In this document: positions 1 through 44,538 of the stretch, in pieces
How positions within the stretch are numbered: position 1 is the stretch's first letter
Layout of the letters: each line of letters begins with the position of its first letter
Virus record (IMG/VR): IMGVR_UViG_3300030673_000013
Span: 1 to 44,538 of that record
DNA from: a virus
Length of the DNA: 44,538 nucleotides
Strand: one strand, 5' to 3'
The notes under the pieces: model-generated
Databases searched by the model: none
Told to the model about the DNA's origin: nothing
What the model saw: only the letters and a program-made list of their open reading frames with translations
Program-made: the position numbers and the translations under genes

Positions 1-1
1 G

Positions 2-2797
2 ATCCTTGTAACCGGTGTCTACGACGCAGAGACAAAAGAAAAAACAGCTCTCGACGGGAACGGCGGGGTGCTGGTGAAAAAGATGCTCAAGAATCCCGGA
101 GTGACTCTCGTGGGAGCGAACATCATATACGACCTGGGGTGGCTCTGCAGCTCTTTCAAAATGAAGGTGAAAGAGGTCAAGTGTGGCCTCGTTGACGTGC
201 AGCAAGCGGAGTCGTGCATTGACGAGTACCAAAAGTACACACTCGATGCTCTCGCGTATAAATACTTAGGCGAGCGCAAAGGCGCGGAGCCTCTCATGGC
301 GTGGGCGAGAGCACACGGCCTCCAGGGTGACTTCCGTAAGCACTTGAAGCTTGCGTGGTACGGTCGAAAGGCTGAGGGAAAACTCACGTATATCGAAGCG
401 GTGCCTGATCTCGTGCGTGCGTACGTTATTTCTGACGCCGATCAGCCGGTGCGGATATGGGAAAAACAGTTCGCCGAGCTCCAGCACCTTGGTACACTCG
501 CGCCCGCTTTGCGGAAGTTCAAGCTCATCAAAGTGTCACTTGCCATGAAGCAGCGCGGAGTGCGCATCGACATGGAAGCGAAGGCCGCAAACTACGAAAT
601 AGTGAAGGGTCACCAAGACCGTCTTCTTTCTGACTTTACCGAGAAATATGGAAAAACAAACGTCGGCTCGCCTAAGCAGCTTGCGGAGCTTTTCGACCGA
701 ATGAACGTTCCGTATAGGCACAAGATTCGCATTAAAGGGTATATTGGCAGACAGGACTTCCAGAATCCAGACTTCGCAGACCAGAAAAAAAGGCTTAAGA
801 ACGTGTTCTCCGGGGTGCGTGTCAGGAAGGGTCAACTTCTCGTATACGTCAACAAACAGTACGCGTCGCGCACCGCACAGGACCTCACTGACGCAGGCTA
901 CCGGGTGACCAATAACCCGAACATCGACAAGGCAGCTCTTGACGCCGTCCGGCGCGATCATCCAGTCGCCCAGGCGGTTGTAGATCTCAAACAGGTCACG
1001 AGTGTCATCGACAAGTTCCTCGGTCCCAAGTTCGACCGATTCATCGTGAACGGCCGTATTCACGCGGACTTTAATATTTCAGGTGCGCGGCAAACCGGAC
1101 GATTCTCTTCTTGTTTCTCCGGGGATACCTGGGTAACAACACCTGTAGGCAGAAAAAGACTTCGTGACATCCAAGAAGGCGACGAGATTATAACCCATAC
1201 TGGTGCTGTGGCACGTGTTGCCGCTCTTATTGACAGAGGAGTGAAGCAAGCCTATAGATTGACAACGGAAGCACCTTCCAGTATAATTTGCACTAACGAC
1301 CACCCTTTCATGTCTGTAAAAGGATGGGAAGAGGTAGGCAAGTGCAAGGAGGTTTTGTATGTCGGCAAGGCAGGTTACGGACATCGTGCTAATTTCGGAG
1401 ATAGTGCGACTATTCCTCTCAGAGGAGAAGCCGACGGCTGCAGAAGTGGCTGCGAAGGTATCGGAGACGAATCAAACAGTCAGGAAGGTTCTGAGCGAAG
1501 CGCTTCCGTCGGATGTCTGGAAGGCAGAAAAAGCACTTCGGTACTCTCGTGGGAAGATAGAAGGACTGAACGCAATGCGGGGCAAGACATTGGAGAAGCA
1601 CCATCTTTGGAAAGGAGTTGTGTCGGACAACAAGGGTCACCTCACTATAAAGACGTCAGACGGGAAGAGGCAGTTTATTCACAGGTTGGTAATGGCAGAA
1701 GCTTTGGGTGTTCCTGTGGAAGTTCTTCGGCTGTTCGATGTGCATCACATAGACGGGGACGGGGAAAACAACGAGCTGGACAATCTTGTGCTGGTGACAA
1801 AGAAGGGTCACAGACGCTTACATCGGGTATGGTCACTGTTAAAAGACTCTCCCCTTTGGGAAAGGTACAAGTCTTTGATCTCTCCATAGATCATGAGGAC
1901 CACTCGTTTATCGCTAACGGCTACGCCGTGCATAACTGTAATCCGAATTTACAGCAGGTCCCATCAAAGACAGTACTTTTCAGAAAGACTGACCACGAGC
2001 TGAACCTTGCGAAACTATGCAGGGCGATCATCGTTCCTGATGAAGGGATGTGGCTCGGCAAGATGGACTACTCGGGACAAGAGAACGTCCTCCAGGCGCA
2101 CTTCGCTGTCGGAACGGGAGCGGACGCGATCAGGGCTGAGTACAACAATAACCCTGACTTCGACTTCCATACCTACATGGGGCATGTAACAGGTCTCACA
2201 GAAGAGTATGGTTACGATGCGGAGGGCAATGATCTAGGACGAAAGTACGCAAAGAATTGCGGATTCGGCCTTGGCTACGGAATGCAGATACCGACGATGA
2301 TGGAGTCGTTTGGCTGGGAGAAAGAGTTTGCCGAGAAGGTAACCGACGCGTACAACGACGCCGCTCCCTTCGTCCGAGAGACGATGGACGCGGTTTCTGA
2401 TGTAATTGTGAAGCGCGGGTTTATTCGCACCCTCGGTGGAAAGAAACTTCACCTGCGTAAATACAACGGTAAGGTCGACACAAAGAGTGCATACAAGGGC
2501 TACAATAAACTCATTCAAGGATCTGCTGCAGACATGATGGAAGAATCGCTCGTGCAGTTCTACGAGTCTGGCTACGACGATGTGTTCCCCCTTTACCTCA
2601 CGGTTCACGACGAGATTGACTTCGGTGTTCCGAAAACGAAAGAAGCTTTGAAGCGCCTCGCGGAAGTGAAATATGTCATGGAGCACTCACTTAAAATGGA
2701 TGTGCCGATATACGTCGACCCGGAACTCGGTATCCACTGGGGTGCCATGAAAGACTTCGAGAGAAATAAGGAGAAGTTTATGGAGAGAGTATCATGA
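2..2797 (+). CDS. Family A DNA polymerase with 3'-5' exonuclease, interrupted by an intein (5' partial)
   Basis: Replicative DNA polymerase. The frame is open from the first bases, so the true start lies upstream. The exonuclease domain is cut: an Exo II motif (GANIIYDLGWL, 116-148) and an Exo III-like AYVISDAD (418-441) are visible. Polymerase motif A (MDYSGQE), motif B (RKYAKNCGFGLGYG) and motif C (VHDE) follow the intein. By alignment with T7 and E. coli enzymes, the motif B position that controls dideoxynucleotide discrimination is Phe, as in E. coli Pol I (family knowledge). The conserved TGRFSS-CNPNLQQVP segment is broken by the 275-residue intein at 1112-1936; removing it restores a normal polymerase. 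The gene overlaps the next start by ATGA. Polymerase identity is certain; the length is unknown. Confidence 0.96.
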   Translation: MLVTGVYDAETKEKTALDGNGGVLVKKMLKNPGVTLVGANIIYDLGWLCSSFKMKVKEVKCGLVDVQQAESCIDEYQKYTLDALAYKYLGERKGAEPLMAWARAHGLQGDFRKHLKLAWYGRKAEGKLTYIEAVPDLVRAYVISDADQPVRIWEKQFAELQHLGTLAPALRKFKLIKVSLAMKQRGVRIDMEAKAANYEIVKGHQDRLLSDFTEKYGKTNVGSPKQLAELFDRMNVPYRHKIRIKGYIGRQDFQNPDFADQKKRLKNVFSGVRVRKGQLLVYVNKQYASRTAQDLTDAGYRVTNNPNIDKAALDAVRRDHPVAQAVVDLKQVTSVIDKFLGPKFDRFIVNGRIHADFNISGARQTGRFSSCFSGDTWVTTPVGRKRLRDIQEGDEIITHTGAVARVAALIDRGVKQAYRLTTEAPSSIICTNDHPFMSVKGWEEVGKCKEVLYVGKAGYGHRANFGDSATIPLRGEADGCRSGCEGIGDESNSQEGSERSASVGCLEGRKSTSVLSWEDRRTERNAGQDIGEAPSLERSCVGQQGSPHYKDVRREEAVYSQVGNGRSFGCSCGSSSAVRCASHRRGRGKQRAGQSCAGDKEGSQTLTSGMVTVKRLSPLGKVQVFDLSIDHEDHSFIANGYAVHNCNPNLQQVPSKTVLFRKTDHELNLAKLCRAIIVPDEGMWLGKMDYSGQENVLQAHFAVGTGADAIRAEYNNNPDFDFHTYMGHVTGLTEEYGYDAEGNDLGRKYAKNCGFGLGYGMQIPTMMESFGWEKEFAEKVTDAYNDAAPFVRETMDAVSDVIVKRGFIRTLGGKKLHLRKYNGKVDTKSAYKGYNKLIQGSAADMMEESLVQFYESGYDDVFPLYLTVHDEIDFGVPKTKEALKRLAEVKYVMEHSLKMDVPIYVDPELGIHWGAMKDFERNKEKFMERVS
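1346..1352 (+). promoter_or_regulatory. Internal Shine-Dalgarno site for the nested HNH gene
   Basis: AAGGAGG lies 6 nt before the ATG at 1359, an ideal bacterial ribosome binding site in the middle of the intein coding sequence. It decides the start of the nested endonuclease and supports independent translation. Confidence 0.8.
1359..1889 (+). CDS. HNH homing endonuclease nested out of frame inside the polymerase intein
   Basis: A 176-residue protein read in the +1 frame relative to the polymerase and lying wholly inside the intein (1112-1936). The HNH core is near residues 125-160: HHIDGDGENNELDNL followed by KKGHRRLH. The N-terminal third (SEEKPTAAEVAAKVSE and on) looks like a helix-turn-helix DNA-binding segment. 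It has its own ATG with a perfect AAGGAGG and its own TAG at 1887-1889, which falls inside the codons of intein block F. By family knowledge HNH enzymes of this kind drive homing of introns and inteins; here it would cut intein-free polymerase alleles. The out-of-frame placement is highly unusual. An assembly error is unlikely because start, binding site and stop are all present while the surrounding frame also stays open. Confidence 0.88.
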   Translation: MSARQVTDIVLISEIVRLFLSEEKPTAAEVAAKVSETNQTVRKVLSEALPSDVWKAEKALRYSRGKIEGLNAMRGKTLEKHHLWKGVVSDNKGHLTIKTSDGKRQFIHRLVMAEALGVPVEVLRLFDVHHIDGDGENNELDNLVLVTKKGHRRLHRVWSLLKDSPLWERYKSLISP

Positions 2798-3219
2798 AAA
2801 AAGAACCTGTCGTATCAATAGATGACGACTGGCCTGCGATGGACAACAAGTTTGCTCCAGGGGAAGAGCAGAAGTTCAAGACTGCTATGCTCAAGACTAA
2901 GCGACTCCTTCATCCAGGTCGGACATACTTTGAGGTTGAGAACGAGGAAAAAGAAGCTGGGTTCCCGGACACGATAGAAGTGTTCGAGAACCAGCGGGTC
3001 GTGTTTGTCGAGTATAAGGTGTCTGATGCGAACGGCAAGATCACATTCCAGAGTAAACAGCCACTCTTCTACGCCAGGCACAAAAAACTCGTTATCAAGA
3101 TCGTCGCGTGGTCAGTACCGGACAACTCGTACTGGGTGTTCAACGCGTCTGATGTCGTCGCCATGAAGAGCCTGACCGCGAACATAATGAAAGGCTACCT
3201 GGTAGGAGGAAAGCTGTGA
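2794..3219 (+). CDS. Putative PD-(D/E)XK nuclease (VRR-NUC/Holliday-resolvase-like)
   Basis: A 141-residue protein. Its visible nuclease signature is FPDT (Asp59) followed by VEYK (Glu73, Lys75), then a QP...FY segment typical of small phage VRR-NUC enzymes. Such proteins commonly sit between the polymerase and an SNF2 helicase in phage replication modules, as here. The start overlaps the polymerase stop (ATGA), implying translational coupling. The likely role is cleavage of branched or recombination DNA. Family assignment rests on the motif and context only, so the substrate is unknown. Confidence 0.6.
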   Translation: MKKEPVVSIDDDWPAMDNKFAPGEEQKFKTAMLKTKRLLHPGRTYFEVENEEKEAGFPDTIEVFENQRVVFVEYKVSDANGKITFQSKQPLFYARHKKLVIKIVAWSVPDNSYWVFNASDVVAMKSLTANIMKGYLVGGKL

Positions 3220-3515
3220 AGAAATGGGACGACCTTTCCGAGCTAGAAAAGACACCGTACCTGGACCAGATCGCGAACACGGTTGACGGCCTTTACTGGT
3301 GCACCAGAACGTGGGAAGCCTGGTATGTAGGTACGATGCAATCCAATGACTTCGTCTTGATTGCGGACGACGATGACTTCATAGATATCAACGCGAGGGC
3401 CTTATATGACCTCACGGTACAACAATCATTCTTGAGCAGGCTAAAAGCTCGTATCTCGTACTGCAAGGCGCTTGTCCTGGTGTGTGCGTGGCTCAAGAGA
3501 ACAGAAAAGAAATAA
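3216..3515 (+). CDS. Hypothetical protein in the replication module
   Basis: A 99-residue protein with a GTG start overlapping the previous stop (GTGA) and a clear AGGAGG about 8 nt upstream. It is acidic in the middle (ADDDDFIDI) and ends in a hydrophobic then basic tail (ALVLVCAWLKRTEKK). No family is recognised. It lies between the nuclease and the helicase fragments, in the same transcript. Confidence 0.65.
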   Translation: MKKWDDLSELEKTPYLDQIANTVDGLYWCTRTWEAWYVGTMQSNDFVLIADDDDFIDINARALYDLTVQQSFLSRLKARISYCKALVLVCAWLKRTEKK

Positions 3516-3528
3516 GGGAGACGGACAC

Positions 3529-4860
3529 ATGAAATGGTTTATCATCAATACAGAAAGCTTCTCCGCGAAAGGCGCCAAAGACACCAAGATAATCGATAAA
3601 TCATTCCTCCCGAAACATCTTTCTCTGTTTCTCCAAAAGTTTGGTTACCCCTACGTCATCCTTGATGAAAGCTCAAAAATAAAGACAACGTCGGCTATGG
3701 CCGAACACAAGAAATCGAGCCGGTGCCGTGTTATAAAGACATTGAGTGATGTTGGTGAGAAGTCCATATTGACCGGAACCTTGAAGAGTAAATCGCCTCT
3801 CAACGTGTATGACCAGTTCAAGTTCCTTTCCGAGTCTTTTTTCCCTGAGACGATGTTCGAGTTTGCGGAACGATACTGCGTGATGATAACCATACGCGTT
3901 GGGCGCGGACGCAGGGTGTGCATAAGCGAGAAGGACTGGAATAAGATACGCACGCGCATGGTAAATGCGTATGCACGCGGTGGCCAACTGCAGCTTGATA
4001 TGAGTAGGGCGTATCTTTTCAAAGAGTACACGATTGATGAGTTCAATCTTAACTGGATCATGTCGCACCAAGTGTATACGCCGTTCACTCGTCAAGCGGA
4101 GCTTTTCAAACGCATTGAAGAATACACAATGGTCGTCAAGCGTGAAGACGTGTTCGATATCTCATTCGAGAAGTTCGTGCATGAGCCGATCATCCGCTAT
4201 GTCGAGATAAGCGAAAAGGCAAAGAAGATTGGCAATGAGCTCATAAAGCTTGGCTTTACAGACAACATTGTCCTCGGGCAAGCTCCGGCGCTTGAACTCA
4301 CCCACCGACTGCAGGATCTCTGCAACGGCTTTGAGCCTATCGCGACAGTGCTCCCTGACGGATCGAGGGAGATTTCCTACAAAGCACTCGACGAAAACCC
4401 GAAGCTTGAAGAGATATTCGAACTCCTGGAAGAAATCGGGGTCGAGAACCACCAGGTCGCGGTCATAAGTTCACGCATAAACATGCTTGAGGCGATTGAA
4501 GAAAGGCTCTTGAAAGATGGTATATCGTTCACGCACTACGAAAAAGCAACCAAGGGGCAATCCGAGGAAGACTTCGTAGCCGGTCGCGCCCAGGTGTTCC
4601 TTTCGTCTCTTGCGCCTTCGGCATACGGGTTAAACTGTCTCGCGAAGTGCGATTATATCATCTATGCGTGCGTAGATAACTCGACCGAGACATTCTATCA
4701 GAGCAAGCATCGTATCCTTCGCGGTCAGCTTGACCATGCGAAGTTCGCCTATATGATCTGTGTGCGTAATTCCATAGAAGAAAGAATTGCCAGATCCCTA
4801 CAACGTGGTATAGAATTGATTAGTTACCGGAACGATAAAAAGACATTCGAGTTTAAGTGA
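3529..4860 (+). CDS. SNF2-type helicase, C-terminal piece (motifs II-VI)
   Basis: A 443-residue protein from ATG 3529 with AAGGGAG upstream; a longer reading from 3472 has no ribosome site. It starts KWFIINTESFS, the strand that normally precedes motif II. It carries motif II (VILDESSKIK, residues 43-52), motif III (LTGT, 81-84), motif V (LSSLAPSAYGLN) and motif VI (QSKHRILRGQ). It has no Walker A or motif Ia: these are on the next gene downstream (4868-5158). Neither piece alone should hydrolyse ATP; together they add up to a full-length phage SNF2 helicase of about 540 residues. The order is permuted, C-terminal piece first. Confidence 0.85.
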   Translation: MKWFIINTESFSAKGAKDTKIIDKSFLPKHLSLFLQKFGYPYVILDESSKIKTTSAMAEHKKSSRCRVIKTLSDVGEKSILTGTLKSKSPLNVYDQFKFLSESFFPETMFEFAERYCVMITIRVGRGRRVCISEKDWNKIRTRMVNAYARGGQLQLDMSRAYLFKEYTIDEFNLNWIMSHQVYTPFTRQAELFKRIEEYTMVVKREDVFDISFEKFVHEPIIRYVEISEKAKKIGNELIKLGFTDNIVLGQAPALELTHRLQDLCNGFEPIATVLPDGSREISYKALDENPKLEEIFELLEEIGVENHQVAVISSRINMLEAIEERLLKDGISFTHYEKATKGQSEEDFVAGRAQVFLSSLAPSAYGLNCLAKCDYIIYACVDNSTETFYQSKHRILRGQLDHAKFAYMICVRNSIEERIARSLQRGIELISYRNDKKTFEFK

Positions 4861-4867
4861 GGTATAT

Positions 4868-5158
4868 ATGGCAGACTATAGTTGGCAATTAAAGGCAGTC
4901 GAACGGTTCGCAAAGTCAAAGATTTCTGCTATTGTCGCCGCATGCGGGACCGGCAAGACCCGAGCCGCGATCCGCATAGCCTTGGAAAAGGATCTCCCTG
5001 TCGTTGTCATTGCCCCGAAGAATATCTGCAAGCAGTGGAAGGATGAGATCATGGATATCGGCGGAGAGGATCAAGAGGTATTCGTATACGACGCTCAGGA
5101 AGTGTCCAAACATCCCGACGCATTCAATATGTCTTTTATGGAGTTCTTACATGGCTGA
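4868..5158 (+). CDS. SNF2-type helicase, N-terminal piece (Q motif, Walker A, motif Ia)
   Basis: A 96-residue protein with GAGG before ATG 4868, 7 nt after the stop of the C-terminal piece. It has a Q-motif-like YSWQLKAVERF, Walker A (ACGTGKT, residues 25-31) and motif Ia (VIAPKNICKQW), then ends at EFLHG just where the upstream gene's KWFIIN segment would continue. It looks like a complete ATP-binding half rather than decay: no internal stop, good ribosome site, sensible codons. The last residues overlap the start of the membrane protein gene. It probably pairs with the preceding product in trans. Confidence 0.8.
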   Translation: MADYSWQLKAVERFAKSKISAIVAACGTGKTRAAIRIALEKDLPVVVIAPKNICKQWKDEIMDIGGEDQEVFVYDAQEVSKHPDAFNMSFMEFLHG

Positions 5159-6332
5159 AAAAGATACGAAACCGGTAACGGTATACCTCGACGAAGAAAC
5201 CGATCTCCACTACATAAAAGGCGTGACGAAGATATTATTTGACAACGGCGTGGTCGTCGACCGTGCAAGGTTTGAGTCGTACGTAGCGAAAAAGATGCCG
5301 ACAAGCCCACTCATCAAAGAGGCTCTTGCCGACCCAGCATCCACCGGATTCGACTTCGACTACGCCCGCCGTGCCCGAGAGCTTAAGCGAAAGTCAGATA
5401 CTCCTGTCGCGAAGATCGAGGAGCCGCCTGTCGTCGAGGTGGCCCCTCCGGTTGATATCCTCGTCAAAGAGACAGAAGAAAAGCCTATCCCGGAAGCGCA
5501 CAAGGCCAAAGCCCTTTTTTCTTCTGTTTCCTCCATGAACGATAGTGAAGTGATTCTTGGCATCATCGGTGTATTCAGCATGGTTATGAGCATGTACCAT
5601 AGCTTCACGTTTTTGACTGGCTCAGGGAAGCCAGTGTGGGTCGCGTTCATCACATCGATGATAATGGTCTTATTCGCAGCGACTGCATTTCACTCAAGCA
5701 AACAGTTCTTCGTGGCCAACATACGTGCAGTGTTCGGCCTTCTTTTAACGGTAATTGGAATAGGTGTAGTATTTTACCTTGTGTTCTCAACTATAGCCGT
5801 AAACTACGACCAGTTCACCGTGAAGGAGCTTATAAAGCAAACGACTGCAGTTGAATCAAGTCAGGCAGTTAAGACTGTGGATAATTCAATCTCGACGAAC
5901 GATACTGCTCTTGCTCAAGTGAGTGCCGACATTGATAGTTACCGAAAGGACAGTGATGTCTGGCAAGCAACGATGTCACAGAACAGTACTCCAGACGAGA
6001 ACGGTAAATTCTCGATAGTATACTCTGTGGCATCAAGGAACTATACGCTCGCGCAAACGAACCTGAAAGCAGCCATTGCGAAGCGGGACGCCTTGTATAA
6101 CGCGAAGACAGTACAGATCGAAAAGAAAGACACCGTGGTAGAGACTGCAAAGGCGGGACGGGAAACAGTGTACACGCTCATGTCGTCGAAGATAGGTATA
6201 AAGGAATCGACCATACGGTTTATCGTGTACACGATCCCTGCGACATTCTTCGATGTGGTAAGTCCACTTGCGCTCAGTATTGTGCTTCTCCTTCGGGACG
6301 AGCAGAAAAAGAGGAAGGAGGAGAAAGTATGA
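5151..6332 (+). CDS. Predicted integral membrane protein with a coiled coil, unknown function
   Basis: A 393-residue protein. ATG 5151 is chosen because the frame upstream only overlaps the helicase piece. A soluble, Pro/Glu-rich N-terminal third is followed by three hydrophobic segments (about residues 132-230). Then comes a long helical stretch (QAVKTVDNSIS to EKKDTVVETAK), a fourth membrane segment (FFDVVSPLALSIVLLL) and a basic tail (RDEQKKRKEEKV). No family is recognised. A membrane protein inside a replication module could anchor replication complexes or act in exclusion, but that is speculation. Confidence 0.75.
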   Translation: MAEKDTKPVTVYLDEETDLHYIKGVTKILFDNGVVVDRARFESYVAKKMPTSPLIKEALADPASTGFDFDYARRARELKRKSDTPVAKIEEPPVVEVAPPVDILVKETEEKPIPEAHKAKALFSSVSSMNDSEVILGIIGVFSMVMSMYHSFTFLTGSGKPVWVAFITSMIMVLFAATAFHSSKQFFVANIRAVFGLLLTVIGIGVVFYLVFSTIAVNYDQFTVKELIKQTTAVESSQAVKTVDNSISTNDTALAQVSADIDSYRKDSDVWQATMSQNSTPDENGKFSIVYSVASRNYTLAQTNLKAAIAKRDALYNAKTVQIEKKDTVVETAKAGRETVYTLMSSKIGIKESTIRFIVYTIPATFFDVVSPLALSIVLLLRDEQKKRKEEKV

Positions 6333-6348
6333 AAATCAAGGAGGAATC

Positions 6349-6702
6349 ATGCCGTCAGCAAACGCCGGAAAAGTAGACTCTGAGGATCTCGTCACCATCC
6401 CTGTACTGAAAGAATGGGTCATGACTGCGCAGCACGGCCGTAACAAAATACAGTACGTGTTTACCGGGGCCTTCTCGAATAAGGTGCGGAAGCTTTCAGT
6501 CGAAACGTTCGGGAACCTTAAGATGTATCAAAGGTTCGCCCAGTCAGTCACAAGGAATCTCTATAACACGACGGAGATATACGGCATGAAAGCAATCAAC
6601 ATCGACCAGCCGCAGGAATCAATCGTGTCGGTGCGGCTCAAGTTTGTGATCGTGAATGAGGATTCCCCGTGTGTGTACCGGGAAATAAAAAGCAAGATGT
6701 AG
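6349..6702 (+). CDS. Hypothetical protein
   Basis: A 117-residue protein; the start at ATG 6349 has a perfect AAGGAGG 4 nt upstream. It is soluble and mixed alpha/beta by eye, with a basic centre (NKVRKLSVETFGNLKMYQRF). No family is recognised. It is the last gene before the small promoter and terminator unit that ends the rightward module. Confidence 0.7.
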   Translation: MPSANAGKVDSEDLVTIPVLKEWVMTAQHGRNKIQYVFTGAFSNKVRKLSVETFGNLKMYQRFAQSVTRNLYNTTEIYGMKAINIDQPQESIVSVRLKFVIVNEDSPCVYREIKSKM

Positions 6703-6705
6703 CGA

Positions 6706-6735
6706 TTGAGACTTGTGTGCAAGTCGTGTTATAAT
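6706..6735 (+). promoter_or_regulatory. Sigma70-type promoter for the SH3-like gene
   Basis: TTGAGA (6706-6711), an 18-nt spacer and a perfect TATAAT (6730-6735). The predicted start near 6742 leaves a leader of about 13 nt that still includes the AGGAGGA at 6744-6750. Confidence 0.75.
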
Positions 6736-6754
6736 ACGTTACCAGGAGGAAGAC

Positions 6755-6964
6755 ATGGAAACAGAGAACGAACAGGCTATCCCGAAGATGAGCGAGCCGG
6801 TTGTCTATAAGGTAGGCGACAAGGTTATATTCATGCCGAACGGTGCCCCGGAAGAAAAGGGCGTCGTGACCGAGGTGCCGGAAGGTGGGCAAGGAAAGGT
6901 ACGAGTCAAGCTTGATTCAGGCGGTGAATATCCTATTAACCAGTGTTACTTGAAAAAGGCGTAA
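6755..6964 (+). CDS. Small SH3-like (KOW-like) domain protein
   Basis: A 69-residue protein from ATG 6755 with AGGAGGA upstream. After a short acidic arm it is a single beta-barrel-like domain (KVGDKVIF, GVVTEV, GKVRVKLDSGG), the spacing seen in KOW/SH3-like folds. It has a dedicated promoter and a dedicated terminator, so it forms a monocistronic unit that is probably strongly expressed. Function unknown; nucleic-acid or protein binding would suit the fold. Confidence 0.7.
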   Translation: METENEQAIPKMSEPVVYKVGDKVIFMPNGAPEEKGVVTEVPEGGQGKVRVKLDSGGEYPINQCYLKKA

Positions 6965-6972
6965 GACGAATA

Positions 6973-7003
6973 GGGGTTCACCAAAACGGTGAGCCCCTTT
7001 TTT
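6973..7003 (+). terminator. Rho-independent terminator ending the rightward module
   Basis: GGGGTTCACC (6973-6982), loop AAAAC, GGTGAGCCCC (6988-6997), then T6. It separates the rightward replication genes from the convergent leftward tail genes. The opposite strand has only a weak T-tract. Confidence 0.92.
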
Positions 7004-7005
7004 AT

Positions 7006-8520
7006 TTACTCGTGCAGCATAGCATAGACTGTTCCGTCCGCTTGAATACGCACCACTCCTGCATTGTTGTCTGTCGCCGGGAACACCGGTATACCGTACA
7101 CCTTCCCGTTAATATGGACTCGAACATCATTCCCGACAGGCGGAAATCTGGTCTGCAGACTAATCCCGTTCGATAAAAAGACACGGTCTACAAGGGATGC
7201 TTCAAGTACGGCCGTATCCCCTATTCCTGAAATCTCATTTATGGCTGTTATAATTACCCGACTCGCCAACTCTTCTTCTGTCACTCCCAAAGCTTCCGCG
7301 ATAGAAACATAATGGGAAGCTGAGGCAGAAGGTCCGTCTGTTACCCCAACACTTTCTGCTACGGCAGGTCTCAGTATTGCAGTGCTTAAACAGTTATCTA
7401 TGGCAGATATTGTTTCTGCAATAGACGCGTATACGATCTTCGACGAAATCGATGAGTGAGAGGTTGCCACAGTCTCCGAGATAGAAACAGAAAAGACGGT
7501 TGAAATTCCTGATGAGTGGGAGGTCGCAACCGTTTCGGTGATCGACACAGGATACGCAGTGCTGACCGCTCCCTGCTCTGCAATGGCAGCACTTTCGGCT
7601 ATGGCCGCTTGGCGAACCGACTGTGCGTTTTCTGTCTCTGTGAGACTTACGCTTTCGGCCATCGTTGCGGGGGTGAACCGGGCGGAGTTGGGAGCGTCGG
7701 ATGTAGTAATAGATTCTTGGACGGACGGCTTGAGGGTTGCTTGAGCCGATGGGATATCCGAGATCCCGGATGTTTCTGCTATCGCTGCAGAAGCCACGAG
7801 ACCTATGCTTTGGCTATCTGAGATACCAGAGCTTTCCTGGATAGCTACAGAGGCGACCGATAACGTCGCCTGGGCATCACCTGTAGCGGAAGACTCTTGA
7901 ATAGAGGCGGAAAGAACAGTTGAGGCGCTCGGTGCGTCCGAAGCTCCTGCAGCCTCCTGGACCAGGCTTGACGTGGTCACGGCACCAGACGTGGAGTCAA
8001 GTGCCCCTACTGTCTCCTGTACGGTAGAGGAGGTGATAAACTTGGATGAAGGGGAGTCTGCAGATGCAACGCTTTCCGTTATAGAAGCGGGTGAGAACCG
8101 TGCAGAATTGGGTGCATCGGATGCGGCGGTAGTCTCAAGTATGGTAGCTGCAATGGCAAGCCCTGCGTTCGTGGACTCTGTGAGCCCGGCGCTTTCAGCG
8201 ACTGAGACTGCTACGGCCGACATGGTTGCAGCGCTCTCGGAAACAGAAGAAGACTCTTGAATACTGACCTGGGTTATGTCCGACTCATCACATGCGTCGG
8301 TGATGCTTACCGTCTCCGAAATTACCGCGAGGGTAACATCATGCTCGTCACAAGAGTCGGCTATGCCAATGCTTTCTGCAATTGTTACTTGGTAGACGGG
8401 AGAACCTGATGATTCAAAGAAGTCGTCGGCTATCTGGGACGCAACACCTGAGTATATCCTGTTGTACAAGCTGCTTGAGTTAAGCCTGCCTGATGGGTTG
8501 CGTCTCCAGATATTAGCCAT
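7006..8520 (-). CDS. Tail-fibre or adhesin-like protein with twenty 20-residue repeats
   Basis: A 504-residue protein. Residues 1-45 form a unique head, 46-445 are exactly twenty tandem repeats of 20 residues, and 446-504 form a unique C-terminal domain ending DGTVYAMLHE. The repeat consensus is roughly S-I-x-E-S/T-x-x-x-x-D-x-x-S-A followed by six variable small residues. It lies at the end of the late operon beside other tail-fibre-like genes. Its start overlaps the previous stop (TAATG). A long, thin beta-rich stalk in the virion is the likeliest reading; no family name is certain. Confidence 0.75.
   Translation of the reverse strand: MANIWRRNPSGRLNSSSLYNRIYSGVASQIADDFFESSGSPVYQVTIAESIGIADSCDEHDVTLAVISETVSITDACDESDITQVSIQESSSVSESAATMSAVAVSVAESAGLTESTNAGLAIAATILETTAASDAPNSARFSPASITESVASADSPSSKFITSSTVQETVGALDSTSGAVTTSSLVQEAAGASDAPSASTVLSASIQESSATGDAQATLSVASVAIQESSGISDSQSIGLVASAAIAETSGISDIPSAQATLKPSVQESITTSDAPNSARFTPATMAESVSLTETENAQSVRQAAIAESAAIAEQGAVSTAYPVSITETVATSHSSGISTVFSVSISETVATSHSSISSKIVYASIAETISAIDNCLSTAILRPAVAESVGVTDGPSASASHYVSIAEALGVTEEELASRVIITAINEISGIGDTAVLEASLVDRVFLSNGISLQTRFPPVGNDVRVHINGKVYGIPVFPATDNNAGVVRIQADGTVYAMLHE
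7186..8385 (-). repeat. Twenty tandem 60-bp coding repeats
   Basis: The repeats encode 20 residues each with no indel in any copy. They are diverged at the DNA level; two adjacent copies share SxTVxTSHSS-type cores (SITETVATSHSS, SISETVATSHSS) and look recently duplicated. Confidence 0.85.
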
Positions 8521-9350
8521 TACGCGCTCGCTATTTCGATATTAAGCTCCGGGAATCCTGTGGAAGTAGAATCTGCAATGACCTGCACGTAGAGAGCAGA
8601 GGTCGGATATATGCGAGGCATACCTGTTTTAAGCATGTCGTGAATATCTCCACCGTTAGCTATTTGTACTCTACCGCTTGTCCATAGAGGTCGCATAATA
8701 AGAATGTTGAAAGCACCCGCGGTCATTGCTGTACCACCGTTTGTTACAATGACAGAACGAATCGACTGTACACCATCATCACCTGCTGCAAGAGGTATCT
8801 GAACCATAGCGCCAAGGATAAGAGCAGCCGCAGCCGCAGCCGCTGTTATGACGGAGGTGTGGGTATTTCCTGCCGTGTCTGTGTATGTGACTTGAACCTG
8901 CCATGCTGTACCTGTTACGAATGCTGTAGTGACTTCCATCCAGATTTCATTGCCGTGTCCACCGTTCGGCGCTGAATAATCAGGCATACGCGAGGTTGAG
9001 TCAAGGTTAGTCGTGATCGTCGTCGTTCCTGCGGCATATGAGTACGGACCGGACTTACTGAGCATATCAAATAGAGCAAGCCGTGAGGACACGAAATTGT
9101 TAAACTCAATACGCGAGATATACCCGATGCCTGTGGAGAATGTGATTGGCGGAAACCCAACAGTTGCACTGGTAGGCATGACCGGAGCTGTCGTAGAGCC
9201 TCCGGCAAGGGTGCCAGCTCCTGGTTGACCCGCAAGGTCGAAAATAGTGAAGGGCTTACCCGCGAGGGAAGTCCTCGCGGTTGTCGGCTTCACGTATTCC
9301 ACGCGCTGCTTGACGGCAGCTATATACTGATCCAGTGTTGCAATTGCCAT
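8520..9350 (-). CDS. Phage structural protein, unknown (tail-fibre region)
   Basis: A 276-residue protein with AGGAGGG 7 nt before the ATG. It starts with a helical arm (TLDQYIAAVKQRVEYVK) and continues as a Ser/Thr/Gly-rich beta domain with a hydrophobic alanine run (VITAAAAAAAL). Composition is typical of virion proteins. Its position next to the repeat protein and the gene at 9369 suggests a tail-tip or fibre accessory. No family is recognised. Confidence 0.7.
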   Translation of the reverse strand: MAIATLDQYIAAVKQRVEYVKPTTARTSLAGKPFTIFDLAGQPGAGTLAGGSTTAPVMPTSATVGFPPITFSTGIGYISRIEFNNFVSSRLALFDMLSKSGPYSYAAGTTTITTNLDSTSRMPDYSAPNGGHGNEIWMEVTTAFVTGTAWQVQVTYTDTAGNTHTSVITAAAAAAALILGAMVQIPLAAGDDGVQSIRSVIVTNGGTAMTAGAFNILIMRPLWTSGRVQIANGGDIHDMLKTGMPRIYPTSALYVQVIADSTSTGFPELNIEIASA

Positions 9351-9368
9351 ATAACTGCCCTCCTAATC

Positions 9369-9962
9369 TTAGGTCAACGTGAGTGTGTAGGAAACCTGCA
9401 CGGTGTCCCCTGCGCTCACGACCTTATCACCGCCGGTGAATACACCTGCTGAAAGGAGCACACCTGCAGTGGAGCCGAGAGTTGCAACGGCGCCAGTTCC
9501 AAAGACAAGAAAAGCGCCTTTAAGCGTTCCACCGTTTGTGATGATTGAGAACGACACGGGAGTCGTGAGAGACTTTGCACCCGCCGCTGCCGCTGCCCAG
9601 TTACCGTTCGTCGTGAGACGAGCTGCTACTGTCGGGAAGTGAGGAGTCGCGTCGACCTCGAACCATGTTGCGTGAGACGCCATCGTATCGGCCGCAACAG
9701 GAACGCCTGTGTAACCGATAGACGAAATGAGACCCATGAAGGGTCCAGTGGCTGAGTATGCAGATCCTGCAAGGAACGCGTCAAGTGCAGTGTTTTTGCC
9801 AAGGGTAGTCACCACGTTGTCGATGGTGTCCTTCCACTTGAGTTTCCCGTTCTTGTCGAAGCACTCGAAGACGTACTTTCCTTTCGTACTCGCCTCTTCT
9901 TTGTCTCCTGCTCCTCGTATAACGCTCGCGTCCATTGCGTCTCTCATTCTGATTGCTTCCAT
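9369..9962 (-). CDS. Phage tail-fibre-region structural protein
   Basis: A 197-residue protein with GGGAGG before the ATG. The segment YVFECFDKNGKLKWKDTIDN followed by an AFLAGSAY-like stretch matches a type of small virion protein widely seen near tail fibres in podo- and myoviruses. That is pattern recognition without a search. The rest is a Gly/Ala/Thr-rich beta sandwich-like sequence. No enzymatic motif. Confidence 0.65.
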   Translation of the reverse strand: MEAIRMRDAMDASVIRGAGDKEEASTKGKYVFECFDKNGKLKWKDTIDNVVTTLGKNTALDAFLAGSAYSATGPFMGLISSIGYTGVPVAADTMASHATWFEVDATPHFPTVAARLTTNGNWAAAAAGAKSLTTPVSFSIITNGGTLKGAFLVFGTGAVATLGSTAGVLLSAGVFTGGDKVVSAGDTVQVSYTLTLT

Positions 9963-9972
9963 GTCATCCTCC

Positions 9973-10257
9973 CTAGAGTAAATCCGTTCTTATAACTATT
10001 TTGATGCCGCTCGCGAAAGCTGCGGCCTGTTCTGCGTCACTCGCACAGTTCCGTATTGCACTTAAATATTCGAGGTAGTCATCCACTGTACCGACGTGCC
10101 CTTGTAAGAGCCACACATCATAAGCAGAAAGACCTGGGCTTGATGTATCCCCGGCGACGACCTGGGTGACGTCGTTCTCCGCCACCACGACAAAGTTGTC
10201 GTCGTCGAGAACCTCGACTGTAATGGCAACATCCTGGACATATACTTGTACACCCAT
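9973..10257 (-). CDS. Small phage tail-associated protein with a WLLQG-GT-YLEYL motif
   Basis: A 94-residue protein. The ATG at 10257 is preferred because GAGGTG sits 7 nt upstream; a longer upstream reading overlaps the previous gene without a site. The core AYDVWLLQGHVGT...DYLEYL resembles the short helix motif common in phage fibre proteins (AYE-W---G--GT---FL). The start lies 1 nt past the previous stop, so the two genes are coupled. Confidence 0.6.
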   Translation of the reverse strand: MGVQVYVQDVAITVEVLDDDNFVVVAENDVTQVVAGDTSSPGLSAYDVWLLQGHVGTVDDYLEYLSAIRNCASDAEQAAAFASGIKIVIRTDLL

Positions 10258-10258
10258 T

Positions 10259-10582
10259 TTACAGCACCTCGAACGTGCCGGTGAAATACGGCTTATCAAC
10301 CAGGTTGTAGGTGAATATACACATCCAGCTCAAGGTCCCTTTGTCGAGTGTTGCTGACAAGGCAGCAGTGAGGTTGAAGGTGACCTTCGTGTATTTGAGT
10401 GTAGCGTCGTATGTGCTCTTGATAACATCGAGAGGGACCGCTACGCCTGCATTGTCTACAGACGCAGAGATCCCGACCGCTGCAAGATCGGCTGGGTGGT
10501 ATATAGCGAAGGTGCGTGCGAAACCTTTGAAGCATTTCTTCACGTTTATTTCCCCGACGCTTTTAAGTCCTACATCTGCCAT
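10259..10582 (-). CDS. Hypothetical structural protein
   Basis: A 107-residue protein with GAGGT before the ATG. Beta-rich sequence with one clear helix (PLDVIKSTYDATLK). It sits between the lysis cassette and the fibre-accessory genes in one transcript. No family recognised. Confidence 0.65.
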   Translation of the reverse strand: MADVGLKSVGEINVKKCFKGFARTFAIYHPADLAAVGISASVDNAGVAVPLDVIKSTYDATLKYTKVTFNLTAALSATLDKGTLSWMCIFTYNLVDKPYFTGTFEVL

Positions 10583-10593
10583 ATAAACCTCAC

Positions 10594-11127
10594 CTAAAGA
10601 ATTTTAAGACGGAACTTCAAGTATGCCAAGACACCGAGTGCAAGCAATATGATAGTCTCGACAATCGCAATGTTGCGCAGTAACCCTACCCAGAACTCAG
10701 CCTTAAGGGTTTTTCCCTTCTGTTTTTCCAAGACTGCTGCGTCATCACTTATCTGTTTTGATAGGGTTAATGCTGCCGCGTCCACGTATGCGCTGTACGA
10801 TGCTTCGGATTTCGCTTGGGATTCCTGCGCTTGAGTCAATTGACGTTGTGAGCTGTCCGACAGTGTCTTTGACGCCTGCATCTGTAGCCGCAGTTGCGTC
10901 GATAACCCCTGCAATGTCACCACCTGTTTTGATCGTTCCGTCAATTGTCCCTGCAAGCTCTGTACCAGTTGCTTTTGCCCCGTCGACTGCTGCTCCAGTA
11001 GAAGCGATATCGCCTCCAGCCTGGATAGCTCTCCCTCCGTCACTGGGTACAATGTTTCGGTTTGTGCAACAAGAGGAAACAAGAAAAAAGACAGTAAACA
11101 GAAAAAGAAACTTCTTTGCCACATCAT
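10594..11127 (-). CDS. Putative inner-membrane spanin-like protein (signal peptide, coiled coil, C-terminal TM)
   Basis: A 177-residue protein. It has an N-terminal hydrophobic signal with a cleavage-like site (FPLVAQTE), a long Gln/Ser-rich coiled coil (about residues 30-135) and a C-terminal membrane helix (AIVETIILLALGVLAYL) with a basic end. It follows endolysin and holin, and a lipoprotein gene is nested in another frame, the Rz/Rz1 pattern of lambda. The anchor being C-terminal rather than N-terminal is unusual for an inner-membrane spanin. Start 11127 or 11124 are both possible; AAGGAAGG lies just upstream. Role inferred from architecture and position only. Confidence 0.65.
   Translation of the reverse strand: MMWQRSFFFCLLSFFLFPLVAQTETLYPVTEGELSRLEAISLLLEQQSTGQKQLVQSLQGQLTERSKQVVTLQGLSTQLRLQMQASKTLSDSSQRQLTQAQESQAKSEASYSAYVDAAALTLSKQISDDAAVLEKQKGKTLKAEFWVGLLRNIAIVETIILLALGVLAYLKFRLKIL
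10745..11122 (-). CDS. Putative outer-membrane spanin lipoprotein, nested in another frame of the spanin gene
   Basis: A 125-residue protein starting at GTG 11122, five bases after the partner's start, and read in a different frame from the same DNA. The N-terminus is a type II signal with a lipobox (FFLVSSC, Cys near residue 18). The mature part is Gly/Ala/Thr/Asp-rich with repeating AGGDIA / TGGDIAG units. A lipoprotein embedded in the gene of a coiled-coil membrane protein in the lysis cassette matches the o-spanin/i-spanin arrangement (Rz1 within Rz). Confidence is moderate because a GTG start this close to the ATG shares its ribosome site. Confidence 0.6.
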   Translation of the reverse strand: MAKKFLFLFTVFFLVSSCCTNRNIVPSDGGRAIQAGGDIASTGAAVDGAKATGTELAGTIDGTIKTGGDIAGVIDATAATDAGVKDTVGQLTTSIDSSAGIPSEIRSIVQRIRGRGSINPIKTDK

Positions 11128-11134
11128 GCCTTCC

Positions 11135-11515
11135 TTATTTGACCTCTGGGGTCATGTATTCTTTGTCAGCGGTCTTCTTAGTGAAGCTTGCGATAGCGTA
11201 ATCGAACACCGAGTAAAGCCACTTAATAATCATATTGTACCCGAAGACTTCACCGAGAGCGAAGATGGTGGCGCCACCGAAGAGGACCGCGTTGAGCTTC
11301 GAAGAGAATATGTTCACGTCGGTGATGCTTCCTAAAAACCACGCAACGAGGAACGAAAGCACAAACGACAAAACCGGGCACCACCACATGCCGGTTTTAT
11401 TCTTGACGGAATCCACAACGGATTTCACGCCCTCGATCATACCGATCACATCGAACGACGCGATTGCGATGAGTATGAGCCATAGCCCTACACCCGCGAA
11501 AATTGATAGATCCAT
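11135..11515 (-). CDS. Putative holin
   Basis: A 126-residue protein with GGAGG before the ATG. Three hydrophobic segments (about residues 3-25, 44-65 and 74-97) are followed by a charged C-terminal tail (FTKKTADKEYMTPEVK). Size, three-span topology and position directly between a peptidase-type endolysin and a spanin-like pair fit a class I holin. No sequence family is recognised, so the call is contextual. Confidence 0.65.
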   Translation of the reverse strand: MDLSIFAGVGLWLILIAIASFDVIGMIEGVKSVVDSVKNKTGMWWCPVLSFVLSFLVAWFLGSITDVNIFSSKLNAVLFGGATIFALGEVFGYNMIIKWLYSVFDYAIASFTKKTADKEYMTPEVK

Positions 11516-11516
11516 G

Positions 11517-12170
11517 TTAAGCCTCCTTACGGCAAACGGTTACGAATTTAAGCCTGTCGCCTGTGCAACGGGTTATAAAGAAAGAGTCAGGGTATACCTC
11601 GCGCACACCTCCGTTTCGGCAGAGGTTGTTAGAAGGCCACGGGTCGTGCGCGGTAAACGTGTGAAGAACTGAGTCCCTCTTCACAAGGGTTATGAAGTGC
11701 CCGGAGTTGTAGTCGGTGAAATACGAAAGGACAATCGCTTTCCCCAAGAGGAGTGCGTCGTCCATTTTTTGTATCATATCGCTGCCGTTTAAGGCAGTGA
11801 CAATCTCTGTTCTGACGTTTGAGCATTCCTGCAGCACCCACGCGATGTTCTCTTTCACTTCGTTTTCACAAAGTCCGTCTACCACGATAGGGGCTCTCTT
11901 TTGCCCATAGGTGGAGTAAAGATAGAACGCCATAAGGTCGTCCTGGCCGAAAAGTTCCTTACCATCAGGTCCCAGAGGCAGGACGTATTTCCATTTCCCA
12001 CCTACGGCTTCTGCCGCGCATCCTGCTGCGTTCATGTTGCATGTCTCCAGAAAGAACTTCGTCTGCCCTGACGTTTTGAGGTCATGCAAGAATCGCTCGA
12101 ATATGTTGTTAGTCTGGTCGTAGTGTATTGAGTCGGAATCCGCGTTAACGGTTCCGTAGGATGTTTGCAT
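11517..12170 (-). CDS. Putative endolysin, C39-like cysteine peptidase fold
   Basis: A 217-residue protein with GGAGG before the ATG. A papain-like triad is visible: Cys44 (ETCNMNAA), His157 (SGHFITL) and Asp175 (AHDPWPS), in the order and spacing of Peptidase C39-like proteins. It lies immediately upstream of a holin-like gene, which suggests it cleaves peptidoglycan peptides at lysis. There is no signal peptide, so export would depend on the holin. The start overlaps the end of the DUF4406 gene by 26 nt. Confidence 0.65.
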   Translation of the reverse strand: MQTSYGTVNADSDSIHYDQTNNIFERFLHDLKTSGQTKFFLETCNMNAAGCAAEAVGGKWKYVLPLGPDGKELFGQDDLMAFYLYSTYGQKRAPIVVDGLCENEVKENIAWVLQECSNVRTEIVTALNGSDMIQKMDDALLLGKAIVLSYFTDYNSGHFITLVKRDSVLHTFTAHDPWPSNNLCRNGGVREVYPDSFFITRCTGDRLKFVTVCRKEA

Positions 12171-12504
12171 GATCTACCTCCAAAAGGGTATCGTTCGCTA
12201 TGAGGACAATAGTCTTCAATCCTTTCTCTACCGCGAGTTCCTTCTCTTCGATCGCTCCCCTGGAATCAAGATAGAATTCATTTTGAATCATGACAATAGT
12301 GTCTGCCCACCCGTTGATTCGAGCACGACATATCTTCATGTAGTCTTCCCAGGAAGCTTGCTTCGGGATGCGTGTCGGGTTAAAAACAGAAGCAAGAGGG
12401 TATCGCGCGTGCACGAGACGTTCAGCTTCATAGAAGTACTGGGTGGCTTCTTTTTCATGCCCTGTGATAGCGCCTGATAGGACGATCCTCTTGGGGGCTG
12501 CCAT
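12145..12504 (-). CDS. DUF4406 protein (nucleoside 2-deoxyribosyltransferase-like fold)
   Basis: A 119-residue protein with the family's landmarks: SGAITG at the N-terminus, a VFNPTRIP segment, SWEDYM, a NGWADTIVMI strand, and DSRGAIEEKELA. DUF4406 proteins are common in phages and share a Rossmann-like nucleotide-binding core with deoxyribosyltransferases; the reaction is not established. The ATG overlaps the previous stop (TAATG). Confidence 0.8.
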   Translation of the reverse strand: MAAPKRIVLSGAITGHEKEATQYFYEAERLVHARYPLASVFNPTRIPKQASWEDYMKICRARINGWADTIVMIQNEFYLDSRGAIEEKELAVEKGLKTIVLIANDTLLEVDHANILRNR

Positions 12505-12797
12505 TATTCTTCTTCCCCGAGGGCATCTACATAGGAAGGCGACAGGCTGCAGATAAGGGCCAAAAGCTTCCGCTGATGGGTGACTTCGTCGTCCCGGATA
12601 TCAAGGACCTCGCTCATAATCTGGTCAGTTTCTTCCTGGGTTATGCAGGAGCTCACCTCAACGCTCGCGACAATCGTGTCGTAGAGGGTGTCTGCCGAAA
12701 GCTCGTCCGCTACAGCCATTTTTAGGGTTCTGATAAGCTCTTCCCTTGTATCGTACTTTTCTGTCTTCTGCCTTTTTGAAGTGTCTACTACCGCCAT
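12504..12797 (-). CDS. Small ferritin-like two-helix protein
   Basis: A 97-residue, almost all-helical protein. Glu32 (ADELSA) in the first long helix and Glu71-x-x-His74 (DDEVTH) in the second give a ferritin/rubrerythrin-type metal site when two chains pair. The length and the E...ExxH pattern resemble encapsulated ferritins, which work as two-helix subunits. It is the first gene of the leftward unit driven by the promoter at 12820-12848, with AAGGAG before the ATG. Role in the phage is unknown; iron binding is inferred. Confidence 0.6.
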   Translation of the reverse strand: MAVVDTSKRQKTEKYDTREELIRTLKMAVADELSADTLYDTIVASVEVSSCITQEETDQIMSEVLDIRDDEVTHQRKLLALICSLSPSYVDALGEEE

Positions 12798-12819
12798 AAA
12801 AACTCCTTACTATGTATGT

Positions 12820-12848
12820 ATTTTAGCACTTGCGTTCTCAATTGTAAA
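12820..12848 (-). promoter_or_regulatory. Leftward promoter for the ferritin-like and lysis genes
   Basis: On the minus strand TTTACA (12848-12843), a 17-nt spacer and TAAAAT (12825-12820). Predicted start near 12813, about 15 nt before the ATG at 12797. It physically interleaves with the rightward promoter at 12830-12858. Confidence 0.7.
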
Positions 12849-12858
12849 GCTATATAAT
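12830..12858 (+). promoter_or_regulatory. Rightward promoter for the inserted gene at 12891
   Basis: TTGCGT (12830-12835), a 17-nt spacer and a perfect TATAAT (12853-12858). The start is predicted near 12865. Confidence 0.75.
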
Positions 12859-12890
12859 AAGTCTAATCTGTAACATTAAATGGAGTTATT

Positions 12891-13652
12891 ATGAAGGAAC
12901 TTATAGCTGAGGCTTTCGCAGGCATTCCTTTGCCGAACCTTGTGGTACTGGCTTTTATCATAGTGTGCGTCTTGGTCTTTTTCACATACCTTGCCAAGCA
13001 CTTTGGGGTGATCCAAATAGGCACTTTCTCGATCCGAAAGGAGCAGGAAGGCCAGACAACCATGTACAACATGAATGAAGAGATTAAGGATGCCGACGAT
13101 TTCGTACAGCAGAAGCTCCGGCAGATGACGAATACATTAAGGCAGCGAATAGTGAATATGTTCTCTACATACACTGCCTGCTCGATGACCAGGCGATCCT
13201 TGTCATCGTCCCTTAGGTACCCGCTCTACGAGAGTATCGGTAATAACCACTTCACGAAAGAGCTCATGAGTGAGAGATATGAAAAATACAGACTTCGTAT
13301 TCTTGATCTTCTGAAAGATGAATACGTCGACATATGCTCGAAGTCAGGAGTCACCGAGTGCGGGCATAACGAGCTCCCAGACTGGCCGGGAGCTAAAGCA
13401 TCGATAGAGCAATTCCTTGATATGTGGTTATTGGAAACGGCAAACCTGGTCCAGGACTGTGCCAAGATGAAGCTCGATACTTACGGAAAATACCTACCTA
13501 TATATGAATCTAACAAAGACACTTACCGCGCAGGAATAGTAAAAGCCTGCATCACAAAGAACCAACACTATATTGATTCCCTCGACAGGCTCACCGAACA
13601 TCTTATGCACGACATTAAAGACAGAGAAAAAACCCTTCCGGGTGAAGTCTAG
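12891..13652 (+). CDS. Membrane-anchored protein on the opposite strand within the late region (moron-like)
   Basis: A 253-residue protein. One N-terminal membrane helix (LPNLVVLAFIIVCVLVFFTYL, residues about 14-34) is followed by a soluble, mostly helical domain with no recognised motif. It is the only rightward gene between 7 and 42 kb and has its own strong promoter. Such isolated, independently transcribed genes are often morons expressed by prophages or early in infection. The single-anchor topology would suit superinfection exclusion or a regulator of the divergent lysis operon, but there is no direct evidence for either. Confidence 0.7.
   Translation: MKELIAEAFAGIPLPNLVVLAFIIVCVLVFFTYLAKHFGVIQIGTFSIRKEQEGQTTMYNMNEEIKDADDFVQQKLRQMTNTLRQRIVNMFSTYTACSMTRRSLSSSLRYPLYESIGNNHFTKELMSERYEKYRLRILDLLKDEYVDICSKSGVTECGHNELPDWPGAKASIEQFLDMWLLETANLVQDCAKMKLDTYGKYLPIYESNKDTYRAGIVKACITKNQHYIDSLDRLTEHLMHDIKDREKTLPGEV
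13625..13641 (-). terminator. Weak leftward terminator at the end of the tail operon
   Basis: On the minus strand ACCC-GGAA-GGGT followed by T-rich sequence, just past the stop at 13649. The stem is only 4 bp but capped by a GNRA-type loop. It overlaps the 3' end of the convergent gene. Confidence 0.4.
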
Positions 13653-14050
13653 GCCGAATTCGTTAGGCTCACGTTGACCGAAAGATACTCCCTGCCGTTC
13701 GCTACAGACGTTGAGAAATTAGACTGCACGCCTGGGCCCTCTTGAAGGACTGCGGCGTGCACCTGGGTGAGAAGCGTCGTAACCGATATCTCACCCAAGA
13801 GTGCCTCTTCCCACTGAGAACCGTCCTGCAGGCTCAAAGGATCTCCGCCCCTCTGCTTAATGACCGCGAACATAGCGCGGTCTAAGAGCTCTACTCTCGG
13901 GTCGTCAAGGATCTCTATGTCTTCTATGAGGTCGGGGTCAGAAGCAGAAAAGACTGGATAGAGGTCGAATATGTCCGACATCAGGACCTCGACGCCTCCA
14001 GGAGAACCTGGCTGGAGGCGATATTCTTTTCTGCTTACTTTCACGTCCAT
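13649..14050 (-). CDS. Putative gp25/GPW-like baseplate protein
   Basis: A 133-residue protein with GGAGGG before the ATG. The C-terminal half (a helix VTTLLTQVHAAVLQ, then GREYLSVNVSL) has the look of gp25/GPW baseplate wedge proteins, where a short helix precedes a last beta pair. It is the last gene of the tail operon, after the fibre gene, rather than directly before baseplate J as usual. Assignment is tentative; it could be another small baseplate subunit. Confidence 0.4.
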   Translation of the reverse strand: MDVKVSRKEYRLQPGSPGGVEVLMSDIFDLYPVFSASDPDLIEDIEILDDPRVELLDRAMFAVIKQRGGDPLSLQDGSQWEEALLGEISVTTLLTQVHAAVLQEGPGVQSNFSTSVANGREYLSVNVSLTNSA

Positions 14051-14107
14051 AGTTTAGCCCTCCGGGTGGTTGCACATTGCTTTCTGTGTCATGGTTCTTG
14101 GTTCCTT

Positions 14108-16090
14108 TTAGTAGAGCTTGAGTCCATCAACCCCTGCTGTATTACCGTTATTATTTTGAAAATATGTGTTAGATCCGTTAGACCAAACGAGCCCTCCACC
14201 AAAGTTGTTTCCAGACGTGTGCCCTCCTATAATCAGTAGAATATTAGGTCCGGGCGCAACCAAAGAGTATAGACCAGCAGGAAGAGCGGTTGTAACTCCT
14301 GATCCAGGCAAGATTAAGGTATATGCAGATCCTGCTGTTCCCACCCGTGGGTCAACACCACAGAGGAGGCCTGCGTCAAGGCCGGAGCCTACGCCGCCGT
14401 TCCCTGAGTTCCACATTTTTTTCCAAGGGTACCATGCCCCTACGTTATTCCTTGATCTTGTCCACGCATTAGTATTAGAGTCCAGTCCAAGTGCTTGAAA
14501 CGGGTATGCCACCTGCCTGGACCATGAATTATTTCCAGAATAGTTAAACACCTCAATAAAATACCAGTCTCCTGTAGGCGCGCCTGCTATAGAGTTTCCA
14601 CAATAAAACCCGGAAGGTAAAGCAGCAGTATCTAAGTTACCCCCTGTTATCTGTATGGCCGATCCGTCCGTATTGCCGTGTCTTATAAATTGTGATGGCG
14701 GCATGCTGCCAAAGAGGTCCGCATCGAGACCGGAGCCAGGACCGTCGTTTGATGAGTTCCATTCTTTAGTCCACGCTTCCCAAGCAGCCCCGCCATCTCT
14801 TCGTGTTCGTGTCCATTTATTAGCAGATGAATCATATCCGTATGCCCCAAACGGCCACAGCGTTTGCCTTGTATAGTCATTTATACCTCCGGCATAATTC
14901 ATGACTTCTAAGAAATACCCCTCCGCTGTAGGCGCACCTATCAAATTGAAACCTAAATAGATACCTGTTGATAATGCCACGGTGTTTATGTTTGAGCCAG
15001 AAATTAAATTAGCAGAGCCATTTTCTTCTCTAGATAAAAATCTGTACGCGTGTAGTCCATCAAGGAGATCGGCATCCGCGAGGATTCTTGCATTGTTCAC
15101 CGCGAACACACGCGAGGCGGAAGGAGAGACCGCTCCATCGAGGCCGTTGTTGTAGCTTCCAGTGTAGAGCGTAAATGCAGAGCCAAAGCTGTTCCATATG
15201 GCATATTTCGCCCCTCCTCTGAGCCAGATCACCGCTTGGCGGCCGAGAGGAAGTTTGGAGTAGCCGATAGGATTGTTTGCGGCTGCACTAAAGTCGGTAC
15301 CATCGGTATTTCCTATACAAGACGCGTCTTCCACTATATCTGTCGAGGACGCAGCCCAGCCGGTGAACTTTGAGTCTACCACGAGGTCAGCCCTGACGGG
15401 TTGTGGCAGTAATGCTATCGTACCGTTCATATACGCCTCTATGCGTATGCGTGTTGCCCCGTCTTTAGTCCCAACTGTATCAGCTTGAAAGTCCTGGAGT
15501 GTCGTCACCGCAGGATACCACGTAGCACTATTGAGCGCAGTGAGGTCAGCGATCTGGTAATCCTTATGGATTCCTTTCACCTTCGGCTGCACCTTGGTCC
15601 AGTGGTTCGTGTCAGTCACCGCGATGCCGGAGATAGTCGCAGGGGCAGAAGAAGTTCTTTGGTATAGAACATAGGACCTTATTACACCCTGGGCTTCCAT
15701 CATGTAGCACACGTCACCGCTTGCGTATGGGGCGGATGCGTCATACTCGTTCGCGTTATGCGCTTTCGAGGCAATGTCGACAAGGATGAAGGCACGGAGC
15801 TTTTGGATGAGCTTATTGACGTTGTAAGAAAGACGGCCGTAAAAATGGTTGAGCGAGTTCCTGGGGATCGAGGCGCCCTGGCTGCGTAAGCCTTTGTTGT
15901 GTATGGTCGGATTGTAGTCATCATATCCTGCGGCCGGGATGTTCTGCTCGGCGTTTACATCGAATGTGGTAACACCGTCCACAAGCTCGTTGTCAAACGC
16001 ATTCTGTGTATATGACAAACGCTCAACACGGTTCGTGTCGAGCTTTATAAGAGTGTCCCTGATAGAACCTAAATCGCTTTGGTATGACAT
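14108..16090 (-). CDS. Tail fibre protein with pyocin-knob-like repeats
   Basis: A 660-residue protein. The N-terminal 150 residues (LSYNVNKLIQKLRAFILVDI and following) look like a virion attachment part. The C-terminal half contains two or more copies of a knob module (ATALPSGFY..., YFIEVFNYSG, W-R-...-WYPWKKMWNS) separated by GSGLDADLF-type linkers, as in pyocin and R-type fibre knobs. The tip is Gly/Asn-rich (NNNGNTAGVDGLKLY). It probably binds the host surface. It follows the tail protein I-like gene in the usual baseplate-to-fibre order. Confidence 0.8.
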   Translation of the reverse strand: MSYQSDLGSIRDTLIKLDTNRVERLSYTQNAFDNELVDGVTTFDVNAEQNIPAAGYDDYNPTIHNKGLRSQGASIPRNSLNHFYGRLSYNVNKLIQKLRAFILVDIASKAHNANEYDASAPYASGDVCYMMEAQGVIRSYVLYQRTSSAPATISGIAVTDTNHWTKVQPKVKGIHKDYQIADLTALNSATWYPAVTTLQDFQADTVGTKDGATRIRIEAYMNGTIALLPQPVRADLVVDSKFTGWAASSTDIVEDASCIGNTDGTDFSAAANNPIGYSKLPLGRQAVIWLRGGAKYAIWNSFGSAFTLYTGSYNNGLDGAVSPSASRVFAVNNARILADADLLDGLHAYRFLSREENGSANLISGSNINTVALSTGIYLGFNLIGAPTAEGYFLEVMNYAGGINDYTRQTLWPFGAYGYDSSANKWTRTRRDGGAAWEAWTKEWNSSNDGPGSGLDADLFGSMPPSQFIRHGNTDGSAIQITGGNLDTAALPSGFYCGNSIAGAPTGDWYFIEVFNYSGNNSWSRQVAYPFQALGLDSNTNAWTRSRNNVGAWYPWKKMWNSGNGGVGSGLDAGLLCGVDPRVGTAGSAYTLILPGSGVTTALPAGLYSLVAPGPNILLIIGGHTSGNNFGGGLVWSNGSNTYFQNNNGNTAGVDGLKLY

Positions 16091-16100
16091 ATGAATCTCC

Positions 16101-16958
16101 TTACACCTGGACTAATTGAAAAAGTTTGAACTTCTGTGTGCACACGGCAAGCCACGTTCCGAGTCTTCCGGTCTTATTGTCAATGCTTGAAAAAACATTC
16201 GTTGAGTAATTCACAACATAGTAGTGGGCGCTCTGCGATATCGTTATATTGTATATATACCCTTCGCCTAAGAGTTCAGTGATATACAAGAACTCTTTAA
16301 TCGACACCCCATTATACCGTATCCGCATGAGACACTCAATGTATTTTTTGAACATTTCGATACTCATTACTTTTTGTGTGTCGGTGAAATGCTCTTCGAG
16401 GTAGAGGTACTTGTCACCGTAATACTCGGTGTAGGGCACGCCGCCCCCTGGAGGGGACGACAGAATTGCTCCAGGGATTATCGATCCGTCAGGGTTAAAA
16501 ATGTTCACGTTGTACGGCACGTAGCCGATAGGGGTGAGACCGTGAGGGATTAGTGTTTCTTTTGCCGTGCTCGTTGCCTCAGTCGATATATCGCTCGGGT
16601 AATCATCCTGTTCGGTCCTGACAAACCCAAACCCGTCCGCCTCCGGCACGAAAAGCCCACGCTCACTTCTTTCTTGTCCTGCGACTACGTGGCTTTCGGT
16701 GAGGCGAACGCTATCGCCGATATTCTCACTGTACTGGATTGGCCGGTAAATCCCTGCGAATTTGCCAACACCTATGATGTCAGACTCTCTTATTGGAAGC
16801 TCTGTTGCAGTTACCTCACCTTCTAGCTTCCACTGGAATACACACTGGTAGACAAGCTCTTCTATGACGTCTTTCACGGCTTCGTTGTGACAGAGAAGAA
16901 GTTTCTGAATGTAGTACCCGTTCAGTTCGCCTCGATGAAACCGGAAAGGTTTTTTCAT
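16101..16958 (-). CDS. Putative tail protein I-like baseplate component
   Basis: A 285-residue protein placed between baseplate J and the tail fibre, the position of P2 gpI-like proteins that connect fibres to the baseplate. It has helical ends and a Gly/Pro-rich centre (SSPPGGGVPYTEYYGDKYLY). No motif is diagnostic, so the role rests on gene order. Confidence 0.5.
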   Translation of the reverse strand: MKKPFRFHRGELNGYYIQKLLLCHNEAVKDVIEELVYQCVFQWKLEGEVTATELPIRESDIIGVGKFAGIYRPIQYSENIGDSVRLTESHVVAGQERSERGLFVPEADGFGFVRTEQDDYPSDISTEATSTAKETLIPHGLTPIGYVPYNVNIFNPDGSIIPGAILSSPPGGGVPYTEYYGDKYLYLEEHFTDTQKVMSIEMFKKYIECLMRIRYNGVSIKEFLYITELLGEGYIYNITISQSAHYYVVNYSTNVFSSIDNKTGRLGTWLAVCTQKFKLFQLVQV

Positions 16959-16970
16959 TTCTCTATTCCT

Positions 16971-18155
16971 TTATACCGAAACGTGTGTGTATGCTACGCT
17001 TGCCATCTGTGGAATACGAGTCTTCGGGACGGTCACGTAGGATACAGGAGACCCTGCTACAAGGAGATTGACATTCAATATGCTTACCCCTGAAAGACCG
17101 TGTGCGCTTAAAGATTGGTATACGTCATACTCGGTGATCGTGTCGGAGTGTGTATTGGCATACTTGTATTTCGACAAAAGGCTGTTGAGTACTGCCTCTA
17201 TCTGGTCAGTTCGATATTTCGTCGCATCATAACTGTATTCGACTGTTGTCGTGTACACTGTGTGGTCATGGTACTTAAAGTACACAGGATACGCACCACC
17301 TGCGTACACCGAGCTCGCATAGTGAACTACGTCAAGCGCATTCACGACGTGTGTTTTGTAAATCGTATTGCGCGCCACGATCTCCGCGATCTCGTCGGTC
17401 GGGACACCGGTAATTGATATGAGGAGTTCTTCGGCCGCCAAGGTTATACCGTCGACAACGACAGGTGTGGTAGTGGGATTGAATACACAGTTACACTCGA
17501 AGATGGTCGGCAAATTCCGTATCTCTTCCTGGAGCTCTACGATGAGATCCTGCCTTCCCGTATCAGTCAGGATTCGTATACGAAACTGCTCATCGGTCTC
17601 GTCGAGGTAGCCAAGCGATCCTGCGTTATTGAGGCATGAAAAGGAAAAATCCCCGTTTATAGGGGAGGTATCAACTCGCTGCACCACAATGCTTGTGTTG
17701 TCAGTCACCGGATAAGGACCGATGTGTGCAGACACACCGTAGTATGTCTTGGCTTCGAGGGGAGCGAATGTTTTATCGAGGGGTAAGTTAAAGGTGAATA
17801 TTTCACCGGAGGCAGAGAGGTATTGATAGTTTCCGGCGATTAGGTCATGGCTTGTTGTGGCACTCACGTTATTTACTATGATCTGGAGGATGCTTGATTT
17901 CCCGAGTCTGTAGTTTGTGCCCAAGAGCTTTGCAGTACTCTTGAGATCACTACTGGGACAGTACTGCGGGTCGAAACGATTCTTCTGGGCAATGATAGAG
18001 TCCATCATGAGCTTGTAGCCTGCAGCATCAGCCTTGCAGATAAGATGCAGTTTATTGTTATTATTTCGGTACAGCTTCTTCGGAGCGACGGATGCGTCAT
18101 AGGCATCCTCTATGGTTCGGAGGATCTCGTCTCCTGATTTATATTCATATGGCAT
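16971..18155 (-). CDS. Baseplate J-like protein
   Basis: A 394-residue protein. The N-terminal part with repeated beta segments and the diagnostic YLDETDEQFRIRIL stretch (about residue 185) matches the Baseplate_J family, the wedge protein of contractile tails. The C-terminal part (TDQIEAVLNSLLSKYKYA then TEYDVYQSL) has the usual helix pair. AGGAG precedes the ATG, and a good promoter lies 30-55 nt upstream. Confidence 0.85.
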   Translation of the reverse strand: MPYEYKSGDEILRTIEDAYDASVAPKKLYRNNNNKLHLICKADAAGYKLMMDSIIAQKNRFDPQYCPSSDLKSTAKLLGTNYRLGKSSILQIIVNNVSATTSHDLIAGNYQYLSASGEIFTFNLPLDKTFAPLEAKTYYGVSAHIGPYPVTDNTSIVVQRVDTSPINGDFSFSCLNNAGSLGYLDETDEQFRIRILTDTGRQDLIVELQEEIRNLPTIFECNCVFNPTTTPVVVDGITLAAEELLISITGVPTDEIAEIVARNTIYKTHVVNALDVVHYASSVYAGGAYPVYFKYHDHTVYTTTVEYSYDATKYRTDQIEAVLNSLLSKYKYANTHSDTITEYDVYQSLSAHGLSGVSILNVNLLVAGSPVSYVTVPKTRIPQMASVAYTHVSV

Positions 18156-18182
18156 AGATATCTCCTATCAATTACAGCCTAG

Positions 18183-18211
18183 ATTATCCCATAGGATAGC
18201 CGGTAAGTCAA
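18183..18211 (-). promoter_or_regulatory. Internal leftward promoter before baseplate J
   Basis: On the minus strand TTGACT (18211-18206), a 17-nt spacer and GATAAT (18188-18183). The predicted start near 18176 is followed by AGGAG and ATG 18155. Confidence 0.65.
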
Positions 18212-18213
18212 TC

Positions 18214-19332
18214 TTACGTCCGCACCTTCGTGACCTTGGCGGTATCCATAGAGAGCACTACCGTTCCAGGAGCCCCTGCCATGTCCATCTTTGTCCCGAG
18301 AAGCGTATTCACTGTGGTGAACGCTGTGGTGAGAGCTGTCTTGAGGGCTGTAAACTCGGTCACGTACCCGACACCGTCATTGAGCACGATCTCAGATCCC
18401 TTAATCTTTACTTTTCCTGTTCCTTTGATTTCCATGTCGCCGGTAACTTCTATCGTGTACTTATCCCCGTATTTCACAAGCACAGCCTTGTCGAACGACA
18501 GGGAGAGCCCTGATTTACTCTTTACGTCGACCGGTGACTTGTCGTTAAGGTCAATGTTCACTGGAGCGGTGGTCGACGCGTTATGGCTGTCGGTTCCGAT
18601 GTGTACATCCACCTCACCGAGAATATTCTCCGTAATAGGCGCCTTGTTGCTGTACGTCTCAGTCACAGGCGCATCTATCTCGGTTATCGTGCCGTCAAGC
18701 GCTTTTGCATATCCGTATTTCCGCTCTACTGCGGCGTGATGTTCTTGAGTGAAAGGGGATCTCTTACCAAAGAGCATACTTATTGCTTCGTCGTCCGCAC
18801 TTCCGTCGGCGCTGGGCACGTCGAATATCATGGACATCGCCTTATTGAATATCTTCGTAACGCGTGCCACTGTCCGCTCATTGACAGAAGGTCCGTTTGA
18901 GTCCTCGTCGTACACGGTGGTAACGCTCGATCTTCCCTTAATGGTCGCGAGCTGTATGCCTACCCCGGAAAACATGTTGTAGTTATTAGGATTCTTCGCA
19001 TATATCGTAGCATCCCCGTCCGAGCTATTCGCACGTCTTTCTGCCGGGTCCAGGAACATGTCGTCTTTATGAGCCCGTAAAAACAGAAGAAGAACCAGGT
19101 CGTCTACCATAGGACGGACTGATTCTTCCTTGAGCTGGGATGACAGGTGAAGGAGCCGGACGTTGTAGTTCCTGGGTGCAGCGCTATCTTGCACCACCAC
19201 CTGAACGGCCACAAGGTTTTCATCATACACCTTGGTTATCATGCCGTACTCTATGAGCGGTGTGTTCTTGAGCCAGTCATTGTCGTTTGATATCCCGTTG
19301 TTTTTATTAAACTCAAACGCGTCAGGTTTCAT
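18214..19332 (-). CDS. Putative baseplate spike protein (gpV-like)
   Basis: A 372-residue protein. The N-terminal segment (PLIEYGMITKVYDENLVAVQ) resembles the OB-fold start of tail spike proteins. The central region is beta-rich with KYTIEVTGDMEIKGTGKVKIKG, typical of the triple-stranded beta-helix of spikes, and the C-terminus is helical. It sits directly before baseplate J, the standard place. Its start overlaps the upstream gene by 11 nt. Confidence 0.65.
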   Translation of the reverse strand: MKPDAFEFNKNNGISNDNDWLKNTPLIEYGMITKVYDENLVAVQVVVQDSAAPRNYNVRLLHLSSQLKEESVRPMVDDLVLLLFLRAHKDDMFLDPAERRANSSDGDATIYAKNPNNYNMFSGVGIQLATIKGRSSVTTVYDEDSNGPSVNERTVARVTKIFNKAMSMIFDVPSADGSADDEAISMLFGKRSPFTQEHHAAVERKYGYAKALDGTITEIDAPVTETYSNKAPITENILGEVDVHIGTDSHNASTTAPVNIDLNDKSPVDVKSKSGLSLSFDKAVLVKYGDKYTIEVTGDMEIKGTGKVKIKGSEIVLNDGVGYVTEFTALKTALTTAFTTVNTLLGTKMDMAGAPGTVVLSMDTAKVTKVRT

Positions 19333-21265
19333 TTATTTTTCTGTCCTTCTGGTCATATTTATCAAGATAGTCAGGCCTATAAGGAGACCTGAACATTACC
19401 ACGTCGTTCGTATAAAGCCACGGGATCTGGAAAGGACATTCCGGCACCGCTGCTTGTTCAGGGCTTGGTCCCTCGCTGCTTGTCATACGGGCGGTCGTCC
19501 ATACCCCGTTTGGATTATCAGGTCCTGGAGTATTCCAAGCTCGAAGATCGGTGAGAGCTTGCACAAGCGTCAGTTCTTTCCCGGCCTTTTTCCACTCTTC
19601 TCTGTCCGCAGTCGGTATCATATGCTGTACCGCAAACGTGGTCCAATATACAGACGACCTCTTAAACGGCACTAGCCCGGACGTCAGCATGATAGCCGCC
19701 CACGCGTTATTACGCACCTCTTGTTTCTGGGTGACGTTGGTGGTGTAGTCCCCAACAGCAGGTACTGTAGGCTCGACGGTGACTACGCCGTTCCAGGGAT
19801 TAAGAAGGAGCGCTTCTTTCTCCCCGACGTCCGTGCACATGAGGGTCATTATGTTCTCGTCCCCTGTAGTCGAAAACTCCACGCTCGCGAGAAGCACAAG
19901 AAATGCGTCGAGTCCTTTCTTCGGCTGATACCAGTAACCGGTGTCGTCTACAAGGCGAAGTCTACTTTGGAAAAATACAGTGGTCATAGGGTCAATAACA
20001 GAAAAGAAAGGACACCGGATAGTCCTCGTGGCTCCCATCGTTATGTCATAAACCGCAGGTAGTATCGTTGCGTCCTGGATCTGCTTTTTCTGTATGTACG
20101 GATCTTTGAATATATCCTCGACGTGCTCATTGACATGGTAAAAATAAAAGTTGCCGTCCTTAAGCGAGTACCACCGCAGAAACTGGTAGTGCTGCTGGAT
20201 AGCCCTGAGCTGCTGGCCGACTCCGTCTTGCTGGGAATTAAACGGCTTTTCATCCGCAGGTATGAATATAGCTTTCTCCCCTGCAGCGAACTGCCTGTAA
20301 AGCTCGTTGATTGGAAGGGAGCGTAGGAATTGTGAGCAGGAGCACACGATACCGAACATGTCCGCGTCTTCATAATTCATAGCACCGTCTGGTGCGAGCT
20401 TGAGTTCTTTCCAGGCGTCGAGACTGCTTGTAGCTTCTCCTGTCACGAGGGAGCTAGGGGCAGCTCCTTTTTTGTACCTGTCGTACGCTTCCACTTCTAC
20501 ACTCGCCCTAAACTCTATGTCACCGCTTTCTTTCGTGACCTGGCTAAACCTGGCATCGTGCGTAACGCTGGATCTTATAAAACGTCTTGTTATAAATTGG
20601 TACAGTACTGTCTCAATCTCAGACAGGTGCGACGGAAAACTCGTGTCACCGTAATTAGCGAGGAAGTCTGTCTTCGCATTATCCCACCGAAGGCCGTTCT
20701 CAATCGAACCTACAACGCCGTTAAATACCCAAGCCTGGTCAGGCGGAAGCCCTGTAGCATACGAAGTGAGCATCTGCACAACGAGTTGCCTTCCACCTTT
20801 CACACCCTGGTCAGAGGTAATCATGTGGTTATTAAGGTCATAAAATCTTTCGAGATCCTCTTTACTGGAGAACTCTCTCCAGTCCGGGAATTGCCCGATA
20901 TACCCAAGTTGTACTACGGCAAACGCTACGGGATTTCCGACACTGGAGTCTATCTCGTGCCCGGCCATTTCTCGGTCGATGTATAACGCGTCAATCTGTA
21001 TTTTGACTTCTATAACAGTAGAGTTCGATACCTGATTATATGCAAGCTTAATAGACGGCTTCTGCGAGCACTGCACAAACTCTACTGTCCCGCCTCCGGG
21101 ACCCTCGTGGTATATCGGTTCATAATCGCTTCGGATAGTAAAAAACGTCTTGTCTTTACGGACAAATTTCACGTTTATTACGCGGCCGTATATGAGGTCA
21201 TTTTCTTCCTCAAAGAGAGAACTATCGTTTCGTATGTAGGACGCGCCATGTACATTTTCGTGCAT
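19322..21265 (-). CDS. Large baseplate or tail-hub protein, unknown family
   Basis: A 647-residue protein. ATG 21265 is preferred over a GTG eight codons earlier because it overlaps the previous stop as TAATG. The N-terminus (LIYGRVINVKFVRKDKTFFTI) is beta-rich. The sequence is soluble and has no enzymatic motif. Position between the tape-measure block and the spike suggests a hub or gp27/gpD-like role, but no family signature is recognised. Confidence 0.65.
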   Translation of the reverse strand: MHENVHGASYIRNDSSLFEEENDLIYGRVINVKFVRKDKTFFTIRSDYEPIYHEGPGGGTVEFVQCSQKPSIKLAYNQVSNSTVIEVKIQIDALYIDREMAGHEIDSSVGNPVAFAVVQLGYIGQFPDWREFSSKEDLERFYDLNNHMITSDQGVKGGRQLVVQMLTSYATGLPPDQAWVFNGVVGSIENGLRWDNAKTDFLANYGDTSFPSHLSEIETVLYQFITRRFIRSSVTHDARFSQVTKESGDIEFRASVEVEAYDRYKKGAAPSSLVTGEATSSLDAWKELKLAPDGAMNYEDADMFGIVCSCSQFLRSLPINELYRQFAAGEKAIFIPADEKPFNSQQDGVGQQLRAIQQHYQFLRWYSLKDGNFYFYHVNEHVEDIFKDPYIQKKQIQDATILPAVYDITMGATRTIRCPFFSVIDPMTTVFFQSRLRLVDDTGYWYQPKKGLDAFLVLLASVEFSTTGDENIMTLMCTDVGEKEALLLNPWNGVVTVEPTVPAVGDYTTNVTQKQEVRNNAWAAIMLTSGLVPFKRSSVYWTTFAVQHMIPTADREEWKKAGKELTLVQALTDLRAWNTPGPDNPNGVWTTARMTSSEGPSPEQAAVPECPFQIPWLYTNDVVMFRSPYRPDYLDKYDQKDRKINET

Positions 21266-21573
21266 TATTCGTACAGCTCCACTGTGCACTGGGCCATGTT
21301 GTCTTTATCCAGAAGTTTTCCAATAAGCGTCGGGTCGGTAGAGGATGCTCCGACTACCATGTCCCCGACTCCTATTACCATAGATCCAAGCTGTCCTGTC
21401 ACGTTTCCGTCCACGTCTGTATTCTCTACCAGACATATGACACGATTTATAACTGCCTCTTTACCGAGAGCCTCAAACGTCTCGTCTATTATTGTGAACG
21501 TAGCAGTCTTATCCGCGTAAGGTAACACGTACTCATTGTTCGTAAAAAGACTTTGCATAAGAACTATTTTCAT
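21265..21573 (-). CDS. Small tail protein, unknown
   Basis: A 102-residue protein with AAGGGG before the ATG. Beta-rich and Gly/Val-rich (GQLGSMVIGVGDMVVGASS). It is coupled at both ends: its ATG overlaps the upstream stop region and its TAA overlaps the next ATG. Probably a baseplate or tail-tip subunit. Confidence 0.65.
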   Translation of the reverse strand: MKIVLMQSLFTNNEYVLPYADKTATFTIIDETFEALGKEAVINRVICLVENTDVDGNVTGQLGSMVIGVGDMVVGASSTDPTLIGKLLDKDNMAQCTVELYE

Positions 21574-22529
21574 ATTTTCCCCTTAACGAGATTTGACACG
21601 CCGTTCAGCGGGTCACCACCTGTTGCCTGGTCCACCCCTGTTATAGCGATGAGAGGTGCAGAAAGCGCCTTCTGTGCTGTACTTATCGCTTTCGATGCCC
21701 AGTTCCTTGACAGGATGTTCGGCGTCGCTTTGCTCGGTTTCGTGATAGTCAGGACATTGACTACCTTCACCTGTAGTGTAACACGAAACACGTCATCTTC
21801 CAATGGTTTTTTCTCCACGTCCATGCTCTCTATGATAACAAACTCATAGTCGTATCCCGTCCACATTTTCATGCACAGAATCTGTGCACCCTCTGCCATC
21901 GCGTCTATCGAGTTCTTATTTATATACGATACCCCGTTCATCCCCGGAAGCTTACCTACCGCGTCTGCAGATATCGACATCATCTTGAGTGCCGTAGAAA
22001 CAGAAGAAAAAGCTGCTGACCAGGCGGCGTTCACGGCAGCGCCCAGCACAGGTTTGTCTACGTCCACCCCAAGGAGTGACATAAAGCCTAAGACCGTCGC
22101 AGAGACGGTCTGGATGGCTTCTTTTATGTATCGCCCGGCTGGTTGGTAGGGAAGCACGGCATTTATGAGGAACGTCTTTGGTTCTCTCCACGCGTTATCC
22201 ACTATGGATCGCATGACGCTACTTCGCACCTGGTTAGATGCAGCACTAGCGTCAATGTCCGCCATAGGCTCGTAAAGAACAACGCGCTTTGTGCTCACGT
22301 TCGTTTTGTGCGTCTCACGGATACTGTTGATGTGGAAGAACACGATAGGGAGTGTTATCTTACTCTGTTGTGGCACCCAGCGAGGATCGAAGAGGCACGT
22401 CATGCTGTCTACGTATGACAGCATGTCGGCAGCAGACTGTAGCGTGGTGGGTATTATTATATTGCTCACGCCCTGTAGGCCGCCAGCTATATTTATGTCG
22501 TCTTGTCCTTTTATAATCGGTCCGCCCAT
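21570..22529 (-). CDS. Tail protein following the tape measure, unknown family
   Basis: A 319-residue protein with AAAGGAG before the ATG. The middle is Ala-rich and helical (VNAAWSAAFSSVSTALKMMS), and beta strands follow (EFVIIESMDVEKKPL, FRVTLQVKVVNVLTI). Proteins in this slot in myoviruses join the tail tube end to the baseplate. No motif is diagnostic. Confidence 0.6.
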   Translation of the reverse strand: MGGPIIKGQDDINIAGGLQGVSNIIIPTTLQSAADMLSYVDSMTCLFDPRWVPQQSKITLPIVFFHINSIRETHKTNVSTKRVVLYEPMADIDASAASNQVRSSVMRSIVDNAWREPKTFLINAVLPYQPAGRYIKEAIQTVSATVLGFMSLLGVDVDKPVLGAAVNAAWSAAFSSVSTALKMMSISADAVGKLPGMNGVSYINKNSIDAMAEGAQILCMKMWTGYDYEFVIIESMDVEKKPLEDDVFRVTLQVKVVNVLTITKPSKATPNILSRNWASKAISTAQKALSAPLIAITGVDQATGGDPLNGVSNLVKGKI

Positions 22530-22540
22530 TGCTTACTCCT

Positions 22541-25003
22541 TTATCGGGTAGTGTAGTATTTACTTTGACTTGATGCAGTGTCCGTCTTAGCCGCAGGTGT
22601 TGCAGCACTGGATGAGGTCACAGTCTGCTTATTTATATTCGTGACATCTTGGATATTAACGTTGGTATCGATACCGGTATTTCCAATTACAAACGACGAT
22701 AAGTTTTCTTTCACGCCGTCTTTTACGCTCTGCAGCGTTACCGTCAGCGTGCTTTGACCGCCGCCTGTCGGTACTGCAGATACCAATCCGCCAGGTACGG
22801 CATTACGGAATTCGCTTATGTTGTGTATCTTACCTTTGATACCCTTAAGCGTTACCCCTCCTGCCATCACCCTGTTTATTTCCGATGAGGCATAGACGCT
22901 GTCTCCGAGGACCTGTGCTGCCGCTGAGTATGCCGCGTCTCCTTCTATCGTGTTCGTCCCCTTAAAGTCGTAAGATGCTGTCAGGTCGTTCCAAAGGTTC
23001 ATGGCTTCGCCTACAGTTCTTGCGGCATGTGACGTACCTGTATACACCTGGGCATTCGTTATATCGTTTGACCCTTTCTTCAATTCTGTCGCCAGCTTTT
23101 TCTGGTACTTCTGCGAGTCAGCGTAAGCAGCCAATGCTACTGCGTTCGCAGGGTCAGAAAGGAATATTCTGTACGCGTCCCCGAAGTCTGCTCCGGGGCC
23201 ATCTTTTTCCTGAGTATCTATGTCAGGAAGACCTGCTTTCTTAAGCCTGGCATTGAGGTCTGCTTTCTCATTCTTTATGTTTGCCTCTAGCAGCACAGAC
23301 GCAGCGTTGTTTATCTGTCTATTCTTCGCGTTATATGACGCGACTACTTCTGGGGCGAGATCGAACTTCTTTAGTATATTCACTGCGAATGCGGTGAAGT
23401 CATCCACCAGTTGCTGAGAGGATGCAGCAATTCGTTTGAGTGTGTCTTCCCAGGTACTCGCAAACATTGCACCGCTTTCTGTGATAGTTTTGTAGGTATC
23501 TTCTGCCCCGCGTTTCTGTGATGCGTTTGTGCGATCCTGAGACGTAGAATACTGTGTAGCCCATTCTGACTGTGTGCGGTAAGCCGCGCTATTTACAGTG
23601 CGACCATCTTTCTTCCAGTTACCGGGTGTTACACCACCCCCGGTCTCGCCCATGTAGTCATACCACATGTCGGAAAAATACTGGGCCCAGTCCGCATTGT
23701 GCTCGGCCAAGAGCTCATAGTTCTGCTGGAACGCTTCTGACTTCGAGAGGCCTGACTTGGTAGCCGTGGTACCTGCAGCGGTTTTCTTCATGAATGTGTC
23801 AACCACACTATCGAAAATACCTAGAATGTTCACATCATCTTTAGCCGACATCCTCACAAGATTAGCCGTATCGTCTCCAAGCAGTGGTGCAAGTTTCGAG
23901 AAATTCGCGCCCTTATACTGCATAGGATTATTCCATGCCTGCTGTATCCCTGCTGCAGCTTTTGAAATTGTGTCTTTGTCGTATCCCTTCGCGCCTGCAT
24001 AACGCTGCCAGTTGAGGTTAGTATTATCGGCGAAGTTGTACTTCATGTCTGTTCTGCGCTGGGCCTGTACAGCTCCGCCTATGCCGCCCAGAAGTTTTGA
24101 CATCTCGGTGATTATGCCAACGAGTGTCATCACCCCGCCAAGTATCCCCATAACAAGGGTCATAGACGTGTTCTTCGCAATACGCGCAGCCCCTGCGACC
24201 TTACCCATCCGGCTCTTTCCGCCCTTCTGCATAAGCCGAGCTTTCACATACGGATCGTCCGGGTGAAGCTTGGCATACTCTGCAGTATGGTTGAACTTTC
24301 TTCCCCTCTTTGCGAGGGCGGCAAAGGTCGCTTCTCTTTCGTCCACGGATGTGTATTCTCTTTTCTGTTTTTCTACCAAGGCTCTCTTCGCAGCAGAAGC
24401 CTTTATCGATCGCTCTAAAGGCGTGTTAGCAGAAAAAGAATCCTCCCGACCAGAGCCACGAAACACAAGGCTTTCCCAGTCATCTTTATGCCTCATGTTT
24501 GAGCTTGCGATCTGGGCTATAACGCTTGAAGATAGATTCTTCCCATTGTATGAAACTGTTTTATCCAGTCCGTATGTGGTCACTCCAGACTTATTTGTAT
24601 CGAAGAATCCGCCATTCTCGGTAACTATACGTGCAAGCTCGGCCCTTTTTCGAGGGTCGAGTATGGACACTTTTTGAGATCTGAACGGAGTATTGATAGG
24701 GGAAGACACCGACATGCTCGTACTGACGCTCTCTCCTAAGACCTGCAGGTAGTCATCCGCAGCAGTCCTTGCTGTCTCGACATACCTGCTCGGGGCGTAG
24801 TAATCAGTCATGCGCATACCGTTCTCATCGTATGACCGCTGAGAGTGCATGACTTTCTGACCTTCTTGCTGGGACGCGGCTATCACGCTCTTTATAATAC
24901 TCTCTACATGTTTACTATTGAGAAGATCTTTCGGGTTGTTTGGGTTCATTGCAAGAGTAAACTTCTGGAAATCGCCTGAACCAAACTGGTTATTGTGTGC
25001 CAC
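22541..25003 (-). CDS. Tape measure protein
   Basis: An 820-residue protein from GTG 25003 with GAGGAG upstream, directly after the frameshifted tail chaperone, which is the near-universal order. It is long and mostly helical, with one hydrophobic stretch (TLVMGILGGVMTLVGII, near residue 290) as is typical of tape measures. By the family's ruler relation (about 0.15 nm per residue) the tail would be roughly 120 nm. It is smaller than many myovirus tape measures. No peptidoglycan hydrolase motif is seen. Confidence 0.85.
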   Translation of the reverse strand: MAHNNQFGSGDFQKFTLAMNPNNPKDLLNSKHVESIIKSVIAASQQEGQKVMHSQRSYDENGMRMTDYYAPSRYVETARTAADDYLQVLGESVSTSMSVSSPINTPFRSQKVSILDPRKRAELARIVTENGGFFDTNKSGVTTYGLDKTVSYNGKNLSSSVIAQIASSNMRHKDDWESLVFRGSGREDSFSANTPLERSIKASAAKRALVEKQKREYTSVDEREATFAALAKRGRKFNHTAEYAKLHPDDPYVKARLMQKGGKSRMGKVAGAARIAKNTSMTLVMGILGGVMTLVGIITEMSKLLGGIGGAVQAQRRTDMKYNFADNTNLNWQRYAGAKGYDKDTISKAAAGIQQAWNNPMQYKGANFSKLAPLLGDDTANLVRMSAKDDVNILGIFDSVVDTFMKKTAAGTTATKSGLSKSEAFQQNYELLAEHNADWAQYFSDMWYDYMGETGGGVTPGNWKKDGRTVNSAAYRTQSEWATQYSTSQDRTNASQKRGAEDTYKTITESGAMFASTWEDTLKRIAASSQQLVDDFTAFAVNILKKFDLAPEVVASYNAKNRQINNAASVLLEANIKNEKADLNARLKKAGLPDIDTQEKDGPGADFGDAYRIFLSDPANAVALAAYADSQKYQKKLATELKKGSNDITNAQVYTGTSHAARTVGEAMNLWNDLTASYDFKGTNTIEGDAAYSAAAQVLGDSVYASSEINRVMAGGVTLKGIKGKIHNISEFRNAVPGGLVSAVPTGGGQSTLTVTLQSVKDGVKENLSSFVIGNTGIDTNVNIQDVTNINKQTVTSSSAATPAAKTDTASSQSKYYTTR

Positions 25004-25014
25004 CGTATACTCCT

Positions 25015-25712
25015 CTACTGCCTTGTAGCCCGTGCGTACTCTTCTGCTACCTTGTGTATTATACCCTTCACTTTACGATGTAGCAAGAACTCAAACAGCA
25101 TATTAAAATCCTGAGGCTCACTTTTGTAGTCGAACATGTACTCATAACACGCGTATAAAAGATCATTGCCGAAGTACGCCTTTACGATTGTGTCACCTGG
25201 TACCTCTGTCTGCCACTCTTTTTCTTCGATGTCTTCGCTGCTACTGGCTGTGGCTTTTCTTGTTTTTTCCCAGGCAGCGGATATTTTTTTGTGAGGTATG
25301 CACCGATGAATTCAGTAAGCCATGTTATTACTACCGGGAACTCATCTATGAACTCATAGCCGGACCGTAAGTCTTGGTAACGGTCCACAATGTGGATCTG
25401 GCATAAAAGATCCTGTGCTCCGTCATCATCCCTCATATATATCTCAAGGTCTTTATTGACCAGTAACTGCATTGTAAGATCATACATCGTGTCGAAGTCT
25501 TCAAGCTGCGTCAGTGCCCGGCACTCCTCAAAAAGACTAACTCGGTTCAAGCCTTGTGGAAACTTGAACACGATGCGATTCATTTTAATGTCTTCTCTTA
25601 TTATTCTATGCGTCTCCGCGTGCTCTATGACCGATGCGTCCAGTGTAAAATCTCTTGGGGCACACACTCCGGTGAGTCGCTCCGCCATTCCCTCGTCTAC
25701 AATTTTGCCCAT
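25015..25712 (-). CDS. Tail assembly chaperone, -1 frameshift product (gpGT-like)
   Basis: A -1 shift at the A7 heptamer (25290-25284) joins the first 143 residues of the chaperone to a second frame of 89 residues ending at TAG 25017-25015, giving about 232 residues. The second frame has no ATG of its own and continues sensibly (EDIEEKEWQTEVPGDTIV, then an all-helical tail DFNMLFEFLLHRKVKG). Programmed frameshifting before the tape measure is conserved in long-tailed phages (lambda gpG/gpGT). The exact slip site is inferred. Confidence 0.8.
25182..25712 (-). CDS. Tail assembly chaperone, unshifted product (gpG-like)
   Basis: A 176-residue helical protein with AAGGAG before the ATG. The body holds a helix-rich domain (SLFEECRALTQLEDFDTMYDL) and the C-terminus is Lys/Gln-rich and disordered. 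In the unshifted frame it ends at 25182. It lies between the tail tube and the tape measure, where it would coat the tape measure during assembly and be lost from the virion. Confidence 0.8.
   Translation of the reverse strand: MGKIVDEGMAERLTGVCAPRDFTLDASVIEHAETHRIIREDIKMNRIVFKFPQGLNRVSLFEECRALTQLEDFDTMYDLTMQLLVNKDLEIYMRDDDGAQDLLCQIHIVDRYQDLRSGYEFIDEFPVVITWLTEFIGAYLTKKYPLPGKKQEKPQPVAAKTSKKKSGRQRYQVTQS
25284..25290 (-). promoter_or_regulatory. Slippery heptamer A_AAA_AAA for -1 frameshifting
   Basis: Seven A residues read in the zero frame as (ac)A AAA AAA, exactly the X_XXY_YYZ phase. A second, weaker candidate (GGG AAA AAA C) lies about 20 nt downstream. Both lead into the same open -1 frame. 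Confidence 0.65.
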
Positions 25713-25731
25713 TACTATTTCTCCTTATAGT

Positions 25732-25766
25732 AAAAAGCCACTCCCTATAAAAGAATAGGAAGTGGC
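25732..25766 (-). terminator. Internal terminator between tail tube and tail chaperone
   Basis: A 12-bp stem (25737-25748 with 25755-25766, one mismatch, 6-nt loop) followed on the minus strand by T5. It would lower transcription of the chaperone and tape measure relative to tube and sheath, which are needed in far more copies. Confidence 0.88.
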
Positions 25767-25797
25767 CCTCAAGTTCAATACATCTCAACCAGGGTGA

Positions 25798-26580
25798 TTA
25801 CCACCCGGAAGGATCTGCTGGTATAGTGGGCGTTCCGCTCATTCCCTCAGCGGCTCCTACCTTCGAGATATCGACAACATTGCCGATATCAGCGCTCTTG
25901 GTGTCTATATCGGTTGCGTCTACGCCGCCAATAGCCTGGGCGGGAGCCCCGCCAAAGAAGTCGTTCTGGTTCTCGGCTGCCTGTACAGCGTAGGGCTTGT
26001 ATACACCCTTGAGACCGTACTTGTTACCGACTGCCCAGATTGTCTTCTCGTTAAGCGCGCTGTCTCCAGAAACTCCCTGGAACCATCCGGCATACAGCAT
26101 GGTTACCGGGTATGGTACTACCGAGTTACCTGCGATGCGAAGGTGCGGAAGATTCTTGAACGACACACCGTAGAAAACGGTTATGATACGTTTTCCCTGG
26201 ATGTTCTGGATGACCGTGAAGGTTCCACCAGTGTCATCTTTAGATCCTATGACAAGATGCGCTGCCGCAACAAAGTCACCGGTTCCGACAAGTCCTGTGG
26301 TCCTGATGATCGGCAGCGTCATGCTACCGGCCAAAATATGATTCGTTATTGTGAGTACTGACCCATCGACAAGTACTTCCTGGAAGGAGCTATCCTGTCC
26401 AGGCGTCGCGTCGAAGAACGTGTCATTGAGCTTCACGCATCGTGATACGTCAACCTCGTCAATCTGGGTAGCGTTACTTATCTGCCCAGAAAGAGTCGGA
26501 TGACGAAATTTCATTGTGACACCACCCGCGACCTGGAAGGTCGACCTCGGGTGGGCCGCAGCCCTGTTTACTCCAAACAT
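25798..26580 (-). CDS. Putative tail tube protein
   Basis: A 260-residue beta-rich protein with AAGGAGGG before the ATG. It follows the sheath gene and precedes the chaperone, the standard tube position in myoviruses. The stretch SVLTITNHILAGSMTLPIIRT recalls the paired strands of tube proteins. No signature motif, so the call is mainly positional. A strong terminator follows. Confidence 0.7.
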   Translation of the reverse strand: MFGVNRAAAHPRSTFQVAGGVTMKFRHPTLSGQISNATQIDEVDVSRCVKLNDTFFDATPGQDSSFQEVLVDGSVLTITNHILAGSMTLPIIRTTGLVGTGDFVAAAHLVIGSKDDTGGTFTVIQNIQGKRIITVFYGVSFKNLPHLRIAGNSVVPYPVTMLYAGWFQGVSGDSALNEKTIWAVGNKYGLKGVYKPYAVQAAENQNDFFGGAPAQAIGGVDATDIDTKSADIGNVVDISKVGAAEGMSGTPTIPADPSGW

Positions 26581-26590
26581 TTAGCCCTCC

Positions 26591-28210
26591 TTATTGGGCA
26601 GTGATTCCGCCACTGATTGCTACGCTGTCGAGGTCGTCGACATACCCTGCCGCCCATGCACTCGATGCTTCAAGAGCCGTGAGTCCGACCTTGGCCTTAG
26701 CAAAAGGTGGGAACTTCATTATGATTCCGTTTATCCGCTTGGTAGGGACAAAAAGAAGAAGGTTTCCGGCGACGATGTTCTGGATCTTCTTGTACGCTTC
26801 GTCGTTTGTGAGGATCGGGTTCACGAGGGTTCCCTTATCCGTAATCATGTCCGCGCAGTCTTGAGCCGACTTGTAGTCGACGTACTTCGAGATCATGAGA
26901 GCGGTTATCGGGATTCCGGTGATACCACGGCACATCGAAAGGTAACTGTCTCCGGTGTTCGACCCGGAGATCGAAGCAAGATGCCCGACGTTCTTCGTGT
27001 CGAATATGTCGAAACCGGCAGAGTCGTTCGCGTTAAGCGCAGTGTTGAGAGGAGACGGAAGGCCGAAGCACTTAAGGCTTGAAAGTCTCAAAAGACTCAG
27101 CTTGTTTCCGACGTACTCATTCGACGGGTTCTTCTCAGAATACCATCCGGCGAGAACATACGCATCCAAGTTTCTGTCTTCGCAGTCAGCAAAGAGCGTG
27201 GTGTTCTCGGCAAGCATGAGGCTCAATGCACCCCAGAAATACTTCGAGCGGTCTCCAGTGAGGAAGTTCGTGATCGCTGCCACTTCCTGCTGCATGGTCT
27301 TGCTCCTGATGAAGCACTTATTAGTGTCTACACCAGCGCTTGATATCTTCGTGAGGTCCACCCGAACGAGGGAAAAGTAGGCAGAAAGCTTCGTGTTCAG
27401 CTTGCACTGATACGCGAGAGCAAGTGCGGTGTCAAAATACCGGCTGGTTGTGGTTCCGGCAATGGTACCTGCGACCACAGTCAGGATAGAGAGCGTCAGG
27501 CCTGTGAGCACAGGAGTCACTGCCGATCCAAGTACAGTTCCGGCCGGGAGCACTACACCTCCTGAGAGACCTACAGTGGTCTGGGTGGAAGTTACCGGAC
27601 CAAACAAACCGCCAGAAGCAGGAAGAACCTGATCTGCAGCGATCGTGAACGACTGCGATTTAACACCGTCCGCGAACACGTAGGTTCCTGCAACGAGGGT
27701 TACAGGAGACGCTGTCGGGTTATTGATGTTGAATGTCATCTTCGTGAATGTGCCGGTGGACACGATGTCCGCACCGTTGTAGTCCGGGTCGAACAGTGCC
27801 TTGATGTATGAAATGAAATAGAGCTTCTTGAATGCGTCCGCGAGCGGTGCAAACACGATGCTCTTATTTCCGATTGTCCAAAGCCCGGAGGTGGACGCAT
27901 CGTTAAGAAACACGACAATGTACAGGACGACATCGAAGTTCGTATCTTGCCTGAAAATCGGTAACCATTGATCCAGGATGTCCCCTTTAAGAACATCCAC
28001 ATAATTATCCACAGTGACCGCAAGCACTGCCGGTTTGTCCGCCGCGAGGATCGATTTATCGAAATTTACGAGGTTATCGTCAGTGAACGACGACGGCATG
28101 TAAATCGATATGGCATTGAAGAGATCACTCTTCTCTACCGCCTCCACGGAAACGGATGAGGCGAACCGCATTTTTCGTTCGGCAAAAGAGCCGACGTAGT
28201 TCACATTCAT
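26591..28210 (-). CDS. Putative contractile tail sheath protein
   Basis: A 539-residue protein with GGGAGG before the ATG. The end (AAGYVDDLDSVAISGGITAQ) and the N-terminal alpha/beta region (FDVVLYIVVFLND) suit phage sheath proteins. A central Thr/Ala/Val/Gly-rich beta segment, about residues 150-255 (from TFTKMTFNINNPTASPVT), looks like an inserted surface domain, common in sheaths. Position directly before the tube supports it. This is the main evidence for a contractile tail together with baseplate J. Confidence 0.75.
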   Translation of the reverse strand: MNVNYVGSFAERKMRFASSVSVEAVEKSDLFNAISIYMPSSFTDDNLVNFDKSILAADKPAVLAVTVDNYVDVLKGDILDQWLPIFRQDTNFDVVLYIVVFLNDASTSGLWTIGNKSIVFAPLADAFKKLYFISYIKALFDPDYNGADIVSTGTFTKMTFNINNPTASPVTLVAGTYVFADGVKSQSFTIAADQVLPASGGLFGPVTSTQTTVGLSGGVVLPAGTVLGSAVTPVLTGLTLSILTVVAGTIAGTTTSRYFDTALALAYQCKLNTKLSAYFSLVRVDLTKISSAGVDTNKCFIRSKTMQQEVAAITNFLTGDRSKYFWGALSLMLAENTTLFADCEDRNLDAYVLAGWYSEKNPSNEYVGNKLSLLRLSSLKCFGLPSPLNTALNANDSAGFDIFDTKNVGHLASISGSNTGDSYLSMCRGITGIPITALMISKYVDYKSAQDCADMITDKGTLVNPILTNDEAYKKIQNIVAGNLLLFVPTKRINGIIMKFPPFAKAKVGLTALEASSAWAAGYVDDLDSVAISGGITAQ

Positions 28211-28228
28211 GTCTTCCTCCCTTCTCTA

Positions 28229-28837
28229 TTACGTGTTAATGTCACCTGCTGCAAGCGAGATGTATGCCAATCGCTCTGCAGGTAGCGTTATTACTTCCAC
28301 ATAACTTAAATCAAACGTGATGTCAAAAGCCACCACGGTATTCGCTGTTCCGAAATAGTCTACGTTTATCGGGAGTATTTTCCCGACATATTCTTGTATT
28401 GTTGCACCGCAGAAATCTGAGAATATTTTACCCACACTTTCCCGTTTTGTCAAATGATGAAAGGCCTTAGCCCATGCCTCAGCATATTTCCCCATGAACC
28501 GAACCGTTACGTGTGCAAGCTTCTGCGTAGCATTGAAGTACTCATCAGTTATTTCTCCGAGATCATCTATGAGAGACCCCTGTCTATTATAGTCCTGTGT
28601 GATCTTGTCGTCATCATCTATCCAGTACTCAATCCACGTATCGTTCGCTACCTCTCCGTCTTTCTCTATATGTGTTATCGGGTTCTCGATGTTGTGCTGC
28701 ATCGGCACCACGTACTCAATAGCTGCAAGCCAATCTTCTTCACTCATATCTACAGTAAGGAAATACGTCGCGCAAAGGGCACACCTGAGATTATCGAACG
28801 TGACACCCTCTGTTATGCTGAACGGAATACCTGCCAT
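28229..28837 (-). CDS. Head-tail joining or tail-end protein, unknown family
   Basis: A 202-residue protein with AGGAG before the ATG. Acidic segment EYWIDDDDKITQDYN and a later beta region. Position between the neck genes and the sheath suggests a tail terminator-type role. No family recognised. Confidence 0.6.
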   Translation of the reverse strand: MAGIPFSITEGVTFDNLRCALCATYFLTVDMSEEDWLAAIEYVVPMQHNIENPITHIEKDGEVANDTWIEYWIDDDDKITQDYNRQGSLIDDLGEITDEYFNATQKLAHVTVRFMGKYAEAWAKAFHHLTKRESVGKIFSDFCGATIQEYVGKILPINVDYFGTANTVVAFDITFDLSYVEVITLPAERLAYISLAAGDINT

Positions 28838-28838
28838 G

Positions 28839-29630
28839 CTACGCTCCTATTTCCACATAGATACTCAAGTCGTGTATCAGTTGCCCAGAGGCAAAGAAAA
28901 AAAGGTTCGGGTCAAGTCCGAGCATGCTTTCCCTAATCTTCGCTGTTGCTTCACTGACCTGTGCGCCTTCCCTGCCTCGAAGCGGTATCTGCCCTGTCGA
29001 AAGACACCGAACAATGTCGTCCTGTATCTTTTTCGCAACCTTTTTTACTTCACCCTTTATGATAGGGTCTTGCCACGTCTTGAAGTCCTTGAAGTTCTTA
29101 CTGGAATTATACCACATATTCGGAGTTCCGTCTTTCTTAAGATGAAGCTGTGAAAACAGTGCATATTCCTCTGCATTTATACTTGTCTGTATCTTATCGT
29201 TAATATTCAATAGGTCTGCATATACAGGCCTTGTCTCAAACTTCCTCGCAAAATATGTGTCTATAAAAAGCTCCCCGCCATTGAACGTCTTGCAGAGAAA
29301 CTCGTACAAGATCCTGAAAGACATCTTTTTACCGTATGTTTTCAGCATGCCCTTAAGCCCTGCCGAGTTCTTACCCTTCGACGGAAAAAGGTTGTTTCTC
29401 TCCTTCGACGAGAAACTGTATGTGATCTGGAAATCCCCGATGCTGAAATACGCCGGGTGAAATTCCCCTTTCCCCATCTTACCTCTTGCTGCTACTTCCC
29501 GTGTCATGATCGGATTCTCTTCGTCGCTCAGAAAATAATTAAGGCCTGCCTCTTCTGCTTCTTCCAGAAAGGCAAGCTCTTTTCGTGTCATCTTCGCTAT
29601 TTTCGGCCGGTAAAACCTACTGGTAGTCAT
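28839..29630 (-). CDS. Neck or tail-completion protein, unknown family
   Basis: A 263-residue protein. The N-terminus is basic and helical (FYRPKIAKMTRKELAFLEEA). Its position matches tail-completion (gp10/gpS-like) proteins, but no motif is recognised. It has no clear ribosome site and overlaps the upstream gene by 14 nt, so translation is probably coupled. Confidence 0.6.
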   Translation of the reverse strand: MTTSRFYRPKIAKMTRKELAFLEEAEEAGLNYFLSDEENPIMTREVAARGKMGKGEFHPAYFSIGDFQITYSFSSKERNNLFPSKGKNSAGLKGMLKTYGKKMSFRILYEFLCKTFNGGELFIDTYFARKFETRPVYADLLNINDKIQTSINAEEYALFSQLHLKKDGTPNMWYNSSKNFKDFKTWQDPIIKGEVKKVAKKIQDDIVRCLSTGQIPLRGREGAQVSEATAKIRESMLGLDPNLFFFASGQLIHDLSIYVEIGA

Positions 29631-30024
29631 TTTGTGGTGTCACCTTTTGATTAGTCGTCTGCCTGTCTGTAAGAGCAGGCACGATGTTCATTATCATCTT
29701 CATGTATCCGCCGGTCTGGGCGTAGCTTTTGTCGTTCGTCAGAATGAAAGTACCTCTCCGCCCTGCATCAATAAACTCGCCTTGAATGATATCTCCGTCA
29801 TCGTCGATGTTGAACCAGAAAGACCCTACTGCATTCGGCTCACGGTTCCCACCCATGATGCCCATCTTTCCACCTGGAGACCACTGTACCACGCCGTCGA
29901 CCTGTCTTTCATTGGTCCTCTCCCCGTACCCGGCTCCACCAGGTAAGGCCTTCATTCTGTACACGGTGTAAGGTTCCATAAGTTCAGGAAAAAAAGCGAG
30001 TATATCACCGTATACATGGTTCAT
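29617..30024 (-). CDS. Putative head-closure or neck protein
   Basis: A 135-residue protein with Gly-rich beta strands (YRMKALPGGAGYG, QWSPGGKMGIMGG, GSFWFNIDDDGDI). Small beta-barrel proteins in this slot often close the portal channel (head-tail stopper). The assignment is from position and composition. Its ATG directly follows the previous stop with no strong ribosome site. Confidence 0.5.
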   Translation of the reverse strand: MNHVYGDILAFFPELMEPYTVYRMKALPGGAGYGERTNERQVDGVVQWSPGGKMGIMGGNREPNAVGSFWFNIDDDGDIIQGEFIDAGRRGTFILTNDKSYAQTGGYMKMIMNIVPALTDRQTTNQKVTPQNDYQ

Positions 30025-30399
30025 TTATTTGTCCTTCTTGCCTTCGACCTTGACTACTTCCTGTTGTATGATGTCGGGAACTTCATCAAATTCCTTCGCA
30101 GGCTTCTCGGTTTTATTCTTCTTTATCTCAATACCTTCCGCAGGCACAGGACCTGCTTGAACGGTTGGTGCATGTACCCGTACTTCCCGTACGATGCCTG
30201 AAACAGCACCGGACACATACTGAACCTTCTCCGCGTGAATGTTGATCCTCTTCTCTTTCGCGAGAGTTTCCACATCCCTGATAAGCTCCGGGGTCATCTT
30301 GTAGCAGATAGAAGGCCGGTACAATTTTCCATTTATCTTAAGAGGGATGTTGACAGAAAAGAACCGGTCACCGTCACCCATATCTTGCACGATTGTCAT
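30025..30399 (-). CDS. Hypothetical protein in the neck gene block
   Basis: A 124-residue protein with AAGGAG before the ATG. The first half is globular (RFFSVNIPLKINGKLYRPS). The second half is Pro/Glu/Lys-rich and probably disordered, ending in charged repeats (KNKTEKPAKEFDEVPD). No family recognised. Confidence 0.65.
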   Translation of the reverse strand: MTIVQDMGDGDRFFSVNIPLKINGKLYRPSICYKMTPELIRDVETLAKEKRINIHAEKVQYVSGAVSGIVREVRVHAPTVQAGPVPAEGIEIKKNKTEKPAKEFDEVPDIIQQEVVKVEGKKDK

Positions 30400-30408
30400 A
30401 TAAACTCC

Positions 30409-30885
30409 TTATCTGTATACGAAGCGATCCACATAGAGTCGGAACCTCTTGAGGTTAGACCGCAACATCATAAGCGCATTGCGACCGAACACGTTCGACG
30501 CAAGGCTATCGAGCACCTCGTCTGTGGTGCTCCTCTTTTGTTTCGGCGCATACCGTATCTCTACGTCGCCTATTTTCTTCGATGCGAGCGACAGAGGGCC
30601 CATGACCATGCCGCCTTTGTAGTACGTCGGGTACATGTCGGCGATATACCATGCAGTAAGGAATAAGTAGCAGCGTATGGTCTTATCGTACCACACCTGA
30701 TCGCTTTCCATGTCCCACATCGTATTCACTCCGTTGAACATGTCATACACCGCGTCAATAGCATCGGCGATAACAGCATCGTAGTTTCCACCCACAAACC
30801 TCGGAAAAGACGCAAGATGCGCCCTTCTGAAATCAGCTATGAGGATTTTTGCCGGAACTCCATCTACGAAAACTGGTATCGCCAT
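30409..30885 (-). CDS. Putative head-tail connector (DUF4054-like)
   Basis: A 158-residue mostly helical protein. The FPRF start of the helical region, a CYLFLTAWYIADMY helix and a GPLSLASKKIGDVEIRYAP segment match the layout of DUF4054 adaptor proteins (a helix bundle, then GP--S--VGD-S-SY). These form the ring below the portal in HK97-like heads. The position fits. Confidence 0.65.
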   Translation of the reverse strand: MAIPVFVDGVPAKILIADFRRAHLASFPRFVGGNYDAVIADAIDAVYDMFNGVNTMWDMESDQVWYDKTIRCYLFLTAWYIADMYPTYYKGGMVMGPLSLASKKIGDVEIRYAPKQKRSTTDEVLDSLASNVFGRNALMMLRSNLKRFRLYVDRFVYR

Positions 30886-30891
30886 ATCGTG

Positions 30892-31308
30892 TTATTCCTC
30901 TTTCTTCGGTTTCGGGGGTGTCAACTCGAGGACAGTCTCTTCCAGTTCGGCGATCTTCGCATTCGCGAGCCCGAGCTTCTGAGTGAGATCCGCCACCTGC
31001 TGAGAGGTCGTGAGAGCCGCAGCAGGTGCTTCCTCGAACATGACCAATCGTCCGTTCTCGATATCCTCGCGGTACACCTTGGAGTTCTTGAGGAGATCCT
31101 CATGAAGCTCTTTCGTGATCTCCGTATACCCGGTGTCAGTAACCTGCCCCGTGTCACGGTTATATTTTTCACGCACGAAAAGCTGCCCTATGACAGTTAC
31201 CGTGCCGTCTTCTTCTGTCACGCCATACTGCGGTCTGATGTCCGCAGAGTGAGTGTTCTGAATCCATACAGATCCGGCCGATTCTACGTCCGCTTTTTTC
31301 TTTGCCAT
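30892..31308 (-). CDS. Hypothetical head-region protein with a C-terminal coiled coil
   Basis: A 138-residue protein; ATG 31308 is chosen (AGGAG upstream) over the preceding in-frame GTG. The N-terminal half is beta-rich (TVTVIGQLFVREKYNR). The end is a short coiled coil (ADLTQKLGLANAKIAELEE) and a Pro/Lys tail. It lies just after the capsid terminator. Confidence 0.65.
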   Translation of the reverse strand: MAKKKADVESAGSVWIQNTHSADIRPQYGVTEEDGTVTVIGQLFVREKYNRDTGQVTDTGYTEITKELHEDLLKNSKVYREDIENGRLVMFEEAPAAALTTSQQVADLTQKLGLANAKIAELEETVLELTPPKPKKEE

Positions 31309-31321
31309 CACTATCTCCTTG

Positions 31322-31362
31322 AAAAAGAATTACCGCCTGGGATCATTTCAGATCTCAGGCGG
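31322..31362 (-). terminator. Internal terminator after the major capsid gene
   Basis: A 12-nt stem (31333-31344 with 31351-31362, one mismatch, 6-nt loop) with a T5 run about 6 nt further on the minus strand. Partial read-through would give high capsid and lower neck-protein expression. Confidence 0.7.
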
Positions 31363-31371
31363 CACTATTAA

Positions 31372-32835
31372 TTAGATACCCATACCCCGGATTACTTTTA
31401 CCGTTCCTGTGACAGGAGCGATAACAGATCCCTGACGCTTGAGCATAGTGCGCAAGAGACCGTCGCGCTGCGGATATGACGGCAGGATGTAGTTTTCGAT
31501 TGCTACAGGCTGCATGACGAGTCCGTCCATCGGATCGAGCGCGGACTTCACGCTCGGGAACGTGATGAACGTGAGGTCGGTCGAGTTCGGGTTCCAGGGA
31601 GTCTGGGCCGCGCAGAAAGGATCTGCGACAAGCACAAAGTCGTCGATACCTTTGATGAAACCGTTGCTGGTGATCTTCGAGGTATCGTAGAAACCGTTCT
31701 CAAGAATCTTGAGAGGGCTTGCCTGGTTGTAGAGGTCCGACTGCATGGTCCACTTGAGAACCTTGTACGCGGTCGGCGACACGTTGATGCGCACCGTGGT
31801 AGGCAGAAAAGAAAGGGCTTCCTGCATATCGCCGATGATCTTGAGGAGCGACTTGACTGCGTCGGCACCTTTCTGTGCGGAAGCACCGGCCCAGATTGTC
31901 TGGAGGGAACTTCCGACCCATGCGTCTTCCGAGACGGTCTGTGCGAGCCCGTTGAATCCGCTTTCGGCAGATCCAAAGAGGGTGAGTGCATTCGACATCT
32001 GGGAGATCATGAGACGAGCGTAGCGTTCGCGGTCGCCCATCGCCATAGAGGTCAAGGGGTTTCCGTTCTGGGCACCCATGATGCCTTCCTGCATGCCGGT
32101 TTCGTAGTCGATGACGATGTTGACGAAATCAGATACGAGCATGTCCATGCGGTTCGATACCGTTGCGGATGCGTTGGGTTCAACGGTTCCGTGTGCGGTA
32201 TTGGAAAGGCGTGCCATACCCTCGAAGGTTTCCGCGTACATGACGAGCGCGTCGGCCCATACGTTCGGGACACCGATGGTGTTCACAAGGTTCTTCGCGA
32301 TTCCTTCAATGAAGGGCTGCTTGAAGACCTTGTTGGTATACGACACGTTCCAGTACGGAACGGAGAGGCTCGAAATCATCGAGTCGTTCACACGAGCGAT
32401 GACGGGTTCTGCAACATAGATTCCCGCTTTCGTGTCGAAGTACGTCACGACCGGGATGCTGTCTTTGATGCGCTTGCGGGCCTCGCCTTCTGCTACACCG
32501 CTTTTAACGAGCTTGTCGACTTCGTCGAGGATGTAGTTCCTGGCGCTGTCGGACACACGAGTCTCGAATGTCTTCTGTCGTGCGCCTTCGTTGCGGATCA
32601 TCCCGTCGGGAAGAATATTGTCGGGAACTTCCATGTAGTTCCCTCGTGTTTGCGCCTGGGCGCCGGTGATGCGATATGCACCCCTGTCGCCGGATGAGGC
32701 GTCTTTGTTACGACCGATGTGAATGCTCTGGACCCCGTTCTTGTCGAGAATCTCAGGGAACCGATCAGCCAGGTACGTTTCTGCCTTTTTCGCAAAAGCG
32801 GAAAAGGGCTTGGAAGAATTCATAAAGCTGCCCAT
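31372..32835 (-). CDS. Major capsid protein (HK97-like, inferred)
   Basis: A 487-residue protein with AAGGAG 6 nt before ATG 32835. The order protease/scaffold, cement protein, then this gene, followed by connector genes, is the standard for HK97-type heads. Long N-terminal helical region, a central domain with VRINVSPTAYKVLKWTMQ and a beta-rich end (SVIAPVTGTVKVIRG). The read-through terminator behind it also fits an abundant product. No sequence signature alone proves it. Confidence 0.8.
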   Translation of the reverse strand: MGSFMNSSKPFSAFAKKAETYLADRFPEILDKNGVQSIHIGRNKDASSGDRGAYRITGAQAQTRGNYMEVPDNILPDGMIRNEGARQKTFETRVSDSARNYILDEVDKLVKSGVAEGEARKRIKDSIPVVTYFDTKAGIYVAEPVIARVNDSMISSLSVPYWNVSYTNKVFKQPFIEGIAKNLVNTIGVPNVWADALVMYAETFEGMARLSNTAHGTVEPNASATVSNRMDMLVSDFVNIVIDYETGMQEGIMGAQNGNPLTSMAMGDRERYARLMISQMSNALTLFGSAESGFNGLAQTVSEDAWVGSSLQTIWAGASAQKGADAVKSLLKIIGDMQEALSFLPTTVRINVSPTAYKVLKWTMQSDLYNQASPLKILENGFYDTSKITSNGFIKGIDDFVLVADPFCAAQTPWNPNSTDLTFITFPSVKSALDPMDGLVMQPVAIENYILPSYPQRDGLLRTMLKRQGSVIAPVTGTVKVIRGMGI

Positions 32836-32847
32836 TGATTGCTCCTT

Positions 32848-33471
32848 TTAGAACTTGAGTTCGACAAGCCAGGATTCATTCTCCGGCTCAAGATGTACGA
32901 TGTTTCCGAGGTAGGTGCAGTTTGCAAGTACCGGAACTCCTGCAGCTGAATAGCTGGTCTGAGCCGCGAACACCGGGTCACCGGTTGCGTTTTCCACGAA
33001 CGCGTACATGGTTGCATCGTTGATGCCTGCGTACGCGATGGCTGCTCCTGCGGCTGCTACCTTACCGGTCTTGTACATGACAAAACCGCGTTTGATGAGC
33101 TTGCCCTTGTTCATGGGCTGGATGCCATTGTTTGCAGCGGGCATACCGGACGCGAGTCCTGCTTCGTATGCGAGAACGCCTGCGAGTTTCGGCGTCGGGC
33201 TTCCTGCGGTGGGAACGCCAGCGTAAATAACACCGGGTTCAGTTGACTTTTTCGTGCGGTCGTACCACACGCCGTTTCCGAACGGTACACCGATTGCACC
33301 TGCGGCGTCGAGCTCAGTCTGCAGCAAAGGCTGTATCACGAGCCGGGCATAACCGGTCGTGAGGTGAAAGTTGTGCAAGAGCTGGAGCTTTCCGTTCGAC
33401 TTGTTCCCACCGCGCCAGATATTGTTTCCGGTGAGGCTCAAGGGAATACCGCTCGTCTTTTCCATTGCCAT
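32848..33471 (-). CDS. Putative capsid cement/decoration protein
   Basis: A 207-residue Gly/Ala-rich beta protein with GGAGG before the ATG. It lies between the DUF2213 protein and the major capsid protein, where structural cement proteins (gp24/DUF2190-like) are normally encoded. Segments such as GVLAYEAGLASGMPA suit a beta-tulip-like decoration fold. Positional call. Confidence 0.6.
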   Translation of the reverse strand: MAMEKTSGIPLSLTGNNIWRGGNKSNGKLQLLHNFHLTTGYARLVIQPLLQTELDAAGAIGVPFGNGVWYDRTKKSTEPGVIYAGVPTAGSPTPKLAGVLAYEAGLASGMPAANNGIQPMNKGKLIKRGFVMYKTGKVAAAGAAIAYAGINDATMYAFVENATGDPVFAAQTSYSAAGVPVLANCTYLGNIVHLEPENESWLVELKF

Positions 33472-33513
33472 ATTGTCCTCCGTTATATTCTATTCAGGTT
33501 AAGCCTCTCGCTC

Positions 33514-34773
33514 TTAGCGAGAAGCCCTGTTACCCATTACGCCGTCGACTGCCCAGTTGACGTCTTCTTCCATGCCGTCCGCATTGATCGGAGCATTGTC
33601 CTTGCTGCGACCCTTGGGTTCGGCAGCTATGTTGAGTGCGGTTTTTACGCCTGCGTCAATCATGGCCGGAAGTTTTTCCTCAAGGACTGCCATGCCTTTC
33701 GCGATCCCGTCAGCAATGGCCGTCTGAATGAGTGTAGCCGTATCTTTCGACCGGCCTTTCTCTGCTTCTTCTGCGGCGGCCTTATCGGCAGCTTCTTTGT
33801 CGGCGGCGTCTTTGACCTTTTTCTTTTTGGTCTCTTCGTCGTCTTCCTCTTCGTCGCCTTCTTTCTTCTCTTCGCCCTTCATGCTGTCAAGCACTTTCTG
33901 TGCTTCTAGCGCGTCAGCGTCAGAGCAGCGGGCGTACAGACCGTCGACCAAGGGTCCGACCTCTTTCCATTTTACCGGATCGAGCACCTCGTCCGCGTGC
34001 GCGAAGCTGTCCCGCACAACGCCGACGATATATTCCTTGTCCACCGAATCCTTGAAACCATCGATGTGACCCATTACCGATACGACTTCTTTGTCCCGTG
34101 CTGCCCCGTCAAGAGTGCGTGCTTTGGTGAGCGCGTCCTTGAGTGCGACAGAGAATGTCCCTTTCGGCTTTCCGATACCCAGGTAGCTGAGAATACTCAT
34201 GCCTTTCCTCCCTATTGTTATATCTGTTACACTCTCCGGGGCTTGGTCGAGTACGCGAACGTCTTTCCCGCCGCGCCCGTGAGCACATATAGCCACATTA
34301 TTCACATCTATTATCTCTTTCAAGATAATATCATACCCCACCTCATCAGGGTTGTCCACAACTTCCGCAACGGAGCTGTAATCCGCACTCGTCTCCTTGT
34401 TGCCGTCCATATAGTACTGGTGGGCAGAAGAAGTAAAAAACTTGATCTTGCCCTGCAAGGCGACATCTTCCCCGAGCTTCACGACGTTGATAGGACCGCC
34501 GATGATCGCGGATGTCGTTTCTCCGAAATTCGTGTGGTCAATCTCGTCTTCAACATGCTCCTGGTGCGGGACCGGCACGAGGTCAAAGAGATCCTTCGCT
34601 GCGACGATGACTGAGGGAGGCCGGTACTCCTTATAGAAGTCCTTCACCTGGGCGGGTTTAAGACCGCGGGCTAACACCTCTTCTCGGGAGTATATATAGA
34701 TACCCGAGCGAGCGACGATGACGTCCTTCACCGTGATGTATGACTGCTTATCTTTTATCCGTATACCGCTCAT
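33514..34773 (-). CDS. DUF2213 prohead protease fused to a scaffold-like tail
   Basis: A 419-residue protein. The N-terminal ~200 residues match DUF2213 (ARSGIYIYSREEV, a YRPPSVI segment, DHTNFGETTSAIIGGPI), a family of head maturation proteins. The C-terminal part is an acidic/Lys run and a helical Ala-rich region (EEDDEETKKKKVKDAADKEA), as expected for a scaffold. A hairpin covers the stop codon. It overlaps the portal stop by 4 nt. Confidence 0.78.
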   Translation of the reverse strand: MSGIRIKDKQSYITVKDVIVARSGIYIYSREEVLARGLKPAQVKDFYKEYRPPSVIVAAKDLFDLVPVPHQEHVEDEIDHTNFGETTSAIIGGPINVVKLGEDVALQGKIKFFTSSAHQYYMDGNKETSADYSSVAEVVDNPDEVGYDIILKEIIDVNNVAICAHGRGGKDVRVLDQAPESVTDITIGRKGMSILSYLGIGKPKGTFSVALKDALTKARTLDGAARDKEVVSVMGHIDGFKDSVDKEYIVGVVRDSFAHADEVLDPVKWKEVGPLVDGLYARCSDADALEAQKVLDSMKGEEKKEGDEEEDDEETKKKKVKDAADKEAADKAAAEEAEKGRSKDTATLIQTAIADGIAKGMAVLEEKLPAMIDAGVKTALNIAAEPKGRSKDNAPINADGMEEDVNWAVDGVMGNRASR

Positions 34774-36617
34774 AGCTTTTTCCCCTCCGCCCGCTGTGCA
34801 CTCTCACGCCTGGCACTCGTTCCGCGCGTCTTTTCTTTCGCGTGCTGTTCGAGTCTCGTGTATCCGCCTTCCTTACCAGGAATTTTCCCTGGGACCTTGA
34901 CCCCACCACCGGTTGCCCCACCACCTTCTGCGGTCGCTTTTGCGCTCGCCTTCGCACCGTCTATCTGAGCGTCAACAAGCTCCATCTCTTTCTCGTGTTT
35001 CTCTTTCGCTCTCGCGTCATTCTCTACTTGTTTTTCTCTCAATATCTTGAGTGTGTCGCTTCTGATACCAAGCCTGTCATCTCCGTAGGCAGCCGCGATG
35101 GTGACGCTAACATCGGTCGGAACACCTGATGCCGTAAGGTCGAACGTTCCCTTGCTCAAGTCCGCGAATATCTTCGCCCGCGCTTCTGCGTTTGCCGTGA
35201 TCGGATTGTCGAACTCTATTGTCGTGTAGGGAAGCGCCTTCATGATGTCTCGGTCTTTTCCGAGAGCGTTGATAATCTCAAGCATAGCAATATTCTTCAT
35301 CTGGAACGCGATATCGCGGTGGATGTACTTGACCGATTCCCACTGCCTCTCCAGTGCACCTTCTGTCTGGTCCCCGGATGCGAACGCACCACGCTCGGAC
35401 GACCAAAAGAGTTCTTCCGGGATATTAGCTTTGGCCGCAGCGTCCTGCCTCACCAGGCGAACGAGCGCCGGAACCTCGGCAAAATCCCGCTGAATGGCTT
35501 TGAGCTCCCCGATGACGTCCATCGATACCGGATTAAGCATAGATGCCTGGCGAACACGAAGGGTTGATTCGTCGGTGAGCTCGTCAAGACCTGTCGCGCC
35601 GTTCATGGCGTTTGTCATGTCGACATTAAATGAGTGCACCAGAATAGACATCTGGTTTATCATCGTCGGCACTGCCTTGATGACGCTTTCGTAGCTGCAT
35701 ACGGCCGGATACCAGCCGGATAGATCCGGGGCTCCCCATCCCATCGTCATGACTGCGCCCCAGTAGCCTGCCTGCGGGCGCGGCACAATACGAGCACACC
35801 GCTGACCTGACACGTCAGCCCCTAAGAACGGGATATAGTACTGCTCAGGGTACAAAAAATCCCGCGCTGTTGGGTTCCAGTTCGGGATGATAACGGTATT
35901 CCACTTGTCGAGTGCGACATATCGATCGATGCAATCCTTCCCTACGATGTCGTACTTAAGGAGTGTGTTCATATCAAGGCTCATCGACAGGGGTGAATCT
36001 TTCTTGAAGAAGGGAAACAACAGTCCGCCTGAGTACACAAGGCCATTTACCGTCGCCTGGGTAAGATAATTAGCAAGTCCTGTCTTGATTGCAGATTCGT
36101 TTACCGCGTCGAGCTGTTCTGGCTGGAGGCGCGGGTTCTTAATACGCACGCCGTTCAACAGAATCGAGTGACTCTTCTTATTGACAACGAGTGCCGGGAT
36201 TCCGCCCTGGCTATAAATGGATGCTGCCTCACCCGGATCAATCCACAGGTTCGGCGTCGTGACATTATTCATCATCGGATCTTGGTATGGCACACCCGAC
36301 ATATTTGACATGTTCATGATGTTGTCCCGAGCCCGGCTCAGGATAGGCTTTCCGTCAGCCTTGTAGCTCAAGATAGGTGCGACGAGCTCTGCGACAGATT
36401 TCCTGACGTCCGATAAACTCGTCAGCTCTTGTCCTGACTGCTTCATTATGAGCTTTTTCTGCTCGTTCACTATCGTGTCGGTGATGCGTTGATGCCGGGT
36501 TATGGACATTTCTTTGAAATGTTTCGCGTCGTTTACGACCCTGTGCCCTTCGCTGTCGCGACCTGTAGAGGTCTTCTCGCTATTTATGATTCGCCATATA
36601 TCACGGTAGTATGCCAT
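34770..36617 (-). CDS. Portal protein
   Basis: A 615-residue protein between the large terminase and the DUF2213 protease, the standard portal location. Central segments (NWNPTARDFLYPEQYYIPF, then a helical ELFWSSERGAFASGDQTEG stretch) match the DUF1073-like portal layout in which an SGDQ/SG-like loop precedes the stem helices. The C-terminus is a disordered Gly/Lys tail. There is no ribosome binding site before the ATG; a promoter ends 7 nt upstream, so it may be translated from a leaderless message. Confidence 0.8.
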   Translation of the reverse strand: MAYYRDIWRIINSEKTSTGRDSEGHRVVNDAKHFKEMSITRHQRITDTIVNEQKKLIMKQSGQELTSLSDVRKSVAELVAPILSYKADGKPILSRARDNIMNMSNMSGVPYQDPMMNNVTTPNLWIDPGEAASIYSQGGIPALVVNKKSHSILLNGVRIKNPRLQPEQLDAVNESAIKTGLANYLTQATVNGLVYSGGLLFPFFKKDSPLSMSLDMNTLLKYDIVGKDCIDRYVALDKWNTVIIPNWNPTARDFLYPEQYYIPFLGADVSGQRCARIVPRPQAGYWGAVMTMGWGAPDLSGWYPAVCSYESVIKAVPTMINQMSILVHSFNVDMTNAMNGATGLDELTDESTLRVRQASMLNPVSMDVIGELKAIQRDFAEVPALVRLVRQDAAAKANIPEELFWSSERGAFASGDQTEGALERQWESVKYIHRDIAFQMKNIAMLEIINALGKDRDIMKALPYTTIEFDNPITANAEARAKIFADLSKGTFDLTASGVPTDVSVTIAAAYGDDRLGIRSDTLKILREKQVENDARAKEKHEKEMELVDAQIDGAKASAKATAEGGGATGGGVKVPGKIPGKEGGYTRLEQHAKEKTRGTSARRESAQRAEGKKL

Positions 36618-36623
36618 ATATCG

Positions 36624-36653
36624 ATAGTATTGCGCATATTACATAATTGTCAA
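36624..36653 (-). promoter_or_regulatory. Leftward promoter directly before the portal ATG
   Basis: On the minus strand TTGACA (36653-36648), an 18-nt spacer and TACTAT (36629-36624). The expected start coincides with the A of ATG 36617, implying a leaderless mRNA. Confidence 0.65.
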
Positions 36654-36698
36654 GCGTTGTTTTATTTATAATACCGGCGGCGTACGAGGCCTTTCGGC

Positions 36699-39221
36699 TT
36701 ACAGCACCTGCGGTGAGAGGTCATAGAACCCCGAACTCATCTCTTTTACGTCGCCGTCTTCCTCAATATCGAGTCTCCGCGCCACGGTGAGCTTCCTGAT
36801 GTCGGCGAATTCCCGTCTGTTGCAAGCCAGAAAAAAGGCAATCAGGCGAACCCCGTCACATCGATGTATAGGGCTTGATGGTCCTTTTCCCTTCGGGATG
36901 TTCCCGTCTTTGTCCCGCTGTGCGAGCGATAGATCTTCTGCTGTCTCCCGCGCTCCCGCCGTCACGATAATCCTTTTTGTGAACAGCATCTTATTCACCA
37001 AGAATGCCGTATCCTCGACGAGCGGGTTCTTCGAGCGCATAATGAGGTGTACATTATTTCTTCTAAGCTCCCGAGTGAAATGTGTGAGCTGATCCTTTGC
37101 CGTCGTGTCCGGTATCATATATATCCGCTGTGAGGGGAAATCATACCTGACAACTCTCGGCGCGTCCCGCATCTCAGCAAACTCATAATTCTTTATGATG
37201 TGCATAATTCCGTCCCGCACCACCGCGACGCACCCGCGATGATACCCCTGGTTGAAGTCCTGTCCCCAGTACAACACTTCGTCCTGCGTGATCCTCCGGT
37301 CGAGTTCGTCGTTTATAAAGTTCCTGTCCCAGTCGAAATCCCCGAACACCTGCCCCTTGGAAATCGCGAGAAACTCACCTTCCAAATAGACCCGTCTCTC
37401 CCGCTCGTTGTAAATCTCGTACATCGAGCGCACATAGGTAGGATCAAGATGGTAGTTATCCGCCGTCCGGCCGCGCACTAAGGTGAATCCGGTCCCTGCT
37501 TTCTTGAACTGCGTGTAGAGCCGGTAGAGTCCCTTCTGTCCTTGCGAGGTGCTATTATGGACCAATATATCGCCTACGTTTGTTCTTACAAAAAACTCAT
37601 GGCTTCCCTCGACCTCAAGGTCATAGACCGGCACAAGACGGGCATCGGCTGTCTTTGTATCCTCCACACGCTCTGAACACCCTGCCGCACCGGCAAGTTT
37701 TCTTGATGTGACCGGTACCAGCTGTTGTATGTACCCCAAGAGTTCTTGACCTGTCACTACACTTCTGTGTACAGAATGCAGAAGGTCTTTTTGTTGTGTA
37801 GTCTCTTCCGCATACCGAGCATGTACAGGCATACAATCCTTTTCCGACACCTGCTCGTTTTTCTTGTGCCCTGTTTTTCTCCTGTTCATTAACGCGTAGT
37901 CTGGCACACTTGCCACACCGTTTAGCATTTTCTTTTCTTGACATGAACGTATCCCCGCAGTCGACGCAAACATGCTGACTAACCCGTTTTTTCCAAGCAC
38001 CTTTATAAGTACCTGCGCTAATCTGCCTTGCTCGTTCTCGCATACCCTGCTTTCGTTTTTCATACTGGCATTCTTTGCATAAGGATGAATTTGATGCTCT
38101 AGCGTATTGCTTCTTTCCGCACTGAGCACAAACATACTCAAAGTGTCGATGATGTCCGTGGTAGGTATTGTGTTCTTTTCCAGGAGTGCTCTCAAGGTTG
38201 TCAGGTTTATTATCACCCGTGTTACCGTTGACGTGATGCACAATATATCCATCTTGTACTTTTCCGTTGATACTTGCATATACTGCGACATGTAGTCCTT
38301 TACTTGGACCATTACCTGCATGACTTCTGTAATATCCTTGTTTCTTCGTTTTGCTATGTACCCAATAGTATGGTACTCCGTTAAAACAAACCGGAGCGTA
38401 TCCAAAGCCTGTTCCATCGACAACAGCAATCTCTTCCATTTTTCTGCCTCGTAGTATGACGATACCATACATATAGACGAGCTGTCAATGTACCTTGCTT
38501 CGGCCCAATCTTTCTTTGCTTCATCCCATACCGGATGCTCAGGAGTAAGAGATATACCGTGTAAATTTATAACCTCCCGAAAACCTGTCCGCCACTGACG
38601 CAAAACTCGTTTGTACCCGGATCTTGTCATAACTAGCATTCCCGGTACTATGGTTTCTATTTTTTTATACCCGTCTACTGTCAGTACTTCCGTCCCTGTG
38701 CCAAAGCACCCCATCATGATAAACGGACGCCTCATCCCAGGTATGATCTGCCTCGTGCGTTCGTTGACCGCCTTCACCGCCTCAAACGTCACATCCTCCG
38801 CAGCCGAAAGCCCCAGATCGTCCACTTCGTCGAGGATGCTTGCGCACACGTCGTAACCCATTATTTCGCCCGGATTCTGGAGCGGTGTTATCAATATGTC
38901 GACACTGCCAATTCGCAGGATGTTGTTCTTCGTGTCATGCTTGTAGACCGTCTTTGAGTTCTCAAGATCCTGTATGATATACGCGAGCGTCGTCTTCTCA
39001 AGGTGCCCGATGGTCACGCCCCCCAAAAGCACACGCGGCCGGTGACCTTCCTTATCAGTTTTCCCCTGCAGTATCGTCGAGATATACTCCGCAGCCTGTG
39101 CGTCCGCGCTTGTTTTACCTGCTCCATACCCAGCGACGTGCATGTGATAGCGCCGGTCGGGAAACAGAAAAGGAGCCTGCAAAAAGAGGCTCTGGTTCGG
39201 AAGGAGCATTTTTTTAATCAT
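36699..39221 (-). CDS. terL: Large terminase subunit (TerL) interrupted by an intein
   Basis: DNA packaging ATPase and nuclease, 840 residues including a 385-residue intein. Walker A is GYGAGKTS (residues 31-38) and Walker B is ASILDEVDD (about 127-135). The chain is cut after PFIMMG (residue 171) and resumes at STSQGQKGLY (residue 557), which is the ATPase coupling motif. The nuclease domain shows GQDFN, PDTTAKD and the HRCDGVRL acidic site near the C-terminus. The spliced protein is about 455 residues, a normal TerL size. It follows the small terminase with a 4-nt overlap. Confidence 0.93.
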   Translation of the reverse strand: MIKKMLLPNQSLFLQAPFLFPDRRYHMHVAGYGAGKTSADAQAAEYISTILQGKTDKEGHRPRVLLGGVTIGHLEKTTLAYIIQDLENSKTVYKHDTKNNILRIGSVDILITPLQNPGEIMGYDVCASILDEVDDLGLSAAEDVTFEAVKAVNERTRQIIPGMRRPFIMMGCFGTGTEVLTVDGYKKIETIVPGMLVMTRSGYKRVLRQWRTGFREVINLHGISLTPEHPVWDEAKKDWAEARYIDSSSICMVSSYYEAEKWKRLLLSMEQALDTLRFVLTEYHTIGYIAKRRNKDITEVMQVMVQVKDYMSQYMQVSTEKYKMDILCITSTVTRVIINLTTLRALLEKNTIPTTDIIDTLSMFVLSAERSNTLEHQIHPYAKNASMKNESRVCENEQGRLAQVLIKVLGKNGLVSMFASTAGIRSCQEKKMLNGVASVPDYALMNRRKTGHKKNEQVSEKDCMPVHARYAEETTQQKDLLHSVHRSVVTGQELLGYIQQLVPVTSRKLAGAAGCSERVEDTKTADARLVPVYDLEVEGSHEFFVRTNVGDILVHNSTSQGQKGLYRLYTQFKKAGTGFTLVRGRTADNYHLDPTYVRSMYEIYNERERRVYLEGEFLAISKGQVFGDFDWDRNFINDELDRRITQDEVLYWGQDFNQGYHRGCVAVVRDGIMHIIKNYEFAEMRDAPRVVRYDFPSQRIYMIPDTTAKDQLTHFTRELRRNNVHLIMRSKNPLVEDTAFLVNKMLFTKRIIVTAGARETAEDLSLAQRDKDGNIPKGKGPSSPIHRCDGVRLIAFFLACNRREFADIRKLTVARRLDIEEDGDVKEMSSGFYDLSPQVL
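37554..38708 (-). other. Intein in the large terminase (385 residues), splicing motifs intact
   Basis: Runs from Cys172 (codon 38708-38706) to Asn556 (37556-37554), with Ser+1. Block A is CFGTGTEVLTVDG, block B has TxxH as SLTPEHPVWDE, block F is VYDLEVEGSHEFFV and block G is LVHN. All splicing residues are present. The middle of the intein frame (about residues 90-360) has no endonuclease motif but stays open for about 270 codons across the nested HNH gene. Confidence 0.92.
37621..38439 (-). CDS. HNH endonuclease with four zinc ribbons, nested out of frame inside the terminase intein
   Basis: A 272-residue protein in the +2 frame relative to terL, wholly inside the intein. The start at 38439 has GAGG 7 nt upstream; an ATG 11 codons earlier (38472) has none. 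The HNH core is HHVNGNTGDNKPDNLE followed by an NTYHGHH segment, as in intron- and intein-borne HNH enzymes. Four CxxC...CxxC zinc ribbons follow (CAQCGKK, CVDCGDT, CSVCGRD, CRCGRV with their partner pairs), probably DNA-binding. The stop TGA lies inside the codons of intein block F. It is not similar by eye to the HNH in the polymerase intein. Confidence 0.87.
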   Translation of the reverse strand: MEEIAVVDGTGFGYAPVCFNGVPYYWVHSKTKKQGYYRSHAGNGPSKGLHVAVYASINGKVQDGYIVHHVNGNTGDNKPDNLESTPGKEHNTYHGHHRHFEYVCAQCGKKQYARASNSSLCKECQYEKRKQGMRERARQISAGTYKGAWKKRVSQHVCVDCGDTFMSRKENAKRCGKCARLRVNEQEKNRAQEKRAGVGKGLYACTCSVCGRDYTTKRPSAFCTQKCSDRSRTLGVHTTAGTGHIKKTCRCGRVFRACGGYKDSRCPSCAGL

Positions 39222-40066
39222 AGATCTTCGACCTCGACTCCGTCTTCCATATGCGTTCTTCGCTCATTCCCTTCATTTCCGGTCTTATTGAGCTCCCGCT
39301 TCATGATTTTTTTGACCATCATGTTGTCGTCTTCCTTGAACGCGCTTTCATCCTCTAGCGTTGACGCGGAGATTTCCACATTCTTCATCGCTTCAAACTC
39401 TTCCCTCGACACTGGCACAAAGAAAATATTGAGGGCATCGCCTTCTTTTTCCTCTTCGTTGCTTCCTTCGGCGAGCATTTCATTCTTAAGCTGGAGCGCT
39501 TTAAGCTGCAACGTGATCTTGTCTTTGTCCCACCCCTTAGTCGGTTTCTTTGTTTTCTCGACTACTTTCGTTATCACGATCGGCTTCTGGGGCCTTGGGC
39601 TCTTTGGAGGTGGTGGAAGCTTAGGCGGCTTCTTATCTTTATTCCTGATGTCGAAGGTGTCGTCGCCGAACGGATCTATTTCCTCAGCCGGTTCGTCCGG
39701 GGCTGCTTCTTCCTCGGGCATTTCCTCAAGTTGTATTTCTTCGCTCGGGAGGGAAGGTGCCATGAGTCCTTCGTCCTCTGAAATCTCATCGTCGGGGAAG
39801 TTCATTTCCCTCGTGATGCGATCCACTTCGCCAAGATCGTCGACGAACTTACGCGCCTTCAACATTTTCGTTTCTTTCTTGTACGTGTCGTCATCAAGGA
39901 CCATAACACGCATCTTTCCTATCACGCCGTTGAAGTCGAGCGCGATACTATCCGAATACGTTCTGCCATATGCCTTGATACAGTTCTTTACGAGGAGCTT
40001 AAAATAGTCTGCATGTTCTTCGCTCGGCAAGTGAGCGAGTGTGAGTTCGTTTTGTGGTTCCGCCAT
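39218..40066 (-). CDS. Putative small terminase subunit
   Basis: A 282-residue protein upstream of and overlapping terL by 4 nt. Globular N-terminus, a long acidic and Pro-rich linker (DDEISEDEGL, PPKLPPPPKSPRPQKP), a helical segment (DKITLQLKALQLKNEMLAEG) and a charged tail. DNA-binding motifs are not obvious, so the call is positional. ATG 40066 is chosen; the in-frame GTG upstream falls inside the promoter. There is no proper ribosome site, and a promoter ends 8 nt upstream, suggesting leaderless translation. Confidence 0.55.
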   Translation of the reverse strand: MAEPQNELTLAHLPSEEHADYFKLLVKNCIKAYGRTYSDSIALDFNGVIGKMRVMVLDDDTYKKETKMLKARKFVDDLGEVDRITREMNFPDDEISEDEGLMAPSLPSEEIQLEEMPEEEAAPDEPAEEIDPFGDDTFDIRNKDKKPPKLPPPPKSPRPQKPIVITKVVEKTKKPTKGWDKDKITLQLKALQLKNEMLAEGSNEEEKEGDALNIFFVPVSREEFEAMKNVEISASTLEDESAFKEDDNMMVKKIMKRELNKTGNEGNERRTHMEDGVEVEDL

Positions 40067-40073
40067 ACCTAGC

Positions 40074-40103
40074 AGTATATATACAATTTTCCGCACGCGT
40101 CAA
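40074..40103 (-). promoter_or_regulatory. Main late leftward promoter before the small terminase
   Basis: On the minus strand TTGACG (40103-40098), an 18-nt spacer and TATACT (40079-40074); TATATA two bases earlier is an alternative -10. The expected start is within 1-3 nt of ATG 40066. Confidence 0.7.
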
Positions 40104-40136
40104 CAAAAGATTTAACCTTTACCTCACAACGTACTC

Positions 40137-40183
40137 AAAATAAAACACCCCACGCGCAGGCGGAGATAGATGCGCATGAGGTG
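40137..40183 (-). terminator. Terminator of candidate small RNA 2
   Basis: Stem 40046-like in form: 40146-40157 pairs with 40172-40183 (12 bp including two G-U wobbles on the RNA), 14-nt loop, then TTTTATTTT on the minus strand. It insulates the terminase promoter from upstream transcription. Confidence 0.7.
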
Positions 40184-40230
40184 CAGTCTGGAAAAGTATC
40201 AATACTCATCGAAGGAGTCTTAAGCCAGAC
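40138..40230 (-). ncRNA. Candidate small RNA 2 (about 92 nt)
   Basis: A promoter at 40266-40237 predicts a start at about 40230, exactly where a GTCTGG...CCAGAC stem begins (40225-40230 pairs with 40186-40191). The transcript ends in a 12-bp terminator stem with a T-rich tail (40183-40137). No open frame or ribosome site is present. Function unknown. Confidence 0.5.
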
Positions 40231-40236
40231 ATCCCA

Positions 40237-40266
40237 ATCATACGGGGCACCGGCCTCTCTTGTCAA
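40237..40266 (-). promoter_or_regulatory. Leftward promoter of candidate small RNA 2
   Basis: On the minus strand a perfect TTGACA (40266-40261), an 18-nt spacer and TATGAT (40242-40237). Confidence 0.7.
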
Positions 40267-40270
40267 CAAT

Positions 40271-40292
40271 AAAAAAGCCCCCGCACCGAGGG
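40271..40292 (-). terminator. Terminator of candidate small RNA 1
   Basis: On the minus strand CCCTC-GGTGC-GGGGG, then C and T6. The stem is 5 bp with one G-U pair. Confidence 0.65.
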
Positions 40293-40407
40293 TATGTTCC
40301 GATGGGAGGGCGACGCCTATGCAAGGTGCCTGACGTTTGTGTGACTTCTGACGTTATGGTCTTTAAGTCGCAGGCTTACGCCTAAGCGACTCATGAAGTC
40401 CTATTGG
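40271..40407 (-). ncRNA. Candidate small RNA 1 (about 137 nt)
   Basis: A promoter at 40442-40414 predicts a start near 40407. The body contains a long hairpin with stem AGTCGC/GCGACT, inner stem AGGC/GCCT and a GTAA loop (about 40367-40392). A CTGACGTT direct repeat (on the plus strand at 40330 and 40348) lies downstream in it. It ends at a terminator (40271-40292). No open reading frame with a ribosome site is seen. Confidence 0.5.
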
Positions 40408-40413
40408 TAATCT

Positions 40414-40442
40414 ATTGTCTCACGAGAGGCGAATGAGGTCAA
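40414..40442 (-). promoter_or_regulatory. Leftward promoter of candidate small RNA 1
   Basis: On the minus strand TTGACC (40442-40437), a 17-nt spacer and GACAAT (40419-40414). The -10 matches consensus at four of six bases. Confidence 0.5.
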
Positions 40443-40473
40443 GCACTATTTTACTGACATCCCACTGACATCT

Positions 40474-40612
40474 TGTGTGGCACGGGATGCGCATGGTTTA
40501 TGTGTGGCACGGGATGCAACAAGTTTTTTGTGTGGCACAGGGTTCAACAAGTTTTTTGTGTAGCACGGGATGCAACAAGTTTTTTGTGTGGCACGGGATG
40601 CAACAAGTTTTT
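40474..40612 (+). repeat. Five tandem 28-bp repeats
   Basis: Units at 40474 (27 bp, diverged end), 40501, 40529, 40557 and 40585. The consensus is TGTGTGGCACGGGATGCAAC followed by AAGTTTTT. Copies 2 and 5 are identical, 3 and 4 carry a few substitutions. The array lies between the gene at 40867 and the small RNA promoters. Confidence 0.92.
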
Positions 40613-40703
40613 TGTTGACAGACATTTTATATTGAGAATTGCGCGCCGGGCCCGGTTCACCCCCCCAAAAAAATTCTTTCTGGTACATTTTCTGGCAGGA
40701 CTT

Positions 40704-40790
40704 TTTTGTCGTCGCACGAAACAATTTAGTCCTAGTATTCTTTTGTCGTCGCCTGAAACAATTCTTTCCCTGTATTATCTTGTCATCAAT
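40704..40790 (+). repeat. 37-bp periodic direct repeat, two good copies and one decayed
   Basis: TTTTGTCGTCGC--GAAACAATT occurs at 40704 and 40741; a third, weak copy (TTGTCATC) continues the same 37-bp phase at about 40780. It lies in the 3' flank of the gene at 40867. Confidence 0.75.
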
Positions 40791-40866
40791 TTATTCCCCC
40801 TCACAATTAAAAATCCGTTGCATGTGCGTACATTGCAACATGTATGCACATGCAATAACTGACTGC

Positions 40867-41529
40867 TCATGCTACCTTTACATACTGGCGGAGCATTGAA
40901 GCCCATTGTGTTGCTGTAATTGCGTCACGTGCTGAACACTTACCATGCAAATACTTTGCTTTATTGCGTAGTGATTCGTATCCCTTGCACGTCATAATCT
41001 TCTTGACCGGTACGCTTGATTGTACTATTGCCTTTAGTGCTTTGTAGCTTGTCTTTGATAGCTTACCAATATATGTGCCAATGTATGCCTTGATCTGTTC
41101 GTCCACATTATTAAGCATGAACGCACGCTCCACCGTATTGTTGTCCGTTGCAATATCCCATTGTACTTGAAGCGAGCCGTACACTTTAGCCATGCCTACT
41201 CTATGCACGCGCTTTACCGATACTGTTTTTTCATTGTTGTTTATGCGATTGATACGTGCTACTTCCCGCGATAATGCGGACGGTTTGGCGAGCGTGTTAC
41301 CATTGTCACCTACTTGCGAGTCTTCTAGTCGCTCTAGTGCTTGTATCATGTTCTTTGTTTCTCCGCGCCTAACTGCATTCTTCAAACAGCCTAACACGTA
41401 CCGAATGGACGCACCGTGTATATCTCCGTCCATTGTTTCGGCAATTTCCGCGATTTTTTCCGCTTTTTCGTCCGCTACTATAAGCGCAACGGCTTCAATC
41501 CTCAGCATTGTTTCCCTGTTAAAACTCAT
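40867..41529 (-). CDS. Unknown protein with an operator-controlled promoter
   Basis: A 220-residue protein. No family is recognised. It is helical and basic towards the end (KIMTCKGYESLRNKAKYLHG) and acidic near the N-terminus (IVADEKAEKIAEIAETMDG). AAAGGCGG precedes the ATG by about 6 nt. A consensus-quality promoter is followed by an 18-bp perfect palindrome at the transcription start, so the gene is almost certainly regulated, perhaps by its own product. Its composition is more AT-rich than the structural genes, like the right-hand operon. Confidence 0.75.
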   Translation of the reverse strand: MSFNRETMLRIEAVALIVADEKAEKIAEIAETMDGDIHGASIRYVLGCLKNAVRRGETKNMIQALERLEDSQVGDNGNTLAKPSALSREVARINRINNNEKTVSVKRVHRVGMAKVYGSLQVQWDIATDNNTVERAFMLNNVDEQIKAYIGTYIGKLSKTSYKALKAIVQSSVPVKKIMTCKGYESLRNKAKYLHGKCSARDAITATQWASMLRQYVKVA

Positions 41530-41542
41530 AAAATACCGCCTT

Positions 41543-41560
41543 TACAGTGAATTCACTGTA
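41543..41560. promoter_or_regulatory. Operator-like 18-bp perfect palindrome
   Basis: TACAGTGAATTCACTGTA covers about +1 to +18 of the leftward promoter at 41594-41566. Related AGTGAA half-sites and a TTCACTT-G-AAGTGAA palindrome recur at about 41728-41742. Confidence 0.75.
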
Positions 41561-41565
41561 CTTTC

Positions 41566-41594
41566 ATTGTAATGGTATATAGGTAACTTGTCAA
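41566..41594 (-). promoter_or_regulatory. Strong leftward promoter for the gene at 40867-41529
   Basis: On the minus strand a perfect TTGACA (41594-41589), a 17-nt spacer and TACAAT (41571-41566). Confidence 0.85.
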
Positions 41595-41647
41595 TAAAAA
41601 ACAAAATAAAAACAGAAAAAAAGCTGGCGTGCGTTTACTGGCTTGCC

Positions 41648-41706
41648 TTTGCGCTGGTGTCATCACTTCTTGCATTATATATATACTATGTATTCATATT
41701 TTTTTA
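41648..41706 (+). repeat. Left arm of a 59-bp inverted repeat
   Basis: Starts TTTGCGCTGGTGTCATCACT. It matches the reverse complement of 42118-42176 at 55 of 59 positions without gaps. It is preceded directly by TGCC. Confidence 0.95.
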
Positions 41707-41830
41707 GAAAAAGAGAAAAATAGTTATTTCACTTGAAGTGAAGTTACTGTTATAGTGAAATTATAGTAAAGGTGAAAATTTGCTTGAATTCTTTCAAAAA
41801 ATGTATCTTCAATATCCGTATATACATTGT

Positions 41831-41883
41831 GTATCGTGTGTATCGTGTGTATACATGTATCGTGTGTATACATGTATCGTGTG
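41831..41883 (+). repeat. Iteron-like 17-bp tandem repeats
   Basis: GTATCGTGTGTATACAT at 41840 and 41857, identical, with partial copies before (41831) and after (41874). Each full unit holds the palindrome TGTATACA. Confidence 0.88.
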
Positions 41884-41960
41884 TTCCTACTGTACTGATT
41901 GCATTATGTATATCTTTCGTATCGTTTATATCATTGGTATCCTATACAACAAAAAAACGC

Positions 41961-41989
41961 TTGACATAATATCTATATACCTTTATTGT
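41961..41989 (+). promoter_or_regulatory. Possible rightward promoter inside the inverted-repeat region
   Basis: TTGACA (41961-41966), a 17-nt spacer and TATTGT (41984-41989). The first gene downstream is at 42394. Confidence 0.45.
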
Positions 41990-42117
41990 TATATTTGATT
42001 TATAAACATTGTTTCAGCCCTTCTATTGCTTCTTTTTTGAAAAAATCCAATCGAATGCTACTAATCAAACAACGAAACAAACCGGAAACGGGGGGAACGG
42101 GAAAAAACACATAATCT

Positions 42118-42176
42118 TAAAAAAATGTGAATACATGGTATATATATAATACAAAAAGTGATGACACCAGCGCAAA
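42118..42176 (-). repeat. Right arm of a 59-bp inverted repeat
   Basis: Reverse complement of the left arm with four mismatches. It is followed directly by TGCC, giving a 4-bp direct repeat around the whole 529-bp unit. Confidence 0.95.
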
Positions 42177-42192
42177 TGCCCATTCTATATAG

Positions 42193-42210
42193 TGGTAAAC
42201 CGGTTAACCA
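42193..42210. promoter_or_regulatory. Operator-like palindrome before the rightward operon
   Basis: TGGTAAACCGGTTAACCA, palindromic except for one pair, with a perfect AACCGGTT core. It ends 22 nt before the TTGACA of the rightward promoter. Confidence 0.5.
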
Positions 42211-42231
42211 TTTTCTTCTTTTTGTTTTTTA

Positions 42232-42263
42232 TTGACATTTGTTACCCTAGAGAAACATATAAA
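42232..42263 (+). promoter_or_regulatory. Rightward promoter for the right-hand operon
   Basis: TTGACA (42232-42237). The -10 is CATATA with an 18-nt spacer or TATAAA with a 20-nt spacer. A start near 42270 would transcribe the entire structured leader that follows. Confidence 0.5.
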
Positions 42264-42311
42264 ATCAATTATTTTCACTAAATTCGTGATTATTTTTACA
42301 CTTCCTTAAGA

Positions 42312-42393
42312 ATTTGCCCCCTATATAGTGTACGGCCAATAAAACGCAAGCGTGAAACGCTTAGCACTGGCTAACAGCCTATAGGGGGCAAAT
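42312..42393 (+). promoter_or_regulatory. Structured mRNA leader, copy 1, sequestering the ribosome site
   Basis: ATTTGCCCCCTATA (42312-42325) pairs perfectly over 14 bp with TATAGGGGGCAAAT (42380-42393), which ends at the base before ATG 42394 and contains the only ribosome-site-like sequence. Inside lie a hairpin AAGCGT/ACGCTT (42348-42362, GAA loop) and a hairpin GGCT/AGCC (42369-42379, AAC loop). The same layout recurs before the next gene. It does not match a riboswitch class known to me. Confidence 0.65.
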
Positions 42394-42627
42394 ATGAAGC
42401 GTGATAATGAAACAAGTAGCGCAATGGTACTTAGTCAGTACTATTTGAGTGAAAAAATGCTTTTCAATGGTACTGACGATATGTTTCGTCAATGCTGGCG
42501 ACATATCAGTAAAGCATACCTTGTCAATGGAACATTACCCGTTGACCAGTCTGAATTGCATTGTGCTATTATGTCACTCGCTGAACGCCTAACACGTGCC
42601 GAAACACTTCTAACACGAACAGCGTAA
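42394..42627 (+). CDS. Small unknown protein, first gene of the right-hand operon
   Basis: A 77-residue helical protein (VLSQYYLSEKMLFNGTDDMF, then ELHCAIMSLAERLTRAETLL). The ATG directly follows the closing stem of the leader, so translation should depend on that structure opening. No family recognised. Confidence 0.75.
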   Translation: MKRDNETSSAMVLSQYYLSEKMLFNGTDDMFRQCWRHISKAYLVNGTLPVDQSELHCAIMSLAERLTRAETLLTRTA

Positions 42628-42633
42628 CACTGC

Positions 42634-42673
42634 ACAAAAAATCGTACTAACTAAATAAAACAAAAAATCGTAC
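42634..42673 (+). repeat. 14-bp direct repeat ACAAAAAATCGTAC, two copies
   Basis: Copies at 42634-42647 and 42660-42673, 26 bp apart, between the first gene's stop and the second leader. Confidence 0.8.
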
Positions 42674-42695
42674 ATAATTTTTACACTTTTTTAGC

Positions 42696-42778
42696 TGTTC
42701 GCCTGCTATATAGCGTACGGACAAAATAAACGCAAGCGTGAAACGCTTAGCATGGGCTAACAGCCTATCGGGGGAACA
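42696..42778 (+). promoter_or_regulatory. Structured mRNA leader, copy 2
   Basis: It shares with copy 1 the upstream TTTTTACACTT, TATATAG-GTACGG, the ACGCAAGCGTGAAACGCTTA hairpin and GGCTAACAGCCTAT. The outer stem is kept by compensating changes: TGTTC-CC-G (42696-42705) pairs with the GGGGGAACA region (42766-42778) although both strands differ from copy 1. It ends at ATG 42779. A TGC-TATATA extended -10-like sequence in this copy is an alternative explanation for part of the conservation. Confidence 0.6.
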
Positions 42779-42928
42779 ATGAGAACACTCATTATAGTGG
42801 TACACGGACTAACACGGTCTAAACATCCAATAACACGCCAATACACGGCTAGAACAGCCCTTGAAGCGCTGGTAAAGGCAAATAGTGAAGGTATCCGTAA
42901 TGTTCAATCTATACGGGTAAAAGGATAG
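42779..42928 (+). CDS. Small 49-residue protein behind leader copy 2
   Basis: Starts MRTLIIVVHGLTR and ends with NVQSIRVKG before TAG 42926-42928. It is basic, with a hydrophobic N-terminal strand. GGGGG precedes the ATG inside the leader stem. Its stop lies 3 nt before the next ATG. No family recognised; the conserved leader and tight spacing argue that it is real. Confidence 0.65.
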   Translation: MRTLIIVVHGLTRSKHPITRQYTARTALEALVKANSEGIRNVQSIRVKG

Positions 42929-42931
42929 GCT

Positions 42932-43192
42932 ATGAAGAAAACATACATTCATACTGAAGGCTTGAACGGAAAGACAATTTCCTTCCATATCTACGGAAAA
43001 TGTTTTTTGATTCTGGATTGCTACGGCTTCGGCATAGAATCAACGTCCGGAAGCACATGCAATAGAATTGCTTTCTATGATGGAAAATTTGCCAGTGACT
43101 ATAAGGTGAATAAGACTGTACTCAAGTTTTTACAAGGTAAAAACATACAAACAGTTATTGATAGAATGAAATACAAAGGTGGTGCCATATGA
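42932..43192 (+). CDS. Small unknown protein in the right-hand operon
   Basis: An 86-residue protein with AAAGGA before the ATG. Beta-rich N-terminus (KTISFHIYGKCFLILDCYGF) and a helical, basic C-terminus. Its stop overlaps the next start (ATGA). No family recognised. Confidence 0.72.
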   Translation: MKKTYIHTEGLNGKTISFHIYGKCFLILDCYGFGIESTSGSTCNRIAFYDGKFASDYKVNKTVLKFLQGKNIQTVIDRMKYKGGAI

Positions 43193-43539
43193 GAAAATGG
43201 GACAAATTAGTCGGAGAAGAAAGACTTGAAATGTACTTCAACGGCAGAAATTACCAACTATTGACCTACTGTGAACTGTCCGCAAAATGGCAGAAGGTAG
43301 CAGAGAAGGAATACGAATATCTTGGTGTTTTTGAAGACACGGGAGGATATTTTATCTATCGGAACTGCCTATATAATCTGTCAGATTTTATAATTGCCCA
43401 AAAAGACACAAGCTATACGACACTGACCGGCAGAACATTTAAGCCGCACGGCTACAAGGGTGATTCATACTTTTCAGGCGTTGCCGTGCAACTTGACAAG
43501 CACGGTGAATCCGTCAAGGTAGCCGAACTCTATTCATAG
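43189..43539 (+). CDS. Small unknown protein in the right-hand operon
   Basis: A 116-residue protein, translationally coupled to the previous gene (ATGA). Aromatic-rich (NRNYQLLTYCEL-like segments, YEYLGVFEDTGGYFIYRNCLY). No family recognised. Confidence 0.72.
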   Translation: MRKWDKLVGEERLEMYFNGRNYQLLTYCELSAKWQKVAEKEYEYLGVFEDTGGYFIYRNCLYNLSDFIIAQKDTSYTTLTGRTFKPHGYKGDSYFSGVAVQLDKHGESVKVAELYS

Positions 43540-43549
43540 GAGAATAGTC

Positions 43550-43894
43550 ATGCAGAAATTTCGATTGATTCATTACTACATCGTATGGAGGAATGCCAAG
43601 GACGGTTATGAAGTGGGTAACATGTCAGAAATTGCCGTCCTGAAGTTTGAAGAAACATGGCCGACTAACAGGGCTGTTTTTGACAGACTAAAGAAAATCG
43701 GATTCTTGAAGAAAACGACACGGGTCAATTCTGTCAGATTCGACGAAGCGGTCGACATGTACGAAATATTTGACCGCAAGGGTATACCCATATGTCGCCT
43801 AGAAGGCGCGGACGACACGGCAAAATGTTACCATATGGAACAGACAATAATGTATGGTCTTATGACGTACGCAAGTGTTATCGACGAGGAATAA
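43550..43894 (+). CDS. Small unknown protein in the right-hand operon
   Basis: A 114-residue protein with AGGAG before the ATG. Alpha/beta sequence with a central basic helix (RAVFDRLKKIGFLKKTTR). No family recognised. The 56 nt after its stop hold no further gene. Confidence 0.72.
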   Translation: MQKFRLIHYYIVWRNAKDGYEVGNMSEIAVLKFEETWPTNRAVFDRLKKIGFLKKTTRVNSVRFDEAVDMYEIFDRKGIPICRLEGADDTAKCYHMEQTIMYGLMTYASVIDEE

Positions 43895-43950
43895 GGAAAT
43901 GCCGACGGTGAAAGCGTCGAGCAGGCGAGCAAAGCGAGGCTCAAAACAAC

Positions 43951-44538
43951 ATGAAAACCGTAACACGTATTCTCTACACAATATCGGAATTGAAAGAGCA
44001 ATTTCCGAAAATCTACAAGAAGGTACTCGACGACCATCGAGACTGGAACACTGACTGCGACTGGTGGAACTTCACCTATTATGACATTAAGACGCTGTTA
44101 GGCTATTGCGGATTCACCGAACCCGAAATTGCTTTTTCTGGCTTCTCGTCGCAAGGGGACGGAGCGAGCTTTACCGGGACGTGTTACTACAGAGATATAG
44201 ACGTCATAAAGCTGACAGAGTATGCGCCGAACGAAGAAAAGTTCCGGCTCTTTGCGACAGACTTAAAGAATCTCATGAAAGATTACCCGGATAGCAGGGT
44301 AAAGCTCTCAAGGGCTGGTCATCGCTATGTACATGAGAACTCTATCGACTATGACCTTGAATATGAAGGCGAGGTATCCCGAGCAGGGAAAACGACAGAC
44401 GATATAAAACTAGCCTGTCAGGTTATCATGCGGGAAATCTATCGACGCCTTGAAGAAGAATACGATGATCTCCGAACCGATGAGAGGATTCATGAAGCGC
44501 TCGAAATAAACGAACGATATTTCGACGAGACCGGTAGG
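43951..44538 (+). CDS. Unknown phage protein, 3' partial at the window end
   Basis: An ATG at 43951 with GAGG about 11 nt upstream opens a frame that runs uninterrupted for 196 codons to the window edge. The stretch CGFTEPEIAFSGFSSQGDGA followed by FTGTCYYRDI is typical of an uncharacterised protein found in many phages, sometimes labelled a toxin-antitoxin stability protein. That label is not evidence of function. Acidic C-terminal part (RLEEEYDDLRTDERIHEAL-like). The true end lies outside. Confidence 0.75.
   Translation, partial: MKTVTRILYTISELKEQFPKIYKKVLDDHRDWNTDCDWWNFTYYDIKTLLGYCGFTEPEIAFSGFSSQGDGASFTGTCYYRDIDVIKLTEYAPNEEKFRLFATDLKNLMKDYPDSRVKLSRAGHRYVHENSIDYDLEYEGEVSRAGKTTDDIKLACQVIMREIYRRLEEEYDDLRTDERIHEALEINERYFDETGR

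Follow-up and report, generated by a model that had tools for sequence, protein, structure and literature searches.

The endonucleases of inteins are generally taught as in-frame domains. Split inteins, said to have been described in 2009 by Dassa et al. under the term "fractured genes," reportedly have a free-standing endonuclease between their halves. Outside inteins, out-of-frame HNH endonucleases have been described in the ShiLan domain and in a second element found in Pacc40, both of which reside in phage methylases and lack a Shine-Dalgarno (SD) sequence (PMC11855218); splicing motifs are absent from the ShiLan domain, which is presumed to be retained in the protein (Arsenault, Gosselin & Gogarten 2025; PMC11855218). 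As for RNA-splicing elements, phiL7 has a group I intron interrupting its polA gene at site 676, and the introns of I-HmuI and I-PfoP3I occupy another polA site (PMC3428280).

The window considered here, i.e., the whole stretch of DNA analysed, is one viral contig of 44.5 kb, in which a polA gene bears an intein with an HNH gene nested in another reading frame. Like the mobile inteins with an in-frame endonuclease (LAGLIDADG or HNH), this intein has class-1 splicing residues, hosts the endonuclease between blocks B and F and invades a replication gene at its conserved catalytic site, but the endonuclease is here in the +1 frame instead of the same frame, equipped with a separate SD, start and stop, and would thus be a separate protein outside the intein polypeptide. 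With the split inteins it shares what looks like a separately translated endonuclease gene between two intein halves, yet the window intein is one uninterrupted polypeptide within a single open frame (2-2797), the split state, i.e., halves on separate ORFs, being exhibited by two other loci, namely L029 and L034. The HNH endonucleases of group I introns are also akin to it: those of phiL7, PhAPEC7 and PPWS1 display 30-40% identity, reside in polA and share the target motif TGRLSS..PNLQ, and, together with I-HmuI and I-PfoP3I, they exemplify a related free-standing polA HNH ORF with its own ribosome-binding site; they differ by an RNA-splicing carrier, a position on the other side of the HNH tree and the lack of an overlapping coding frame. 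The closest described precedent is the ShiLan domain, which is similarly an out-of-frame HNH in a phage host gene kept open throughout, but here a true intein, with splicing motifs and fold present, encloses the HNH, and an SD precedes it. The first-pass annotation knew of no described family with this arrangement, which holds for inteins in the searchable literature, since full-text searches (most subscription journals being outside their scope) returned no description of an intein whose endonuclease is out of frame; the out-of-frame HNH as such, without an intein, was already described (PMC11855218). The principle thus appears not wholly new, the intein setting new.

The intein in the polymerase gene

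The family-A DNA polymerase reading frame is open on the plus strand from 2 to 2797 (931 aa), its 5' end being cut off by the contig start. It comprises an N-extein (2..1111, plus strand), i.e., the 5' polymerase part, matching DNA_pol_A (8e-40) and DNA_pol_A_exo1 and terminating in TGRFSS, an intein of 275 residues (1112-1936), and a C-extein (1937..2797, plus strand) beginning with CNPNLQQVP and matching PF00476 over ORF residues 646-914. The intein junctions read TGRFSS^CFSGDT and YAVHN^CNPNLQ (the caret marking the boundary), and the insertion site, TGRFSS^CNPNLQ, is a conserved motif immediately upstream of the polymerase active-site motif. Considering the splicing domain, matches were obtained to PF14890 (7e-8), TIGR01445 (3e-7) and TIGR01443 (8e-4); the PF14890 score of 32.8 is slightly below the curated cut-off of 35.8, and the two TIGR matches are above theirs. 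All class-1 residues are present, namely C1, T61, H64, H274, N275 and the +1 Cys.

Three parts can be discriminated in the intein, all on the plus strand: (i) an N-terminal splicing block (1112..1357) with Cys1 in CFSGDT and block B (TNDH), delineated by TIGR01445, AF2 and Foldseek, (ii) a stop-free linker of ~150 residues (1361..1828), which is the intein-frame shadow of the HNH gene and is predicted disordered, as delineated by AF2, identity and the stop test, and (iii) a C-terminal splicing block (1829..1936) with blocks F and G (VHN^C), delineated by TIGR01443, AF2 and alignment, the first 61 nt of which double as code for the HNH C-terminus. In the AF2 model, residues 1-83 (pLDDT 74-93) and 240-275 are ordered and form the two Hint halves, and residues 84-233 are disordered (pLDDT ~30) exactly at the HNH overlap. 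The predicted fold of both ends resembles known inteins, Foldseek retrieving the DnaX, MchDnaB-1 and gp41-1 inteins (E 3e-6 to 8e-6), in line with a Hint fold.

Elsewhere in the window, a helicase is encoded on the plus strand by two ORFs in permuted order (3532-4857 and 4868-5155), the part with motifs II-VI (phrog_62 786-1129) being upstream of a 96-aa Walker A ORF (phrog_62 698-773).

The nested endonuclease gene and its start

The nested HNH homing endonuclease gene (1359..1889, plus strand) runs from ATG to TAG, encodes 176 aa with a helix-turn-helix (HTH) and an HNH_3 domain (PF13392, 1.3e-9; phrog_7545, 4.5e-17), and is +1 relative to the intein frame and wholly within the intein. Starting directly after block B and ending within block F, 47 nt short of the intein end, it occupies the usual endonuclease slot of inteins. 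Its SD, AAGGAGGT (1346..1353, plus strand), is 5 nt from the ATG and reads K-E-V in the intein frame. As such, the layout originally proposed, i.e., an intein at 1112-1936 in frame with the polymerase (PF14890, TIGR01445, TIGR01443) enclosing a +1 HNH of 176 residues (PF13392) with its own SD, ATG and stop, proved correct, the start reading AAGGAGGT-N5-ATG. The HNH frame folds in an AF2 model (pLDDT 79), for which the best PDB fold match is I-HmuI, a weak one (prob 0.87, E 0.2) with an unlike domain order; in the fold search, the N-terminal helices match sigma- and DeoR-type HTH domains, not significantly by E-value. Both elements expected of an HNH homing endonuclease, namely an HNH_3 motif and a DNA-binding module, are present.

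With a junction pattern, HN[CST]NPN.Q (a degenerate intein end), and HNH-alignment scans, 13 further viral polA loci with a nested HNH were found (L008/L019, L009/L020, L010/L018, L011, L012, L013, L014/L015, L016/L037, L017, L021, which is partial, L022, L023, and L052), bringing such polA inteins at this position to 14, the window's included. The junction pattern had no match in genome contigs, nor did the whole intein in a DNA-level search of phage isolates. Used as a protein pattern, the intein frame retrieved no relatives because the shadow region is unconserved, whereas the HNH frame and the junction pattern retrieved them. In all polA cases the HNH is +1 relative to the host frame, and the insertion point follows residue 4, 5 or 6 of TGRLSS. 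In addition, L007 exhibits a mini-intein at the polA site without an HNH, and in L014 (polA ORF 2704-7584) the nested-HNH intein is followed, a few dozen residues on, by a second intein containing a LAGLIDADG-like stretch, FVGYFVGDGNLG.

The start of the nested gene is conserved, being ATG in 12 of 13 polA loci, and the N-terminal motif M[SA][IV]SK.W is found in most of the 13 HNHs. An SD match of at least 4 nt precedes the start in 11 of the 13 loci, L012 and L023 being without a recognisable one, and a match of at least 5 nt in seven, against 0.84 expected from random places in the same inteins. We infer, as the simplest reading, that the HNH is initiated independently at its internal start; the claim of an independently made endonuclease thus gains support from the sequences. 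Another way of making it would be programmed +1 frameshifting from the N-terminal half of the intein, yielding a fusion that only splicing or cleavage would release from the N-extein; a fixed frameshift would indeed require the constant +1 phase seen in all polA cases, but the conserved ATG and SD at a constant place and the N-terminal motif speak against it, as does a terminase family (below) in the other phase, and this route appears quite improbable.

Constraint on the splicing blocks and on the two frames

Intein_splicing was detected by Pfam in 12 of 12 polA loci, and C1, T61, H64, H274 and N275 are invariant across 12 inteins. These data bear on the possibility that the insert remains unspliced and stays in the polymerase as a tolerated disordered loop, which is the proposal made for the ShiLan domain. 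The predicted disorder of the middle would suit such a protein, and out-of-frame HNHs are indeed known from genes devoid of intein motifs (PMC11855218) and occur also in L193 (751-2751) and L200, where a phase-2 HNH lies inside an N6/N4 DNA methylase of uncultivated viruses in what looks like a ShiLan-type arrangement. The invariance of the full set of class-1 splicing residues, the Hint fold predicted from both ends and an insertion point bordering an essential enzyme's active-site motif nonetheless render an unspliced insert very improbable.

Over the overlap, all-pairs identity amounts to 43% in the HNH frame, 24% in the intein frame and 27% in the third, unused frame. Only at the C-terminal overlap (block F), i.e., over the last ~20 codons, does the intein frame equal or exceed the HNH frame, and this is genuinely dual-coding DNA. 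In the shared stretch, the residue-level constraint thus appears to be on the HNH frame, the intein frame being merely kept stop-free until those last codons. The suggestion that two selections are coupled on one segment has accordingly to be narrowed: the HNH is constrained in its residues, but the intein frame, except for the last ~20 codons, only in its freedom from stops.

A second case in the terminase gene and its family

Beyond what had been noticed at first, the polA intein has a twin in the same window. The terminase large subunit (TerL) gene (36699..39221, minus strand; phrog_2 TerL, translation) contains its own intein of 385 aa (37554..38708, minus strand), with the junctions IMMG^CFGTGTEV and ILVHN^STSQG and matches to Hint_2 (5.5e-5) and Intein_splicing (9.5e-4). 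Nested out of frame, in phase 2 relative to the TerL intein, is an HNH with Cys-rich zinc-finger repeats (37621..38439, minus strand; PF13392, 8e-11), which shows no host-frame stop against 5.3 expected (P = 2.4e-4).

A scan with this HNH family gave 77 new loci. Together with two from an isolate, 79 loci were tested. In 67 of them the surrounding host frame is open, where ~7% would be expected, and the phase is invariably 2; over the 55 clusters tested, ~4 in total would be open by chance (Fisher P ~1e-43, the loci listed being those found open). Once the methylases without intein (L193/L200) and two loci with misassigned starts (L154/L155) are excluded, ~60 well-supported phase-2 nested-HNH inteins remain, mostly in TerL, and Pfam confirms the terminase and intein domains in examples of this family. 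Overlap matches in Pseudomonas phage FBPa53 were rejected as nested, being ordinary adjacent genes. Separately, a terminase ORF of L198 (385-3513) apparently contains two inteins (two Hint matches), one of them with an out-of-frame HNH. Useful contrasts are provided by L004, L091, L113 and L115, whose inteins carry an ordinary in-frame HNH and whose hosts comprise a MuF/portal-region gene, a ribonucleotide reductase, a helicase and a terminase-like gene. As judged from these alignments and scans, the nested out-of-frame HNH architecture is real, conserved and widespread.

Related endonucleases in other polA interruptions

The nearest HNHs of isolate phages also lie in interruptions of polA, at TGRLSSSNP^NLQ or TGRLSSSNPNL^Q in nine of nine phages examined, i.e., 9-15 nt downstream of the intein sites and within the common motif TGRLSS..PNLQ; some of them are annotated as intron-borne. 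In the HNH tree, the intein-nested HNHs form one clade, sister to the interruption-borne HNHs (99/98). Given this clean split, a single switch between carriers would suffice, and either direction is compatible with the tree.

This neighbourhood raises the question of whether the window element could itself be a group I intron with an incidentally open frame. Its nearest isolate relatives sit only 9-15 nt away, some annotated or published as group I introns, and Rfam found no intron RNA in the window insert, a result to be taken as uninformative since Rfam equally missed the intron-like interruptions of the isolates. More telling, no stop breaks the frame from one end of the insert to the other, and the splicing motifs coincide precisely with those ends, whereas all but one of the interruption-borne relatives have 7-26 stops. 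A group I intron appears very improbable here.

Two loci exhibit split states. In L034 (1993-3700), a polA mini-intein is encoded by two overlapping ORFs at TGRMS^, the IntC start coming after AAAAAGGAGGATAGCTATG, and an HNH-bearing interruption follows four codons past the mini-intein, an intein and an intron-like element being stacked at one target. In L029 (1786-5466), the intein at the polA site is similar and the HNH related, but the shadow frame is broken by stops, which amounts to a split arrangement. IntN, HNH and IntC of L029 look separately translated, although no good start was found for IntC, and L029, which looks like the split counterpart of the nested polA family, may represent a step towards a split intein. 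In the HNH tree, its nuclease has a long branch and groups with the interruption-borne proteins.

Two open frames on one stretch

The first-pass annotation put the chance of the intein frame crossing the HNH gene without a stop at roughly 2 in 10,000, assuming uniform base use; the rarity holds, that assumption being replaced here by two other null models. When the synonymous codons of the window HNH gene were permuted with the protein held fixed (50,000 permutations), 10.6 intein-frame stops were expected and none is observed (P = 2e-5); resampling codons with the usage of the flanking genes gave P = 0.0002 for zero stops. Open stretches in alternate frames reach 52-152 codons in the other long genes of the window, against 183 for polA and 287 for TerL. 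All 13 polA-nested HNHs tested, the window's included, are devoid of intein-frame stops where 4-15 are expected (P<=0.005 each). Outside such inteins, 15 of 16 related HNHs have their 7-26 shadow-frame stops roughly as expected, the exception being L026, which likewise lies in a polA interruption and has two. This difference between nested HNHs and those elsewhere indicates that selection maintains the open intein frame. A sequencing indel, by which the HNH would really be in frame with the intein, was considered as an artefact and rejected, since 13 other, independent polA contigs show the identical arrangement and phase.

Overlapping ORFs can of course arise by chance, but there is virtually no likelihood that the intein is an ordinary large one and its HNH ORF defunct or fortuitous, a reading already contradicted by the conservation pattern, namely an HNH_3 domain (PF13392) in 13 of 13 members and an HNH frame almost twice as conserved as the intein frame, which is disordered there.

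Mobility, proposed mechanism and significance

Mobility is approached here through pairwise contrasts, as the polymerase host tree is poorly resolved and by itself insufficient to prove transfer. Between the distant phages L014 and L017, identity is 56% for the HNH and 44% for the splicing blocks but 24-27% for the exteins; in the close pair L019 and L020, identity rises to 85-93% in the exteins but reaches just 66% in the HNH and splicing blocks. Both contrasts would be expected from a mobile element or from recombinational replacement. Since all nested cases are metagenomic contigs, homing is invisible in a cross.

Very probably, the locus is a mobile intein spliced from the polymerase together with a free, internally initiated HNH driving its homing. 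The HNH would be a self-contained gene, complete with ribosome-binding site, start and stop, lodged in another frame in the intein loop between blocks B and F. Ribosomes reading the polymerase would translate the HNH DNA as a long disordered loop of a precursor protein, from which the Hint fold would excise itself to restore the polymerase; ribosomes initiating at the internal SD would yield the free HNH protein. The latter would nick or cut intein-free polymerase genes at the conserved codons for TGRLSS..PNLQ, and repair off the intein-bearing copy would spread the element. Legible at the level of sequence are both frames, the conserved start and SD, the purifying constraint on the HNH, the selection against stops, the intein core, and one nested HNH clade adjoining that of the HNHs in polA interruptions at the shared motif; we infer from them that both products are translated and that splicing, cleavage and homing take place.

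More broadly, we lean slightly towards viewing out-of-frame, separately translated HNHs in inteins as a major overlooked class with at least two origins (polA, +1; TerL, +2), in which the polA HNH family would have moved between RNA- and protein-splicing carriers and the loss of the open shadow frame would give rise to split inteins accompanied by a separate endonuclease gene, L029 being an example. With the nuclease as an independent gene entangled with the intein, its dose would be uncoupled from splicing, and it could be exchanged as a cassette between introns and inteins that share a target. The nested architecture further suggests a testable route to split inteins. As one of the two frames goes unseen in standard annotation, many inteins seen as "degenerate" or as having a "disordered loop" may carry hidden nucleases. 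These loci would then be natural overlapping genes, in which the frame of an essential gene protects a selfish one.

Follow-up and report, generated by a model that had tools for sequence, protein, structure and literature searches.

The large terminase subunit gene (terL) of the phage described here very probably carries a mobile intein with a homing endonuclease encoded by a gene of its own, one that overprints the interrupted gene in the -1 frame (offset 2). The window, that is, the whole stretch of DNA analysed, comprises 44,538 nucleotides and corresponds to positions 1 to 44,538 of IMG/VR virus record IMGVR_UViG_3300030673_000013. In textbook inteins, the homing endonuclease is a domain of the same polypeptide. 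In the arrangement proposed here, reading through the TerL frame would produce an N-extein, HINT-N, an unstructured linker of some 270 residues, HINT-C and a C-extein, and the intein would excise itself to leave active TerL, as suggested by its intact catalytic residues, its predicted HINT fold and the existence of intein-free alleles. A second entry of ribosomes at an internal GAGG...ATG (38439) would yield a soluble HNH-zinc-ribbon endonuclease, whose target would be the intein-free terL of a co-infecting phage, cut close to the insertion site and then repaired by copying in the intein together with its gene. Within the overlap, selection would act to keep the HNH protein, with the intein frame kept mainly free of stops. 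The case for homing is drawn from the patchy distribution of the inteins and from free-standing relatives of the HNH gene that lie beside an intact site used by related inteins. Judged from sequence, the nested arrangement is a recurrent class across diverse phages and extends beyond the two cases present in this one phage.

The TerL intein and its nested gene

The insert in TerL is a complete class-1 intein by its motifs and its predicted HINT fold, and is thus expected to splice (Table 1). An initial sequence-only reading had held that it retains Cys1, TxxH, VHN and Ser+1, and all are present (C1, T55PEH58, VHN385 and, as the +1 residue, Ser557), the intein spanning exactly the interval 37554-38708 given there; these residues, T55 and H58 of block B among them, are conserved in an alignment of 34 inteins. 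Profiles for Hint_2, Vint and Intein_splicing (Pfam) and intein_Cterm (NCBIfam) all match the intein, and its removal in silico gives an extein of 455 residues in which RRPFIMMG is joined to STSQGQKG. The AlphaFold model of the intein has a HINT fold at intein residues 1-80 and 358-385 (pLDDT about 95), for which Foldseek returns the gp41-1 and Mtu RecA inteins (probability 1.00, E-values down to 4e-5), and is disordered (pLDDT<50) over residues 182-349 of the overlap.

Table 1. Features of the terL locus, in window coordinates
Feature	Position	Strand	Remarks
terL (large terminase subunit) ORF with intein	36699..39221	minus	840 aa; PHROG phrog_2 terminase large subunit, E=2.8e-19
N-extein, residues 1-171	38709..39221	minus	Walker A GYGAGKT, Walker B ILDEVDD, FIMMG end; compared with intein-free L002-L004
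Intein, 385 aa, TerL residues 172-556	37554..38708	minus	Cys1, TPEH, VHN385, +1 Ser557
Intein block B TPEH, intein residues 55-58	38535..38546	minus	
C-terminal splicing blocks F/G, VYDLEVEGSHEFFVRTNVGDILVHN	37554..37628	minus	NCBIfam intein_Cterm, E=3.1e-5
C-extein, STSQGQKGLYRL at its start	36699..37553	minus	
Nested out-of-frame HNH endonuclease gene, 272 aa	37621..38439	minus	ATG 38439, TGA 37621-37623; offset 2 (-1 frame) to TerL
HNH_3 catalytic core, HNH residues 48-90, YIVHHVNGNTGDNKPDN...EH	38170..38298	minus	
Zinc ribbon 1, CAQC...CKEC	38068..38130	minus	
Zinc ribbon 2, CVDC...CGKC	37906..37968	minus	
Zinc ribbon 3, CSVC...CTQKC	37759..37821	minus	
Zinc ribbon 4, CRC...CPSC	37633..37695	minus	
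GAGG Shine-Dalgarno-like motif	38447..38450	minus	7 nt before ATG 38439

The same reading had placed a 272-residue HNH protein with four zinc ribbons out of frame inside the intein, and this description holds: the ORF lies at offset 2, matches Pfam HNH_3 (E=8e-11) as well as PHROG HNH families, and encodes four ribbons of the CxxC type. Its TGA abuts the first codons of block F, so that the nested gene occupies the whole of the gap between HINT-N and HINT-C, which is the usual place of an in-frame endonuclease domain. An independent translation start at 38439 is supported, on sequence grounds, by a GAGG that precedes it by 7 nt and by the use of such motifs in other genes of the phage; AGGAG- or GGAGG-type sequences are found at a like distance before most genes of the window. 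An alternative upstream ATG at 38472 would give a product of 283 residues, and RNA folding around the HNH start is unremarkable (z=-0.92). The AlphaFold model of the HNH protein has a pLDDT of 78, and a PDB search with its sequence gave weak matches to RNA-polymerase zinc ribbons alone. The phage's own genome has no match to the HNH profile PF01844 because the family is HNH_3.

The best Foldseek match of the HNH model in the PDB is the homing endonuclease I-HmuI (probability 0.99, although with a weak E-value of 0.07 and a TM-score of 0.23 by query). The HNH endonucleases of group I introns that I-HmuI typifies resemble the window protein in having an HNH_3 core and an ORF independent of the host frame; they differ in that their vehicle is a ribozyme, whereas that of the window is a protein intein and several zinc ribbons lie C-terminal to the HNH core. 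HNH endonucleases are indeed common in phage group I introns, and the gene might accordingly be imagined to lie in an RNA intron removed before translation, the intein frame being a coincidence. This is barely credible, however, given that no Rfam family matches 36600-39300 up to E=1, that the intein blocks, Cys1 and Asn/Ser included, are codon-exact and are accompanied by an AlphaFold-predicted HINT fold, and that an RNA intron has no need of an open TerL frame.

Chance and the second nested gene of the phage

For the overprinted intein, the probability that a frame stays open over the 273-codon overlap had been put at about 2 in a million with uniform bases, and the arithmetic is right ((61/64)^273=2.0e-6). 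More stringent nulls were obtained by permuting synonymous codons. With the HNH protein kept, the shuffles predict 5.25 stops in the intein frame, which has none (P=0.0003); with the intein-frame protein kept, they predict 10.9 in the HNH frame, which likewise has none, and none of 20,000 shuffles is free of stops. Chance is therefore excluded for the window overlap (P=0.0003 with the HNH protein kept, <1/20,000 with the intein protein kept). The third sense frame of the overlap contains 21 stops.

The claim that the arrangement occurs twice in one phage was borne out as well. The polymerase intein of the same phage carries a genuine nested HNH gene (1359-1889, plus strand) in the other frame, at offset 1, where 10.6 stops are expected and none is seen, with 0 of 20,000 shuffles free of stops. 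The two HNH proteins of the window had been thought unrelated beyond the HNH core, and BLASTP does align them over only 74 residues there (26% identity, E=2e-5). Since the polymerase case uses both another frame and another type of HNH protein, nesting arose at least twice. Three weak loci were recovered as relatives of the polymerase-intein HNH in the scan made with it.

Relatives of the window locus and empty sites

An IMG/VR scan with the window HNH as a single protein recovered no relative, and an alignment of nine HNH sequences proved too diverse for use as a query; HNH relatives were instead reached through terL and then through alignments. Relatives of the window TerL are few in IMG/VR and consist of three intein-free alleles (L002-L004), in which terL runs uninterrupted through the codons of the window insertion site, and a sister (L001), the C-exteins of L001, L002, L003 and L004 being 66, 65, 57 and 52% identical to that of the window, respectively. 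The comparison with related phages that the initial reading had called for thus yields intein-minus terL alleles in L002-L004. In L001 the window site is empty, and a different intein at Walker B hides an out-of-frame ORF for a 241-residue HNH-zinc-ribbon protein that is 27% identical to the window HNH. Widening the scan for the window TerL added neither relatives nor another intein at the window site. The window HNH is divergent, with less than 30% identity to the others and a long branch in the tree, and the population evidence therefore comes mostly from relatives at another site in terL. The joining of the window HNH with that of L001 in the tree (window_N and L001_N) was set aside as a long-branch join.

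Distribution of nested inteins

Among annotated phages, HNH matches beneath 'terminase large subunit' labels or in unannotated records brought further nested cases to light, and the structure is present in Rhodobacteraceae phage LS06-2018-MD07, Tetrasphaera phage TJE1, Acinetobacter phage Highwayman and a gut phage. A broader HNH-based survey combined an IMG/VR scan using an HNH alignment with the earlier loci and a genome scan, and was classified by script over the matches listed. Among these matches, the 95 loci comprise 54 that are nested (all at offset 2), 40 that are not nested, and a single in-frame HNH intein of a different kind (L012, in the dCTP deaminase of Aphanizomenon phage CL131). 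The host protein is TerL in 35 of the 36 nested loci scanned among the matches listed, and Intein_splicing matches in 33 of the 36, while HNH_3 is present in all 47 aligned members of the family. Most nested relatives sit at the DHxxDAxRY site of the C-terminal nuclease of terL. In the 48 inteins that could be delimited by script among the matches listed, Cys1, a C-terminal [HSG]N and a +1 Cys or Ser are present throughout and TxxH is found in 47; the HNH frame opens 47-98 codons past Cys1 and closes 12-32 codons before the end of the intein.

As a guard against conditioning on the HNH gene, a second, HNH-blind IMG/VR scan used as its query only the intein C-block and the TerL residues that follow it. 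Of 78 classifiable loci, it returned 77 that are nested at offset 2, one mini-intein (L157, 128 residues, at the same site and lacking an HNH) and none in frame. The union of the searches, which draws on IMG/VR, GenBank phages and bacterial genomes, holds at least 129 nested loci, with some contigs fetched twice, and forms at least 84 clusters at 95% identity and at least 66 at 70%. It takes in the cultured phages TJE1 and Highwayman, the Rhodobacteraceae phage record OP947163 and bacterial assemblies. This spread over cultured phages, assemblies of bacterial genomes and many independent metagenomes excludes assembly error, and the early judgement that chance or sequencing error is very unlikely is upheld on both counts, the shuffle nulls rejecting the one and recurrence across loci the other.

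A further possibility is that an ordinary in-frame HNH intein was put out of frame by sequencing error or mutation, and canonical in-frame HNH inteins do exist, as in L012. Homologues with this HNH fused in frame, which had been named as evidence against nesting, were looked for and none was encountered among the 94 loci listed (54 nested, 40 not) or among the 78 of the intein C-block scan. Moreover, both frames are open over the whole overlap and on to an intact intein C-block, the same structure recurs in at least 129 loci with uniform offset and borders, and stop avoidance together with codon-position bias (see below) indicates that both frames are maintained. A frame disrupted by error or mutation is accordingly very improbable.

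Constraint on the two frames and translation of the nested gene

Among the matches listed, the intein frame has no stop in 55 of 55 nested genes, each of which would be expected to contain 2.9 by its own synonymous shuffles, and the same frame in 39 non-nested homologues has a mean of 7.8 stops against 8.0 expected, with none of them at zero; this comparison is partly circular, in that the open frame defines 'nested', but the flanking intact intein and the HNH-blind scan are free of that circularity. In nested and non-nested sets alike, about 20 stops occur in the remaining sense frame. These counts explain the constant offset of 2 in this HNH family, since no other sense frame can be freed of stops.

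Substitution patterns show that constraint acts on the HNH frame. Differences between near pairs concentrate at the third position of HNH codons (0.019, 0.048 and 0.166 at positions 1, 2 and 3 for L091/L092; 0.205, 0.146 and 0.402 for L016/L017), and, across 105 non-independent pairs, amino-acid identity averages 58% for the HNH frame and 41% for the intein frame. Such conservation as is seen in the linker of the intein frame (e.g., NGT..KK..NGI) reads as a shadow of the HNH codons.

An alternative route to the endonuclease would be programmed -1 ribosomal frameshifting from TerL, giving a fusion of N-extein, HINT-N and HNH, and the constant -1 position of the HNH frame relative to its host would fit this, as would the slippery-type heptamers found upstream of the HNH core in 26 of the 54 nested loci among the matches listed. 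The -1 preference, however, is explained by stop frequencies alone, and the polymerase case of the window is at a +1 offset. The usable stretch of the window has no slippery heptamer, and elsewhere the positions of the heptamers vary, as AT-rich DNA predicts. The window HNH has its own GAGG and ATG, and free-standing homologues likewise begin at an ATG of their own, usually preceded by a Shine-Dalgarno sequence, which leaves frameshifting improbable in comparison with a start inside the intein. A clear Shine-Dalgarno motif is found in 18 of 54 nested genes versus 34 of 40 non-nested homologues among the matches listed, and internal initiation is thus not accounted for in every lineage. Bacteroidota rarely use Shine-Dalgarno sequences, and several nested lineages perhaps infect Bacteroidota, which might be the reason for the small number of motifs; one locus (L096) was found in a Bacteroides assembly.

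Evolutionary relationships of nested, split and free-standing forms

The HNH family occurs in three settings: inside cis inteins as a nested gene, between split-intein halves, and free-standing. In the second of these, the HNH gene lies between an ORF for TerL and HINT-N and a separate ORF for HINT-C and the C-extein (13 loci among the matches listed, including L039, L043, L049, L054-L056, L062, L065 and L081). An intact DHxxDAxRY codon block, where most nested inteins are inserted, lies no more than about 120 bp from the start of at least 12 of the 21 listed free-standing cases that lack an intein. A careful HNH tree requires 10 changes for the nested state and 15 for the three states together; well-supported branches force at least seven of the 10. 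Nesting has therefore been gained or lost repeatedly, with split and nested forms interleaved, and an evolutionary link between nested and split inteins is likely.

These data also bear on a reading in which both frames are translated but the HNH protein is a packaging-associated nuclease or a passenger, which does not home into terL and is merely tolerated by the intein. Phage terminases can be assisted by HNH proteins during DNA packaging (PMC11855218), and homologous free-standing HNH genes lie directly behind terL. Nevertheless, the conserved terL codons are patchily occupied, with intein-free, mini-intein (L157), split and nested alleles, and the minimum of seven forced gains or losses of nesting likewise has the appearance of homing, so that a tolerated passenger is considered unlikely.

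A broader proposal, put forward tentatively as slightly less than an even prospect, is that nested-gene inteins constitute a fourth, widespread configuration, into which the homing gene has entered repeatedly and out of frame as an independent overlapping gene, and which is intermediate between free-standing HNH genes by terL, cis inteins and split inteins, with stops in the linker frame turning nested forms into split ones. The presence of the same HNH family beside an intein-free target and between split halves makes both the colonisation of inteins by homing genes and the origin of split inteins testable with existing sequences.

Comparison with known systems

Full-length, mini and split configurations of inteins have been reviewed (PMC7765530). 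Canonical full-length inteins of the PI-SceI type share with the window a HINT domain, endonuclease coding sequence between HINT-N and HINT-C, and a location in conserved codons of an essential gene; they differ in that their endonuclease domain is in frame, whereas that of the window is in another frame, would require separate translation, and leaves the intein-frame stretch as an unstructured linker. As a separate overlapping gene, the endonuclease would be freed from splicing and each protein could fold alone, at the cost of an overlap of 160-310 codons that must be kept free of stops. Split inteins whose two halves flank a homing endonuclease gene, in so-called 'fractured genes', were reportedly described by Dassa et al. 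in 2009. They resemble the HNH family described here in that the endonuclease is an independent gene at the HINT-N/HINT-C junction, but their halves are on two ORFs, whereas the window intein is one continuous ORF, predicted to splice in cis, with the HNH gene nested inside it.

Out-of-frame HNH genes have been reported in phage methylase genes as the ShiLan domain and the Pacc40 insertion (Arsenault, Gosselin, Gogarten 2025, PMC11855218). Like the window locus, these have an HNH with zinc fingers out of frame, a host ORF that is left open, and a patchy distribution. Unlike it, they have no splicing motifs, are thought to be retained in the protein and are explicitly not inteins (PMC11855218), whereas the window has a complete intein in an essential gene; the nested-intein class is also far more numerous. 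Mycobacteriophage TerL inteins occur near the ATPase motifs at several insertion sites and encode homing endonucleases, according to the parts of a survey consulted here (PMC5050341). The window intein is similarly located near the ATPase motifs of TerL; in those parts of the survey no out-of-frame gene is reported, and most nested relatives found here are at DHxxDAxRY instead. A preprint on actinobacteriophage inteins mentions a 'non-canonical architecture', at least in the wording cited by others (Gosselin et al. 2025, as cited in PMC11855218). The literature searched gave no account of an intein with an out-of-frame endonuclease gene.

The nearest published case is the ShiLan insertion, and the nested-HNH intein is a widespread, unannotated and apparently overlooked design of mobile element. 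As a large natural collection of overlapping gene pairs in which one frame is no more than a linker, it should be useful for studies of overprinting. Nested HNH genes are common in phage terminase genes, yet unannotated; in the GenBank records of TJE1, Highwayman and LS06-2018-MD07, terL is annotated and the HNH gene is not.

HNH genes and intein alleles at terL

Locus L157 shows that the intein frame can do without the overlap region: in this natural allele, a mini-intein without HNH occupies the same terL nuclease site as its nested relatives. At split-intein terL loci, a homologous HNH gene lies between the HINT-N and HINT-C ORFs (L039, L040, L043, L049, L054, L055, L056, L062, L065, L072, L081, L089, and L090), a fractured-gene arrangement that L050 and L058 resemble, but with a HINT-C that failed the pattern match. 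Free-standing HNH homologues start ~120 bp or less from an intact DHxxDAxRY block in intein-free terL (L024, L025, L031, L047, L048, L063, L064, L077, L084, L093, L006, and L008), as expected if the block is their target.

In the intein-bearing proteins, the intein part is matched by PHROG models named terminase large subunit (phrog_30251, phrog_19299, and phrog_38); unrecognised intein and overlap-linker sequence is thus built into some family models.

Five 28-bp tandem repeats (TTGTGTGGCACGGGATGCAACAAGTTTT) occupy intergenic window positions 40473-40615, upstream of the packaging genes, and 17-bp repeats lie at 41839-41884.

Inteins in other genes

In the DNA polymerase A intein of the window, AAGGAGG precedes the ATG of the nested HNH ORF. 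Among the relatives of this HNH protein are HNH proteins annotated within phage DNA polymerase genes or next to them, and some carry the label of intron-mobility endonuclease; this suggests a swap of vehicles for one target. The dCTP deaminase of Aphanizomenon phage CL131 is annotated as such only, its intein unmentioned.

Other inteins and a nested HNH ORF (slashes, intein borders)
Feature	Position	Strand	Details
terL locus with mini-intein lacking HNH	L157:1974-3644		mini-intein of 128 aa; DNH/CIAEG...VHN/CIDATRY
DNA polymerase A locus, intein with nested HNH	window 68-2797	+	SS/CFSGDT...AVHN/CNPNLQQ
Out-of-frame HNH ORF in DNA polymerase A intein	window 1359-1889	+	offset 1
dCTP deaminase containing canonical in-frame HNH intein	L012:2688-4394
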